Shown here: positions 1-50,467 of the stretch, piece after piece
Position numbering within the stretch: the first letter of the stretch is position 1
Layout: each line of letters begins with the position of its first letter
Virus record (IMG/VR): IMGVR_UViG_3300046804_002179
Location: 1 to 50,467 of that record
DNA length: 50,467 bases
Direction: 5' to 3' (one strand)
Source of the DNA: a virus
Notes under the pieces: generated by a model
Seen by the model: only the letters and a program-made list of their open reading frames with translations
What the model was told of the DNA's origin: nothing
Database searches by the model: none
Made by a program: the position numbers and the translations under genes

Positions 1-104
1 ACGACGGCCTCAAAGACGCCCAGTTGAAGATTTTTTACGGATCGATGGGTTTCAAGCCTGTGGAACCCCATCCGTTTGCCTACGTCCTAGAGGCAAGAAT
101 TTAG
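1..104 (+). CDS. 3' end of GNAT acetyltransferase (duplicate copy)
   Basis: This is the last part of the GNAT gene that is complete at 50094-50444. It is present twice only because of the 127-bp overlap. The stop codon TAG is at 102-104. It should not be counted as a separate gene; on the closed circle it joins the upstream part across the junction. Confidence 0.9.
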   Translation, partial: DGLKDAQLKIFYGSMGFKPVEPHPFAYVLEARI

Positions 105-127
105 GCCACTGAGTGGTGGCCGAGCCA
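1..127. repeat. Left copy of 127-bp terminal direct repeat
   Basis: Bases 1-127 are identical to bases 50341-50467. A length of exactly 127 is a common maximum assembly word size, so the simplest reading is a circular assembly graph opened at an arbitrary point. The repeat cuts through an open reading frame, which argues against a biological terminal repeat. The non-redundant genome is 50,340 bp and may be circularly permuted or have ends that cannot be seen here. Confidence 0.95.
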
Positions 128-186
128 GCTGATCTCTCCTAAGTGGGTTCCTAAGGGGCGCCTACTGGTCAGCTGGTTTTTTCTTT
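104..186 (+). terminator. Terminator after the GNAT gene
   Basis: A first hairpin (GGCCAC at 104-109, GTGGCC at 116-121) starts at the GNAT stop codon. A second inverted repeat follows: CCAGCTGA (125-132) pairs with TCAGCTGG (169-176) and is followed at once by a T-rich run (177-186). The long loop of the second stem is unusual, but the arm plus T-tract geometry fits a Rho-independent terminator ending the rightward terminase-small/GNAT transcript. Confidence 0.7.
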
Positions 187-309
187 TAGAAAGGGATGCG
201 AGAGCCTCGGCTTAGGCCGATGGCTCCACGGCTGCACTGTCTGACGTTTGGATTGGAGTTTCTTGAGGCGCGTGATCTCGGCCTCGATCTGATCGAGTTT
301 CTCGTTCAT
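169..309 (-). CDS. Candidate 46-aa coiled-coil ORF overlapping the HTH gene
   Basis: An ATG at 309 opens a 46-residue frame ending at 169, inside the terminator arm. Its first half is charged with a heptad-like pattern (MNEKLDQIEAEITRLKKL) and looks more protein-like than the overlapping tail of the HTH protein in the other frame, which is rich in Arg, Asp and Pro. It could be a separate small protein translated from the end of the regulator mRNA, the true C-terminus reached by a frameshift, or chance. The second half is basic and of low complexity. No family is recognised. Confidence 0.35.
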   Translation of the reverse strand: MNEKLDQIEAEITRLKKLQSKRQTVQPWSHRPKPRLSHPFLKEKTS

Positions 310-601
310 TGCGGGCGCCCTTCTTAGCAGATGGAAGAGCCTTCCCATAGACTTTTCTGAGGATACTAATCCGTTGACGGCTTAGCCCATAGATCCTGGC
401 TAGTTCAATGTTCTTGAGCGACCAATCCCAAGTGGAACGGTCCTTCCTCTGGGTTCCCCGCTTGCCGTTAGACTCTAGGCCAAGAGTCTTCCGCACCCGC
501 CACACCGTTGAAGCACTTACACCCAGCTGTTTACCCAACGCTGTCGTCGTCAGATGTGGGCTGGACTCAATGACTTGCTGATGGTTTTTCAACGTACTCA
601 C
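212..601 (-). CDS. HTH DNA-binding protein, putative regulator
   Basis: A 129-residue protein with two helix-turn-helix-like segments. The first is at about residues 17-42 (ALGKQLGVSASTVWRVRKTL), typical of resolvase/transposase-like or MarR-like HTHs. The second, about 64-85 (ELARIYGLSRQRISILRKVY), resembles a sigma-like or Sak-type HTH. The C-terminal 35 residues are charged and probably disordered. It is transcribed away from the SSB gene, and the two starts are under 80 bp apart, so it probably regulates the promoter at 622-650, where inverted TTGAC/GTCAA repeats lie. Role as repressor or activator is inference. It could also be a DNA-binding replication accessory protein. Confidence 0.7.
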   Translation of the reverse strand: MSTLKNHQQVIESSPHLTTTALGKQLGVSASTVWRVRKTLGLESNGKRGTQRKDRSTWDWSLKNIELARIYGLSRQRISILRKVYGKALPSAKKGARNERETRSDRGRDHAPQETPIQTSDSAAVEPSA

Positions 602-621
602 GCTGCTTTTGAAAATGAGTG

Positions 622-650
622 TTGACAGTCCAGAGTCAAGTCAATACCTT
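622..650 (+). promoter_or_regulatory. Sigma70-type promoter with TTGAC/GTCAA operator-like repeats
   Basis: A perfect -35 box TTGACA (622-627) lies exactly 17 bp from TACCTT (645-650), a weak -10 box. Transcription would start near 657, before the ATG at 678, so upstream starts at 609 (TTG) and 615 would not be on this transcript. TTGAC at 622-626 is inverted by GTCAA at 635-639 and again at 640-644. These half-sites fill the spacer, where a bound regulator such as the divergent HTH protein would block polymerase. Confidence 0.65.
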
Positions 651-677
651 CATTCCACTCCAATCACGGAGCATACC

Positions 678-1406
678 ATGAGTCGATCAAATCCCACAGA
701 AACGAAGAAGAATCCGTCTGTTCGTTGGTTCGAATGGAGCGGCAAACTCGGTGAGTTCTCTCACTACGACAAGGAAGCGAAGTCCAAGATAGCTGTTCCG
801 CTTCCCTTTCAGTTCGTCCTTTTGGATGAGCTTTCCACGATCAAGGGTTGGCATGACGCCTCTGAGTCTGGCATCTCCTCGAACGAGGTCCGGAACATGA
901 GGCTGGAACCGCTCGTTGTCCGCTCGTTCAAGGGCGGTGAGCTGGCCAATGGCCTGTACGCTGCGATTAAAGACCGTGTCGCTGCTTCCGGTGGTCACTA
1001 TGTGGCCAACCTCTACATCGGTGCGAAGATCGGCTCCTCGCTTCAGATCGCTTCCATCCAGCTTGGAGGTGCTGCACTGAGCGCTTGGTTCGAGTTTCGT
1101 AAAGCATCTGGTGACGACCTCTACAAGAAGGCCATCACAGTCGCGTCCTCGAAGGAGGGCAAGAAGGGTAGCGTCGTCTTCAAGGTGCCGCAGTTCAAGC
1201 TGGTGGATCTGACGCCTGCTACCCACGAAGCGGCTGTTGAGTTGGACAAGAAGCTCCAGGCGTATCTCGATGACTACTTCCGCAGCAGCAAGGTTGATTC
1301 TCCCGCACCCGTTGTGGTGGAATCTGTAGAGCCCTCGGTTGGTGAATCGTTTGAGACGGCGGTTCCCGTAAAGCCTGATGTGGCGAACGACGATGTTCCG
1401 TTCTGA
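678..1406 (+). CDS. ssb: Single-stranded DNA-binding protein (phage type)
   Basis: A 242-residue protein taken to bind single-stranded DNA during replication and recombination. The clearest sign is the C-terminus: a proline- and acid-rich tail ending in DDVPF (residues 238-242), the acidic tip that in bacterial SSB recruits DnaG, RecO, Pol III chi and other partners. The body (about 20-190) is beta-strand-rich with aromatics as in phage OB-fold SSBs, but it is not close to E. coli SSB. ATG 678 was chosen because GGAG (668-671) sits 6 bp upstream and the promoter at 622-650 starts RNA after the alternative upstream starts. It is the first gene of the rightward early operon. The tip suggests it can engage host SSB partners. 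Confidence 0.75.
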   Translation: MSRSNPTETKKNPSVRWFEWSGKLGEFSHYDKEAKSKIAVPLPFQFVLLDELSTIKGWHDASESGISSNEVRNMRLEPLVVRSFKGGELANGLYAAIKDRVAASGGHYVANLYIGAKIGSSLQIASIQLGGAALSAWFEFRKASGDDLYKKAITVASSKEGKKGSVVFKVPQFKLVDLTPATHEAAVELDKKLQAYLDDYFRSSKVDSPAPVVVESVEPSVGESFETAVPVKPDVANDDVPF

Positions 1407-1455
1407 TGATCTTTGGTTAGGTACTTGTGTGTAGTGAAACCCTGCGAAAGCTCAC

Positions 1456-1476
1456 GGCCCCTGGGTCAAGGGGGCC
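1456..1476 (+). promoter_or_regulatory. GC-rich hairpin over the start of the exonuclease gene
   Basis: GGCCCC (1456-1461) pairs with GGGGCC (1471-1476) across a 9-nt loop, in the 79-bp gap between the SSB and exonuclease genes. There is no T-tract, so it is a poor terminator. It covers the only G-rich run upstream of ATG 1486, so it may limit ribosome access or mark an RNA-processing point. Confidence 0.4.
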
Positions 1477-1485
1477 AACACTAAA

Positions 1486-2133
1486 ATGAACAAAGGCTTT
1501 CTGATTTTCGACATTGAAACTCGGCCTGTCGATTTGGACGACATCAAGAAGCGAGGGATCATGCCCTCCTTCAAAGCTCCCTCCAACTACAAGGATCCTG
1601 ACAAGATCGCTGCGAAGGAAGCTGAGCATGAGGTTGAGGTGATGAGTAGAGCGGCTCTCGACGCCACGCTGTCTGAAGTCTGCGCCATCGGCTACATGGA
1701 CAGCGAGGATGAGGAAATCGAGTGCGACACCCGAGATGAGGTTTCGATGCTGACAAAGTTTTGGGACAAGGTCCGCTATCAGATCAATTCCTATGGCAAG
1801 ATCATCGGATTCAACATCATTGGCTTTGATTTGCCCTATTTGATTCGGCGCTCTTGGATCAAATCAGTGCCGATCTGCGAGGGGATTAAGAGGGGTCGCT
1901 ATTTCAACGATGCCCACGTCATCGACCTTGCTGAAATATGGCGTCTTGGAGAGAAAAATACCTTCATCTCATTGGACCGTTTGAGCCGAGTTCTCGGTAC
2001 CGGTGAAAAAAGCGGCAGCGGAAAGGACTTTGCCGCTCTCCTCTCGACTGATAGACAAGCTGCACTGAAGTATCTGGCCAATGATCTGGAGCTTACAGCC
2101 AGGCTGGCTAAGAGACTCGGCGCCATCCAATGA
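1486..2133 (+). CDS. DEDDy-family 3'-5' exonuclease (PolB-exo-like)
   Basis: A 215-residue stand-alone proofreading-type 3'-5' exonuclease with an RNase H-like fold that would use two metal ions. Exo I is D9-I-E11. Exo II is the GFN...FD segment (108-115, D115). Exo III is Y186-LAN-D190, the YxxxD form that defines the DEDDy subgroup. The order, spacing and length fit the predicted 3'-5' exonucleases related to family B polymerases. No polymerase domain is present here or elsewhere in the genome, so it probably serves recombination, end trimming or nucleotide salvage, or assists a host polymerase. The stop overlaps the next ATG (ATGA at 2130), suggesting coupled translation. Confidence 0.8.
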   Translation: MNKGFLIFDIETRPVDLDDIKKRGIMPSFKAPSNYKDPDKIAAKEAEHEVEVMSRAALDATLSEVCAIGYMDSEDEEIECDTRDEVSMLTKFWDKVRYQINSYGKIIGFNIIGFDLPYLIRRSWIKSVPICEGIKRGRYFNDAHVIDLAEIWRLGEKNTFISLDRLSRVLGTGEKSGSGKDFAALLSTDRQAALKYLANDLELTARLAKRLGAIQ

Positions 2134-2900
2134 CCATCCCGGAACCTAAGACTCCAGCCGATAGAACACCCATCAGAATTGATGGTGATGAGAGTGTTCT
2201 TATATTACCAGACGCTCATATACCCTATCACGACAAAGCAGCCCTAGAGCTAGCCGTCTCATTTGGTAAAAAGCTTCAGCCCTCTGTAGTTCTCATCAAC
2301 GGAGACTTTGCCGACAACTACTCATTCTCGCCCCATGAAACTGATCCGTCTAAGCGGGACATGATCGGTGAGATCGCAACCGTGAAGCAGGGGTTGGCTT
2401 GGATTCAGAATGAGTTCAAGAAGGCCCGCATCATCTATAAACAGGGCAACCATGAGTTGTGGTGGGACCGCAAGCTATGGAGTAAAGCACCGGAACTAGT
2501 AGGTCTTCCATCAACAACTTGGGAGGCTCAAGTCAAACCCGACAAAAGCCGAATCGAGTTTGTCCATCACCTAAAAGCCATCAATATTGGAACTCTTCTT
2601 GTTCTTCATGGCCATGAGTACAGGTTTGCAATCTCCAATCCAGTGAACCCTGCTCGTGGACTGTTCCTTAGGACAAAGGTCACCTCTCTCTGCTCTCACT
2701 TCCATCAACGCTCTGAACACTCTGAACGAGACGGCAACGGAAAGCTGATAACTACTTGGTCCACTGGATGCCTCTGTCAAATCTCACCCGACTATGCCTC
2801 GCGTAACAACTGGTCCCATGGATTTGCCTTCGTCGAACTCCACGTCAAAGACTTTGATGTCCAAAACCTCAGGATCATCAAAGGAAAAGTCTATTCGTGA
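2130..2900 (+). CDS. Calcineurin-like metallophosphoesterase
   Basis: A 256-residue metallophosphoesterase with all expected metal ligands in order: DAH (28-30), NGD (57-59), GNHE (106-109), SHFH (189-192), and HGH (160-162). Such phage enzymes hydrolyse phosphodiesters or phosphomonoesters; candidates include nucleic acid ends, cyclic nucleotides and ADP-ribose 1'',2''-phosphates. The substrate cannot be read from sequence. It lies between the DEDDy exonuclease and a winged-helix protein, which points to DNA processing, somewhat as SbcD/Mre11 is a phosphoesterase nuclease, although no SbcC-like partner is present. It overlaps the upstream gene by 4 bp and the next gene by 44 bp. Confidence 0.8.
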   Translation: MTIPEPKTPADRTPIRIDGDESVLILPDAHIPYHDKAALELAVSFGKKLQPSVVLINGDFADNYSFSPHETDPSKRDMIGEIATVKQGLAWIQNEFKKARIIYKQGNHELWWDRKLWSKAPELVGLPSTTWEAQVKPDKSRIEFVHHLKAINIGTLLVLHGHEYRFAISNPVNPARGLFLRTKVTSLCSHFHQRSEHSERDGNGKLITTWSTGCLCQISPDYASRNNWSHGFAFVELHVKDFDVQNLRIIKGKVYS

Positions 2901-3123
2901 AACCATTGCGGCACTGTCGCTGAACACGACAAAGGTTCCTCCGGGTTGGAGGACGAAGACCGATTGGGCAAAACGAGCTGGGGTATCAATGAGGACATTT
3001 GAGAACCAGCTTGCGAGGCTGATTGAATTTGGACACGCCAAGAAATCAAGATTCATAAATGAACTCGGAGAACCCAAGTGGTATTTCTGGATCAACAAGT
3101 TATCCGATGAAGATCAAGATTGA
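2857..3123 (+). CDS. Winged-helix DNA-binding protein
   Basis: An 88-residue protein. Residues 29-70 form a helix-turn-helix with a following wing (WAKRAGVSMRTFENQLARLI, then a turn and strands ending in WYFW). The frame is open from 2794, but ATG 2857 is preferred because it cuts the overlap with the phosphoesterase to 44 bp and removes a low-complexity Ser/Thr leader. It may be a regulator or a replication accessory protein. The HTH is directly visible; the function is not known. Confidence 0.6.
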   Translation: MSKTSGSSKEKSIRETIAALSLNTTKVPPGWRTKTDWAKRAGVSMRTFENQLARLIEFGHAKKSRFINELGEPKWYFWINKLSDEDQD

Positions 3124-3322
3124 GTTTACGCTTCCTGACAACGATCAGGAATACGATGACTTCAAGAATGGTCCATATTACAGGGCAATCCTGACAGATT
3201 TTAAAGCTCACATTAGATCCATAAACAAATACGGAACCGAAGAAGGAAATGCTCCAAAGGAGGTGGATGATCTTTACCGTTACCTCTGCGATCTTATTTC
3301 CTCATACGGCCTAGATTTATGA
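3107..3322 (+). CDS. Hypothetical phage protein, 71 aa
   Basis: A small acidic protein starting at ATG 3107 (MKIKIEFTLPDNDQEYDDF), which overlaps the winged-helix gene by 17 bp. The start of the longer frame at 3059 lies deep in that gene and is rejected. Predicted as one short beta strand followed by helices. No family is recognised. It is part of the overlapping early operon and ends in an ATGA overlap with the next gene. Confidence 0.6.
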   Translation: MKIKIEFTLPDNDQEYDDFKNGPYYRAILTDFKAHIRSINKYGTEEGNAPKEVDDLYRYLCDLISSYGLDL

Positions 3323-3843
3323 CTCCACTTGATCTTATCGACCGCTGTCTTCAGGTAGTCCATGAACAGTTTTATCACGATAAACCTGTAAGCGTGTTCT
3401 ATCGAGACAAACGCAACCTAACCAAAGCCATATTGCGCTACGGATTCGTATGCGAACAGATGGGATGGCATTTTGACTCATACTTCATCACCAAGAATCT
3501 GATCAAGACACTGACCAGAATCACAGCCAAAGACGTCGAATACATCCCAGCTTTCCTAGAGACTTGCATAGACAACTCCGTTAGGCAGCGTGCCGACGAA
3601 CTCAATGAGGAAGACAAACTTCATCGTCTGGGAATTGCCAAGGCGCGGAAGTCTGCTGGGAAGTTTGTTGATCGCAGAGACCAGTCTCTGGAGAAGGTGG
3701 TGGGCAGAATCAAAGATAGTGTACTACCAGATACGGTTGTGGTTGTGGAAAAGTCGGACACAGAGGTATTGGCAGCGATGTACCGGGAGCTATCTAAGAG
3801 GAAACCGAAGAAGACGTTAGTGAAGCAGATGAGCCTTTTCTGA
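3319..3843 (+). CDS. Unknown protein ending in a sliding-clamp-binding motif
   Basis: A 174-residue, mostly helical and basic protein of no recognised family. It ends in QMSLF (170-174), which matches the bacterial beta-clamp-binding consensus QL(S/D)LF in four of five positions and lies at the extreme C-terminus, where such motifs work in DNA polymerases and clamp-loader partners. A basic linker (KRKPKK, about 160-165) precedes it. The likely meaning is docking on host DnaN: to bring phage factors to the fork, to load a helicase, or to compete with host polymerases. It sits in the replication/recombination operon and overlaps both neighbours. The peptide is seen; the role is inference. Confidence 0.65.
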   Translation: MTPLDLIDRCLQVVHEQFYHDKPVSVFYRDKRNLTKAILRYGFVCEQMGWHFDSYFITKNLIKTLTRITAKDVEYIPAFLETCIDNSVRQRADELNEEDKLHRLGIAKARKSAGKFVDRRDQSLEKVVGRIKDSVLPDTVVVVEKSDTEVLAAMYRELSKRKPKKTLVKQMSLF

Positions 3844-4118
3844 TGGACGTTGAACCCATAGATGGAGAACCATTTAGGGTCTATGTCCAGTCCAGCAGCC
3901 GCCGCGGAATCAAGTTCCTGGTTGATCTGGACGAGTTTGATTTTAACGGGATGTGCAGTTGCGAGGACTTTTCACTGCGCCGCGTCATTGATGTGCGATC
4001 TGGTAAAAAGTCTGAGTGCAAACATATCAGGATCGCCAAAGATTGGTGGTGTGAGATGATGATGAGGAGGATCAAATCAACCATGGAGGCCCAATGGAAA
4101 TCGCAATCATATTCCTAA
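3843..4118 (+). CDS. Small SWIM-type zinc-finger protein
   Basis: A 91-residue protein with the metal ligand pattern C38-x-C40 ... C59-x-H61, which is the SWIM zinc finger (CxCxnCxH). SWIM domains occur in SNF2 ATPases, MuDR transposases and MEKK1 and mediate DNA or protein binding. Here the domain makes up most of the protein, with Arg/Trp-rich flanks. Its ATG begins in the stop codon region of the clamp-motif gene (TGATG), so the two are probably co-translated. A role as a DNA-binding adaptor in phage replication is inference. Confidence 0.6.
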   Translation: MDVEPIDGEPFRVYVQSSSRRGIKFLVDLDEFDFNGMCSCEDFSLRRVIDVRSGKKSECKHIRIAKDWWCEMMMRRIKSTMEAQWKSQSYS

Positions 4119-4264
4119 TTATATCGGCGGGAGTGTTTTTACTGATGTTCGGAACCAATCTGCTTCTCAAAGGAATCAAGGAGTACAAAGAAGAGGTGGT
4201 TTACGAAATGACAGTAGAAGATGAAGATGACGATGACGACGATGCCGACTATTGGAAAAAATGA
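4094..4264 (+). CDS. Small membrane protein with acidic tail, 56 aa
   Basis: ATG 4094 opens a 56-residue frame that overlaps the end of the SWIM gene by 25 bp and ends in an ATGA overlap with the HNH-like gene. Residues 2-24 are one strong membrane helix (IAIIFLIISAGVFLLMF). The tail contains a run of Glu and Asp (about 41-51). Signal anchor plus cytoplasmic acidic tail is the likely topology. Function is unknown. Acidic small phage proteins can act as DNA mimics, but a membrane-bound one could also modulate a host inner-membrane process. Confidence 0.6.
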   Translation: MEIAIIFLIISAGVFLLMFGTNLLLKGIKEYKEEVVYEMTVEDEDDDDDDADYWKK

Positions 4265-4542
4265 AGCGGGTTTCGGAAAGGCAGAAAGAGCGTCTCAAAA
4301 CCTACTACAAGGTGAGGGACATCTTTATGAAGGCCAATCCGAAATGTCAGTGGCCTGAATGCAAAAAACTGTCAACCGACTGTCATCACTCACGGGGACG
4401 TGCGGGATCCCTCATTTCAGATGAGCGCTACTTCCGGGCTCTTTGTCGAGAGCATCACGACCTCTGTTCAAATGAACCCAATCTTGCCAGGTCCGTCTCA
4501 ATGCTTTGTGAGCGGGGCCTCTGGAACAGTCCTGATGTATGA
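4261..4542 (+). CDS. HNH-like zinc protein
   Basis: A 93-residue protein (from ATG 4261; a TTG at 4252 is also in frame). Zinc ligands are visible as C29/C34 and C62/H65-H66, with a central CHH-SRGRAG (41-49). The pattern resembles the small HNH-fold phage proteins that carry an HHxRGR core and a CxxCH end and sit near recombination or packaging genes. The central Asn of a classical HNH site is not obvious, so it may bind DNA without cutting. It overlaps both neighbours. It lies next to the RusA-like gene and 0.5 kb before the terminase, where HNH proteins often cooperate with packaging. Confidence 0.6.
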   Translation: MKRVSERQKERLKTYYKVRDIFMKANPKCQWPECKKLSTDCHHSRGRAGSLISDERYFRALCREHHDLCSNEPNLARSVSMLCERGLWNSPDV

Positions 4543-4837
4543 AACTCTTGATCCGTCATCCCGTGCCGAGCTTGAACAAGCTCTTCGCCATGAACCACTG
4601 GCAAAGGCGAAAGGAAAAAAAGAAGACACAGGACGCTTTCGAGTCCGCGTTACGAGTTTTAGGAGGCGACTCACTGACCAAGATAATCTCGCCCCGAAGT
4701 TCTTCATCGACTGTCTCCGCTATGCTGGAGTCATTCCAGACGACTCTCCACAAGCAATCGATTACTCGATCACTCAGGTCAAAGTCCGCAAAAAAGAAGA
4801 AGAAAGAACGGAAATCGAAGTAGATGAAGCACCTTAG
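4539..4837 (+). CDS. rusA: RusA-like Holliday junction resolvase expressed by -1 frameshift
   Basis: Two overlapping frames together make one RusA protein. Frame 1 from ATG 4539 encodes the N-terminal signature (HPVPSLNKLFAMNHW, residues 7-21) and then drifts into Ser/Lys-rich sequence. The -1 frame carries the catalytic half: DQDN, the K...D helix, GVIPDDS and the closing RTEI strand, ending at 4837. They join at the slippery heptamer A AAA AAG (4616-4622), read in phase in frame 1, giving a product of about 99 residues. RusA resolves four-way junctions with Asp residues in a DxDN...D...DD core. The C-terminal half also has its own ATG at 4535, so a short product without the N-terminus is possible. 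An assembly error in the A7 run is the main alternative. Confidence 0.7.
4616..4622 (+). promoter_or_regulatory. Predicted programmed -1 ribosomal frameshift site
   Basis: The heptamer A AAA AAG is the same as the slippery site of E. coli dnaX and is in the right phase for frame 1. Shine-Dalgarno-like AAAGG lies at 4603-4607, 8 nt upstream, as in dnaX. A short stem GGAC (4631-4634) / GTCC (4643-4646) begins 8 nt downstream, a usual spacer length, though the stem is weak. A slip moves reading from the N-terminal RusA half into the catalytic half. Confidence 0.6.
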
Positions 4838-5048
4838 AGCCAAAGATGGATCCTACTGCAAGGTGGTGCCTGATGGTGAGAAGTGGAAGATCGTCACTTC
4901 ATTCCTAGGCCACACTGTGGGACCAAGGTTAGCATTGGGGTGCAGCTGGCCCGACGGCCCTATTGACGCGATTGAAAGCAAGGAGGAGGCCGATTCTCTG
5001 TGTGCCAAGTGGGATGAGATGATGACCAAGTGTAGTAACAAAAAGTGA
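4824..5048 (+). CDS. Hypothetical protein, 74 aa
   Basis: A 74-residue protein with predicted beta strands (DGSYCKVVPDGEKWKIVTSF) and a helical C-terminus with three Met and two Cys. No family is recognised. It overlaps the RusA-like gene by 14 bp, and its TGA stop overlaps the GTG start of the terminase, so it belongs to the same transcript and links the early set to packaging. Confidence 0.55.
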   Translation: MKHLRAKDGSYCKVVPDGEKWKIVTSFLGHTVGPRLALGCSWPDGPIDAIESKEEADSLCAKWDEMMTKCSNKK

Positions 5049-6838
5049 GCAAAGTTTATTACATCAACACGCCCAAAGGTCAGGCGAAAATGGTATGGGG
5101 CCTGCCTGTGGCTGTGGAAACACCGGAGATCCAAGTCGCTCGCTGGGCGTTCGCCTACTACGAGGAGGCCCTGAACAAGGGCATTGAGGTCAGTAGGGCA
5201 GAACTCTTCTGGTGGATGGTTGAGCAACTCTGGGGCACCGGAGCAAAGAAGAAGTTTATCCGCCATCCCTGGGCCGAGAAGATGACCGAGAAGGCGTGTG
5301 AGTATCAGTATCTTGGCATCTCCGGTGCAGGCTCGACAGGTAAGTCCGATTGGGGCGCCATGTGGGGTATCATCAATTGGTTCAGTGATCCCGAGAAGAC
5401 CAAGGTGCTGGTCACATCAACCACAATGAAGGACGCCCAGAAACGTATCTGGGGATCGATCCGGGACTATTACTACGGGGCTAAAGAGAGGCTTCCAGGC
5501 AAGTATGTTCACAGTTTCGGCCAGATTCGAACTTCTGAGAAAGCTTCTGATCCGACAGCCAGTGATAAGGCTGGCATAGAGTTGATCCCGTGTAGCCAAA
5601 GCAAGGAAGCCCAAGCCATTGGTCGACTGATTGGCATGAAGGCTCCCAGGCTGATCATCATAGCGGACGAGTTGCCCGAGTTGACGGATTCCATCCTAGA
5701 AGCCGTCGAGACCAACCTCTCGATGAATCCAGTTTTCCAGATGATTGGTCTAGGAAATCACGTCAGCTGGTTGGATCCATTCGGTAAGTTCATTCAACCC
5801 GAAGCCGGAATTAACTCGGTGACCGTCGAAGATGATGAATGGAAAACACAACGTGGCTGGTGTCTCCATTTTGACGGAACCAAGAGTCCAAACTTCGACT
5901 ATGAGAAGGATGTTTTTCCGATTTACGGACGTAAACAGAAGCGCGAACACGACAAACTTCCATCAACTTCAATTGGTTATTGGCGATTCTGCCGATCTTT
6001 CCCACCTCAGGATTCCGAAAGCGGACAGATCTACAGTGAAATAGAGATAATTTCTAATGGCGGCGTATCAATTCCCCACTGGAAAGGGCCATTAGTCAAA
6101 CTGGCGGCACTTGACCCAGCGTTTACCAATGGAGGCGATCGATGCTACGGGATCCAAGGCGTCTTGGGAGAGACTGTAGAGGGTAAAATGACCTTGGCGG
6201 TTACACTGACGAAGGAGTTCCATGAAGATGTGACGGACAAATCCGTCCCGCGTAACTTCCAGCTAGCCAGGCAGTTTATACAATGGTGCAAGGAAACTGG
6301 GGTTCAACCCGAAGATGTAGGCGTGGATTCTACAGGCGGCGGTATCCCATTTTCTGAGATCCTCATGCAGGAGTGGAGCCCTAGGATCAACCGCATTCAA
6401 TTTGGAGGTGCGGCTTCAGATCTTCCTGCATCGGCGACAGATCCAACGCCAGGAAAGGACGCCTACAGCAACCGGGTATCAGAGCTTTGGTACCAAGGTG
6501 TCTATTACATCAGAGCGAGCCAGATAGCGCATCTGCCTAGGGAAATTGTCCGAGAGATGTGCGCTAGGCGCTATCAGCACGTCAAAGGAGCGACAACCAA
6601 AATTAAGGTTGAGGCCAAAGAAGAGATGAAGCGTCGCCTCAAGGTTAGTCCTGACGCAGCAGATTCATTCTTTATACTACTGGAGGTGGCAAGAGTTCGT
6701 CATTCGTTCTTTCCGGAGGCATTTGGAGACGCTTTGAAAGAAGAGATTGCCAACGCGGATGCCGAAAGTGAACATGGAGTCAGCGTCCTAGAAGATTTTA
6801 CTTGTCTTGCCTACGATGATGGTGCCGAAGGATATTAA
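5045..6838 (+). CDS. terL: Terminase large subunit (ATPase-nuclease)
   Basis: A 597-residue DNA-packaging motor. The N-terminal ATPase has a Walker A GAGSTGKS (94-101), Walker B LIIIADE (203-209) and a coupling segment (VTSTT, 123-127). The C-terminal RNase H-like nuclease has acidic residues at D357 (LAALDPAF), D428 (VGVDSTGGG) and D540 (SPDAADSF). It cuts concatemers and pumps DNA into the prohead with the portal. The start is the GTG at 5045 overlapping the upstream stop; an ATG at 5090 (MVWGLP) is a credible alternative, since neither has a strong ribosome site. The small-subunit candidate is not adjacent but lies across the circle at 48747. Confidence 0.93.
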   Translation: MSKVYYINTPKGQAKMVWGLPVAVETPEIQVARWAFAYYEEALNKGIEVSRAELFWWMVEQLWGTGAKKKFIRHPWAEKMTEKACEYQYLGISGAGSTGKSDWGAMWGIINWFSDPEKTKVLVTSTTMKDAQKRIWGSIRDYYYGAKERLPGKYVHSFGQIRTSEKASDPTASDKAGIELIPCSQSKEAQAIGRLIGMKAPRLIIIADELPELTDSILEAVETNLSMNPVFQMIGLGNHVSWLDPFGKFIQPEAGINSVTVEDDEWKTQRGWCLHFDGTKSPNFDYEKDVFPIYGRKQKREHDKLPSTSIGYWRFCRSFPPQDSESGQIYSEIEIISNGGVSIPHWKGPLVKLAALDPAFTNGGDRCYGIQGVLGETVEGKMTLAVTLTKEFHEDVTDKSVPRNFQLARQFIQWCKETGVQPEDVGVDSTGGGIPFSEILMQEWSPRINRIQFGGAASDLPASATDPTPGKDAYSNRVSELWYQGVYYIRASQIAHLPREIVREMCARRYQHVKGATTKIKVEAKEEMKRRLKVSPDAADSFFILLEVARVRHSFFPEAFGDALKEEIANADAESEHGVSVLEDFTCLAYDDGAEGY

Positions 6839-7283
6839 CTCCACGCCGCAAGGCATGTGGAGGTACACTCATCCCATTACTGGGGTGAAGTTCGGCGGAG
6901 CTTTCTCAATCAATCGTCTCATGGCAATGATTGAGGAATACAATAAGGCGAATAACATCGATCCAATCGTTGGATTATACCAAAAGATAATCGATTACAT
7001 GTGTGAACAGGATACGGATTGGTGTGCATCTACTGAACCTCCAACTTTGGCTCAACGACTTAAAACATTTTCTCAGGCTGCTGTAGACTGGGCTTCAAGT
7101 GGATTTAAGAACGTCACTCACGATATCTTTGAAGCAAGGAAATCCATCTGTCTTCAGTGCCATTACTGGAAAGGCGAAATGGCATTTGGTTACGGAGGTT
7201 GCGGCAAGTGTGGATGTAGCGGATTGAAACTATTTTTACCGACTCAAAAATGCCCTGATGGGCGATGGGGAGCCACTCAATGA
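6816..7283 (+). CDS. Cysteine-rich protein between terminase and portal
   Basis: A 155-residue protein (ATG 6816; ATG 6819 equally possible) overlapping the terminase end. The C-terminal third holds a cluster CLQCH ... GGCGKCGC ... KC (about 113-148), a probable zinc ribbon. The N-terminal part has a beta motif (GMWRYTHPITG) and helices. No named family is recognised. Its position between terL and portal, with ATGA overlap into the portal gene, suggests a packaging or head-assembly role. Confidence 0.6.
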   Translation: MMVPKDINSTPQGMWRYTHPITGVKFGGAFSINRLMAMIEEYNKANNIDPIVGLYQKIIDYMCEQDTDWCASTEPPTLAQRLKTFSQAAVDWASSGFKNVTHDIFEARKSICLQCHYWKGEMAFGYGGCGKCGCSGLKLFLPTQKCPDGRWGATQ

Positions 7284-9640
7284 TTAGTAACGGATTGTAT
7301 TCTGAACTCAAGAGCCTCGACGATACCGGAACGCCTCCTAAAACGAGGATGTCGAGCGCTCGTGATGTCAGATCGATGTTCACCAGGTGCCGCAACGCCT
7401 ACGAGAAGCGGCATCAGAAGAACGCCCTCGTAAAGGGGTTGGTTGACGGCAATCCGCCTTGGCCAAACAAGACCAAGGACGCCCAACGGTATCGAGCAAA
7501 TTTCAACAACGGGGAAGGCTATGCCTATTTGGAGACATCGGTCACAGCCTTCTACGATGTGTACTCAGAGCCTGAGACCTACGCCACTGTCACAGCCGAT
7601 GTCAACGATCCGAATTCACAGCTCTATTCCGACATCATCACCAAACATTTTGATTGGCTTCAGAGGCAGGACGACGAGATGGACTTCAATATCCAGCTCT
7701 CGATCCATGACATGGTCTACTATGGGACTGGACCGCAACTATTCCTCCGACCTCTGGATTGGCGTTCCACTGCTGTTCCTCATCGTTCTCTTTATGTGTC
7801 TGATGACGAGCGTGCAAATGTGGCATCTTGGCAGTGGTGCATTTTCCAGTTCGACTACAACGTCAATGAACTCTGGGACTTCATTGCTGACGAGGAAGCC
7901 GCACGCATCAGTGGGTGGAATGTAGCTGAGGTAAAGCGTTCGATTATGAACGCCAAGCCCACTTCTTGGACTTCTCCTGAGTGGAACCAATGGGAAGCCT
8001 GGCAGCAGGCGTTAAGGAACAACGACCTTTATCTCGGATCCCAATGCGCCAAGGTCCGCATCGCCAAGATTCTGTACAAAGAGTTCAGCATGGACGGTGC
8101 TGAGCCAAAGATCTCAGAGGCTTGGGTGGACATCGACGCTTCCAGTGACGAGTTCCTTAACCGCTTTGAAAACCGCTACGACGATATGCGTCAGGCGGTC
8201 TGCGCCTTTTACTACGATCGTGGCGACGGATTCCACCAATCCATCAAGGGGTTGGGCGTGAAAATGTATCAGCTGTTGACCTCGCGCATGAGGCTTCAGC
8301 TGGCTGCTGTGGATGCTGCGTTCGCAACGTCTACGGTCTTCCTGACATCAAATCAACCCACAGGTCGTCAGGCTCTAAGCAATATCCAATTCGGAGCCTT
8401 CACCGTCCTGCCAAATGGCGTCTCTACGATTCAGCAGAGCAATCTCCAAGGAGTCTTAGAGCCAGCAATCGCAATGGGCGAGCAGTTAGGACGTGTTCTT
8501 GATAACAACCTCTCTCAGTACCGACAGCGGATGGAGCTTCCCTCTGGGAATCCTCCCACGAAGTACCAAGTACAGGCTCAACTAGCTCAATCTGCCACCC
8601 TCGGTAAAACGCAGTTGGCACGTTATTACCAGCAGCTTGATGAATTGTACGTTGAAAAGTTCCGGCGTGCGACGAATCCAGACCTTCCGAAGGGTACGAA
8701 GAACAAATGGTTGAAGCTGGCATTGGAGTTTCAAAAGAAGTGTGTGGACGATGGTGTCCCTCGCGAGATCTTCGAGAAATGCCAAGTTAAGGCAACCCGC
8801 ATTGCAGGTCAGGGCTCTCAGTTCATGCGGGAGCAAAGTCTAAATCAGGTTTATGCGACCTTGTTCCCGGCTCTTCCGGAAGATGGCAAGGAACGTCTGA
8901 TCCGTGACATGATTTCAGCGACTGTAGGACCGGCTTTGACCAACCGTTATTGGACGCGAGGTCAGATTGATGCAAATACCGCTGATCAGAATTGGCAGGC
9001 GGAAGTTGAGCACGGACTTCTCTATGACGGTGGCGCGGTTCAGGTTACCCCAAAGCAGAACGACATCATTCACCTTACTAAGCATTTCGAGTGGTTGGCC
9101 CAAGGTGTACAATCGGTTCAACAGGGAGGCGATCTCGCGGAGATCTTCAACAGCCTCATTGCTGGACGCGCTCACGTCGCTCAGCACATGGCGCGTCTCC
9201 AGCAGGACGCCTCCAGGAAGCAGGAGTTCGCCCAGTTCATGGAGCTGTTCAAGTCGATTTCTCAATCGATCGATGAGATGCAGCAGATGCTCCAGCAGCA
9301 GGCTGAACAGCAGGCCATGCAGCAACAGCAGATGGCGCAGGCCCAGGTCTCTGTCGATGCGGAGACGATGAAGGCCCAGAACAAGATCGCTCTGGATCAG
9401 GCTAAGGCCCAGAACATGATGCAGATCAAGGCGGCCAAGGCGCAGCAAGACATGGCGCTCAAGGATGCAGAGACGGCTCAACGTCTGAAGATCGCTCAGG
9501 CCACAACGACTCAGGACCTAGCCAATCAGCAGGCTCAACAGACCCAGAAGGTCAACGAGGCCGCCATAAAGAATGCTGGGCTGATCGCCAAACAGCAGAT
9601 TGCCAACCAGAAGCCAATGATCCCCGGACAAAGCATTTGA
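7280..9640 (+). CDS. Portal protein
   Basis: A 786-residue portal (head-tail connector), the dodecameric ring through which DNA enters and leaves. The assignment rests on size, position directly after terL and before scaffold and capsid, and a sequence pattern typical of podovirus-type portals: helical N-terminus, stem and clip in the middle, and a long C-terminal barrel. The last 160 residues are extremely Gln/Ala-rich coiled coil (QQQAEQQAMQQQQMAQAQ). ATG 7280 was chosen over 7265 because GGGAG (7267-7271) is a good ribosome site and the start overlaps the upstream stop. The barrel is likely to project into the capsid, as in P22. Confidence 0.85.
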   Translation: MISNGLYSELKSLDDTGTPPKTRMSSARDVRSMFTRCRNAYEKRHQKNALVKGLVDGNPPWPNKTKDAQRYRANFNNGEGYAYLETSVTAFYDVYSEPETYATVTADVNDPNSQLYSDIITKHFDWLQRQDDEMDFNIQLSIHDMVYYGTGPQLFLRPLDWRSTAVPHRSLYVSDDERANVASWQWCIFQFDYNVNELWDFIADEEAARISGWNVAEVKRSIMNAKPTSWTSPEWNQWEAWQQALRNNDLYLGSQCAKVRIAKILYKEFSMDGAEPKISEAWVDIDASSDEFLNRFENRYDDMRQAVCAFYYDRGDGFHQSIKGLGVKMYQLLTSRMRLQLAAVDAAFATSTVFLTSNQPTGRQALSNIQFGAFTVLPNGVSTIQQSNLQGVLEPAIAMGEQLGRVLDNNLSQYRQRMELPSGNPPTKYQVQAQLAQSATLGKTQLARYYQQLDELYVEKFRRATNPDLPKGTKNKWLKLALEFQKKCVDDGVPREIFEKCQVKATRIAGQGSQFMREQSLNQVYATLFPALPEDGKERLIRDMISATVGPALTNRYWTRGQIDANTADQNWQAEVEHGLLYDGGAVQVTPKQNDIIHLTKHFEWLAQGVQSVQQGGDLAEIFNSLIAGRAHVAQHMARLQQDASRKQEFAQFMELFKSISQSIDEMQQMLQQQAEQQAMQQQQMAQAQVSVDAETMKAQNKIALDQAKAQNMMQIKAAKAQQDMALKDAETAQRLKIAQATTTQDLANQQAQQTQKVNEAAIKNAGLIAKQQIANQKPMIPGQSI

Positions 9641-9772
9641 CTGGGGGTTGACGCACAATAGGGTTGCCTCGCTAGGCCGAGGTATTGCGGCGCCGGGGTT
9701 TGTGAGCTTGCCGGTGGTCATTCATTTCGCCTGTTCCGTAACCGCGTAAAAGCGGAACCCTAGCATTTAAGA
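9641..9772. other. 132-bp intergenic segment with hairpins
   Basis: No ORF. A 5-bp stem CCTCG (9667-9671) / CGAGG (9678-9682) and a second stem CCGC (9742-9745) / GCGG (9752-9755) lie before the glycosyltransferase gene. A TTGACG (9648-9653) could be a -35 box, but no -10 box is found at the right distance. It may separate expression of the portal from the glycan-enzyme set. Confidence 0.4.
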
Positions 9773-10750
9773 ATGAACCTCACGATCTCATACATTACCA
9801 ATCGTCTTGAACCCAAGATCGAATGGTTTTTTGGATCCTTAGCAAAACAGGGTGGAACAGACATAGATGTCAATGTCATCGACTTCCATGCAGACGATGA
9901 GGAACGAGCCAAGAAGGTGGCGCGTCTAGCCGACCATTATGGTGTTAAACTCAACCGACACATCACTCCTAAGCCGACTGTGTGGCAAGGAAAGCATCGT
10001 CTAACCAAGGCAGATTACTTTGCTGCATCCAACGCATCAAACACTGCCATAGCGATTTGCAAGACCGATTGGATCGTATTTGTGGACGATCTCAGTGTGT
10101 TGAGGCCGGCTTGGCTGCAATCAGTCAAGGAGGCCATTCAAAGAGGCGGCATCACATGTGGTGGCTATAGGAAGGTGCTTGAGCTTGAAGTCGAAAATGG
10201 AGAGGTGACTCACCACAAAGAGCACCCACTTGGAATTGATGCTAGGGAAAGGCAAGTGGGATCAGGAGCTGTTGTCCCGTGTGGAGGAGAATGGTTCTTT
10301 GGATGCAGCTTTGTGGCTCCGATTGAGGCTCTTCTGAAGATCAACGGATTTGATGAGGACTGCGATGGAATGGGAATGCAGGACTGTGTTGCCGGTCTGA
10401 TGCTAAGGGCCAATGGATACTCATTCGTCTACGACAATCGAATGATGACTTGGGAATCCGAGGAACTTCATGGTCAGCCAGGGAATGTGTTCTACAGAGA
10501 AGACTGGGGTGTTTCACCAAACGACAAATCTCACGCCATACTAAATCTGGTATACGCCGGCAGAACCAAGGCTCCCAACTATTTTGGTCCAAATGGTTTA
10601 CGTGGACTTAGAAACAGGATGGTGAACACTTTAGATTTTCCACCTGTATCTGTGCCGCAGCACGAATGGTTCTCTGGAACCCCACTAAGCCAACTGCCAC
10701 TTACTTTGAAGGATCCAACTCATGGAGCCTTTGAAAGAAACCTAAAATGA
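9773..10750 (+). CDS. Family 2 (GT-A) glycosyltransferase
   Basis: A 325-residue GT-A enzyme that would move a sugar from a nucleotide-sugar donor. The nucleotide/metal motif is DWIVFVDD (99-106, D105-D106). The acceptor side has the usual GCSFVAPIEALLKINGFDE (177-195), followed by GMGMQD (199-204), which carries the catalytic Asp. The first 60 residues form the Rossmann-like half. It is followed without gap by a methyltransferase and a glycosidase-like propeller, all overlapping by 4 bp, so the three probably act on one glycan. Possible targets are virion proteins, phage DNA or the host surface. Family membership is clear; donor and acceptor are not. Confidence 0.8.
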   Translation: MNLTISYITNRLEPKIEWFFGSLAKQGGTDIDVNVIDFHADDEERAKKVARLADHYGVKLNRHITPKPTVWQGKHRLTKADYFAASNASNTAIAICKTDWIVFVDDLSVLRPAWLQSVKEAIQRGGITCGGYRKVLELEVENGEVTHHKEHPLGIDARERQVGSGAVVPCGGEWFFGCSFVAPIEALLKINGFDEDCDGMGMQDCVAGLMLRANGYSFVYDNRMMTWESEELHGQPGNVFYREDWGVSPNDKSHAILNLVYAGRTKAPNYFGPNGLRGLRNRMVNTLDFPPVSVPQHEWFSGTPLSQLPLTLKDPTHGAFERNLK

Positions 10751-11358
10751 ACGAAATAGATAAAGCCACACTTGAGAAGATCGAGACGCCGCCCATGGAG
10801 GGTTGGTGTACTGTCCAAAAAGCCAGCGACTTGTTTGAAATCGTTGAGAATTACAAGCCTAAGACCTGCCTTGAGATCGGAACCTTTGGAGGTCGATCCA
10901 TGGTGGCCATCAGTCTAGCCCTGAAAAAGCTTGGTCGAGGCATCGTGTTTGGAATCGACCCTTGGAAGGTTGAAGCGTGCCTTGAGGGAACCAATCCAGA
11001 CGCCAACAACCAGTGGTGGGCCAGCGTGCCGTGGAACAAGATCATTGCCTCCTACTTCGACAAGCTACAGGAGTTCGATGTGTTGGGATATGTATCTCAT
11101 TTCCGGAAACACGATACAGAATGCCTTGGTTACTTTACCAAAAGTTCCATTGATCTGATCCATTTCGATAGCAACCACAGCCAAGAAGTAGCGTGTCGCA
11201 CTGTTAAAGATTGGTGGCCTAAACTTAAACAAGGCGCAGTCGTCATCATGGACGACATCGATTGGAGCGGCCAAAACAAAGCTCTCGAACTGATGAAAGA
11301 GCTTGGTATCGAGACGGTTAAGGAAGAAAAGACTTACGGTATCTACCTAAAAAAATGA
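10747..11358 (+). CDS. SAM-dependent methyltransferase (class I)
   Basis: A 203-residue class I methyltransferase. The SAM-binding motif is LEIGTFGGRS (42-51), the acidic ribose-binding motif GIDPW (69-73), and the post-II region DLIHFDSNHS (136-145), as in the Methyltransf_24 group that often acts on sugars or small molecules. It lies between the glycosyltransferase and the propeller enzyme (ATGA overlaps on both sides), so sugar O-methylation is the likely reaction. There is no DNA target-recognition domain. Confidence 0.8.
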   Translation: MNEIDKATLEKIETPPMEGWCTVQKASDLFEIVENYKPKTCLEIGTFGGRSMVAISLALKKLGRGIVFGIDPWKVEACLEGTNPDANNQWWASVPWNKIIASYFDKLQEFDVLGYVSHFRKHDTECLGYFTKSSIDLIHFDSNHSQEVACRTVKDWWPKLKQGAVVIMDDIDWSGQNKALELMKELGIETVKEEKTYGIYLKK

Positions 11359-12284
11359 CTCCATCCATCAAGGACCAGACTCCTTGGGACGTGGGGTTTT
11401 ACGATTTCGGAAGGGCGCTTGTACCTGGTACGAGATTCTTCAATCCCAGCCTCATCGTTCACAACGGAGCTAATTGGCTGCTGGCCCGAAGGTCAGGCAA
11501 GGTTGACTGGCATCACCTTGGTCAAAACAGCATCGTCGCATTCAAGCTCGACGAGAATCATAAGCCAGAAGGCTTCATTGACGTGGTGCTTCTCAATAGA
11601 AGTTACAAGGACCAGCACTGGGAAGATCCTCGTATTGTCTGGATCAACGGACAGATGGTCTTGTCCTACTGCACATTCCAGATCTACAAGACCAGAACCT
11701 ACAGCGGAGCCCACCAACAGGTCGCATTCCTAAACGACTCATTTCAGGCTCTCAACGTTTGGGACCCAGTCTATGGGAAAAATGGCGGATCCATCTTGAT
11801 GAACGAAGGCAACGAGAAGAACTGGATCTTCTTTGAGCACGACGGCCAGATGATGATGATCTACAACACGGAGCCGCATGAAGTGGTCAGGTGGGAAAAT
11901 CAACAAGTGGTAGAGAAATGGGAGACTCCGGCATTTGGCTGGAAGTGGGGCCACATGAGGGGCGGAAGTCCTCCGATCAGAGTGGGTGACGAGTACGTCT
12001 GTTTCTTCCATAGCTCAACACCATGGACCGAGAAGAAACGTCAATACCATATGGGGGCATACGCCTTCGAGGCCAAGCCGCCATTCAAAATGACGCGGAT
12101 GACACGAAAGCCACTGTTGTCCGGCAGCCAGAAGGACCCTTGGATCGAAGGACTACCATTGGTGGTGTTCCCGTGCGGAGCCATCTTGAATAGCAAAAAA
12201 TATGTTGTCAGCATGGGTATCAACGACTACACATCCGCGTGGATTGAGATCCCCGTAAAGGGCCTTAATTCACTAATGAAATGA
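11355..12284 (+). CDS. Five-bladed beta-propeller glycosidase/phosphorylase-like protein
   Basis: A 309-residue protein with the repeated strand pattern of the five-bladed propeller seen in GH43, GH32/68 and GH130. Characteristic elements are FFNPSLIV near residue 28, HWEDPRIVW near 93, a central HMRGGSPPI near 198 and a late FPCGAILNSKKYVVSMGIND. The RGG-PP block and overall order are most like GH130-type mannoside phosphorylases. Some members of this fold in glycan gene clusters make rather than break linkages. In this operon it could trim or extend the sugar added by the upstream glycosyltransferase. The exact reaction is unknown. Confidence 0.65.
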   Translation: MTPSIKDQTPWDVGFYDFGRALVPGTRFFNPSLIVHNGANWLLARRSGKVDWHHLGQNSIVAFKLDENHKPEGFIDVVLLNRSYKDQHWEDPRIVWINGQMVLSYCTFQIYKTRTYSGAHQQVAFLNDSFQALNVWDPVYGKNGGSILMNEGNEKNWIFFEHDGQMMMIYNTEPHEVVRWENQQVVEKWETPAFGWKWGHMRGGSPPIRVGDEYVCFFHSSTPWTEKKRQYHMGAYAFEAKPPFKMTRMTRKPLLSGSQKDPWIEGLPLVVFPCGAILNSKKYVVSMGINDYTSAWIEIPVKGLNSLMK

Positions 12285-12601
12285 GATTCTTCAAGCGCAA
12301 ACCGCACGTCATCAAGTTTTCTACAGATCCTGGAATCAGCCATGTGGAATGGCGAAAGGACTTGGAACTTGTAACTTCCGCTCAAAGACTTGTGACGAAC
12401 CCTGACTTCAAGGCTGCTTACGCTACCTTGATTGCCAGTCGTCCATCTAGAAGCAACCTGCCGCTTGGCCTAACATCGCATCAGCTTGCATCTCAAGCCA
12501 TGTTCACTGCTGGCTATGAGTATGCTCTAGATATTCTTCTTTCATTGGCTAAACCAGTGGATCAAGAGACTGAAGAAACGCCCACATTTGAAGATCAGTA
12601 A
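12281..12601 (+). CDS. Hypothetical protein upstream of scaffold, 106 aa
   Basis: A 106-residue helical protein with basic N-terminus (MRFFKRKP) and acidic C-terminus. Position between portal-linked genes and scaffold is common for small head-morphogenesis helpers. No family is recognised. It overlaps the propeller gene by 4 bp and precedes the scaffold ATG by 2 bp, so it is the link that places the glycan trio on the same transcript as the head genes. Confidence 0.6.
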   Translation: MRFFKRKPHVIKFSTDPGISHVEWRKDLELVTSAQRLVTNPDFKAAYATLIASRPSRSNLPLGLTSHQLASQAMFTAGYEYALDILLSLAKPVDQETEETPTFEDQ

Positions 12602-12603
12602 CT

Positions 12604-13782
12604 ATGGAAGGTAAAACGATAGAAGCTCAAATTCCCACCCCAATGACTGAGGGCCGGGAAACTGCACATTCACAGCCCACCCAATTCGGTACCCAAATCG
12701 GAGAGGCGTGGGCAAAGCTCCAGGCGCAGGCCAAAGAGTTTGATAAGGCCAAGGCTGCTGAGCCCGTGGAGGTCGATCGCCGGTTCGAAAAGGATCGCGA
12801 CATAACTAAGGATCCATTGCCCGTGTCTGCCAAAGACAAGGCTTTGGGATTGGACAGCAAAGCCGAAAAAAAGGCTGAAAAGGTAGTCGCCAAGGAAATC
12901 ATCGAAGCTGCCCCCAATGATGAAACTCCACCCGAAAGCGCCAAGAGTGAAGAAGCAAAGTCCTCCTGGGCAAAGCTCAAAGCCTCAAGAGACGAGGCTA
13001 CTAAAAAGGCTGAGGCTCTTGAGGCGGAAGTTCTTGCCCTAAAGCAGCAATTTGATCCCGACTTGTTCAAGAGGACCAAGGAGGAAAACGATCAGCTGAC
13101 TCAGGCTTTGCGCCGTCTCAACGTCGAGATGCATCCGAAGTTCCGGGAAACCTTTGACGCGCCTATTGATCAGGCTGTTTCTCGGGCCAAGAAATTTGTT
13201 CCTGATCAGTATCATGCCGAGGTGGACAAGGTACTCAAGGCGCCCGACTCACCGGAACGCGATCAAGCCATCCAAGCGATCACCGAAAACCTTCCGATCC
13301 ACAAGCAGGCTGCGTTTATTCGTCATGTTGAGGATGCCTCCATGGCGATTGAAAAGAAGCAGAACGCCCTAAGGGACGAGCAGAAGTATGTTACCGAGTG
13401 GGAATCTCAAGAAAAGGCCAAGCAGGAGGCGGCCAGAGTGCAGGCCGATGCTTTGGCTCGGACCACATTCCAGAACGTCTTCAAGACCAAGTTCGCCGAT
13501 AACCCGATCTTCAAGGGTGAAGAGGCTGAGACCAATCTCAAAGCGGCTCAGGAGCTTCTGTTTGGAAACAATTCACCAGAGGTATTGGCCGAGGCTGTTC
13601 TGTACGCGCAGTACGGAAGGCAAATGGCGCCATTGCTTCAAAAGGCCCATGACGAACTGAAGGCTGCTTATTCTCAAATCGATCGACTAACATCAAAGAG
13701 TGGAGGGAAGGCTGTCTCGTCCGGCAGCGACTCCGCACCAAAAGATATGTGGTCCGCCATCCGAGAGGCCATGGCCGCATAA
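12604..13782 (+). CDS. Scaffolding protein
   Basis: A 392-residue, highly charged, almost entirely helical protein with little aromatic content, directly before the capsid gene. The N-terminus (1-110) is Ala/Lys/Glu-rich and disordered. The middle (120-320) has long coiled coils. The C-terminus (370-392) ends in a short helix (PKDMWSAIREAMAA), the usual place for the coat-binding segment. These features and location identify a head scaffold; sequence alone gives no protease motif. A strong terminator follows at once. Confidence 0.75.
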   Translation: MEGKTIEAQIPTPMTEGRETAHSQPTQFGTQIGEAWAKLQAQAKEFDKAKAAEPVEVDRRFEKDRDITKDPLPVSAKDKALGLDSKAEKKAEKVVAKEIIEAAPNDETPPESAKSEEAKSSWAKLKASRDEATKKAEALEAEVLALKQQFDPDLFKRTKEENDQLTQALRRLNVEMHPKFRETFDAPIDQAVSRAKKFVPDQYHAEVDKVLKAPDSPERDQAIQAITENLPIHKQAAFIRHVEDASMAIEKKQNALRDEQKYVTEWESQEKAKQEAARVQADALARTTFQNVFKTKFADNPIFKGEEAETNLKAAQELLFGNNSPEVLAEAVLYAQYGRQMAPLLQKAHDELKAAYSQIDRLTSKSGGKAVSSGSDSAPKDMWSAIREAMAA

Positions 13783-13798
13783 TCCATTCAAACCCGCT

Positions 13799-13833
13799 AA
13801 GTGCCTCTGGGGAAACCTGGGGGCACTTTTTTA
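13799..13833 (+). terminator. Intrinsic terminator after scaffold
   Basis: AAGTGCC (13799-13805) pairs with GGCACTT (13822-13828), and the stem runs into a T-rich tract (13827-13832). It lies 16 bp after the scaffold stop and separates scaffold from capsid. Confidence 0.85.
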
Positions 13834-13993
13834 TTGACTACATTGTCACTTCATTACATCTAACGCACAGCCTAACGGTTGTCTGGCTAACAACAATCGG
13901 TCTCAACCGCGCTGACCTGCGGAACATAAACAACTGATTTCAATGAATCTACGAGTGTAGATCCTATTGTTATCTCATTAGATTATTCATCTT
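13834..13993 (+). promoter_or_regulatory. Capsid leader region
   Basis: The 160 bp after the terminator hold no ORF. TTGACT (13834-13839) is a possible -35 box, with a poor ATCTAA at 13858-13863 (18 bp). A perfect 6-bp stem ATCTAC (13947-13952) / GTAGAT (13957-13962) with loop GAGT lies 31 bp before the capsid ATG, and GTTGT/ACAAC forms another near 13880. No Shine-Dalgarno sequence precedes ATG 13994, odd for a gene that must be strongly expressed. The hairpin may be a 5' mRNA stabiliser. A promoter here is inferred from the terminator upstream. Confidence 0.45.
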
Positions 13994-15205
13994 ATGGCCT
14001 GTTCTAATGTCTTCGACATCATGCCGGTTGCGACGGAGTACCTGTCCCCGGAAATCTACAAGCGTGCCACCTTCGACAGCGTCTATGATACGCTGATTCA
14101 ACGCGGCATTTTCGAGCCCAACTCCGGGCTGACCCACACGACCTTCACGGTCCTCAACTCTGCTCCTACTGGCGTCACTGCTGCTTGGGACTCTGTCAGT
14201 CTCTCTAACGGTTCCAATGGTGGCAGCTGCGACACGACCTACAATCAGGTTGACGTGGGTTTTAAGTCGGAAACCTACAGCCCGTACAAGCGCGGCTGGA
14301 AGGGTCCTCTGCTCTGCAAGGACGATCTGTACTTTGATCACGCTCCAGAGGCGTTCCTTGAGGGTTACATCCAGAACCTCGCTAACTACGTTCGCTTGGA
14401 CTGGGAGTACCACCTCCAGCGAACCTACGCTCGCCGAGTTCCGATCTATGTTGCTGGTGCTGGCTTCGCCACGCCGACTGCTGCGAACTCGACGCTGACG
14501 GCCGCTGCTGCGACCTCTCAATTGACTCTGGAAATGCTTGAGACCCTTGCGGCTCAGTTGATCCAGAATCGTGCCACGCTGCCTGACAGCTACGGCTTCG
14601 TCTCCCTCACCGACGTCGGTCCGACCTTCTCGCTCGACATCGGCATGGAGATCAGCCAGCAGCTGGTTCGCAACGTGCCTGAGTACCGCCAGGACATCCG
14701 TTGGGCCGAGCCCAGCCTGTTTATGAAGCGGATTGGCGCCACCAAGGTGATCCAAAACTTCCGGCATCTCGTCAATGTGCTGCCGATGCGGTTCACCCAC
14801 GACGGCACCAAGTACGTTGAAGTTCCTCGTTGGGCCAATACCACCACGAGCAAGGGTACTGCTCAGGACATCAATCCCGCGTGGTTGAGCCCTGCTAGCG
14901 CCCCCTACGAGGCTGCTGTTGTCTTGTCGCCTGAGGTCTTCCAGGCTGACATTGTTCGTCCGCAGTCTGCTGTGGGTTCGCTCAACTGGTCGCCTTACGG
15001 TTATCAGGGTGAGTGGAAATGGGTCACTGGTCCGTTTGCCATCGGCGCCTCTGACGGCGATGCGTGCTATGATCCTCTTCTCAAGAAGGGCCGCCACTTC
15101 GCTGAGATGATCTACGCTCCTCGGCCTCGGTCGAATGCGAAGGCTGGTGCGATCGTGCTGTTCAAGCGTTGCGCTGCGAACTACACGCTTTCGACCTGCA
15201 CCTAA
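13994..15205 (+). CDS. Major capsid protein
   Basis: A 403-residue protein right after the scaffold with the composition of HK97-fold coats of podovirus type. There is an N-terminal helix (FDIMPVATEYLSPEIYKRATFD), a long spine-helix candidate near 185-200, and beta-rich P and A domains at 230-400. Fifteen Trp/Tyr pairs and several Cys occur across the chain. Codons are strongly biased and GC-rich compared with the fibre genes, as expected for the most abundant virion protein. It is isolated between terminators at 13799-13833 and 15219-15257, giving its own transcript unit. The name rests on context and general pattern. Confidence 0.8.
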   Translation: MACSNVFDIMPVATEYLSPEIYKRATFDSVYDTLIQRGIFEPNSGLTHTTFTVLNSAPTGVTAAWDSVSLSNGSNGGSCDTTYNQVDVGFKSETYSPYKRGWKGPLLCKDDLYFDHAPEAFLEGYIQNLANYVRLDWEYHLQRTYARRVPIYVAGAGFATPTAANSTLTAAAATSQLTLEMLETLAAQLIQNRATLPDSYGFVSLTDVGPTFSLDIGMEISQQLVRNVPEYRQDIRWAEPSLFMKRIGATKVIQNFRHLVNVLPMRFTHDGTKYVEVPRWANTTTSKGTAQDINPAWLSPASAPYEAAVVLSPEVFQADIVRPQSAVGSLNWSPYGYQGEWKWVTGPFAIGASDGDACYDPLLKKGRHFAEMIYAPRPRSNAKAGAIVLFKRCAANYTLSTCT

Positions 15206-15218
15206 GAATTAGAATGAC

Positions 15219-15257
15219 AAGGGGCGGGGTCAGACTAATCTGGCCTCGCCCTTTTTG
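15219..15257 (+). terminator. Intrinsic terminator after capsid
   Basis: A long, nearly continuous stem (AAGGGGCGGGG..AGA against TCT..CC.CGCCCTT) with loop CTAA and five T residues (15252-15256). The ATG of the next gene (15260) lies within 3 bp of the T-tract, so read-through or a linked start is needed for the fibre genes. Confidence 0.88.
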
Positions 15258-15259
15258 TT

Positions 15260-15898
15260 ATGATCCCATCCTCTTCCACCTCCTGTTCTGGATCATCCGG
15301 GTCCGTATATTCCGGTGTGACTGGAACTTTTGGAGCCACGAACCAAAACGTGGCAGCCCTTACGATCACCAATGGAATCGTCACTGGGGCATTAAACAGG
15401 ACGCTTAGTCCGGTGACTGGAAGTGCGGGCTGTTCTGGAAACTTTGTTCCTTGCATCACCGTCACAAACGGAATCGTTACAAGCCTTGGCAACCGAGAGA
15501 TCACTGGAGGAGGTTCCAGTGGAAGGACTCACAATGTCAGCCTTCTCGGAATGGAGCCAGTAACCACTGTATTCAATACTGGAAATATAGCTGATTCGGA
15601 GTTCACTTTTATCACCGATTTTAAGCCAACAAACGCCAGAATTTCGGTCTATCAATTCAATACGGGATATGTCGGATTGGAAATCGATTTGGCATACTCC
15701 ACTGATAACGTGAATTTCACGCCAGCCGGAATCAATCTGCCAATTGTTGGTGTTGGTGATTATTTCATCACTGATACTGGATCGTTCTCAATACCTGGAA
15801 CACCTTCCGTTGTTTACTGGAAACCGATTTTCAAGAATTCAACTGGCTCTGCAAAATCTGTGACTTTTGCCAGCCTTAACATAACCGTCTGGTCCTAA
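15260..15898 (+). CDS. Virion structural protein, 212 aa
   Basis: A Ser/Thr/Gly-rich 212-residue protein with two related short repeats near the N-terminus (VAALTITNGIVTGALNR at about 31-47 and ITVTNGIVTSLGNR at about 66-79). The C-terminal 120 residues are a predicted beta sandwich (TFITDFKPTNARISVYQF onward). It is likely a head decoration or fibre-base protein. No family is recognised. Its stop overlaps the next ATG (TAATG). Confidence 0.6.
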   Translation: MIPSSSTSCSGSSGSVYSGVTGTFGATNQNVAALTITNGIVTGALNRTLSPVTGSAGCSGNFVPCITVTNGIVTSLGNREITGGGSSGRTHNVSLLGMEPVTTVFNTGNIADSEFTFITDFKPTNARISVYQFNTGYVGLEIDLAYSTDNVNFTPAGINLPIVGVGDYFITDTGSFSIPGTPSVVYWKPIFKNSTGSAKSVTFASLNITVWS

Positions 15899-16647
15899 TG
15901 TGCGGATGCGGATCCAACTGCGGTCCAGGAACGGCATGCTACATCATCATGCCGGTTCCGGATCCCGTTATATCACCTGCGATCTATAGCTTTTCTGGGA
16001 CAACTACGATCAGCATTTCGTGTGGCATTCCAAACGCCAAGATCTATTACACACTCGACGGCTCCACTCCAAACGAACTGTCGGCTGTTTATAGTGGACC
16101 GATTGAGCTTACTCAGACGACAAAGGTAAAAGCCATAGCACTGCTGGACTTTTATGCTCCAAGCAATGTTGTAGTTAAAACATACACCAAGCAGATCTCC
16201 GCATCACGAATCTACTGGGGCGCATCATCAAAGACGATGCTCACAGGTCCAGAAGTGATGACGTTACAGTCTGTCGTCGATCTCACACCGTATAGGACTT
16301 ACACATTCGGCTCCAGCTCGACGGTCAACGATTACTTTTATTTCTGGTGGCCGGTTACATTTGGACCACCGCGCCAGACTGATGGATTTAGGGACACAGC
16401 AACACTTTCGCCTGTGGTCATGGCCACAGATGTTGAGGGATTCAACACCAATCGCGAGAACGGATGGTGGTACAAAGAGATAGTTGTGAACGGAGTCCAG
16501 GGAAAACTGTTCCGATCATATTACCAGCTTGGAGGTGGAGGAAGTTTCCCCATTCAGGTATTGCCTCCGGTTGCTGTGGTCTATAGGGCAGACACAACGG
16601 ATCTGACATCCGACACAACCTCCTTCACGGCTGACTACTTATTCTAA
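15898..16647 (+). CDS. Structural protein with chitobiase/HEX C-terminal-type domain
   Basis: A 249-residue protein starting with a Cys/Gly cluster (MCGCGSNCGPGTAC). Residues 22-100 match the CHB_HEX_C pattern, with the hallmark IYYTLDGSTPN ... YSGPIEL ... VKAIAL. This Ig-like carbohydrate-associated domain is common in secreted proteins of Verrucomicrobiota and Planctomycetota. The remaining 150 residues are beta-rich and unknown. The same domain recurs in the product at 41052-41552. It is probably exposed on the virion and may bind host surface glycans. Confidence 0.65.
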   Translation: MCGCGSNCGPGTACYIIMPVPDPVISPAIYSFSGTTTISISCGIPNAKIYYTLDGSTPNELSAVYSGPIELTQTTKVKAIALLDFYAPSNVVVKTYTKQISASRIYWGASSKTMLTGPEVMTLQSVVDLTPYRTYTFGSSSTVNDYFYFWWPVTFGPPRQTDGFRDTATLSPVVMATDVEGFNTNRENGWWYKEIVVNGVQGKLFRSYYQLGGGGSFPIQVLPPVAVVYRADTTDLTSDTTSFTADYLF

Positions 16648-16913
16648 TGGCACAGCAAACGATCAGCATTGGAGCTGTTCCAAACGATCACACAGGTGAT
16701 CCTTTGAGAATTGCCTACGGGAAGTGCAACGACAACTTCACTGAACTTTATGGATCAGTGCAGGCCAATGGCTATCTTTATGTCCCGGCCGTGAGTGGTG
16801 CTCCGGCAAATCCACCCACTACTGTTACTGGAAAACTTCCGATCGTAATCGATTCGGCCAACCATAAGCTCTATTTCTATTCCGGCGGCTCATGGAGAGA
16901 TGCTGGACCGTAA
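16647..16913 (+). CDS. Short fibre-base protein with NDGxGDPLR motif
   Basis: An 88-residue protein whose first 36 residues (ISIGAVPNDHTGDPLRIAYG...NDNFTELY) are a near copy of the start of the next gene. This motif is common at the N-terminus of phage tail fibres and is thought to form the attachment helix bundle. The rest is a short strand-rich cap ending in FYSGGSWRDAG. Its stop overlap with the upstream gene (TAATG) indicates coupling. It may be a truncated fibre paralogue kept as a base subunit. Confidence 0.6.
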   Translation: MAQQTISIGAVPNDHTGDPLRIAYGKCNDNFTELYGSVQANGYLYVPAVSGAPANPPTTVTGKLPIVIDSANHKLYFYSGGSWRDAGP

Positions 16914-16925
16914 ACCTACCAATCC

Positions 16926-19900
16926 ATGTCTCAGCAAGTCATCAATGTAGGCAGCTCACCAAATGACGGGCAGGGCGATCCGTTACGGACAGCATTCCAG
17001 AAGTGTAATAACAACTTCAATGAGCTGTATAACGGAGGTGCAGGTTTTGGCAGCGTCACGTCCGTTAGCGTGGTGGCAAACAATGGCGTCACCGGAACGG
17101 TCACCAATCCGACCACTACTCCACAGATTGCCATCAATCTTGGAGCCATTACTCCAGCGACGGTCAACGGAATCACATTCCTTGGAGCACTAACTCCTCA
17201 GCTTACTGTTCTTGGAACATCGGCTGTCCAAGGAAACAACACGGGCGATCAGAATATCTTTTCAAAGATAGCCGTAGCAGGTCAGTCCGATGTCGTCGCC
17301 GACAGCACTTCCGACACGTTGACCCTTGTTGCTGGCTCTAACGTCACGATCACGACCAATCCATCCACAGACGAGATTACAATCTCATCAACTGGCGGCG
17401 GTGGAGGTGGAGGAGCTCCAACTGATGCGGATTATCTGGTCAAAACAGCAAATGCGAGCCTTAGCAATGAGAGGGTTGTAAACGGATCAACCTCCATTTC
17501 GACCAATTGGACCACTGCTGGTCAGGTTTCATTTGAACGTGCCGCTTTGACTGGAGATGTCACCGCTTCGGCAAACAGCAATTCCACGACCATCGCTACT
17601 GGAGCTGTCAGCACGACAAAACTTGGCGGGGATATTACGACTGCCGGCAAGGCGCTTTTGGATGATGCAGACGCCTCTGCTCAAAGAACCACACTTGGTC
17701 TTGGATCATTGGCAACACTCAACACGGTTCCGTACAGTAGCGTTGATAACATCGTTGCAAGCCGAATTCTTGCTAGGTCAACGGCTGGAATTGGAGCGGC
17801 TGAAATCCTGACAGCATCGAATGTTCTGGATTTTGTTACTTCGACTCAAGGGGCGCTTTTATATAGGGCAAGCGGTCAATGGTTTGGTTTGGCGCCTTCG
17901 ACCTCGGGATATGTTCTCAAGACCAATGGTGCTGGAGCAGATCCCTCCTGGGGCCAGGTTAGCTTAGCCACTGGTGTCACAGGCAACCTTCCGGTGACCA
18001 ACTTGAACAGCGGCACTTCTGCGAGTGCGTCGACGTTTTGGCGTGGTGATGGTGTTTGGGCCACTCCTGCTGGTGCTGGCGACGTCGCTGGTCCGGCCAG
18101 TGCGACAGATAATGCGATTGCAAGGTTTGATGGAACTACTGGAAAGATCATCCAGAATTCCGCTGTCACGATTGCGGATACCACCGGTGACATCACTGGC
18201 GGCAAGTTCAATGGAGTCACCATCAGTGGATCAGGGTCGTTCAGTGGGACCTCTAGCGGCACTAATACAGGCGACCAGACCATCACGCTGACCGGAGATG
18301 TTACCGGCTCTGGAGCTGGATCATTTGCTGCAACGATTGCAAATGCTGCGGTAACGTACGCCAAGATTCAGAATGTCAGTGCCACTGATAAAATTCTTGG
18401 GAGATCCACTGCTGGCGCTGGTTCTGTTGAAGAAATCACCTGTACGGCTGCTGGACGTGCTCTTATCGACGATGCGGACGCCACTGCCCAGAGGAACACG
18501 TTGGGGCTTGGAACGCTTGCCACTCAAAGCGGGACATTCTCTGGCACCTCGAGCGGAACCAACACCGGCGATCAAACGATTACACTGACAGGTGACGTTA
18601 CCGGCTCTGGCACTGGATCTTTCGCTGCGACGATCGCAAACAACGCGGTCACCTACGCTAAATTCCAGCAAGTGACTGGCTTGAGTGTTGTTGGTAACGG
18701 CGGCTCGGCGACTGCAAATTCAGCAGCCATTACGGGCACCGCAGGCCAGGTTCTTCGCGTTGATTCTGGTGGAACTGCGTTGGCATTTGGAGCACTGAGT
18801 CTTTCCACTGCGGCATCCATCACCGGAACTCTGGGAGTGGCTAACGGTGGCACTGGAATTACATCATTCGGTACTGGCGTTGCAACGTGGCTTGGCACTC
18901 CTTCCAGCGCCAATCTAGCGGCGGCCATCACTGACGAGACGGGGAGTGGTTCGTTGGTCTTTGCGACTAGCCCAACTCTGGTGACTCCGACGCTTGGTGT
19001 GGCCTCGGCGACGAGCATCAACAAGGTTTCCATAACGGCCCCGGCCACTGGATCAACCCTGACCATTGCAGACGGTAAGACACTGACAGCCAGTAATACG
19101 CTGACGTTTACTGGAACAGACCTTTCGTCAGTCGCCTTTGGATCTGGAGGAACTGTTGCTTATACCGGTGGAAAACTCAGTCAGTTCGCGGCTACAAGTT
19201 CTTCGGAGCTTGCTGGTGTTATCTCTGATGAGACCGGAAGCGGCTCTTTGGTTTTTGCAACTAGTCCGACGCTGGTAACACCAGTTCTAGGAACTCCGAC
19301 CAGTGGCACGCTAACGAACTGCACTGGACTTCCTGCTGCTGGAACAACGTTTGCGGCAACCAGTCGCATTCACGGTCGATCCACTGCTGGAGCTGGTGCT
19401 GGAGAGGAGCTGACTCTTACACAAGTCCTCGACCTGGTGGGCTCTGCGGCTCAAGGCGACATTCTGTATCGCGGTGCATCTAGTTGGACTCGGCTTGGTG
19501 CTGGCACAAGTGGTCAGTATCTTAAGACTCAGGGCACTGGAGCGGATCCGGTTTGGGCTACGGTCAGTGCATCTGGTGGTGGTTCGACCAACGTCTGGAT
19601 TCCGGCAGCTCAGTGGATTCCTCGCACCACGACTGGATGCGGAATTAACTCACTGGAGGCATCGACCAACAAGGTCAATTATGACGTTCTTGAGTTTGAT
19701 CCTTCGACAGCTGAATACGCTCAGGTAGCGATCGTAATGCCATCCAACTGGAACGCTGGCACCGTTACTGCAAAGTTCCATTGGACTGCCGCCAGTGGAT
19801 CTGGATCGGTTGTCTGGGGTCTGTCTGGAAGGGCCTACGCGGACAACAATGCATTGGATCAAGCCACAGGAACCGCTCAGACGGTTACCGACACACTGCT

Positions 19901-20075
19901 GACGGCTGTTTACGAGCACATCACCTCAGCGACATCTGCGATCACATTGGCTGGTTCACCTGCTGCCGGTCAATTGGTGATCTTCCAGCTCTACAGAGAT
20001 GCCACCAATGGATCCGACACGCTGGCCACAGACGCTCAGTTCCTTGGAGTTGAAATCTCTTACACCGCATCTTAA
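16926..20075 (+). CDS. Large tail fibre protein, 1049 aa
   Basis: A repeat-rich Gly/Ser/Thr/Ala fibre. Residues 1-36 are the [17 protein letters not shown] attachment motif. The shaft is made of repeated strand motifs such as [19 protein letters not shown] (twice), [12 protein letters not shown] and [19 protein letters not shown] (twice), typical of trimeric beta-helical phage fibres. A module ([20 protein letters not shown]) near residue 840 is shared with the fibre at 26149. The last 150 residues ([16 protein letters not shown]...) are a globular head, the likely receptor-binding or trimerisation domain. DNA of the repeats has drifted in third positions while the protein stays constant, so the repeats are under selection. 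Confidence 0.8.
18238..18663 (+). repeat. Duplicated fibre-shaft module
   Basis: Bases 18238-18366 and 18535-18663 encode nearly the same 43-residue stretch ([20 protein letters not shown]...[14 protein letters not shown]), 297 bp apart. The nucleotide copies differ at many third positions, so this is an old duplication maintained at protein level. It can act as a site of homologous shaft-length change. Confidence 0.75.
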
Positions 20076-20791
20076 TGCATCGTAGGGCTAGACATCTAAA
20101 TGCACGCGACGCCGGAGCAACAATGGTGCTCGATGCTAGGTTTATTTCTGGCAGCGATGGTGACTCAATCGGTACTTGGTCTAGCCGAACATCGTCCACA
20201 TACGACATGACACAAGCGACAGCTTCATACAAACCACTATTGAAGCTCGGTGCAAATGGAATCAATGGTCAGGCTGCTGTTAAGTTTGACGGGATAAATG
20301 ACAGGCTTAGTGGAGCGAATGAAGACATAAACACATGCTCATGTTTTGCTGTCGCATACAACACAAATTCAGGAACAATCAGAAACATATTTGGAAGAAG
20401 TAAAACATCTGATTATACAAGGAATTTCGTTTTAACAACAAACACTACGTCCAATACTTTGTTTACTAACAGGTCAGATGGCACAAATTTCCCAGTAGCT
20501 CAAACCACGGATTTCACAACTGGAAGTCATGTTGCAAATGGTTATTACGATGGAACAAATCTAGGAATCAGAATTGACGGGAAGTCATATACGACAACTG
20601 CTGGTGTTAGTTCTACTGGAGGAACTAATTGGGATGTTGGGTGGATGAATGATGGTCCATCTGGACCAAATTATCATTGGAATGATAAAATTTCCGCCGT
20701 GATTTTGTTCAAAAATTCTGTAGCTTCATCAAGCATTGCGAAACGAATAGAACATTCATTGGCATTATCATTTAAAATCGCCTGTTCCTGA
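20075..20791 (+). CDS. Concanavalin/LamG-like adhesion protein
   Basis: A 238-residue beta-jellyroll candidate. The pattern DARFISGSDGDSIGTWSSRT ... NGINGQAAVKFDGINDRL is the known start of ConA/LamG-like lectin modules found in fibre and surface proteins. The last part (DKISAVILFKNSVASSSIAKRIEHSL) also fits that module. It starts in the stop of the large fibre (TAATG), so it may be a separately encoded tip. The gene is clearly more AT-rich than its neighbours, which suggests recent exchange. Ligand binding to a surface sugar is inference. Confidence 0.65.
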   Translation: MHRRARHLNARDAGATMVLDARFISGSDGDSIGTWSSRTSSTYDMTQATASYKPLLKLGANGINGQAAVKFDGINDRLSGANEDINTCSCFAVAYNTNSGTIRNIFGRSKTSDYTRNFVLTTNTTSNTLFTNRSDGTNFPVAQTTDFTTGSHVANGYYDGTNLGIRIDGKSYTTTAGVSSTGGTNWDVGWMNDGPSGPNYHWNDKISAVILFKNSVASSSIAKRIEHSLALSFKIACS

Positions 20792-20794
20792 CCC

Positions 20795-21220
20795 ATGACC
20801 TATCTCTCCTACAACAAACAGCTCCGATCGGAGACCGACCCCAACATCATTGCCACGCTCAAACGCAAGGGCTGGGTTAATGCGCCTCAGCCTCCATACG
20901 ATCCGGCTACTCAAACCTGCGAGTGGATCAACGGAAGTTGGTTTGTGGCCCCAATCGTTGTGCCTGTTCCTGCGGAAGTGGCCATGTGGGCTCTGCGTGA
21001 AGCATTGGAAGCTGTCAACGAGCTGGCCAACGTCGATCAGAAGATCAACAGCCTGCCGCCTGCACAGCGTCGTACAGCGCAGAACCGATGGTTGTACAAG
21101 CCGACCATCTTGAGGAACTCCGCGATCATCTCGGCCTTGCAGCAGCAGCTTGGTTGGACCGACGCTTTCGTGAATGACCTTTACAAGTCAGCGGCGCAGA
21201 TCGCCAGTAACCCCAACTAA
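20795..21220 (+). CDS. Hypothetical tail-associated protein, 141 aa
   Basis: A 141-residue protein. The N-terminal half resembles short fibre-assembly proteins (residue run PPYDPATQTCEWINGSWFV). The C-terminal half (about 66-141) is a helical bundle (LREALEAVNELANVDQKINS). Its position among fibres suggests a chaperone or assembly helper. No family is recognised. Confidence 0.55.
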   Translation: MTYLSYNKQLRSETDPNIIATLKRKGWVNAPQPPYDPATQTCEWINGSWFVAPIVVPVPAEVAMWALREALEAVNELANVDQKINSLPPAQRRTAQNRWLYKPTILRNSAIISALQQQLGWTDAFVNDLYKSAAQIASNPN

Positions 21221-21222
21221 CC

Positions 21223-21384
21223 ATGCCTGTACCAACATTTCCAAACAATTGGGAATACGGAGATCCAAATCATTGTCACAACACGATCACCGAATGCGTT
21301 GAGACTTTTGGCAACATACTTTCTCAGGAAAACTTTGATGCAATTCTTCAGGAAGATGAGGTAAGCGAAATTCTGCTCAACTGA
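21223..21384 (+). CDS. Small acidic protein, 53 aa
   Basis: An ATG 2 bp after the upstream stop region opens a 53-residue frame (MPVPTFPNNWEYGDPNHCHN...) ending 3 bp before the next gene. It fills an otherwise empty slot between closely packed genes, and codon use looks coding. Acidic C-terminus (QEDEVSEILLN). No family is recognised. Confidence 0.55.
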   Translation: MPVPTFPNNWEYGDPNHCHNTITECVETFGNILSQENFDAILQEDEVSEILLN

Positions 21385-21386
21385 TT

Positions 21387-22322
21387 ATGGCGGCCATACC
21401 AATCACATTCCTGCCGCAAATAGCAGATGTGGATCCGGCAATGGATCCGCTTCCTATTGTAGACATTAGTGATCAAAGCCAGTCGCTGACGGGTACGACC
21501 AAAAAAATCGTACCCAATCAGATCATTGCCAATAATCTTCCAGCCTCATTCTCAACGATTCATGGAAGCGGGAATCTTACTGTTGGTGTTGAGTCATTTA
21601 AGGTAGATGCTAACGGTAAGAAAGTTGGTGTCGGAACATCGTCTCCTTCGATCAGTGGAAATGTTGGGATTCATGTCAAAAGCACCACGGGTCCTTCTGA
21701 CATAAAGGTCGAATCATCCAATGCCTCCGTTTCGGTTCAGGCCCAGAACAACACCGTTAGGCTATGGTCTGATCAAGCCAACACAGTTGTCATAGGAAAC
21801 AGCGGCACCGCTAGGGTGGTCGTGCATCCCGATGGAAGAACATCGTTCGCTGACTATCTGGAATCGCCGCTGTTCCCAGTCATCAGCAATCTGTTTGATG
21901 AAAACACAGGGGTTTATTTCCCAGACGAAGATCAGGTAGCCATATCTACTGGCGGTGTTGAACGAATCAAGGTCGACGAAACTGGAAAGCTCAATACTTC
22001 GGATGATGTTCTTGTAGGTGGAAATGCCAGAGTCAACGATCTCACCGCCGGCCAAGTAGTTTTCACAGACGGCTCCAAGTATTTGGAGAGCAAGACTCCT
22101 GTTGATGCTCGTACAGCCTTACAGACCACGACCTATTCTCACACTCAATCTGTCAGCGCCACCCCGTGGGTCGTGAATCACAACCTAAATGCTTTCCCAA
22201 CAGTTTGGGTCATTGATCCTCTCGGAAGAGCTGGATGGACTGAAGTCGAATACATAAACGCGAACACTCTCAAAATCTATTTCCCAGGACCGCAGACAGG
22301 TAAGGCGTACCTCAATTTCTAA
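21387..22322 (+). CDS. Tail fibre protein, 311 aa
   Basis: A 311-residue fibre. Its N-terminus (VDPAMDPLPIVDISD ... GTTKKIVPNQI) is paralogous to the 99-residue protein at 28056, a likely shared attachment module. The middle has the repeats seen in peptidase-S74-type shafts (VGVGTSSPSISGNVGI, NTGVYFPDEDQVAISTGG). The C-terminal 60 residues (ATPWVVNHNLNAFPTVWVIDPLGR) match the terminal trimer-forming strand domain found in many phage fibres. No S74 chaperone peptidase was seen. Confidence 0.7.
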   Translation: MAAIPITFLPQIADVDPAMDPLPIVDISDQSQSLTGTTKKIVPNQIIANNLPASFSTIHGSGNLTVGVESFKVDANGKKVGVGTSSPSISGNVGIHVKSTTGPSDIKVESSNASVSVQAQNNTVRLWSDQANTVVIGNSGTARVVVHPDGRTSFADYLESPLFPVISNLFDENTGVYFPDEDQVAISTGGVERIKVDETGKLNTSDDVLVGGNARVNDLTAGQVVFTDGSKYLESKTPVDARTALQTTTYSHTQSVSATPWVVNHNLNAFPTVWVIDPLGRAGWTEVEYINANTLKIYFPGPQTGKAYLNF

Positions 22323-22327
22323 TCACC

Positions 22328-25300
22328 ATGGCTGTTCCATTTCTTAATTCCATCAACCTCAACAAGAATGAGGTCGAAAACTTCAAGGTCTTCAACTATT
22401 CCGGAGACCCGACATTAAGCTCTGGTGGTGACTTCGGATATTTCTGGCTGGATACCACTGGATCCAAGCGGATGAAGTGGTGGGACGGAACCACGATAAG
22501 GTCCTTTCTTGATACATCCTCGACGATCTCCGGAACTCAGATCAGCGGAAACATTACTGGAAGTTCTGGATCAGTTGCCAATGCACTTACCGCTGGAACT
22601 TATCTTACTGGCGGGACTTACAATGGATCGGCTGCTGTCAGCTTTGCTGTCGACGCCACTTCTTCTGATACGGTCAGCAAGGTTGTAGCGCGTGATGCCA
22701 ACGGCAATTTCAGTGGAAAAACGATTACTGCAACTGTTGGGTTCAGTGGTCCTTTGACCGGAAATGTCACTGGCAATGTTGTCGGCAATCTTACTGGAAA
22801 TGCCGATACGGCAACCAGGGCAACGAGTCTTGCAGGCGGAGCTGCTGGACGGGTTGTTTATCAAGATGGAGCGAATTCCACGGCCTTTCTTGCGGGTGGA
22901 ACCAATGGCCAAGTCCTGACCTATAACACTACTGGGCCAACCCCTCAGTGGACCAATCAATCCTCACTGACCGCTGGTGCTGTAGCCAATGCGCTCACGG
23001 CTGGAACCTATCTGACGGCTGGAGGCACATTTGATGGATCTGTAGCTCGCACATTCGCCGTTGATGCCACATCAGCAAACACCGCCAGTAAGGTTGTGGC
23101 CCGTGATGCTTCCGGGAATTTCTCGGCTGGAACAATCACGGCAAGTCTTTCCGGCAATGCCACGACAGCAACCACTGCAGATAAGGTTGCCAATGCTCTT
23201 ACGGCGGGAAGCTATCTGACGGCGGGCGGCACGTTCGATGGTGCGGCAGCTAGGACTTTCGCTGTTGATGCGACCTCCGCCAACACGGCCAGCAAAGTTG
23301 TTGCCCGCGATGCGTCTGGAAATTTCTCGGCGGGAACCATAACGGCGTCTCTTTCCGGAACTGCCACCAGGGCAAACAACTTATCTGGGGGAGACGCTGG
23401 ATACATTCCGTATCAATCGTCCACAAATAATACTGCTCTACTCAGTCTAGGATCCGCGACCCAGGTCTTGGCTGTAAACTCTGGAGGCACTGCCCCTGAG
23501 TGGATCAATCAATCCAGCTTGAGCGCAGGGACGTTGTCCACTGCTCGTAATTTCTCCATTACTGGTAAAGCCACCGCTTCGGCGGTCAGCTTCAACGGAA
23601 ACAACAATGTTGCGCTTGATGTCACGGCATTGAGCGTTGCTGCAGGCGACATCTCGCTGACCAGTGGAAACTTCTTGGTCGGAAACGGATCGAACGCGGC
23701 GCAGTCCACGGCTAAATCGTCGATCTCTTTGACTGGATTTGGCGCCCTGACTGCGGACCTAGACATTGCTGGTTTCAACATCATCAACAGCGGCAATGTC
23801 ACAACCGGATCATCTGCATCCACTCTGGCCACCAAGGGCTACGTTGATTCCGTTGCCACAGGTCTTCAGGTTAAGGCGTTCTGTGATGTTGCCACTACCG
23901 CCAACATCACACTCTCCAGCCCAGGATCGATCACAATCGACGGGGTCAACTCATCGACGTTCACCAGCGGTGTCACTCGCATTCTCGTAAAGGATCAGAC
24001 CACAGCGTCCCAAAACGGCATCTATATCTGGAACGGCAGTAGTTCCGCAATGACCAGATCCACGGACATGGATTCGTGGACTGAGCTGTTGTCGGCCTAC
24101 ACGTTTGTTGATTCAGGCACTGCGAATGCGGATTCGGGATGGGTCTGTACGGTGGCCGCTGGTGGAACTCTTGGAACCACCGCCATCACGTTCACCAAGT
24201 TCAGCCAGGCAGGTAGTTACACCGCTGGCAATGGTTTGGTTCAGAGCGGAAGCGCATTCCATTTCGCTCAATCCAGCAACTACACCACTGGTCAAATTCC
24301 GTATGCTTCTGGATCAACAACCATTGGCTTCAAGGCTGTCACCGGAACCGGAGATGTGGTGCTTGCCACCAACCCGACGCTGATTACGCCCGCTCTTGGA
24401 ACGCCTACCAGCGGCACCCTGACAAGTTGCACCGGCCTGCCTCTAACCACCGGCGTCACCGGAACATTGCCCGTGGCAAACGGCGGCACCGGAGCCACGA
24501 CGTTTACCGCTGGGCGAGTGCTGTTCGGGAATGGCACGTCGGCGATCAACACATCTGCGAACCTGTTCTGGGATAACAGCAACAACCGCCTTGGCATCGG
24601 AACGGCAACTCCTCCGGAAACTTTATCAGTTATTGGAAAAGGTTATTTTGAAAGCGCCAATCCAGACATAAATGCGATTAAGATTCAGGCAAGCACTGGA
24701 ACAAACGCAGCTGGTATTCAATTAGTAAATACAGGTGGAAATTATTACATAGGAGCGGACAACTCTGCTGGAACTCGTTTGGCCGGTGTTCCGTATGCTT
24801 TGTCGATTGTAACCGAAGGCGCATATCCAATTGTATTTGCAACAAATAACACTCTCCGCGCCACGCTGGATTCCTACGGAAACCTTGGGTTGGGGGTGAC
24901 GCCTAGTGCCGTTGGAACCGAAGATTATTATCGGTGCATCGAACTTGGAAAGAATGGAAACGGCATCCATAGCGCAACCGTAAATCTCACCAGCCAAGAA
25001 TTTACTTGGGTGACCAGCAATGCGTATCCAGCTTATTCCGCTGGAACCATTTGGAAATATGGCAATACCGGTGGTGCTGCTAGGTATGAGCTTAGAAATG
25101 ACGAGCACTCGTGGCATATAGCAGGATCCGGAAGTGCTGGAAATACTATTTCATTCACACAGGCGATGACCCTCGACGCCTCTGGGAATCTGGGCGTTGG
25201 GGCCACTCCAGGAAGCTATCGGCTGGACGTCAAGTCTGCCACAAACTCTGGACAGCTTCGCATCTACGGAGCCGACCAGAATTCGATCACTATTTCGGAT

Positions 25301-26149
25301 AAAGCCGGAACGGCTGCAAAGGGTTTTCTAATTGGCAGATCCTCTTCTTCGGACGATGCGAACAATTTCTTCATCTACGATCTAACTGCCAGCCAGTTCC
25401 GGCTGGAGATCGCCACCACTGGAGAAATCCTTGCTGGCAAAAACGGAACCGCATCCAATCCGGTCTATTCTCGTGGAGCAGATCCAAACACCGGCCTCTA
25501 CTTCCCCACTGGAGCAGACACCCTCGCGCTGGCGGTGGGTGGTAGTGATGCGGTGTATATTGATTCAAATCGCAGGGTGGGAATCGGCATCTCATCTTCG
25601 ATTGCAGCAACCCTCCATGTCGAAGCCGCTGGGGCGCAGGCTCGATTTTCAACAGCGTCTGCCGCCGATGCGCGGCACGAATACTACAGGAACGGTGTAC
25701 GCGAGGCTTACATCAGCTGGGATTTAGACACGTTCCAGATTTACGGAACCAAGTCTGGTGGATCGCTGATGCTTGGCACAAATGCCACCGAACGTCTCCG
25801 CATCAAGTCCACCGGCCAGCTCAACTTCACCGGCCTAGCAGCGGATCCCACTGGTGCGGCTGGTGACCTGTACTACAGCTCTGCTAACAACGTTTTCAAG
25901 TATCACGATGGAACTGCTTGGGCTCGATTGCCCAGAAAATACAGTGCGGCTCTTTCAGGTGATCCTGGAACCGTCTTTACGGTCACGCACAATTTCAACA
26001 CGCGAGAAGTGACAGTTCAGGTTCGCAAGACCAACAGTCCTTTTGATATAGTCTACACCGACGTGAAGCTGACAAATCTGAACACGGTCACCGTAGAGTT
26101 TGCGGCCAGCGTCACTCCAGCAGACTATACCGTCACAATCATCGGCTAA
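22328..26149 (+). CDS. Very large tail fibre protein, 1273 aa
   Basis: The largest fibre. Residues 1-60 are a compact head (FNYSGDPTLSSGGDFGYFW). The shaft (80-400) carries tandem repeats of 68 residues (ALTAGTYLTAGG...DASGNFSAGTITAS), then Gly/Thr/Ser repeats. From about 760 there are S74-like shaft elements (RLGIGTATPPETLSVIGKG, DPNTGLYFPTGADTLALAVG). The last 60 residues (TVTHNFNTREVTVQVRKT ... YTVTIIG) form a terminal domain common to phage fibres. It lies in the middle of a series of fibre genes. Repeated modules give room for recombination and changes in length. Confidence 0.78.
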   Translation: MAVPFLNSINLNKNEVENFKVFNYSGDPTLSSGGDFGYFWLDTTGSKRMKWWDGTTIRSFLDTSSTISGTQISGNITGSSGSVANALTAGTYLTGGTYNGSAAVSFAVDATSSDTVSKVVARDANGNFSGKTITATVGFSGPLTGNVTGNVVGNLTGNADTATRATSLAGGAAGRVVYQDGANSTAFLAGGTNGQVLTYNTTGPTPQWTNQSSLTAGAVANALTAGTYLTAGGTFDGSVARTFAVDATSANTASKVVARDASGNFSAGTITASLSGNATTATTADKVANALTAGSYLTAGGTFDGAAARTFAVDATSANTASKVVARDASGNFSAGTITASLSGTATRANNLSGGDAGYIPYQSSTNNTALLSLGSATQVLAVNSGGTAPEWINQSSLSAGTLSTARNFSITGKATASAVSFNGNNNVALDVTALSVAAGDISLTSGNFLVGNGSNAAQSTAKSSISLTGFGALTADLDIAGFNIINSGNVTTGSSASTLATKGYVDSVATGLQVKAFCDVATTANITLSSPGSITIDGVNSSTFTSGVTRILVKDQTTASQNGIYIWNGSSSAMTRSTDMDSWTELLSAYTFVDSGTANADSGWVCTVAAGGTLGTTAITFTKFSQAGSYTAGNGLVQSGSAFHFAQSSNYTTGQIPYASGSTTIGFKAVTGTGDVVLATNPTLITPALGTPTSGTLTSCTGLPLTTGVTGTLPVANGGTGATTFTAGRVLFGNGTSAINTSANLFWDNSNNRLGIGTATPPETLSVIGKGYFESANPDINAIKIQASTGTNAAGIQLVNTGGNYYIGADNSAGTRLAGVPYALSIVTEGAYPIVFATNNTLRATLDSYGNLGLGVTPSAVGTEDYYRCIELGKNGNGIHSATVNLTSQEFTWVTSNAYPAYSAGTIWKYGNTGGAARYELRNDEHSWHIAGSGSAGNTISFTQAMTLDASGNLGVGATPGSYRLDVKSATNSGQLRIYGADQNSITISDKAGTAAKGFLIGRSSSSDDANNFFIYDLTASQFRLEIATTGEILAGKNGTASNPVYSRGADPNTGLYFPTGADTLALAVGGSDAVYIDSNRRVGIGISSSIAATLHVEAAGAQARFSTASAADARHEYYRNGVREAYISWDLDTFQIYGTKSGGSLMLGTNATERLRIKSTGQLNFTGLAADPTGAAGDLYYSSANNVFKYHDGTAWARLPRKYSAALSGDPGTVFTVTHNFNTREVTVQVRKTNSPFDIVYTDVKLTNLNTVTVEFAASVTPADYTVTIIG
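22991..23370 (+). repeat. Tandem 204-bp repeat in the large fibre gene
   Basis: The unit starting at 22991 is repeated from 23195 with a period of 204 bp (68 codons). The encoded sequences are almost identical, but many third positions differ. A more diverged third copy is visible upstream near 22580. Typical of fibre shafts that grow by unequal crossing over. Confidence 0.75.
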
Positions 26150-27522
26150 TGGAATTTCTCAACGTCTCGACCTTTGGAACCAGCGCCACCTCAACTAGGG
26201 TTTTGGTGCTGGATGGAACCACCGTCAAATCGAGGACGGCTCAGGAGATCCTGACAGATGGCGGTGGCACATCTATTCCAAATGGTGACAAAGGAGACAT
26301 CACCGTCAGCGGATCAGGAACGACTTGGACTATTGATTCCAATGCTGTCAGCTACAGCAAGATTCAGCAGGCTTCCGGTCTAAGCGTCATCGGCAATTCC
26401 GGAAACTCTACTGCCAATGTTGGAGCCATTACGGGAACTGTCGGGCAAGTGCTGCGGGTAAATGATGCAGGCACTAGTTTGGCTTTCGGAGCCGTCAATC
26501 TCAACACAGCGGCTTCCATTACCGGAACCCTGGCTGTTGCTAACGGAGGAACGGGAATCACCGAGGTTGGAATTGCCAATACCTTCCTTACCAGCAGTGG
26601 AACATCATTGTCGTGGTCTAAGATTGGACTTACGACGAGCGTGACTGGTGTGCTTCCTGTGGCAAATGGCGGCACGGGATTAAGCTCATTGGCCACCGGA
26701 ATGACTGGGTTCCTATCCAATGGAACATCCGCCTCACTACGGTCTGCAATCAATGATGAGACAGGACTTGGAAAGTTGGTTTTCAATGACAGCCCAACCC
26801 TAATCAACCCTGATCTTGGAACTCCTGGAAGCGGCACATTGATCAATTGTTCTGGGCTTCCGACTGCTGGAGTGACTTTCACCAACAGCTCCAGGATCCT
26901 TGGAAGGAAGACTGCATTGGGTGGAACTGGAGAGGAATGCACCCTGTCTGAAATCCTAGATTTTGTCGGATCAGCGGCACAGGGGGACATCCTTTATAGG
27001 GGTGCATCAAGCTGGACTCGGTTGGGGGCTGGAACAAGCGGCCAGTTCCTGAAGACTCAAGGCACTGGGGCTAATCCGGTTTGGGCCACGGTAAGTGCAA
27101 CTTCAGGTCAACGTCAGGATTTCTCGTTTTCAAGAGGTGAAGCAGCAACAACTGTTTACATTCCAGCAAGTGGCAGCGGAAACATGCCATGGCCATTCTC
27201 CCAAAACTCGGTATTCACCATGTTTAGGGCTGGTTTCACACCAACCAACTACAGACTTACATTCATGCTATGGGATGAAATCCTAAGCACCATAGTCACG
27301 TCTGCCGTTGGTTTAACACTTCAATATTCTACCAATGGATCTACATGGAATGATGTAGCATCATTTGACATTAGGGGAACGGCTGGATTTAGGGATTTTA
27401 CAGGATCGATGTCTGTTGGATCGCCATCTAGCTTATATTTTAGGCTTTTATCTTATAATGCTGGATACAACAGCAACGTGACATTCAATCAAATTGGAAT
27501 GCACCTCGAAGTTTGGAACTAA
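26149..27522 (+). CDS. Tail fibre protein, 457 aa
   Basis: A 457-residue fibre whose ATG overlaps the stop of the previous fibre. The shaft repeats [14 protein letters not shown] and INDETGLGKLVFNDSPTL match those in the 1049-residue fibre. Residues 250-320 copy its [19 protein letters not shown] module almost exactly. The last 130 residues (from GQRQDFSFSRGEAATTVYIP) differ and form a new beta-rich tip. This is a modular fibre with a shared stalk and a swapped tip, suggesting alternative host binding. Confidence 0.72.
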   Translation: MEFLNVSTFGTSATSTRVLVLDGTTVKSRTAQEILTDGGGTSIPNGDKGDITVSGSGTTWTIDSNAVSYSKIQQASGLSVIGNSGNSTANVGAITGTVGQVLRVNDAGTSLAFGAVNLNTAASITGTLAVANGGTGITEVGIANTFLTSSGTSLSWSKIGLTTSVTGVLPVANGGTGLSSLATGMTGFLSNGTSASLRSAINDETGLGKLVFNDSPTLINPDLGTPGSGTLINCSGLPTAGVTFTNSSRILGRKTALGGTGEECTLSEILDFVGSAAQGDILYRGASSWTRLGAGTSGQFLKTQGTGANPVWATVSATSGQRQDFSFSRGEAATTVYIPASGSGNMPWPFSQNSVFTMFRAGFTPTNYRLTFMLWDEILSTIVTSAVGLTLQYSTNGSTWNDVASFDIRGTAGFRDFTGSMSVGSPSSLYFRLLSYNAGYNSNVTFNQIGMHLEVWN

Positions 27523-27561
27523 TCTTGCCCCCGCTGAGTCTCTCGCTACCATCGCGCTCCT

Positions 27562-27738
27562 ATGACGATCGAACTGACAAAAGAACAAGCTCAAGTGCTC
27601 ATCAACATCATCGACATCGCGGTCAAAGCTGGCGGTATGCAGGCAGCTCGCGCTGGAGTTTTCTTCAGCGACTTGATTGCCGCAGCAGCCGCCAAGGAAG
27701 ACTCAATCAATCAACCTCCATCCCAAGATAAACAGTGA
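27562..27738 (+). CDS. Small helical protein, 58 aa
   Basis: ATG 27562 opens a 58-residue, Ala-rich helical protein (MTIELTKEQAQVLINIIDIA...). The GTG of the next gene overlaps its stop (GTGA). Codon use and packing support a real gene. Short helical proteins of this kind are common next to tail genes of such phages. Function unknown. Confidence 0.6.
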   Translation: MTIELTKEQAQVLINIIDIAVKAGGMQAARAGVFFSDLIAAAAAKEDSINQPPSQDKQ

Positions 27739-28052
27739 ACTGGATCATCGAACAACTTTGGGTAAAGCCCTCTGAAGGACCGCTTCAGGATGTGGTCGTT
27801 ACAGCGGCTTGGCGTTGTAATGGCAGTCAAGACGGCCACAAGGGGACCTGCTACGGAACTGCTACCTTCTCTGCGCCGGACCCAAATGCCTTTATCCCAT
27901 ATCCTCAGTTGACCGAGGAAGAGGTCCTTGGATGGGTCTGGGCTTCTGGCATCAACAAGACCTCCACTGAAGCATCAGTGCAGAAACAGATTGATGATCA
28001 GATCAATCCTCCGGTCATTGTTCCTCCGCTTCCTTGGACCCAACCCAGTTGA
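27735..28052 (+). CDS. Conserved phage protein (DUF7936-like), 105 aa
   Basis: A 105-residue protein starting at GTG 27735. The pattern VVTAAWRCNG ... YGTATFSAPDPNAFIPYPQLTEEEVLGWV is typical of small tail-associated proteins placed next to fibre genes and grouped, from memory, with DUF7936. It is a compact beta fold with a helical C-terminus and a Pro-rich tail. Function unknown. Confidence 0.55.
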   Translation: MNWIIEQLWVKPSEGPLQDVVVTAAWRCNGSQDGHKGTCYGTATFSAPDPNAFIPYPQLTEEEVLGWVWASGINKTSTEASVQKQIDDQINPPVIVPPLPWTQPS

Positions 28053-28055
28053 TCT

Positions 28056-28355
28056 ATGCCAAACGCCCGCATTACCGATCTGGCCGCCATCTCCACAATT
28101 GATACGGCTGTAGATCCATTGCCCATTGTTGATCTGAGTGACACTGCATCCTCTTCGAGTGGCACCACAAAGAAAGTCACCGTCAGCCAGATCGTCAGCG
28201 CCATCAATGCCGCAAACCCAGCCATTTATAGCGGTGTTGCAGTCAATCCAAACGGCGTGATCACTGCGCCCACTGGATCGATCTATTTTGATGTATCCAC
28301 TCCATCCACCCCGATTCAGTGGGTTAAGACTGGAACAACCTGGGTCACGATCTAA
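28056..28355 (+). CDS. Fibre attachment-module paralogue, 99 aa
   Basis: A 99-residue protein whose first half (TAVDPLPIVDLSD...SGTTKKVTVSQIV) is homologous to the N-terminus of the fibre at 21387. The second half (GVITAPTGSIYFDVSTPSTPIQWVKTGTTW) is a short beta cap. It may be a truncated fibre that plugs or competes for an attachment site. It lies directly before the lysis-like genes. Confidence 0.6.
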   Translation: MPNARITDLAAISTIDTAVDPLPIVDLSDTASSSSGTTKKVTVSQIVSAINAANPAIYSGVAVNPNGVITAPTGSIYFDVSTPSTPIQWVKTGTTWVTI

Positions 28356-28357
28356 CC

Positions 28358-28501
28358 ATGCCTATCAAACATAGCGCTTCTCAAAAAGCATTTGAATCCA
28401 ACCTCAGGCGTGAGCTTGCAGGTGGCAAACCCATGAAACAGGCTCTCGCCATCGCTTATTCCGTTCAGCGCGAAGCCATCAACAAGAAACGTAAAAAGTA
28501 A
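28358..28501 (+). CDS. Small basic protein, 47 aa
   Basis: ATG 28358 opens a 47-residue basic protein (MPIKHSASQKAFESNLRREL...KKRKK). It resembles the short Lys-rich phage proteins with a GGKP-KQALAIAYS motif, similar to DUF6496-type families, often near virion genes. Its stop overlaps the next ATG (TAATG). It possibly binds nucleic acid. Function unknown. Confidence 0.55.
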   Translation: MPIKHSASQKAFESNLRRELAGGKPMKQALAIAYSVQREAINKKRKK

Positions 28502-28689
28502 TGAGCAAACAAACTATTGAAGTCATCATTCGGGCTCTTCTCCAAGCCGGCGCAGGCGCCTTGGCCGCTCGGGGAATCGCCCTCGAGAACTCCCAGACTG
28601 AAGCCATCATCGGTGGCGTCATCGCTGTTGCGACCGTCATCTGGAGCCTCAAGAGCAAAAAGGCTGCTGTTTCCACGACTGCTGAATGA
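28501..28689 (+). CDS. Holin candidate (Pam3 gp28-like)
   Basis: A 62-residue membrane protein. Residues 3-26 form an amphipathic-to-hydrophobic helix (IEVIIRALLQAGAGALAARG), and 36-50 a second (AIIGGVIAVATVIWSL), with a basic tail. The pattern (IR.ALLQAG...AARGI..S..EAIIGG.....IWS) resembles the short phage membrane proteins related to Pam3 gp28, commonly taken as holins. It would make the membrane pores that release an endolysin. No endolysin was recognised nearby. It heads a set of overlapping membrane-linked genes. Confidence 0.6.
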   Translation: MSKQTIEVIIRALLQAGAGALAARGIALENSQTEAIIGGVIAVATVIWSLKSKKAAVSTTAE

Positions 28690-28841
28690 TCGAGCAGATC
28701 GTCACCGCCATTCTCAAATTCGTTGAGGCCCTTCTTAGGAAAGACCAAACGAGTGAAAATGCTGCTAATCAACCGGCTCTTCGTCAGCGTCTGCTTGATC
28801 GCATTAAGCGGATGCGCGACAAGGGTAATCCTAGTTCCTGA
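28686..28841 (+). CDS. Small amphipathic protein of the lysis set, 51 aa
   Basis: ATG 28686 overlaps the stop of the holin candidate (ATGA) and opens a 51-residue frame: an amphipathic helix (MIEQIVTAILKFVEALLRKD) followed by a basic helix (LRQRLLDRIKRMRDKG). It overlaps the start of the lipoprotein gene by 83 bp in another frame. The overlap recalls nested spanin genes, but there is no full membrane anchor, so it may be a lysis regulator instead. Confidence 0.55.
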   Translation: MIEQIVTAILKFVEALLRKDQTSENAANQPALRQRLLDRIKRMRDKGNPSS

Positions 28842-28977
28842 CGGAGAGCCGGTTCGTTTGGCGGAGCCTATCAAGGCCAGAGTTTGGGTGATGGATTCTA
28901 AGGGTCAGTCCGTCAAGAGCCTGAACAAAGTCACAATCCCGATGGGTTGGTACGCATTGCCTGATACGAAGCCATGA
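28759..28977 (+). CDS. Small lipoprotein, outer-spanin candidate
   Basis: A 72-residue protein with a clear lipoprotein signal: MLLINRLFVSVCLIALSGC, lipobox LSGC with Cys at residue 19. The mature part is short (about 53 residues) and Pro/Lys-rich. ATG 28759 was chosen because it starts the signal peptide; the frame is open from 28723. The gene begins inside the upstream small gene and ends in ATGA overlap with a membrane coiled-coil gene. Small lipoproteins next to a holin are typical outer-membrane spanins (Rz1-like), which implies a Gram-negative host. Confidence 0.65.
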   Translation: MLLINRLFVSVCLIALSGCATRVILVPDGEPVRLAEPIKARVWVMDSKGQSVKSLNKVTIPMGWYALPDTKP

Positions 28978-29219
28978 AACCTCCTGAAGAGTTGGCCAAA
29001 TGGATCGATCTTGGATTCAAGATGGTGGTCATCTTGGGGCCGGCGATCTGGTGGTTCCTGTTCAACTATCTCAAGACTTGGTTCGCTCTGAAGTCTGATT
29101 TCGACAGGTTAGTTCCCAGGCTCGACTCCATCGAACGCACGATTCTTTTGATGGCCAACCAGCGCAAAGAACTGGATGACCACGAACAACGCATCCGAGT
29201 ATTGGAAAAGAAACTATGA
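28974..29219 (+). CDS. Membrane coiled-coil protein, inner-spanin candidate
   Basis: An 81-residue protein with one membrane helix (about 15-36, FKMVVILGPAIWWFLFNYL) followed by a coiled coil (42-81, DRLVPRLDSIERTILLMANQ). This is the arrangement of inner-membrane spanin subunits, whose periplasmic coil meets the outer-membrane lipoprotein to fuse membranes at lysis. The partner would be the lipoprotein just upstream. Order is reversed from lambda Rz/Rz1. The basis is topology and context only. Confidence 0.55.
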   Translation: MKPPEELAKWIDLGFKMVVILGPAIWWFLFNYLKTWFALKSDFDRLVPRLDSIERTILLMANQRKELDDHEQRIRVLEKKL

Positions 29220-30019
29220 TTCGCCTGCTTCTACTGCTGCTTCCGCTCACTCTTCTGGCACAAATCCCAGGGACGTTTCGCGTTACTGGACCAGTCGCCC
29301 CGACGGCCACTAATTCCAACTACGGAGCGGCTGTTCCAGTTTACAATTATGGAGGGCTGCTCACCGGTCTCGGATCTCTGCCTAATCTCCAGAACACCAA
29401 TCTTTATCCTTTGGCGAGGCGCCACGCTGGTCAGTTGGCTGCTCTTACCAATGGCGTCATCTATCAGCTCGGCAGTGATCTGACGACGTGGACCATTTAT
29501 TCCAAGGCTGACACGACCAACGCGGTGATCAACGGCCTGACGGTCAGTGGCACCTACAATGGATCGACCTCTGTCATTACCAACGCCTACATCAACGCCG
29601 GATCTCTGAGCAATCTGAGTGCTGTCACTGGAAATGTTACGACCCTGACGGCTACGAACGCTTATATTTCAACTGCTTCGATCAGCAACCTGACGACGCT
29701 CGATACACTGACCGCTACAAACATTACATCTACAGGAAACCTTACAGTCACTACGGCTGGTAAAGGATTGGTAATCAAGGATAACTCCAATGGTCGTGCT
29801 GGTGTCGCCACTCTCAATGGAGGAAATCCAGCTCATGTAACTGTGGCCAACACCACTGTAACCACAAACACGTTGATCTTTTTGACTCGCTACGGATCTC
29901 AATCTGCTCATCCGGTTTGCGTTAGTGTTATTACCAATGGAGTGAGCTTTAGGATTCAGTCCGATCTCAATGGCGACAGCGACCAAGTCTTCTACCTGTT
30001 GGTTGAGAAGATTCCATGA
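29216..30019 (+). CDS. Secreted fibre-like repeat protein, 267 aa
   Basis: A 267-residue protein that starts with a clear signal peptide (MIRLLLLLLPLTLLAQ, cleavage near 15). It then has fibre-like Thr/Ala/Asn-rich repeats (ITNAYINAGSLSNLSAVTGN, TLTATNAYISTASISNLTTL) and a final jellyroll-like domain (120 residues). Phage fibres are normally made in the cytoplasm, so a Sec signal is odd. It may be secreted to coat the cell, act as a soluble adhesion or superinfection factor, or be a spike fitted at the membrane. It overlaps the preceding gene by 4 bp (ATGA). Confidence 0.6.
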   Translation: MIRLLLLLLPLTLLAQIPGTFRVTGPVAPTATNSNYGAAVPVYNYGGLLTGLGSLPNLQNTNLYPLARRHAGQLAALTNGVIYQLGSDLTTWTIYSKADTTNAVINGLTVSGTYNGSTSVITNAYINAGSLSNLSAVTGNVTTLTATNAYISTASISNLTTLDTLTATNITSTGNLTVTTAGKGLVIKDNSNGRAGVATLNGGNPAHVTVANTTVTTNTLIFLTRYGSQSAHPVCVSVITNGVSFRIQSDLNGDSDQVFYLLVEKIP

Positions 30020-31812
30020 TCACAGAGACCGCCATCCCCAACGGCAAGCAGGACGGCTTCCTTTCATGCGAAGGAGGCGTGGACTCTGGACGCGATCCGA
30101 GTCTTCTGCCTGCCAACATGATGGCGGAAGCGACCAATGCGACGTTTCGTGGCGGCATCCCTAAACCGCGTCCTGGAGTCAAGCGCATCAACCTAGCCTA
30201 CGAGAGCAGCGCGGTAGAGGCGCTCTTCTCCAGCGGCCTGTTCCAAGGCGCTGGCGGGTACGTCGCCCTAGACGGTTCCCTGTACATTAACCTGTCCATC
30301 AGTGGTGAGATCATCTCAATCCCATTGGGATCATCCACCATCACGGCAACAAAGCTGTCACTGGGTACTGGAGTGGAAGACAACTCTCCAGTGCTCCGAA
30401 AGGCTTGGTTCGTCCAAGCTGATCAGTATCAAATTATCCAAGATGGAGACAGCAAGCCGATCATCTGGGACGGAGCAGGAGTCCGAAGAGCCTATCGCAA
30501 CGAGGTGCCAACGGGTGGTCCTATGGCTTATGGCCTTGGGCGCCTTTGGGTTGGCCGCGGTCGAGATTTTGTTGGCGGTGACATCATCTACGGAGATCCC
30601 GCTTTTGGTACGGCTAATGTTCTACGATTTACAGACAATGATGTAATCGCTGAAGGAGGCGCCTTCACGGTTCCTTGGCAGTCTGGCGATGTTACTGGAT
30701 TGTCATTTTCGGCCAAGACTGACACGGCTTCTGGTGAAGGATCGCTAATGGTCTTCACCGCTAATGGCGTGTTTGAGTTCGACGCCCCGACAGACAGGAC
30801 ACAGTGGCAAAATCTTCAGCAGCCAATTCAACGGTTTGCCCTACTTCGTAACGGCGCCGAATCTCACGAGTCGATTACACAGGTAAACGGAGATCTCTTT
30901 TTCAGGTCCACTGACGGCATCCGTTCGTTCTATTTTGCTAGGCGCGATTGGAACACATGGGCTAACACACCTGTGAGCCGAGAAGTGGAACCCATTATGA
31001 GCCACGATGATCGTGGTCTTTTGTTCTGGTCTAGCTCCATCAACTTCGACAACCGCCTGATCACCACAACGAATCCTATTGCTACCGAGCGAGGCGTGGT
31101 GTGGAGAAGTTGCGTGGCGCTGGACTTTGATCTGGTCTCTACGATCAAGGAGAAGGTTCCTCCTGCTTGGGATGGTAAGTGGATCCTAACTGATCGGGTG
31201 CTTCAGTTGGTTACCGTTCAGAACATTGATGGCATCAGGGCGTTTGCCATTGGCCTTGATGAAGATGATTACATCGGCATCTGGGAGATCACCCGAGACG
31301 AGTGGACAGATGATGGAAATGACATTGAGTGGGAGCTGGTTACAAAAAGCTATCAGTTCGATCTTCCATTAACGCTCAAGATCCTTAAGAGCGCCGAGAT
31401 GTGGATGAGCGAACTCTCTGGCAATGTGGCCATAGACGCCTTCTACAAGAGCGACGTGAAGGGCTGCTGGAGTCCTTGGGCTAGGTGGGCGCAGAACTTT
31501 TCGGTCTGTAAGAGCGTTCCGAATCGTTCTACTGGCTGTATGCCTACTCTATTTAGTAAAGCTCCTGTCAAAACCAGGGTAGCGTTGCCTGAACCAGAGG
31601 TGGATCCAACCACTGTCTGCGGATCACTTCCTTATCCTTCCACCAACGGATATGAGTTTCAGGTTAGATTGAAGCTGACAGGCCATCTTAAAATGCGAAA
31701 GTTGCGCGTCCTAGCCGATGAACGCTTTGAGAATGAGTTTGGTGAAATCGATCCTGATTGCGACACAACGAATCTAGTCCAGAACGAATGCGAAGCCTGC
31801 TCCAATGCCTAA
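30016..31812 (+). CDS. Putative tail nozzle/hub protein, 598 aa
   Basis: A 598-residue protein, highly beta-rich with repeated WxxGRG/WDG motifs and a propeller-like pattern, resembling the gp10 (P22) and gp12 (T7) nozzle proteins. Parts include RAYRNEVPTGGPMAYGLGRLWVG near 154-176 and ITQVNGDLFFRSTDGIRSFY near 288-307. The C-terminus has 8 Cys (from about 488). It lies in the order nozzle, fibre, adaptor, ejection proteins, as in short-tailed phages. The assignment is a prediction from fold pattern and context. Confidence 0.6.
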   Translation: MITETAIPNGKQDGFLSCEGGVDSGRDPSLLPANMMAEATNATFRGGIPKPRPGVKRINLAYESSAVEALFSSGLFQGAGGYVALDGSLYINLSISGEIISIPLGSSTITATKLSLGTGVEDNSPVLRKAWFVQADQYQIIQDGDSKPIIWDGAGVRRAYRNEVPTGGPMAYGLGRLWVGRGRDFVGGDIIYGDPAFGTANVLRFTDNDVIAEGGAFTVPWQSGDVTGLSFSAKTDTASGEGSLMVFTANGVFEFDAPTDRTQWQNLQQPIQRFALLRNGAESHESITQVNGDLFFRSTDGIRSFYFARRDWNTWANTPVSREVEPIMSHDDRGLLFWSSSINFDNRLITTTNPIATERGVVWRSCVALDFDLVSTIKEKVPPAWDGKWILTDRVLQLVTVQNIDGIRAFAIGLDEDDYIGIWEITRDEWTDDGNDIEWELVTKSYQFDLPLTLKILKSAEMWMSELSGNVAIDAFYKSDVKGCWSPWARWAQNFSVCKSVPNRSTGCMPTLFSKAPVKTRVALPEPEVDPTTVCGSLPYPSTNGYEFQVRLKLTGHLKMRKLRVLADERFENEFGEIDPDCDTTNLVQNECEACSNA

Positions 31813-32749
31813 TTCAATCCTAATCCCGACAGCTCAGAATCTTCCTGATGGGTTCTGTCCGACCAATTGGCAGGCGGTTCTTGATGCTTTCTCTTCGTCG
31901 CAACGGGTCACTCTGCCGACGTCAGCCTCTCAGATCATTGTACAATCAAATCCACCCGGATCAGCGGATCACGATAAGATCTGGTTTCAGGAAGATAGTA
32001 ATGGTCAGGTTCTATCAATTAGATCTTGGAATAGCGCCACTAATGCTTGGGAGCGAGCAGATGAAGAGCAGTATTACTTCAACGACATTGGAACGACCAA
32101 TGCGATTCAAATCACAAGTGCAAATATTATTGATGCTGTCAGCAGCTTGTCTGACATTGTTGGCAGGTTGTTGATCATTAAGGTTGCGAATTCAAATAAT
32201 GCGACATCTGTAACAATTGAGTTGGATGGATTGACTCCAACTGTAGTAAAGAAGTATGGATCCGAAACTCTGGCTATCGGAAACATTCAGGCCGGAATGA
32301 TCTGTATCTTCATGTACGATGGAACGAATTTCCAGCTGCTTAATCCAAAGTATTCGCCTCCTCAAGGATCTGCCACATACTACTACAGCGAATCGCCATC
32401 TCTAACTCTTCCGACTGACAACAATTCACTTCCCTGGAATCACGGGTTTTCACCAAATAAACCCACATATGTGGATGCCTATATCCAATGCACCACAGCT
32501 ACAGCGGGATACCAGATTGGTGATGAAATCAATGTGTTGAATTTGTTTTCTTGGATTGATGCGGCAGGAGATTTGTCGGCTCCTCCATATATTGTTTCAT
32601 TCGATCAAGACAAGGTTTACATTGTAGCTGGACCTTTGGAAACCGATAATACATTCCAAGTTTGGAACAAATCAACAGGAGCCCAAGAATTTACGAGCAA
32701 GAACAATTGGGTTCTTAAATTCAAAGCCACGCGAATTGTTCCCGTATGA
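31805..32749 (+). CDS. Tail-fibre-like structural protein, 314 aa
   Basis: A 314-residue beta-rich protein, AT-richer than its neighbours. The first 70 residues (LPDGFCPTNWQAVLDAFSSS) look like a virion attachment domain, followed by repeated strand motifs and a C-terminal domain ending in NNWVLKFKATRIVPV. Likely a side fibre or nozzle accessory. It overlaps the nozzle gene by 8 bp and the adaptor gene by 4 bp, showing linked translation. No family is recognised. Confidence 0.55.
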   Translation: MPNSILIPTAQNLPDGFCPTNWQAVLDAFSSSQRVTLPTSASQIIVQSNPPGSADHDKIWFQEDSNGQVLSIRSWNSATNAWERADEEQYYFNDIGTTNAIQITSANIIDAVSSLSDIVGRLLIIKVANSNNATSVTIELDGLTPTVVKKYGSETLAIGNIQAGMICIFMYDGTNFQLLNPKYSPPQGSATYYYSESPSLTLPTDNNSLPWNHGFSPNKPTYVDAYIQCTTATAGYQIGDEINVLNLFSWIDAAGDLSAPPYIVSFDQDKVYIVAGPLETDNTFQVWNKSTGAQEFTSKNNWVLKFKATRIVPV

Positions 32750-33732
32750 AAGCCACTCTAGGAGACGCCAAAGCACAGATTGATGTGTCCACTCTGGGCG
32801 TCCCGGCGTGCAGTCCCGCTTTCGTCCAGCTTGTCAACGAGGCCACTCAAAGGCTTTTGATGGGTCCAGATCGTTGGTGGGATGTACATCACAAGATGGC
32901 CATCAACGTTACCGATGGTCTTGTTACCTGGCCTCGCGACATTGCTAACATTGAATCGATTGCCCTGTGCAACCAGCCTCTGACCATTCGCAATGAATGG
33001 TTTGAGTTCCTTGAATCTGGATACGGCCTTCGTAGTTGTGATTCTGGATGCGATTATCAAGCTCTTGATCGAGGTACTGCCGTCACCTTCAAGGATGTCC
33101 GCCATGGATTCACCATCAAGGTAACGACCCAAAAGATCGAGGATGAGGATCAATACATTGGGTTCCTTGGATACGATTGTAAGGGTAACTGGATCAGGAC
33201 TCAGGATTCCACGGGTGCTTGGAGGGACGGTGTGTGGGTGCCGGTGCCGATTAGCCCATCCACTCCGTACACTGGTCAGATCCAATGGGGCTTGGCTGGT
33301 ATCACCGAAGTGGTCAAGCCAAAGACCAACGGTTACATCTCAGTTTACGATTACAATTTTGCCAGTGGGGCCACTCAGAAAATTGCGATGTACGAGTGGG
33401 ACGAGACCCGCCCTGTGTATCGCCGTTCGCTTATTGGAGGGATCCCAGACAACTGCACCAAGCAGGTCACCGTCATGTACCGCCAGGAGTTCACCCCAGT
33501 CGAGAACGACAACGACTTCCTTTTGATCGCCAACATCCCGGCTCTGTCCTCAATGATGCAGGCCATCAAGCTCTATCGTCAGAATCAAATGCAACTGGCG
33601 TCCGGCCACGAGGCCAAGGCTTACCAGATCTTGGACCGCGAAGTGTCCCACTATGTGGGCAATGGCGTGGTGGAACCTTTGCGTATCGACTATCGTAACT
33701 TTGGCGCCGGAAACATTCCGGTCCTCTACTAA
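32746..33732 (+). CDS. Head-tail adaptor / tail tubular protein A-like
   Basis: A 328-residue protein. The N-terminal segment LVNEATQRLLMGPDRWWDVHHKM, at about 28-50, and the helical end (ALSSMMQAIKLYRQNQMQLA) fit the portal-adaptor proteins of podoviruses (P22 gp4, T7 gp11). They form the ring below the portal and hold the nozzle. Middle residues form a beta domain. Position between nozzle and ejection genes agrees. The assignment is from pattern and context. Confidence 0.6.
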   Translation: MKATLGDAKAQIDVSTLGVPACSPAFVQLVNEATQRLLMGPDRWWDVHHKMAINVTDGLVTWPRDIANIESIALCNQPLTIRNEWFEFLESGYGLRSCDSGCDYQALDRGTAVTFKDVRHGFTIKVTTQKIEDEDQYIGFLGYDCKGNWIRTQDSTGAWRDGVWVPVPISPSTPYTGQIQWGLAGITEVVKPKTNGYISVYDYNFASGATQKIAMYEWDETRPVYRRSLIGGIPDNCTKQVTVMYRQEFTPVENDNDFLLIANIPALSSMMQAIKLYRQNQMQLASGHEAKAYQILDREVSHYVGNGVVEPLRIDYRNFGAGNIPVLY

Positions 33733-33733
33733 T

Positions 33734-34492
33734 ATGGCTTGGGCTGGAATAGCAGCAGCGGGTTTGGGTGCCGGGATTTCAACTCTCGGCAACCTAATGA
33801 AGAAGAAGGTTAATGCACCTTCTTATGTGCCAATCGACACTGGCGAGGAAATCAAACGGGCCACTGCGGCCAACCTCAATGTCTTGGGTCAAGCCGAAGA
33901 ACTGGCAACTAGAGTCAACGAAGGGGCCCAGCAGCGACTGCTGAAATCGCTTCAGGCCGCCGTTCCCGGGTATCAGGAGATGGTTGGCCAGACCTCTGCC
34001 AACATCCAAGCCAACCTTGCCGGACAGATCCCAGAGGATGTGCAACGTGCCATTCAACGGGCTGGTGCTTCCAGGGCTGTGGCTGGTGGTGTGGCTGGGA
34101 GTCAATTCGGACGCAACCTCACTGCACGCGATCTGGGTCTGACCTCGTTGCAGCTGATGAATCAAGGCGTGCAGCAGAGCAATCAGTTTCTGGCGAACGC
34201 TCGGCAGAACCTCACCGCACCTCAGTTCGATGTGAGCAATATGTTCGTCTCCCCGGCGCAGCAGCTCCAGGTGACGGCTCAAAACAGGGCGAATCAATAT
34301 CAGTCTGAGTGGCTGCAACGCCAGCTGTCTGCGGCGCAGTCGTGGCAAACAATTGTCGGAGGCGGTCTTAATCAGTTTGGACAAAGCCTCGGGTCCATGG
34401 GTAGCCTTGGAGGCACGCCAGCGCCGTCTCAGCCCTCTACTGGTGCAATGAGTGGCGGTACATTTGGAGCGATGGGCGGAATAATGGGATAA
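33734..34492 (+). CDS. Ejection (pilot) protein 1, 252 aa
   Basis: A 252-residue protein starting with a Gly/Ala-rich hydrophobic stretch (MAWAGIAAAGLGAGISTLG), then a helical, Gln/Ala-rich body (EELATRVNEGAQQRLLKSLQ; NRANQYQSEWLQRQLSAAQ) and a Gly/Ser-rich tail. This is typical of podovirus internal proteins that leave the capsid with DNA and form a trans-envelope channel. ATG 33734 is chosen 1 bp after the adaptor stop; a longer frame from 33653 overlaps the adaptor. It is followed by two more probable ejection proteins. Confidence 0.65.
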   Translation: MAWAGIAAAGLGAGISTLGNLMKKKVNAPSYVPIDTGEEIKRATAANLNVLGQAEELATRVNEGAQQRLLKSLQAAVPGYQEMVGQTSANIQANLAGQIPEDVQRAIQRAGASRAVAGGVAGSQFGRNLTARDLGLTSLQLMNQGVQQSNQFLANARQNLTAPQFDVSNMFVSPAQQLQVTAQNRANQYQSEWLQRQLSAAQSWQTIVGGGLNQFGQSLGSMGSLGGTPAPSQPSTGAMSGGTFGAMGGIMG

Positions 34493-34496
34493 ATCT

Positions 34497-35345
34497 ATGG
34501 CTATTAACGCACAGTTTCCCAGCTGGATCACTGAGAGTCGCATTGCTGAGGCCCAGCTTGGGCAGCAGATGGGACGCAACATCCTCGAAGGGCTGCGCTT
34601 CCAAGAGCAGAAGCGGCAGGCTGCCGAGGAGCAACGTCGTTTTGATGCGATGGCTCCTATGCGGACGGCTCAGATAGAATTGATGAGGGCGAGGACCACT
34701 CAAGAGATTCTCGATGCTGAGAAACAGCGCGAGGCTCTCAACGTTGAGAATAGGTTTAACGCCAATCAGGTGGAGGCCCTGAGGTTCCAAGAAGGTATTG
34801 CTCGATCTGCTGGCAATTACTCTTCTCCTGAAAACGAAGCGTCGTTCTATCGATTCCTTTCCAAGAACCCTGATTTCACTCGAACTGAATGGGCGAAGAA
34901 GATGCAGGAGAATTTTAAGCTGGGCCGAGAGAACGCATTCAAGGCTGAGCAGCTTGAGAAGAGTCTTGCAACTAAAGTTGATGTGGCTGAGATCAGGGGT
35001 CAGCCAAAGGTCACTGATGCTAAACGAACTCTGATGGTTCCAGGTAAGGGTCCAGTCTATGGAACTCAATCTCAGTTGGAACAACTTGCACAGTCCGATC
35101 CTGACGTTAAGAAGGCCCTTGAGGCGGGCACGTTTGGTCCAAAAATAACTCGAAGGCAGACTGAGTTTGGAACTGAAGTTACCACGACTTGGCCAGCTGG
35201 GACTCCTCAAGAGGTTATCGATGATTGGGAAATGTCGGGTGCTTCCGGTATTCAGCCGCCTCCACCTGGAGCCCCTAGAAATACCATAACCAACGCACCT
35301 AGCGGCGGCTTTCAACTGAACGGATACACAATCAGAGCCAAGTAA
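34497..35345 (+). CDS. Ejection protein 2, 282 aa
   Basis: A 282-residue highly helical, Gln/Arg/Glu-rich protein (LEGLRFQEQKRQAAEEQRRF, about 31-50) with a Pro-rich end (IQPPPPGAPRN) and a short beta cap. It lies between two ejection-type genes and is likely one of the virion proteins delivered during DNA ejection. No direct family is recognised. It starts 4 bp after the upstream stop. Confidence 0.6.
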   Translation: MAINAQFPSWITESRIAEAQLGQQMGRNILEGLRFQEQKRQAAEEQRRFDAMAPMRTAQIELMRARTTQEILDAEKQREALNVENRFNANQVEALRFQEGIARSAGNYSSPENEASFYRFLSKNPDFTRTEWAKKMQENFKLGRENAFKAEQLEKSLATKVDVAEIRGQPKVTDAKRTLMVPGKGPVYGTQSQLEQLAQSDPDVKKALEAGTFGPKITRRQTEFGTEVTTTWPAGTPQEVIDDWEMSGASGIQPPPPGAPRNTITNAPSGGFQLNGYTIRAK

Positions 35346-35348
35346 CCT

Positions 35349-38300
35349 ATGCCTATCTACGAGGTTACTCAGGATTCAACTGGTATCACTCTGGAGATGG
35401 AAGGCGATACGCCACCGTCTCAACAGACGGTTGATGCGGCGTTCAAGCAGTATGCTGCAATGAATCCTTCTCAGCAGAAGGGCTTCGTCACCAGCCTCAC
35501 TGATGCCGTACTTGGGCCTGCACCAGAAGCTGTCACTCCAACTCAACCTCCAGCCGCACCGATCAAAGCTCTGGAAGGTGTTGAGGCGACGCTGCGGGCG
35601 CCGATGACGTTTAGAGAGCGTCTTCAGCAGCCTGAAATTCAGGCCAAACGGTTTCCCGCCTTGGCTGCATTGGAAGCTCAAGTCTCCGAAAGTCTTGGTC
35701 GCACGACCATCACAAAGCCTGCTGGATCCAGGCTTGAACAGGAAGGTGTTGGAGCTGCATTTCAAGCAACGCCTGAAAAGCGTGAAGCATATAAGCAGGC
35801 GTTTGAGTCTGCCGGAAATCTGATCGGCCCTAAGACTGCCGCTGCCGCTGGCGTCATAGGTGAAGCCACTGCGGACTTTCTTGAATCGCCCGGTAGTATC
35901 GCGACTCTCGGTATCGGCACAGGACTTAGGAGCGTTGCTTCAATACCTAAAGTGCTTCGCGCGATTGAAGGTGGTGCTACCGCTTCCGAGCTTCAGACTG
36001 CTGCCTCCACCTCTCGCATCGCTCAGAACCTGGAGCGTGTTGCTGTCGCTGGGTTCACGAAGCCCACTGTTGACTCAGCCCTGCTATCAACCCGCGAGGC
36101 TGTTAAGATCATTGATTCCGAAGCTCCAGCTGAGGAGAAGGTTAGGGCCGCGACTCAAGCCGGGCTGTCACTTCTTTTCACTGGCCTTCTTGGCGCTGGT
36201 GCTCGCGAATCCTTCAGGAGCCGCACTGGACTATTGGATGACGCTCAAGCCATGGAGACCTTGGCTGGTCGTCAGATCGCTGCCCGTGATGCTGCACTGA
36301 ATCTCAAGAAGGTTCGTGAGGAGATTGCGTTCACGGAAGCCAACCTTCCAGAACGCGGAGTGGCTGGAACCATCACTCCAGAGGAGGCTCGCAACGAAAC
36401 ACAAATCAGGGCGCTCCTGGCTGAGACCAGGGCCTTGATGGATCAAGCTCTTAACGAGGCTGTAGCGGCTCGCGTTATAGACACTGGCGAGATGACCGCC
36501 ATCGAGAGGCTCCGGGCTCAAGGCGCTGAAGTCTTTGCTCCGGAACGTATCGGAGAAGGCCCTCGTCCTACGCCTCAATCCACAGCTCCAGTTGAGGAAA
36601 TGCTACCGCGAAGGCTTGCCGGGCAAGAGCCATTTGTTGAACCGCTCTCGCGCGAGCTTCCAATCGAAGCTGAGGTTCCTCCTCCATCTGGAAAACCCCT
36701 TCGTACTGCCGCTGAAATCCGGGCTCAGAGAGCTGGCGTTGAACCCCGACCTCTTGAAACGACAGGCGAAAAACTATCTAGAGCACTTGAACAAAACGAC
36801 CAACGAGTTGCTGCCGAGGCGATAACAGAGGCCCTTGAATCAGGAGCCGCACAAGGTGAACCAGTTGTTGTAACTCGAAAACTGATTGAGGCCGAGCTCG
36901 GCATTGGAAAGCGTCGCGTTGGAAGGCGGGCAGCCGAAGAGATAATCACTAGAGAGACAGAGCAGGCTAAAGTCGAGGCTGAGAAGGCTGCTTTCAATGA
37001 GGCGTTTGACAATGTCATCAACAAATTGATAGCCGAGGATCAGGTTAGACAGGCTGAACAGGCTCGTCAGCTTAGGCAGATAGAGGTTGAGCAGTTGAGG
37101 AAACGACGAGAGGAGATTCTTGCCAAGAATCCAAGGCTGAGCGCAGAAGAACGCAGGGCTTTGATCGAAGAAGGGCTGTTCATTGAACAACCTCCTAGCC
37201 CACCAGTTGAGCTTCCGGTTGGCCAATATCCTCCTGAGGGATTCGGAACTGGAGTCATACCAAGTGAAGCCGAGATGGCCCGCCGTGCTGAAGTTCGCGC
37301 GCAGGCTGCGATTCGTGGACAAGCTAAAGCGCAGGAGGCTAAAGGCCGCTTCTCTCAAGCCGCTGAATCACTTACCCAGAGCCTTGAGAACCTTAGGGTG
37401 GATGTGACGCCTGGTGTGGGTGCATTGCCCATCGTTGAGTTCCTTGGACAGAGCTGGAACGGCGCCTTGGTTGTCGCTCAGTCGATGATCAAGGGTGGTG
37501 CTAAGGTGGCTGACGCGATTGAGAAGGCTGTCCGCTACGTTAAGTATGACTTCCAGGGTAAGTTTGATGAGGCTCAACTGAGGTCTGCGCTGGCCAGTGC
37601 TCTAAGCGAGACGCCTAAGATAATTCCCGGCGCGGGACAGAAGCCTAGGACCGCTGCTGCTAGGATTGTTGGGTCTACAGCTGTTCCACTTGATGTACGT
37701 CAGGCGTTGGCAGCTTCACCTGAGGCTTCATATACGAACCAGAAGATGAAGGAGGTTTCCGATACAACCTCCAGAATGACTGCGGATCAGCTGTCCACTG
37801 ATCTGGCCACGACTGATTCCAATACGAGGATTGCTTCAGGGATCGAACTGTTCAATCGAAGGATCAATTCCGGAGATACAGTGGGCGCTTTGGACATGGC
37901 CAGGGTTCTGTCCAAACTTGGAACTCAGCTGGGGCAGTTGGTCAATCAGTTCAAGTTCCTGAAGTCATCCACTCCTGATGGACTTGTTGCTCTTGTTGAT
38001 GCGTCGATTAGAGATGCAGGGGGAAAGGGCCTAACTCCAGAGCTTGCCAATAAACTCAAGGCTGAGATGGAGGTGTTCACTCGAAACCGTGACGCCTTAG
38101 ATGGGATCGACAATGAGTGGGCTGGTGCGATTGAAGCAAATGCCCCAGAGGAAACGATCAACTCGATCAAGAGTCGACGTGCTGAAGTTGAGGCTGCCAC
38201 CAATGCTGCATCAACAGACCTGAACATTGCTCTGGCAAAAGCCAACCCAGCCAGTGCAGCGGATTTGTTTTTGTCGATGGTTCAGGGAAGCGTCTTGTCG

Positions 38301-40208
38301 CCTCTATCCATAGCTCGAAACATTTTATACAACACGATCAATGCTGCCCCAAGAGAGGTGGCTGATATGTCTGCTGCCACCATTGATAAACTTGTCACTG
38401 GCGGACGTGATAACACGTTCAACATCAATGCTAGAACCATCGGAAGGATAAAAGCTTTCTACGAATCACTTCCTCAAGTTACAAAGGTTGTTCTAAAAGG
38501 ATCAGACGCAATTCCGTACGAGGTCGGTAAAGACACCGGAAATCCGCTTAACTTCCTGAGGTCTTGGAAGAACATTTTTGATGCGCTGACTACTGGAACT
38601 GTCGAGAGTCCAAGTCTTCTGGCAAAGGATGTGGTGGCTGGAACTCTTGGAATTCTTCCGGATGTGATGCTTCGTCTGACTGTCGCTACGGATATTCCGT
38701 TCAAGGCTGCTCAACGCGCTGCCACGATTGAAGAGTTTGGAAGGCGTGTTGGACTTTCTGAAAACCAGATTGAGTTGGCTAAGAAGAACATCAACAAGGT
38801 CAAGATCACTGACAAAGACGCGGCCGCAGGAAAGAAGGGCCTGACAGAAGATCAGATTGATCAGATCAATTTCGAGTCTGCGAGGGCTGTATACCAGCAG
38901 GACAACGCGGCGACTCAAGCTGTCGGAAATATCAATAGGTGGATCCAGAACAAAATTGGTCCAGGAGGTTACATACCTTACCGCCTAGTCACTCTGTTCC
39001 AGAAGACTCCTATCAACGTCTTAGGTGAAATCCTGAGTTTCACCCCGGGAGTCGGGTTGATGATGCTCAAGTCTGAGAAGATGACTCCAAGAGAGCGAAA
39101 CATCCTTCTCTCCAAACAGATCATCGGAACTGTTGCTGTCGGCGCATTCTCGCAGTTATACGACAAAGGCATCATCAGCGCACCGCTGGATACGCCTGCT
39201 GAAACCGAGAAGGCCAGACAGCTTGCGTTGTCTCAAGGCGCTATGCCTCCAGGGGCTATCAACCTGACTGCACTTAATAGGTACACAAAAGGTGGAGACG
39301 TTAAGTTCCAGCCCGGAGACAACATTGTAGATCTGACCGTGCTAGGTCTTGGAGGAGCGTTGGCCTCGATGGTTGGAATGGCCAAGCGCGTCAAAGAGCA
39401 GAGCCGCACAGGTGAGAATGACATACTCGCCACAAGCTGGGGCGCCCTGATTGGCAATATGAACTTTGTGATGCAGCAGTCGTTCCTCAAGGGGACCGCT
39501 GACTTCATCAACCTCATCAACAGCAATCCGAAGCAATCGTTTCAGAGGTTTGCCAAGAATATGCTGGTGACCGCCGCTTCTCCGGTGGCTCCAAACATCC
39601 TTGCTGCTATCGACAGGTCTGACCGCGAGTACATGCCCGTCCTGAAGGAGGACACCATTCTTGGCAGCTTCAACAATGAGTTGAACCGAAGAATGAAGGC
39701 GCTTCGATTAATCCTTCCTGGAGAAACTGAGCCAGATAAGCTGCCTCTCAAGCGAGATCTTTGGGGGGAAGCCATACCGCAGACTCCTCCAGGTAGAAAC
39801 CCTTGGATCTACAATCTATTGGATCCGATCCGGATGAAGGCTGTCCAAGCTGATCCTCTTAACGCTGACATCTATAGGCTGTGGCGCCGCACCGGAGAGG
39901 AGAGGGCAATCCCAAGCCTTCCGATGCCCAACATGGAGGTTCGTGGGGTGAAGTTTGAGAGGATGACCCCAGAGCAATACGACCGTTATGCTCAACTGGT
40001 TGGCTTCTACCGAAGGACACTAGCTGAAAAGGTCTACATGAGTGGCGCCTTCGCCAGAGGTGGAGACGAGACGAAGTTGGATCTTCTTGGTCGCGCCTAT
40101 TCCGAAGGCCAGAAGATGGGCAAGTACAAGTTCTTGCAGGAACTCAAGGCCAACGGAAAATCGCTAACGCCACTGACTGAACGTCGTGGATTCGTAGAAA
40201 CAGAATAA
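35349..40208 (+). CDS. Giant ejection / internal virion protein, 1619 aa
   Basis: A 1619-residue protein, the largest in the genome. The N-terminus (YEVTQDSTGITLEMEGDTPP, followed by PSQQTVDAAFKQYA) is a small beta-helix unit often found at the start of phage internal proteins. The rest is long helical coils, with hydrophobic stretches near 180-300 (ATADFLESPGSIATLGIGTG) and 1260-1300 (GTVAVGAFSQLYDKG). No lysozyme or transglycosylase motif was recognised, so it is probably a structural channel protein like T7 gp16 or P22 gp16/gp20 without the enzymatic part. Size and place at the end of the virion operon support an ejection role. Confidence 0.68.
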   Translation: MPIYEVTQDSTGITLEMEGDTPPSQQTVDAAFKQYAAMNPSQQKGFVTSLTDAVLGPAPEAVTPTQPPAAPIKALEGVEATLRAPMTFRERLQQPEIQAKRFPALAALEAQVSESLGRTTITKPAGSRLEQEGVGAAFQATPEKREAYKQAFESAGNLIGPKTAAAAGVIGEATADFLESPGSIATLGIGTGLRSVASIPKVLRAIEGGATASELQTAASTSRIAQNLERVAVAGFTKPTVDSALLSTREAVKIIDSEAPAEEKVRAATQAGLSLLFTGLLGAGARESFRSRTGLLDDAQAMETLAGRQIAARDAALNLKKVREEIAFTEANLPERGVAGTITPEEARNETQIRALLAETRALMDQALNEAVAARVIDTGEMTAIERLRAQGAEVFAPERIGEGPRPTPQSTAPVEEMLPRRLAGQEPFVEPLSRELPIEAEVPPPSGKPLRTAAEIRAQRAGVEPRPLETTGEKLSRALEQNDQRVAAEAITEALESGAAQGEPVVVTRKLIEAELGIGKRRVGRRAAEEIITRETEQAKVEAEKAAFNEAFDNVINKLIAEDQVRQAEQARQLRQIEVEQLRKRREEILAKNPRLSAEERRALIEEGLFIEQPPSPPVELPVGQYPPEGFGTGVIPSEAEMARRAEVRAQAAIRGQAKAQEAKGRFSQAAESLTQSLENLRVDVTPGVGALPIVEFLGQSWNGALVVAQSMIKGGAKVADAIEKAVRYVKYDFQGKFDEAQLRSALASALSETPKIIPGAGQKPRTAAARIVGSTAVPLDVRQALAASPEASYTNQKMKEVSDTTSRMTADQLSTDLATTDSNTRIASGIELFNRRINSGDTVGALDMARVLSKLGTQLGQLVNQFKFLKSSTPDGLVALVDASIRDAGGKGLTPELANKLKAEMEVFTRNRDALDGIDNEWAGAIEANAPEETINSIKSRRAEVEAATNAASTDLNIALAKANPASAADLFLSMVQGSVLSPLSIARNILYNTINAAPREVADMSAATIDKLVTGGRDNTFNINARTIGRIKAFYESLPQVTKVVLKGSDAIPYEVGKDTGNPLNFLRSWKNIFDALTTGTVESPSLLAKDVVAGTLGILPDVMLRLTVATDIPFKAAQRAATIEEFGRRVGLSENQIELAKKNINKVKITDKDAAAGKKGLTEDQIDQINFESARAVYQQDNAATQAVGNINRWIQNKIGPGGYIPYRLVTLFQKTPINVLGEILSFTPGVGLMMLKSEKMTPRERNILLSKQIIGTVAVGAFSQLYDKGIISAPLDTPAETEKARQLALSQGAMPPGAINLTALNRYTKGGDVKFQPGDNIVDLTVLGLGGALASMVGMAKRVKEQSRTGENDILATSWGALIGNMNFVMQQSFLKGTADFINLINSNPKQSFQRFAKNMLVTAASPVAPNILAAIDRSDREYMPVLKEDTILGSFNNELNRRMKALRLILPGETEPDKLPLKRDLWGEAIPQTPPGRNPWIYNLLDPIRMKAVQADPLNADIYRLWRRTGEERAIPSLPMPNMEVRGVKFERMTPEQYDRYAQLVGFYRRTLAEKVYMSGAFARGGDETKLDLLGRAYSEGQKMGKYKFLQELKANGKSLTPLTERRGFVETE

Positions 40209-40209
40209 C

Positions 40210-40428
40210 ATGAAACTCAAAGAACTAGAAAAGCAGTACGGCGACAAATACTGGGGCCAGTGCGTCTTGGAAGCCGCCAAGAAGAATATCTCCCGTGGCA
40301 TCAAGGAGGAGATGGCCGTGCAGTACGCCATGGAAGATCACCTCGACTACATGGAGAAGATGGGCAAACACATGGGGATGAATATGGAGAGCGAGGACTC
40401 CGGCGAAGAGTCGGACATGGAGGATTAG
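40210..40428 (+). CDS. Small protein with acidic tail, 72 aa
   Basis: A 72-residue protein with a helical N-terminus (MKLKELEKQYGDKYWGQCVL) and a very acidic C-terminus (ESEDSGEESDMED). It starts 1 bp after the giant ejection gene and ends the rightward block. Its TAG stop (40426-40428) overlaps the TAA stop of the leftward DUF3310 gene, so the two transcripts converge with no space for a terminator. Function unknown. Confidence 0.6.
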   Translation: MKLKELEKQYGDKYWGQCVLEAAKKNISRGIKEEMAVQYAMEDHLDYMEKMGKHMGMNMESEDSGEESDMED

Positions 40429-40643
40429 TCCGGGTTCACCCCGTACTCACGGTCGATCAGCCTCTGCAGGTAATAGAGGGCCTTCTCCAGGTCCTCTTTG
40501 CCATTTTTAGCCTTATGCCTAGTCACATACTTCACCACATTCCCCTCTAGGAAGTTGAGGTTGTTGGCGCAGATGTAGTCCAAGGGCTGGATAGCGCAGT
40601 CTGTGTAATGGCTTGGCTCGATGGCATTGGCTTTAGATTTCAT
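40425..40643 (-). CDS. DUF3310 family protein
   Basis: A 72-residue protein with the DUF3310 signature: SHYTDCAIQPLDYI (11-24), NNLNFLEGNVVKYVTRHK (27-44) and KEDLEKALYYLQRLIDRE (49-66). This family is common in phages, sometimes annotated as nucleotide kinase or SaV-like, but its biochemical role is unproven. It is the last gene of the leftward operon and overlaps the upstream gene by 4 bp. Confidence 0.8.
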   Translation of the reverse strand: MKSKANAIEPSHYTDCAIQPLDYICANNLNFLEGNVVKYVTRHKAKNGKEDLEKALYYLQRLIDREYGVNPD

Positions 40644-40816
40644 TTGTAAACGGTACGTTTTGGGCGGTGGTTCTTGGCCTTCTCCAAGAGCTGGTTCGTC
40701 TTGGGTTTGACCCCTAACTCATCGAGCATGAGGAGTGCGCCTAGGAGGAGATCCTCCGTCAGCTCCATTTGTTCCTCAAGCCTCTCGATGGCTTTACGGA
40801 GCTTCTCTTCACTCAT
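40640..40816 (-). CDS. Small helical protein, 58 aa
   Basis: Start at 40816, stop at 40640-40642, 58 residues (MSEEKLRKAIERLEEQMELT...). A charged helix pair with a basic tail (AKNHRPKRTVYK). It has 4-bp ATGA overlaps with both neighbours, so it is a genuine link in the operon. No family is recognised. Confidence 0.6.
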   Translation of the reverse strand: MSEEKLRKAIERLEEQMELTEDLLLGALLMLDELGVKPKTNQLLEKAKNHRPKRTVYK

Positions 40817-41055
40817 TTACCAACGAGACCCTTGAGGCTCTTGTTCTGCTCTGACTTGGACCCATTGAGCAGGCTCTCCAGATATAGGTGAGTATTGATG
40901 GTGGCAGTGTGATTCCACTTGTCCGCATCTGGAGTCTTGTACCAATCCCTGGCCACATCGACGTTGAGGATCTTCACCTTCTTCGTCTCCTTGTGGACGT
41001 AGATGAAGGCCATGCCGAAGTATTCGGCGTCAGTGAGTTCAATCGTTTCGTTCAT
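40813..41055 (-). CDS. Hypothetical protein, 80 aa
   Basis: An 80-residue protein, start ATG at 41055, with beta strands in the first half (FGMAFIYVHKETKKVKILNV) and helices after. It overlaps its neighbours by 4 bp on each side. No domain is recognised. Likely an accessory protein of the leftward early operon. Confidence 0.55.
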   Translation of the reverse strand: MNETIELTDAEYFGMAFIYVHKETKKVKILNVDVARDWYKTPDADKWNHTATINTHLYLESLLNGSKSEQNKSLKGLVGK

Positions 41056-41552
41056 TTTAGTTTCAATTTTACCGAATCGCCTTCGGGAATAATGATGGAG
41101 GTTCGCAATACGCAGCCATTGGTTACAGTGAATGGTCCCTTGTAGAGCTCTGATTTGGACGTGGGTTCAGAACCGTCGAGAGTGTAACGTATTGGGGCTC
41201 CAGTATAACATGGAATCAGCTCAATCTTTGAGCTTTTTGTGACTGATGTTTGATCTCCTAGGACAATCTGAGAGGAAACGATCACACGGACCTGTCTTTG
41301 GAAACTCACCTGATAGCGAGTCATCTTGTTTCCGCTCCTAACCGTGTAGGTTCCGGCATCTCCTTCTACAGGATATTCCAGGCTGAATGTCTCGTTGGTT
41401 GCTCTAGGAAGCGGCTTGTCATTCTTGAACCACTGCCAATAAGTGGACGCATAGAGAGGACGCATCGTGGCGGGGATGCCCTCAGTGAGTGTTAGGGAAA
41501 TGGTTTGAGCCGATGCCCCGAACGCTAATAGGGGGAGGATGAGGAGTTTCAC
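41052..41552 (-). CDS. Secreted protein with CHB_HEX_C-type domain
   Basis: A 166-residue protein from GTG 41552, which overlaps the upstream stop (GTGA). The longer frame from 41573 would put residues in front of the signal and is rejected. Residues 1-16 are a signal peptide (MKLLILPLLAFGASAQ). Residues 20-90 look like an Ig-like domain (WFKNDKPLPRATNETFSLEY, a PKD/Ig pattern). Residues 110-160 contain the chitobiase-type motif PIRYTLDGSEPTSKSELYKG. A phage-encoded exported surface protein could modify or mask the host envelope, for example superinfection exclusion. That function is inference. Confidence 0.65.
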   Translation of the reverse strand: MKLLILPLLAFGASAQTISLTLTEGIPATMRPLYASTYWQWFKNDKPLPRATNETFSLEYPVEGDAGTYTVRSGNKMTRYQVSFQRQVRVIVSSQIVLGDQTSVTKSSKIELIPCYTGAPIRYTLDGSEPTSKSELYKGPFTVTNGCVLRTSIIIPEGDSVKLKLK

Positions 41553-41836
41553 CACTTCACTTTGTTGGCCCAATAGGCCGCACTCATCTTGCCCTTGGCG
41601 ATGTTTTCGGCATGACGAGCCTTGAACGATTCGCGCCTAGCCTTGTCTGCCCTAGATTCGCCCTCTCTCTTAGGGCTTCCAGAGACGCCCTGTTGGCCGA
41701 AGCGGATGGTCTTCACCTGGTCGCCTACCTTAGCAACCACCACATGGCTCTTGGTTGGGTGGGAGGGCGTGCGCTTGGGCTGGTTGAAGCCGCTGACACC
41801 AGCGTTCTTGAGGATGGATCGTTGACGGTCGTTCAT
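41549..41836 (-). CDS. Conserved small basic phage protein, 95 aa
   Basis: A 95-residue protein with a strongly conserved-looking end (TIRFGQQGVSGSPKREG then SFKARHAENIAKGKMSAAYW). The RFGQQG and KARHA..IAKGKMSAAYWA..VKW pattern recurs in many environmental phages as an unnamed protein. It is basic with a single helical core, so nucleic acid binding is possible. It is first in a run of overlapping leftward genes, with a 48-bp gap upstream. Confidence 0.7.
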   Translation of the reverse strand: MNDRQRSILKNAGVSGFNQPKRTPSHPTKSHVVVAKVGDQVKTIRFGQQGVSGSPKREGESRADKARRESFKARHAENIAKGKMSAAYWANKVKW

Positions 41837-41884
41837 GGAGAAATTCGTACCTAGTTTTCTGACAGAATCGAGACGCTAAATTGA

Positions 41885-42382
41885 TTACTCAATTGCATTG
41901 AAATGATCGTGGTTAATCTTTCTATGGTGCTTGCTATGGCATGTCCTACACAGCCATCTGACATCGAGCACTTTTGTGTAGTCATCGTGATGAGCTTCTA
42001 CTGGTAAGTTAGATCCGCACGCACTACAGGTGTCTGGCCTGACTAATTCTCCACGCTGGATGGCGTTTTGTACGGCATTGTGCGCTTCCTTTAAGTGCTT
42101 TGGCCTGATGTGCTTGTTGTAGTTCAGCTTCTTATCTTTGTATCTCGTCTCGTAGTAGAGTTTGTACCGCTCACGATCCTTTTGAAGGCGCTGTGCGTAT
42201 CTATCTGGATTTGATCTATATCTAAGATAGCCGTTGTGAGAAACCCGTTTAACTTCCTTTTTCCAGCATTCGATACATCTCTTTTTGCGTGTGAATCCGC
42301 CACGTCCATTGCTTCTAAGCGGGAATTGTTCTAGCGGGAATACCTGATGACAATCCATGCAGGTCCTTGTTTCGGAGTTCAT
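41885..42382 (-). CDS. Free-standing HNH endonuclease
   Basis: A 165-residue protein with two zinc sites: C8-x-x-C11 ... C36-x-x-C39 at the N-terminus, and CSACG (116-120) with CRTCH (145-149) at the end. The nuclease core is VEAHHDDYTKVLDVRWLC (128-145) with HH at 131-132 and a closing CHSKHH. This is typical of HNH homing-type enzymes inserted between phage genes. A hairpin TACAC/GTGTA (42402-42418) lies just upstream. It may be mobile, and it makes double-strand or nicking cuts near its own locus. Start ATG 42382. Confidence 0.78.
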   Translation of the reverse strand: MNSETRTCMDCHQVFPLEQFPLRSNGRGGFTRKKRCIECWKKEVKRVSHNGYLRYRSNPDRYAQRLQKDRERYKLYYETRYKDKKLNYNKHIRPKHLKEAHNAVQNAIQRGELVRPDTCSACGSNLPVEAHHDDYTKVLDVRWLCRTCHSKHHRKINHDHFNAIE

Positions 42383-42422
42383 TGTACATTGTTTTGCTCG
42401 CTACACTTTGGAGGTGTATCGT

Positions 42423-42680
42423 TCATGACTTGGCCTTCTTGGCTTTTCGGATCAAAGCCTCAACAGGGCAAGGTTGGCCGTATTTGTGTTGATGCTTCTT
42501 TCTATGGTGGACGTATGAGCAGCTAACTACGACGCAATCCAACGCCTCTTCCAATTGCTTGATGCGCTCATTGGCCGCGTTGAGTTTACGCTCGAGTTCT
42601 CTTGCTAGACCGGAGTCAACAATGCCTTTATCGCCGTCGATAAAATACTCCTGTTCGTCAGTCATCGGCGTGTCGCTCAT
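42423..42680 (-). CDS. Coiled-coil protein with CxxH-type motif, 85 aa
   Basis: An 85-residue protein. The first part (MSDTPMTDEQEYF) and the coil LARELERKLNAANERIKQLE (25-44) are common in phage hypothetical proteins. The second half has His/Lys-rich sequence with Cys and His (VVVSCSYVHHRKKHQHKYGQ). It overlaps the upstream ORF by 4 bp. Function unknown. Confidence 0.6.
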   Translation of the reverse strand: MSDTPMTDEQEYFIDGDKGIVDSGLARELERKLNAANERIKQLEEALDCVVVSCSYVHHRKKHQHKYGQPCPVEALIRKAKKAKS

Positions 42681-42847
42681 GGCTTAGCCTCCTTCTCCAG
42701 CTTTTCAATCCTTCTCAGCAGCTTGTTGAGTTCTCGGACGATGCCTATCGGAGCGATGTCCCTAAGCCTCGTACGGTAGTCTGGACTGAAGATCGAGAAT
42801 CCATGCCTCGGTGGGCAGTTCGGGTACTTCTCAATCGTGTACTTCAT
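42677..42847 (-). CDS. Small helical protein, 56 aa
   Basis: Start ATG at 42847, stop at 42677-42679; 56 residues (MKYTIEKYPNCPPRHGFSIF...). A short N-terminal strand part is followed by a charged helix (VRELNKLLRRIEKLEKEAKP). It links to the downstream gene by ATGA overlap. No family is recognised. Confidence 0.55.
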   Translation of the reverse strand: MKYTIEKYPNCPPRHGFSIFSPDYRTRLRDIAPIGIVRELNKLLRRIEKLEKEAKP

Positions 42848-42896
42848 GGCTTGGCATCCTTGGTTAAGATTTACTCTTTGAGAGCCTCATCATAAC

Positions 42897-43151
42897 TCAT
42901 CGCCCACCCTTTTCACCCATTTCAGCGATCGCTAAAACAGACGGTTTCAGTGAACCCTTATGAGCCTCAATGACATTTCGTCTCCAGAAATTCGCATCCT
43001 GTTGCTTTCTGGAAGCAATGGCCTGGTAATCGTCAGACTCGATCTCAAGGAGTTCCAGCCGGTCAGCCGCCTCAATCAGGAGCTTCGCAGGAGCCTCGGA
43101 GAGATCTTCAGCCAAAGCCCTAAGTTCATTTCGGAGAGTGAGCGTGTTCAT
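42897..43151 (-). CDS. Helical protein, 84 aa
   Basis: An 84-residue helical protein (MNTLTLRNELRALAEDLSEA) with a pattern typical of phage helix-hairpin proteins. It overlaps the upstream gene by 4 bp. The region after it (42848-42896) holds only a 9-codon ORF (MSYDEALKE). Function unknown. Confidence 0.55.
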   Translation of the reverse strand: MNTLTLRNELRALAEDLSEAPAKLLIEAADRLELLEIESDDYQAIASRKQQDANFWRRNVIEAHKGSLKPSVLAIAEMGEKGGR

Positions 43152-43336
43152 TTTTTCCCTGTGCGTTTACGGCGTTGAGTGTTGTTCTTGTCCATTTGTT
43201 CTAGTTCAGCCTTAAACGAGGGGTCAGTGAGGCCGCGACGCTGCAACCAAGCTCTATACTTAGCGTTAAAATATTGCTGGTTGATCCGGGGATCCGGTGG
43301 TGGGAGGTCTGTGGGAGTGAGTGTGGGATGGCTCAT
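43148..43336 (-). CDS. Small basic protein, 62 aa
   Basis: A 62-residue protein with a Pro-rich N-terminus (LTPTDLPPPDPRINQQ) and a basic C-terminus (NNTQRRKRTGKK), able to bind nucleic acid. It overlaps the following gene by 4 bp. The 46-bp gap upstream carries a GCGC/GCGC inverted repeat near 43347-43366. Function unknown. Confidence 0.5.
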   Translation of the reverse strand: MSHPTLTPTDLPPPDPRINQQYFNAKYRAWLQRRGLTDPSFKAELEQMDKNNTQRRKRTGKK

Positions 43337-43382
43337 TTTAGTTAGTGCGCGTGATGCCTATGCGCGCCCCAGGACCATGAAA

Positions 43383-43814
43383 CTACGGTCTCTCAACAAA
43401 TCGTTTAAGATCTGCTGGAGAATAACTTGGGGACTTGATCACCTTGCCTTCGCGCTTGGCGATCCATCGATCGAACCTAGGAGTCCATTCCAGGTCGCCA
43501 TCCTTGTAAGCGTTTTTCTCGGCCTGCGTCCAGAGCTTGCTCATGTTCGATCGGTGAACCTCGAGGAAGGCAGCCTCTACGAGGACCGCATTCAGGCCGG
43601 CTGCATTGGCGGCACCGTAGACAACATAGAGAAGGTCGCAGATGGCGTCCAGGTAATCCACCAAGGACTCTGAGAACAGCAGTTCATCGGCCTCTTCCTT
43701 GATAAGGTCGTACCGAAAGGTGATCGTGCGAGAAGGTGGAAGGGTGGGTTCTTTGGGGAACTCCTGGCCAAACGCCTCCATGAACTTGCCCACTAGGTTT
43801 TGCTTGATGGTCAT
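43383..43814 (-). CDS. MazG/PRA-PH-like NTP pyrophosphohydrolase
   Basis: A 143-residue all-helical protein. The EExxE...D motif is visible: RYDLIKEEADEL (34-45) supplies the first Glu pair, and DAICDLLYVVYGAANAAGL (56-74) holds the ExxD counterpart. The end FLEVHRSNMSKL is as in phosphoribosyl-ATP pyrophosphohydrolase-like MazG proteins. Such enzymes remove NTPs or (p)ppGpp-like nucleotides and are carried by many phages to keep the host in a productive state. The substrate is not known. It overlaps the HTH gene by 4 bp. Confidence 0.75.
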   Translation of the reverse strand: MTIKQNLVGKFMEAFGQEFPKEPTLPPSRTITFRYDLIKEEADELLFSESLVDYLDAICDLLYVVYGAANAAGLNAVLVEAAFLEVHRSNMSKLWTQAEKNAYKDGDLEWTPRFDRWIAKREGKVIKSPSYSPADLKRFVERP

Positions 43815-44071
43815 TTGATGAGGGTTTGTTCTGCAAGGATTCGGTTGACGGTGGCAGTAGTAATGCGGAGCTCACGAGCGATCTGTAGAGAAGTCATGCC
43901 AGTGCATTTGAGCTTCAGGATGGATCGTTTCAGGACCGGCGCCGATTCAGGTGCTGCCGAGGAGACAACCTTCGGCGGTGTGATACGTGGTGGAGTCCTA
44001 GGTGCGCGGCCAAAGTAGGCGATCACCTGGTCTCTTGTCAACCCTATATTTGCAAGCGTTGGATCAGTCAT
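43811..44071 (-). CDS. HTH protein, 86 aa
   Basis: An 86-residue protein. Residues 57-80 hold a helix-turn-helix (GMTSLQIARELRITTATVNR) of resolvase/LuxR-like type. The N-terminal half has a Pro-rich linker (RAPRTPPRITPPKVVSS). It is likely a transcription regulator of the leftward set, or a DNA-binding partner of the neighbouring MazG-like gene. No family more specific than HTH can be given. Confidence 0.65.
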   Translation of the reverse strand: MTDPTLANIGLTRDQVIAYFGRAPRTPPRITPPKVVSSAAPESAPVLKRSILKLKCTGMTSLQIARELRITTATVNRILAEQTLIK

Positions 44072-44096
44072 TTTGTTTGTGGTTTGCTGTGGGAAA

Positions 44097-44570
44097 TTAC
44101 GCGTAAATCGCTGGTTCCTGAGTCTTTTCAGCGAATTGGTTCAGGAGTCTAGCGCACTCTTTGTCGCACCATTCGTTGCCAGGATGGTCGTTGTGACCTT
44201 TGACCCATTCTGTCGTGACGGTCCTGGCTGAAACGAGGGATCGAACCTCTTCCAACAAAGACTTATCCATCGAAGTATTTTTGTACCAGGTGCCTTTGTT
44301 GAATCGCTCGATCCAGTTGATAAGGATCATTGAATCGGAAACCACCAGCACTTCGTCACCTTCAGGAACTAAAGAAAGGCCAGCGATTACAGCCAAAAAC
44401 TCAGTCTTGTTGTTCGTTACAGGTAGGCCATTGACCTGTTGCACGGCGCCGGATCGCGCGATTTTCTTTGGCCCTGTTAAATAGAATGCCCAAGAACCTA
44501 TGGCATTAGGTTTACCATTGTATAGGCATCCTCCGTCAGTAGTTAGTATCCAGTTGTTGTTAGTAGTCAT
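44097..44570 (-). CDS. rnhA: RNase HI
   Basis: A 157-residue RNase HI that cuts RNA in RNA:DNA hybrids, used for primer removal. The catalytic set is D12 (TTDGG), E57 (TNNKTEFLAVIAGL), D79 (VVSDSM), H126 (KGHNDHPGN) and D136 (WCDKEC), with spacing like E. coli RNase HI (D10, E48, D70, H124, D134). It lies directly downstream of the 650-bp structured region on the same strand. Presence of a phage RNase H without its own polymerase is notable. No Shine-Dalgarno sequence precedes ATG 44570. Confidence 0.88.
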   Translation of the reverse strand: MTTNNNWILTTDGGCLYNGKPNAIGSWAFYLTGPKKIARSGAVQQVNGLPVTNNKTEFLAVIAGLSLVPEGDEVLVVSDSMILINWIERFNKGTWYKNTSMDKSLLEEVRSLVSARTVTTEWVKGHNDHPGNEWCDKECARLLNQFAEKTQEPAIYA

Positions 44571-44599
44571 GCTTTAGCAGTATGTTGAAGTAGCTTCTT

Positions 44600-45245
44600 T
44601 AGCCTTCTTCCAGTTCTCTTACCGCCCTAGAAGCGGGCACCCACAGGTACGCGGCTGCCATACAGCAAGAGAATGCTATATCTTCACCAGGGCGGCCCAG
44701 ATGGGAAATTCCTCGGTGTCATTACGGGGTGTCCCCGCTCGCGACGCCATCGGACCGCCGAGCTCTTTGCCATGTGACTGGTGAGGCTGTTTGCGAACTA
44801 ACAACAAACGAATCTGCGGTATACCATCCCCCATATCGGTCGGGATCAACCGGCTTTCGCGTTATGAACATCGTGACGGGCTCGACAACCTATTTCCTCC
44901 CTTAGCCTGCTCTAGACAGGCAAACCGATGTCCGCTGCTGGCTTGCGCCATAGGATTTGGACCGTCCCAACGGGTCCCAAGGTTTCCCTCGGGGTCGAGT
45001 CAGCAAGGTGGGCAGCAATCCCACATTGCCTAGAATACTAACAACCAGTCTGGCAAAGAACCTATGTCTTTCCGCGACGGAGCACATCCGCCATCTGCGA
45101 GAAAATGGAAAAAGGGTAGGGTGGCGCCCCGTTAAGGCCCGAAGGCACAGGCGTGCTGATCGGTTCGGACGACAGGCCACCTCTGCCGCCCGCATGGAGC
45201 AAAATCCTTGAGTGAAATTGGCAAGCCTTTATTGCCATGCGTGTA
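44600..45245 (-). ncRNA. Putative large structured noncoding RNA (about 650 nt)
   Basis: No credible ORF exists in either strand between the DnaA-like and RNase HI genes. Many nested stems are present: CCGCCCT (44622-44628) with AGGGCGG (44689-44695), CGGGG/CCCCG (44725-44737), CTCGG/CCGAG (near 44712 and 44757), GTTTG/CAAAC (44789-44809), CTCGAC (44881-44886) with GTCGAG (44994-44999), GCCTG/CAGGC (44905-44921), a hairpin at 44957-44980, GCAA.GTGGG/CCCAC.TTGC (45003-45029), GGTGGC/GCCACC (45120-45181) and GCATGG/CCATGC (45192-45240). The strand is suggested by the stem at 44660-44681: on the minus strand all 8 pairs form with one G-U, on plus one is C-A. A UUCG-capped GCC/GGC stem on the minus strand agrees. 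It is not tmRNA, RNase P RNA or rRNA by signature. Size and phage setting recall GOLLD or ROOL RNAs, but no match can be claimed. Confidence 0.6.
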
Positions 45246-45248
45246 GGA

Positions 45249-45554
45249 TTAAGCGACCCGAGACCTTTTGTCAAGTCTCCGGCACAACTTTTCCCGAAGA
45301 TTTTCCACGACCACCCGGACCTTAGGATTGGTCTGACAGGCTTCATCGACCTTGCGGACGGCGTGGACGCACATTGAACGGTGGCGCCTGAAATAACGCG
45401 CGACCACAATTGACGAGGCAAACGGGTGGGATTCCAGGCACAGGACCATTGCGACGTGCCGCGCCAGAGCTAGAGGATACCAGCGTTGATTCCCCATCAG
45501 CTGGCCTTCCGTTACGCCAAAGACTTTGGCCACCTCCTGAATGACGATCTTCAT
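45249..45554 (-). CDS. Stand-alone DnaA domain IV-like protein
   Basis: A 101-residue protein closely resembling only the C-terminal DNA-binding domain of the bacterial initiator DnaA. Matches in order are VIQEVAKVFGVTEGQL (4-19), R24 in GNQRW, ALARHVAMVLCLESHPFASS (29-48), and the signature-loop region RRHRSMCVHAVRKVDEA (56-72), which aligns with RDHxTVxHAxxKI of DnaA. The AAA+ and N-terminal domains are absent. DnaA domain IV binds 9-mer DnaA boxes. The phage protein could bind boxes on the phage genome to recruit host helicase-loading factors, or occupy host oriC and block initiation. It lies right before the structured RNA and overlaps its upstream gene by 4 bp. Confidence 0.75.
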   Translation of the reverse strand: MKIVIQEVAKVFGVTEGQLMGNQRWYPLALARHVAMVLCLESHPFASSIVVARYFRRHRSMCVHAVRKVDEACQTNPKVRVVVENLREKLCRRLDKRSRVA

Positions 45555-45748
45555 TGGGCCTCCTGGAATCGGGCGCGTAGGTTTGGGATCATGCGCTGGT
45601 AGAACAGCCAGTCGTCCTGCCAGACGGTCTTGATGCGCGACAGGTTGTCGTCGTCAGCATACCTGGCAGCCTTCGCCAGAGCCCGGATGAAGGACCCGCC
45701 CCTGGCCTCCATTTCGTCGAGGGTGGCGTTGTCTAATGCTGTTTTCAT
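45551..45748 (-). CDS. Small helical protein, 65 aa
   Basis: ATG 45748 overlaps the stop of the upstream gene (ATGA) and gives 65 residues (MKTALDNATLDEMEARGGSF...). The pattern EARGGSFIRALAKAARYADDDN is common in short phage proteins next to replication genes. The longer frame from 45910 overlaps the neighbour and is rejected. Possibly a protein-protein adapter. Function unknown. Confidence 0.6.
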   Translation of the reverse strand: MKTALDNATLDEMEARGGSFIRALAKAARYADDDNLSRIKTVWQDDWLFYQRMIPNLRARFQEAQ

Positions 45749-45966
45749 TGCATCCTCCAGATCTGGGTTTCCCCGTTTTCCTTGTGCAGCCTGTACCGCC
45801 GACCGTTGATCGAGGACCTTAGGCAAGCCTGCCGCAGGGTGTTTTCCTTCCATTCGCCTGAGACGCGAACGTATTGGTTCACCTCCAGGGCGAGGAGCAT
45901 GGGTTTCCATTTGGCGTATGGCTTAGGGAAAGCCGGGATGTGCGTGGGATTGGTTACTGTTTCCAT
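45745..45966 (-). CDS. Hypothetical protein, 73 aa
   Basis: A 73-residue protein with a Lys/Pro-rich start and a conserved-looking mid region (LEVNQYVRVSGEWKENTLRQ). The Arg-rich later part (RSSINGRRYRLHKENGETQI) may form a small DNA-binding beta-hairpin. It begins the DnaA-like operon. No family is recognised. Confidence 0.55.
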   Translation of the reverse strand: METVTNPTHIPAFPKPYAKWKPMLLALEVNQYVRVSGEWKENTLRQACLRSSINGRRYRLHKENGETQIWRMQ

Positions 45967-46062
45967 GGTGATGCGTTGATTCAGTTAGTGGATCACAAAG
46001 GATCCCCAGACAGCCCGCCAAGGGCAGACTGCCGGAGGGTCATTCGCGCAGAATTAAGCGCG

Positions 46063-46254
46063 TCAAATCAGGAGAAGCATGATGAAGGCGACCGTACAGC
46101 CAGCGGTTCCAGGAACAATGAACCAGAGGACGAACCGGTCTCGAACGTCGGGCGCGAACTGGCAGGAAATCAGGGGGATTGCCCCGATTGCCAGCCAAAC
46201 GGCCGACAGTTTGGCCATGAGGGTCCAGACTGGGATCATCTCGGAGGGGGTCAT
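46063..46254 (-). CDS. Small two-helix membrane protein, 63 aa
   Basis: A 63-residue protein with two membrane helices: about 11-30 (LMAKLSAVWLAIGAIPLI) and 42-62 (VLWFIVPGTAGCTVAFIML). Charged residues between them (DVRDR) would face the cytoplasm or periplasm. Immediately downstream lies a 5-bp CGCGC/GCGCG inverted repeat (46045-46062). Holin-like, but far from the lysis set; it could be an antiholin or an exclusion protein. Confidence 0.5.
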   Translation of the reverse strand: MTPSEMIPVWTLMAKLSAVWLAIGAIPLISCQFAPDVRDRFVLWFIVPGTAGCTVAFIMLLLI

Positions 46255-46274
46255 GGGGAATTGGGCGCGGGGGA

Positions 46275-46529
46275 TTAATCGACGAAAACGTGGGCCCAGG
46301 ATCCGTCTGGAAGTTCCCCGGAAACGAATGGTTTGTTCCAGTAGAAACCGTCCGGACGTTCAGCCCGTAGCTTTGCCAAGAGAGTCTCAACGGCCTCCCG
46401 ATGGCAATTCCCTCCCGTTGAATCGTAAGGGTAAGGAATCACGACGGAATCTCTGTCGAGGGTGGCTTTGATCCTGGAACCACGGGTGTTCGTGGCAGCG
46501 AGGTATTTGGTGTGGATAGAATAATACAT
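46275..46529 (-). CDS. Conserved small phage protein, 84 aa
   Basis: An 84-residue beta-rich protein (YSIHTKYLAATNTRGSRIKA...). The start MYYSIHTKYLAATNTRGSRI and the end SGELPDGSWAHVFVD recur in many phage hypothetical proteins. The same end, with a DGSW-H-F pattern, is seen in the protein at 48334, so they are distant paralogues. Function unknown. Confidence 0.6.
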   Translation of the reverse strand: MYYSIHTKYLAATNTRGSRIKATLDRDSVVIPYPYDSTGGNCHREAVETLLAKLRAERPDGFYWNKPFVSGELPDGSWAHVFVD

Positions 46530-46561
46530 GGGAGTGAGCGTAGAATTGAGCGCGGTGGATT

Positions 46562-46777
46562 TTAGACGACGGATTCCAGGATTCTTTTGGCTGAGGGTAG
46601 GGTCCAGGCATGGCCAACGAGACGAGCCGACTCGCCTATGCCCAAGAATATACGCCAGGCGTTGAGCTCTCCGGGTGAGCTACCGGGATTGAAGACAAAG
46701 CCAATCTCCCGGGATTCCAGGGTGGCAAGGTGGAGGTTGGGGAGGTTGGTTTTAACGGATTGCCAAGTGAGTTTCAT
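46562..46777 (-). CDS. Hypothetical protein, 71 aa
   Basis: ATG 46777 gives 71 residues (MKLTWQSVKTNLPNLHLATL...). The frame extends to 46990 but would overlap the next gene and lacks a good start. Pattern: a small beta fold with a conserved C-terminal helix (WTLPSAKRILESVV). No family is recognised. Confidence 0.5.
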   Translation of the reverse strand: MKLTWQSVKTNLPNLHLATLESREIGFVFNPGSSPGELNAWRIFLGIGESARLVGHAWTLPSAKRILESVV

Positions 46778-46806
46778 GGGATTTTTTGTGGGCTGAATTA
46801 CCCATT

Positions 46807-46822
46807 CAATCCCCGGGGATTG
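46807..46822. repeat. 16-bp perfect palindrome
   Basis: CAATCCCCGGGGATTG reads the same on both strands and lies in the short gap between two leftward genes. It may be an operator for a dimeric regulator or a site protected from, or targeted by, restriction enzymes. Confidence 0.5.
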
Positions 46823-46844
46823 CCCGGAGACTGTGGTGGATAGT

Positions 46845-47252
46845 TCAGGCTTCAACGGGTCCCTTGTGTGCTGCAATGGCGGCCTGGCGCAAAAGGCTGA
46901 GCTCTCGAAGGGTTTCAAGGTCCCGGTGTAATCCGTGGTCTTCAAGGGAAGCCCAAAGACCATCGATGTCCCCATCCATGAGATTGGCAAGGTCTAGGTA
47001 TTGCCAACGTACAGACAGCTGAAACTCCGATTGGACGGCTCGCCTATAGGCCAGAAACTCCGGAGTTAACCTAGACTCCCGGTCCCGGATTAATTGCAAA
47101 AGGGTGGATGCATTGCACCCTTGCCGGAACTTCACTAGTTTCCAGCCTTCGCCTTCGTTTTTGAGCACGTTTCCGTTGGAACGGAAGGAATAGGTTTTCC
47201 TAAGGAGCTCAACGCGAATAGTTTCGGATCCTTGTTTAGATAGTGTAGCCAT
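46845..47252 (-). CDS. Hypothetical protein, 135 aa
   Basis: A 135-residue protein with a beta-rich first 40 residues (ETIRVELLRKTYSFRSNGNV) and a helical remainder (LLQLIRDRESRLTPEFLAYR; ETLRELSLLRQAAIAAHKGP). It resembles proteins that bind nucleic acids or regulate transcription, but no family is recognised. It is preceded by a short gap of 18 bp. Confidence 0.55.
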   Translation of the reverse strand: MATLSKQGSETIRVELLRKTYSFRSNGNVLKNEGEGWKLVKFRQGCNASTLLQLIRDRESRLTPEFLAYRRAVQSEFQLSVRWQYLDLANLMDGDIDGLWASLEDHGLHRDLETLRELSLLRQAAIAAHKGPVEA

Positions 47253-47270
47253 GGAATTTGAGGGTATCGG

Positions 47271-47495
47271 TTAAAACGTGCAGCACCCGCAACAGGGCGC
47301 GTCTTCACAACGTCCACGGGAATTGCGCGTGCCGGTCCACCCGGAGGAAGTCCGGACGCAGACTAGACCGGAGACGTTGCCGGAGCACGAATCACAAATC
47401 ACCGTCCACCGTCCACGGGATTTCTCCAACGTGCCGAGGCCGGCCGGAGTCATTTCGTGGCAGACTTTACAGGGGGAATCGTAGCGGTTTTTCAT
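47271..47495 (-). CDS. Cysteine-rich zinc protein, 74 aa
   Basis: A 74-residue protein from ATG 47495 (MKNRYDSPCKVCHEMTPAGL...). CxxC at 9-12 and CDSC at 35-38 make a four-Cys zinc site around a GLGTLEK beta turn, and the protein ends with a run of Cys (CEDAPCCGCC). It is probably a zinc ribbon that binds DNA, RNA or a protein. The longer frame from 47591 overlaps the neighbour and is rejected. Confidence 0.55.
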   Translation of the reverse strand: MKNRYDSPCKVCHEMTPAGLGTLEKSRGRWTVICDSCSGNVSGLVCVRTSSGWTGTRNSRGRCEDAPCCGCCTF

Positions 47496-47514
47496 GAGGG
47501 ATAGCGGTAAATGT

Positions 47515-48216
47515 TTACTTGGAAGCGCATGCAACGGAGGCAACTTTCTTATGCCCAGCACCGTGAGGGATAAAACCCACGATGAACCCACGGTCCGCCT
47601 TTGAGCACAGTCTGCATTTATCGCATGTCATTCCCTCAACTCGTTGAGCCGGGCAAACTACCACCTTGTTACCACCTGGGGTGACGAAACGAGCCGGGGA
47701 ACCAGGGGGAACAACCGTGGCCACGGGCATTCCTGTCTCGGCAAGCCTGTCTGCGTGCTCAACGTTGTTCCCGGACAGATTGATTGTGAAACCCTTGGAA
47801 ATTGCTTCCCCGATGGCTTTCCGGTTGGAATTGACGACAGAAGCGGGAACGGAATCCGTGGCCACGACAGGCTTATGGGTATACGTGAAACCGCGTTTCC
47901 CCTGTGATGCCAGGGCAAGCGCCAGTAGTTTGACCTTGTCGACACGGTTCCCGGCGCCAGGTAAATCCCCAGCCTGGTTGTGGCGCCACAACTGGTTTTC
48001 CGGGAGAAGCCGGACCCGAGAAAGGAATTCCCGGAATCCGTCGCCACGTTTCCCGGACGATACAGCACCCCAGTGAAACCTAAGCGGTCCGGCGTCCGCA
48101 TAGCATCCGGAACCACGAAACGGGCACACTAGGGGGCACGTTGAATCCGGCGACGTTGAGACTGGAATGGGTCCGGTCTTTGGATTGGTTGAGACGGGAG
48201 AAAGGTGGACATTCAT
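47515..48216 (-). CDS. Cysteine-rich conserved phage protein (DUF7227-like)
   Basis: A 233-residue protein with a clear conserved pattern: KTGPIPVSTSP (13-23), STCPLVCPFRGSGCYADAGP (25-44), LPENQLWRHNQAGDLPG (70-86), GFTYTHKPV (109-117), and a late Cys cluster CDKCRLCSK (207-215). Several Cys and His can bind zinc or an iron-sulfur cluster. Proteins with this pattern are widespread in phages and, from memory, belong to DUF7227; some are discussed as radical-SAM-like, but the CxxxCxxC motif is not intact here. Function is unknown. It is the largest gene of the leftward early block. Confidence 0.65.
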   Translation of the reverse strand: MNVHLSPVSTNPKTGPIPVSTSPDSTCPLVCPFRGSGCYADAGPLRFHWGAVSSGKRGDGFREFLSRVRLLPENQLWRHNQAGDLPGAGNRVDKVKLLALALASQGKRGFTYTHKPVVATDSVPASVVNSNRKAIGEAISKGFTINLSGNNVEHADRLAETGMPVATVVPPGSPARFVTPGGNKVVVCPAQRVEGMTCDKCRLCSKADRGFIVGFIPHGAGHKKVASVACASK

Positions 48217-48235
48217 GAGAGAGAATGGGAAGGGG

Positions 48236-48322
48236 TTAAATGAGGACGAGGACGAGGACGAACAAGGCTAGGAACAAGGCCAGGCCGATGAAGTCGAGAA
48301 AAGTTGAGAACCAGGAATTCAT
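48236..48322 (-). CDS. Candidate 28-aa membrane peptide
   Basis: ATG 48322 to TAA 48236: 28 residues, MNSWFSTFLDFIGLALFLAL followed by more Val/Leu. Almost the whole peptide is one membrane helix. It fits the 117-bp gap between two leftward genes, 11 bp after the upstream stop. Short hydrophobic peptides of this kind occur in phages as toxins, holin helpers or exclusion factors. No ribosome site is obvious. Confidence 0.4.
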   Translation of the reverse strand: MNSWFSTFLDFIGLALFLALFVLVLVLI

Positions 48323-48333
48323 GAGAGCGTGGA

Positions 48334-48546
48334 TTAAATCGAAAAAATGTGAAACCACGATCCGTCGTGAAGTTCTTGAGACGATAGTCGAATCGATCCG
48401 GATCCGATTAGCTGGCGCGCGGCATACAGGTGAGCCCCAAGCGCCGATTCGTGGTCAACAGACTCGACTTCGATCGAGTGGACTCCGTCAGTTGCGAAAA
48501 TCCAGTAACCAGGTCGATTGAGTCCTTTTGTGTGAATTGTGGTCAT
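48334..48546 (-). CDS. Conserved small phage protein, 70 aa (paralogue of 46275 product)
   Basis: A 70-residue protein from ATG 48546 (MTTIHTKGLNRPGYWIFATD...). The pattern of strands and the end ELHDGSWFHIFSI resembles that of the protein at 46275 (LPDGSWAHVFVD), suggesting an old duplication. The frame extends to 48618 but the internal ATG is better placed. It is the first gene of the leftward block, next to the divergent control region. Confidence 0.6.
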   Translation of the reverse strand: MTTIHTKGLNRPGYWIFATDGVHSIEVESVDHESALGAHLYAARQLIGSGSIRLSSQELHDGSWFHIFSI

Positions 48547-48746
48547 GAGTGAACTAGTGAACCGGATACCCTCCGGAGGGATCGATCGGATGTCCCGTCG
48601 ACGTGATGACGATTGCATAAGGGGACAGAGTCGTCAACGAATATTTTTCAGAGAAGAGGGGAGAGAAGGGGGAAAGGCCTGGAAACAAAGGGGAAAGCAA
48701 CGGATATTTTCCTTGCGTTGACGCTCGTGAACTAGACCGTTGACGG
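48547..48746. promoter_or_regulatory. Divergent control region between leftward and rightward blocks
   Basis: The 200 bp between two divergent genes must hold at least two promoters. The direct repeat CAACG(A/G)ATATTTT occurs at 48635-48647 and 48698-48710, 63 bp apart. CGTTGAC boxes occur at 48717-48723 and 48739-48745, and inverted as GTCAACG at 48633-48639. Purine-rich sequence fills 48650-48700. No convincing -10 box pairs with the TTGACG boxes, so the host sigma recognition may differ from the E. coli standard. Confidence 0.55.
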
Positions 48747-49376
48747 ATGCAAACGGAGGACATGGAACAGACTATTGACACGGCAGCGACGGAGGCAAAG
48801 GAAGGGAAGGAACAAAGGGCAGAGCAAAGGGAGAGAAGGGCAAAGGGGAGTGTGGACTGGGCGCCGATAAAACGAGATTGGAACAACGGAGTGCCCGTCG
48901 CAGAAATACGGGAGAAATACGGGATCGGCCTTTCTTCTATATACTCCCAAGCAAAGCGACACCGGTGGGCTCGACGGGAGACAATCGTCAAAGGGAGAAC
49001 AGTCCCGGTGTCGGCGCCGGCCGTCGCTGCGAAAGCCACCGAGAAGGCCATTGAACAAGCGGTGTCGGCGCACGCTCCTGCCATCAATTCGATTGTAAGG
49101 GAGAAGCTAGCGGCATGGTTTGAAAAGGTGTTGGTGACAACGGATCGATTGCATAAACAAGTAGATGCCATGTCGGAGGGAAGGTTAGAGGTGGAGGAGA
49201 TTAAAAGTCTTTCCAGTAGCCTCGAAACCGTGGACCGAATCGCTCGCCGGACATTCGGCCTGGACTCGCCCGCCGGATCTCCCGTCTCGGTGTTCTCGGT
49301 GTCGGCGCCCACCATCAGTTGCCCAGTGATCGACGTGGAAGCGATCCCGGAAACGACGCCGCCCAGCACCAGCTGA
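48747..49376 (+). CDS. terS: Terminase small subunit candidate
   Basis: A 209-residue protein. Residues 37-75 form a helix-turn-helix typical of phage small terminases (WAPIKRDWNNGVPVAEIREK then YGIGLSSIYSQAKRHRW). Central helices for oligomer formation follow (about 95-165), with the phrase SLSSSLETVDRIARRTFGLD at 156-175 seen in many TerS proteins, and an acidic, Ser/Pro-rich C-terminus. It binds the packaging site and hands DNA to TerL. Start at 48747; ATG 48762 has GGAGG only 2 bp away, too near. It is separated from terL by about 6 kb across the circular junction. A DNA-binding regulator is the alternative. Confidence 0.6.
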   Translation: MQTEDMEQTIDTAATEAKEGKEQRAEQRERRAKGSVDWAPIKRDWNNGVPVAEIREKYGIGLSSIYSQAKRHRWARRETIVKGRTVPVSAPAVAAKATEKAIEQAVSAHAPAINSIVREKLAAWFEKVLVTTDRLHKQVDAMSEGRLEVEEIKSLSSSLETVDRIARRTFGLDSPAGSPVSVFSVSAPTISCPVIDVEAIPETTPPSTS

Positions 49377-49845
49377 GTCGTCCACAATAGGTGTTGTACT
49401 TAGTTCATGACATTGCGACAAATAAACTGGGGGCGGCGAGGCTATTAAATCTGCGCGGGCCGGGCTAAGAATCATTTTTTTGGGGCGAGGCTGCGGACGG
49501 GCGGGGCGGGAGCCCTTTTCGCCGGGGTGACTGTACCGGGTACCCCTCTCAAAAATTTTCCCCCCTTCAAAAGCCCTCCCCTTGCAGCTGCTCCCGTCAC
49601 CTACCCTTTGCAGCTCTTCCTCTCAGCCTGCTCTCGTCATCTCCTCTTTGCGCCTCTCCTCTCAGCCTTCGCTTCTAGCCTGCTCCTTTAGCCTTGCCTC
49701 TTAGCCCCTCCTCTCAGCCTTCCTCCTGGCTCACTCCTTCTCTCTCTTCTCCCCTATGTGCCTTTGCCTCCGTCCAGCTCCTGTCAACACTCTGATGCAT
49801 TGGCCCTTGACGCCCCCCTTTACGCTCCCCTAGCCTTTCCTCGGA
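49377..49845. other. 470-bp gene-free region with G-rich and pyrimidine-rich blocks
   Basis: No plausible ORF. From left: GGCGAGGCT is repeated at 49435-49443 and 49484-49492. A G-rich stretch has runs at 49482-49485, 49499-49501, 49503-49506 and 49508-49510, able to form a G-quadruplex. GGGTACCC (49538-49545) and a GGGGT/ACCCC stem (49524-49546) follow. From 49573 the top strand becomes almost pure C/T with a 13-bp tandem array. The position right after terS fits a packaging (pac/cos) region or a replication origin. Confidence 0.6.
49573..49741 (+). repeat. Degenerate 13-bp tandem array, pyrimidine-rich
   Basis: AGCC starts at 49664, 49677, 49690, 49703 and 49716, exactly 13 bp apart. The register continues left through 49651 (CGCC), 49625 (AGCC), 49612 (AGCT) and 49586 (AGCT). 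The unit is about AGCCTKCYCTCYY, 11-12 copies. Because 13 is not a multiple of 3, it is not coding. Almost no A occurs outside the core. Repeats of this type serve as binding sites (iterons, pac or TerS sites). The pyrimidine strand could also form triplex DNA. Confidence 0.75.
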
Positions 49846-50094
49846 ATGAATGCGTTGACACCGCTCCTAGAAGGCTTCCTCGACAGCGTCTACCCCGACC
49901 TCACCCCAGAAGGTCGTCACGCAGTGGAGCGTGCGTTTTACGTTGGGGCCGCCGCCTTGATCCAGGCTCAGCAAGAGTGTGTTGACGAGACCTCGGTGGA
50001 GAAGTCGAAGGAGGCTCTCAACGAACTGATCCGGGAGGTGCAACGCGCCATCACCCGCCTGACCGCTGATTACGGTGACCCCTCTCTCAACTGA
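49846..50094 (+). CDS. Helical protein, 82 aa
   Basis: An 82-residue helical protein (MNALTPLLEGFLDSVYPDLT...). Composition is typical of phage small helix-bundle proteins. It lies between the 13-bp array and the GNAT gene and its stop overlaps the GNAT ATG, so both are on one transcript. No family is recognised. It could be an acetylation target or partner of the GNAT protein. Confidence 0.6.
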   Translation: MNALTPLLEGFLDSVYPDLTPEGRHAVERAFYVGAAALIQAQQECVDETSVEKSKEALNELIREVQRAITRLTADYGDPSLN

Positions 50095-50444
50095 TGATCA
50101 CCGCCCTCCACATCTTCGACAACAAGACCCTCTTCTCGGTCACCCGCTACGACGGTGATGAGATGGTGGCTGGGCTGATTATGATTGAGACCGACGGCTG
50201 GATCAGGCTGACGTCTGTCTACGTCGATCCATCTCACCGCTACAAGGGCTACGGACGCGACTTGGTCCAGGAAGCGATCAACTATAAACCATCGAAGAAG
50301 GTCTACATCGAGATCGACTCCTTCTCGGATCAGACCAAAAACGACGGCCTCAAAGACGCCCAGTTGAAGATTTTTTACGGATCGATGGGTTTCAAGCCTG
50401 TGGAACCCCATCCGTTTGCCTACGTCCTAGAGGCAAGAATTTAG
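50094..50444 (+). CDS. GNAT-family N-acetyltransferase
   Basis: A 116-residue GNAT protein. Motif A is LTSVYVDPSHRYKGYGRDLV (39-58), with the acetyl-CoA pyrophosphate loop RYKGYG. Motif B is IFYGSMGFKPVEPHPFAYVL (93-112), with the usual FYxxMGF. It transfers an acetyl group from acetyl-CoA to an amine; the target is unknown and could be a host protein, a toxin or a small molecule. The gene runs across the assembly break, and its end is present again at 1-104. It overlaps the upstream gene by 1 bp. Confidence 0.85.
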   Translation: MITALHIFDNKTLFSVTRYDGDEMVAGLIMIETDGWIRLTSVYVDPSHRYKGYGRDLVQEAINYKPSKKVYIEIDSFSDQTKNDGLKDAQLKIFYGSMGFKPVEPHPFAYVLEARI

Positions 50445-50467
50445 GCCACTGAGTGGTGGCCGAGCCA
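50341..50467. repeat. Right copy of 127-bp terminal direct repeat
   Basis: Identical to 1-127. See the left copy; it indicates a closed circle in the assembly, not a proven biological terminal repeat. Confidence 0.95.

Follow-up and report, generated by a model that had tools for sequence, protein, structure and literature searches.

A candidate modular structured RNA with a covarying 5' domain and an exchangeable body in a phage early operon

A noncoding gap between a DnaA-like gene and RNase HI

The DNA analyzed here is an IMG/VR virus record, and the window denotes this whole stretch of 50,467 bases. Rightward genes occupy the part up to about 40.6 kb. The early operon runs leftward, from about 50.4 to 40.8 kb. 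Within this operon lies a 678-bp gap (positions 44571 to 45248), with a DnaA-like ORF on one side and RNase HI on the other. The genes at this locus are as follows.

45249-45554, minus strand: upstream gene, DnaA domain IV-like protein of 101 aa (Pfam Bac_DnaA_C, 7e-12)
44097-44570, minus strand: downstream gene, RNase HI of 157 aa (Pfam RNase_H, 2.9e-20)
43811-44071, minus strand: HTH gene, where the window and its relatives regain collinearity (locus comparison)

The Pfam match at 45249-45554 covers domain IV only, not the whole of DnaA. Overall identity of this stand-alone domain IV protein to its relatives is 62 and 50%, with a very divergent C-terminal half. Elsewhere in the window, the rightward (structural) half encodes a domain of GT family 2 and one of the glycoside phosphorylase family GH130 (9773-12284), and a DUF7227/phrog_2554 protein is encoded in the early operon (47515-48216). 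In a scan of genome contigs, only Pelagibacteraceae genomes carried a protein related to the MazG-like one (41-42% identity).

An earlier note on this DNA had described about 650 bp without a credible ORF between the two flanking genes. This was borne out by the coding score, which was negative in all six frames of the gap. The largest ORF (97 aa, 44902-45195, minus strand) scored -0.228, and values of +0.03 to +0.12 were obtained for the RNase HI, HTH, MazG-like, and 45551 genes. It should be noted that this test is weak alone, since the genuine DnaA-like gene also scored negative (-0.083). In two of the related phages introduced below, the ATG start of the 97-aa ORF reads ACG. Codon-level conservation of an ORF, which the same note had named as a finding that would speak against an RNA, was looked for, and frame-breaking indels among the relatives were found instead; indels of 2 nt and 1 nt disrupt any reading frame of the 5' domain. 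A coding role for this domain was considered and rejected: a comparable peptide is readable in each of the four phages, but the indels fall mid-peptide and shift the frame. ARAGORN detected no tRNA in the window, and no tmRNA was detected there either. The span originally proposed, 44600-45245, nearly fits; the conserved RNA, however, starts at 45250, at the stop codon of the DnaA-like gene.

A constant 5' domain shared by four phages

Relatives were found via the DnaA-like protein, a DNA pattern built on the element they share, and the downstream HTH protein. Four IMG/VR phages carry the 5' domain, namely, the window and three relatives (L002/L042/L084, L058/L085, and L083/L088). A 597-aa protein read rightward is 98-99% identical among them, and their early region is mosaic. 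In the 0.8 Mb of loci searched, a covariance model of the 137-nt element matched these four phages only, and the phage and plasmid nucleotide collections returned only short chance matches. The sample comprises four sequences in two closely related pairs, among which independent covariation events are few. In several phage pairs, identity is about 35-60% in the 3' half of the DnaA-like gene, compared with about 77-95% in the adjoining 5' domain. The elements of this domain are listed below.

45114-45250, minus strand: constant 5' domain of 137 nt, common to the four phages (77-94% identity, frame-breaking indels, covariation)
45220-45236, minus strand: hairpin P1 (45236-45232 with 45224-45220), stem invariant
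45231-45225, minus strand: 7-nt loop of P1, the 5' strand of pseudoknot PK1, pairing with a strand about 90 nt downstream
45133-45138, minus strand: 3' strand of PK1, pairing with the P1 loop, four pairs changed on both sides
45166-45192, minus strand: hairpin P4, 10 bp (45192-45183 with 45175-45166) with a 7-nt loop, three pairs changed on both sides
45120-45125, minus strand: proposed PK2 strand GCCACC, complementary to the P4 loop GGUGGC (45181-45176), perfect 6 bp
45139-45163, minus strand: hairpin P3/P6 (45163-45160 with 45142-45139; 45156-45153 with 45148-45145), one pair changed on both sides
45126-45200, minus strand: helix P5 (45200-45196 with 45130-45126), predicted, invariant

The hairpin set was returned by RNAalifold on all four sequences, and the downstream pairing of the P1 loop by RNAalifold on the three relatives. 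Helix P5 is predicted to enclose P4, P3/P6, and the PK1 strand. PK1 has five contiguous pairs in the window and six or more in the relatives. Its loop and strand read TAAAGGC/GCCTTAA, TTAAGGC/GCCTTAA, CTAGAAC/GTTCTAA, and CTGAAAC/GTTTCAT in the four phages, representing three distinct loop types with a matched partner strand in each.

In the leftward reading, 139 of 140 cells pair when the pseudoknot is counted, and eight pairs are changed on both sides. The covariation score was 0.276 compared with 0.141 after shuffling, and none of the 500 shuffles was as high. Among all helices of 5 bp or more that could form, PK1 was the most compensated (four pairs), followed by P4 (three pairs). Column shuffling (n = 300) never reached four compensated pairs, and three shuffles reached a maximum of three. 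Covariation above background in homologues, on which the RNA proposal had been made to depend, is thus present, in the 5' domain. On the plus strand, the same pairs are formed in 123 of 140 cells, a comparison that is somewhat biased, the structure having been derived on the leftward strand; an independent fold of the plus strand contained a single compensated pair. The proposed preference for leftward reading agrees with these counts and with a G-U stem in the body described below. That the 5' 137 nt form a structured noncoding RNA read leftward is supported by compensatory changes in four phages. A second pseudoknot, PK2, probably forms in this domain as well. Its GCCACC strand lies just after helix P5, and the pairing is invariant in all four phages.

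Folding energy and the stems first noticed

The leftward RNA folds with -259.7 kcal/mol (z = -2.25; 1 of 100 shuffles was as low), and the opposite strand of the gap gave a z of -1.48. Because the coding neighbor, the DnaA-like gene, scores as low (z = -2.50), fold energy is weak evidence and no proof of an RNA, and its use as such was abandoned. Covariation, not energy, lifts the structured RNA above chance.

The stems that the earlier note had pointed out exist and are mostly real, although not every one is part of the minimum-energy fold. The pairing of 44622-44628 with 44689-44695 is present in that fold, whereas 44881-44886 and 44994-44999 are perfectly complementary but are absent from it. 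As described, the hairpin at 44660-44681 has G-U when read on the minus strand, where the plus strand has C-A. The claim of a structured leftward RNA over the entire gap therefore stands for the 5' 137 nt by covariation; for the remaining 520 nt, it is folding and position, not covariation, that modestly suggest a structure.

An exchangeable body and changing downstream genes

In the window, the 5' domain is followed by a body of 520 nt and then by RNase HI. The body has the following features.

44603-45115, minus strand: variable body of the window's RNA, without a relative by blastn or nhmmer (z = -2.08)
45115-45106 with 44612-44603, minus strand: possible closing helix of the body, 10 bp (shuffle test)
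45060-45044 with 44782-44764, minus strand: long-range helix of 9 + 6 bp, from the minimum-energy fold only
44797-44807, minus strand: 11-nt stretch complementary to RNase HI codons 2-6 (shuffle test)
45036-45045, minus strand: second, 10-nt stretch complementary to RNase HI (shuffle test)

In the collections searched, the absence of blastn and nhmmer relatives extends to the three related phages, whose body is unlike that of the window. L002, L083, and L058 share an alternative, unrelated, and conserved body of about 330 nt. Of two viral pattern scans covering both bodies, checked with blastn and nhmmer, one gave known relatives only and the other nothing but chance matches. The alternative body precedes a 132-aa ORF without a Pfam match in L002 and L083 and only a remnant of this ORF in L058; the ORF is absent from the window. 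RNase HI, in turn, is absent from the records of all three relatives, and the placement next to this gene, which had been called distinctive, is not constant. The window and the relatives are collinear again just before the HTH gene, so that the body is swapped between fixed flanking genes. The two copies of the 132-aa ORF (L002 5712-6110 and L083 4207-4605) are 99% identical, though the flanks of both phages differ more. L058 and L083 have almost the same alternative body over a stretch of about 180 nt, whereas they differ by about 22% in the 5' domain and by more at the 3' end of the body. This sameness suggests constraint; a recent exchange could also account for it.

When one side or the other was shuffled 500 times, the possible closing helix of the window's body, which was chosen post hoc, outperformed 497 and 477 of the shuffles, respectively. 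For the relatives' body, a conserved closing helix was considered and discarded, since, unlike the window's, it did not exceed shuffles. With no relative found and a fold energy that is only modestly low (z = -2.08), the window's body might be remnant DNA, a meaningless replacement that follows a genuine short RNA element of about 140 nt. We consider this improbable: long-range helices are kept (9 + 6 bp; closing helix, 3 of 500 shuffles), and a long noncoding stretch is found at the same place in all relatives too.

Since the RNA lies inside the operon, the main rival to an independent RNA is a cis-acting leader that controls transcription or translation of the RNase HI, HTH, and MazG-like genes, in which the 5' pseudoknot would serve as a sensor or bind the polymerase and the body would give the output. 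Such a leader would share one operon with a closely spaced downstream gene, as is the case here, and the two sites complementary to RNase HI codons 2-6 occurred together in none of 300 shuffles. That complementarity, however, was a post hoc find and is not part of the minimum-energy fold. Moreover, the next gene varies (RNase HI, the 132-aa ORF, or the HTH gene directly) while the 5' domain is constant, and an expression platform of more than 500 nt would be a long one. We therefore hold the leader to be unlikely, though it is the alternative to be taken most seriously.

ColE1 RNA II is an R-loop transcript that is trimmed by RNase HI and whose 3' end primes DNA synthesis. The RNA described here would likewise be a long structured transcript beside replication-type functions and RNase HI, and it could be a replication primer or origin element of this kind, with the DnaA-like protein aiding replisome loading. 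A DnaA domain IV protein and RNase HI as neighbors, a size resembling that of RNA II, and the G tracts and purine-rich stretch in which the relatives' body ends would all be in keeping with this. The idea is weakened by the lack of RNase HI in the records of the three relatives and of a GC-skew turn at the RNA locus. Equally strong purine runs occur elsewhere in these loci, no sign of an origin was found, and no plasmid primer family in Rfam matched; a primer thus appears quite improbable.

Comparison with known RNA families

The covariance-model check suggested beforehand (GOLLD, ROOL, OLE, HEARO, and group I/II introns) was run against Rfam with this region of the window and that of the relatives. 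There was no match at the gathering threshold and nothing credible at E values up to 10 for any family, those named included. The stated absence of known RNA signatures was confirmed in that neither a tRNA, a tmRNA, nor an Rfam family was recognized. Because no Rfam family matches, the RNA may represent a new class.

The large phage RNAs GOLLD and ROOL assemble into cages (PMC12286853). GOLLD combines a constant 3' region with a variable 5' region, and ROOL, whose solved example has 659 nt, forms an RNA-only homo-oligomeric nanocage and has no known protein partner (Rfam; PMC12286853). The resemblance to these RNAs suggested earlier holds for size, phage setting, and the split into constant and variable parts but does not extend to a model match, nearby tRNAs, or the position of the constant end. 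The window's RNA shares with GOLLD a large size, a structured fold, a phage origin, and the division into a constant and a variable region. It is shorter, however, its constant part is at the 5' rather than the 3' end, and the window has no tRNA, whereas GOLLD is often near tRNAs (not an absolute criterion). Like ROOL, it is phage-borne, of similar size, and not known to have a protein partner; it differs in having no nearby tRNAs and in a body that is wholly different between close relatives. Neither covariance model matched, and we file the RNA as a member of neither family.

Loop pseudoknots, the pistol type among them, form when the loop of a hairpin pairs with a strand that sits within the closed loop following it. 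PK1 has the same loop-strand pairing, but its elements are arranged in a different order, and Rfam gave no match. Resemblance to hammerhead and pistol RNAs was considered by eye and discarded. Group I and group II introns were rejected as well, with no match to a catalytic core in Rfam. A ribozyme or a decayed self-splicing intron would suit the compact pseudoknotted fold and the sharp swap boundary after the 5' domain, yet no ribozyme or intron model in Rfam matched even at an E value of 10, and the RNA lies between complete genes, interrupting no ORF. This origin is very improbable.

A motif upstream of early genes

A motif of approximately TTAATCCCCCGCGCCCAATTC was noticed just upstream of many small early genes, on the operon strand in every match here. 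Its sites are 46265-46276 and 46550-46561 (both minus strand) in the window, 1087, 1333, 1620, 2074, 2328, and 2581 in L083, and 3213, 3510, 4092, and 4281 in L002. With up to one mismatch, AATCCNNCGCGC occurs 11 times in L083, compared with 0.7 expected. The 5' end of the RNA (AATCCTACGCGC) is a weaker match to this motif.

Proposed role

We favor, with a probability of roughly 0.5, a modular structured RNA of about 650 nt in the early operon that would accumulate as a stable RNA and act in trans. Read leftward, it would consist of the constant 137-nt 5' pseudoknot domain and an exchangeable body, after which the operon continues. The domain stays constant while the body is exchanged and the next gene changes, which suggests that the selected product is the RNA as such rather than any one gene downstream of it; action in trans is proposed because the body is swapped while the downstream gene changes too. 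Neither a promoter nor a terminator rose above shuffles, and for this reason a discrete transcript is taken as an assumption. The RNA would most likely be cut or initiated at its 5' boundary, and the pseudoknot domain would cap the stable RNA that accumulates. The constant domain would recognize a feature shared by these phages or by their host, and the body a target that varies from phage to phage.

A bolder and doubtful extension is a new class of large phage RNA, in which a constant 5' double-pseudoknot adaptor carries interchangeable bodies; swapping whole bodies at a fixed site, along with companion genes, would change the target, for example, against different host defenses.

Large phage noncoding RNAs are few, and their roles are unknown. 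A short covarying constant domain combined with wholesale exchange of the body between close relatives amounts to a natural domain-swap experiment. The constant part could be probed and solved alone, and the bodies could be compared for binding partners.
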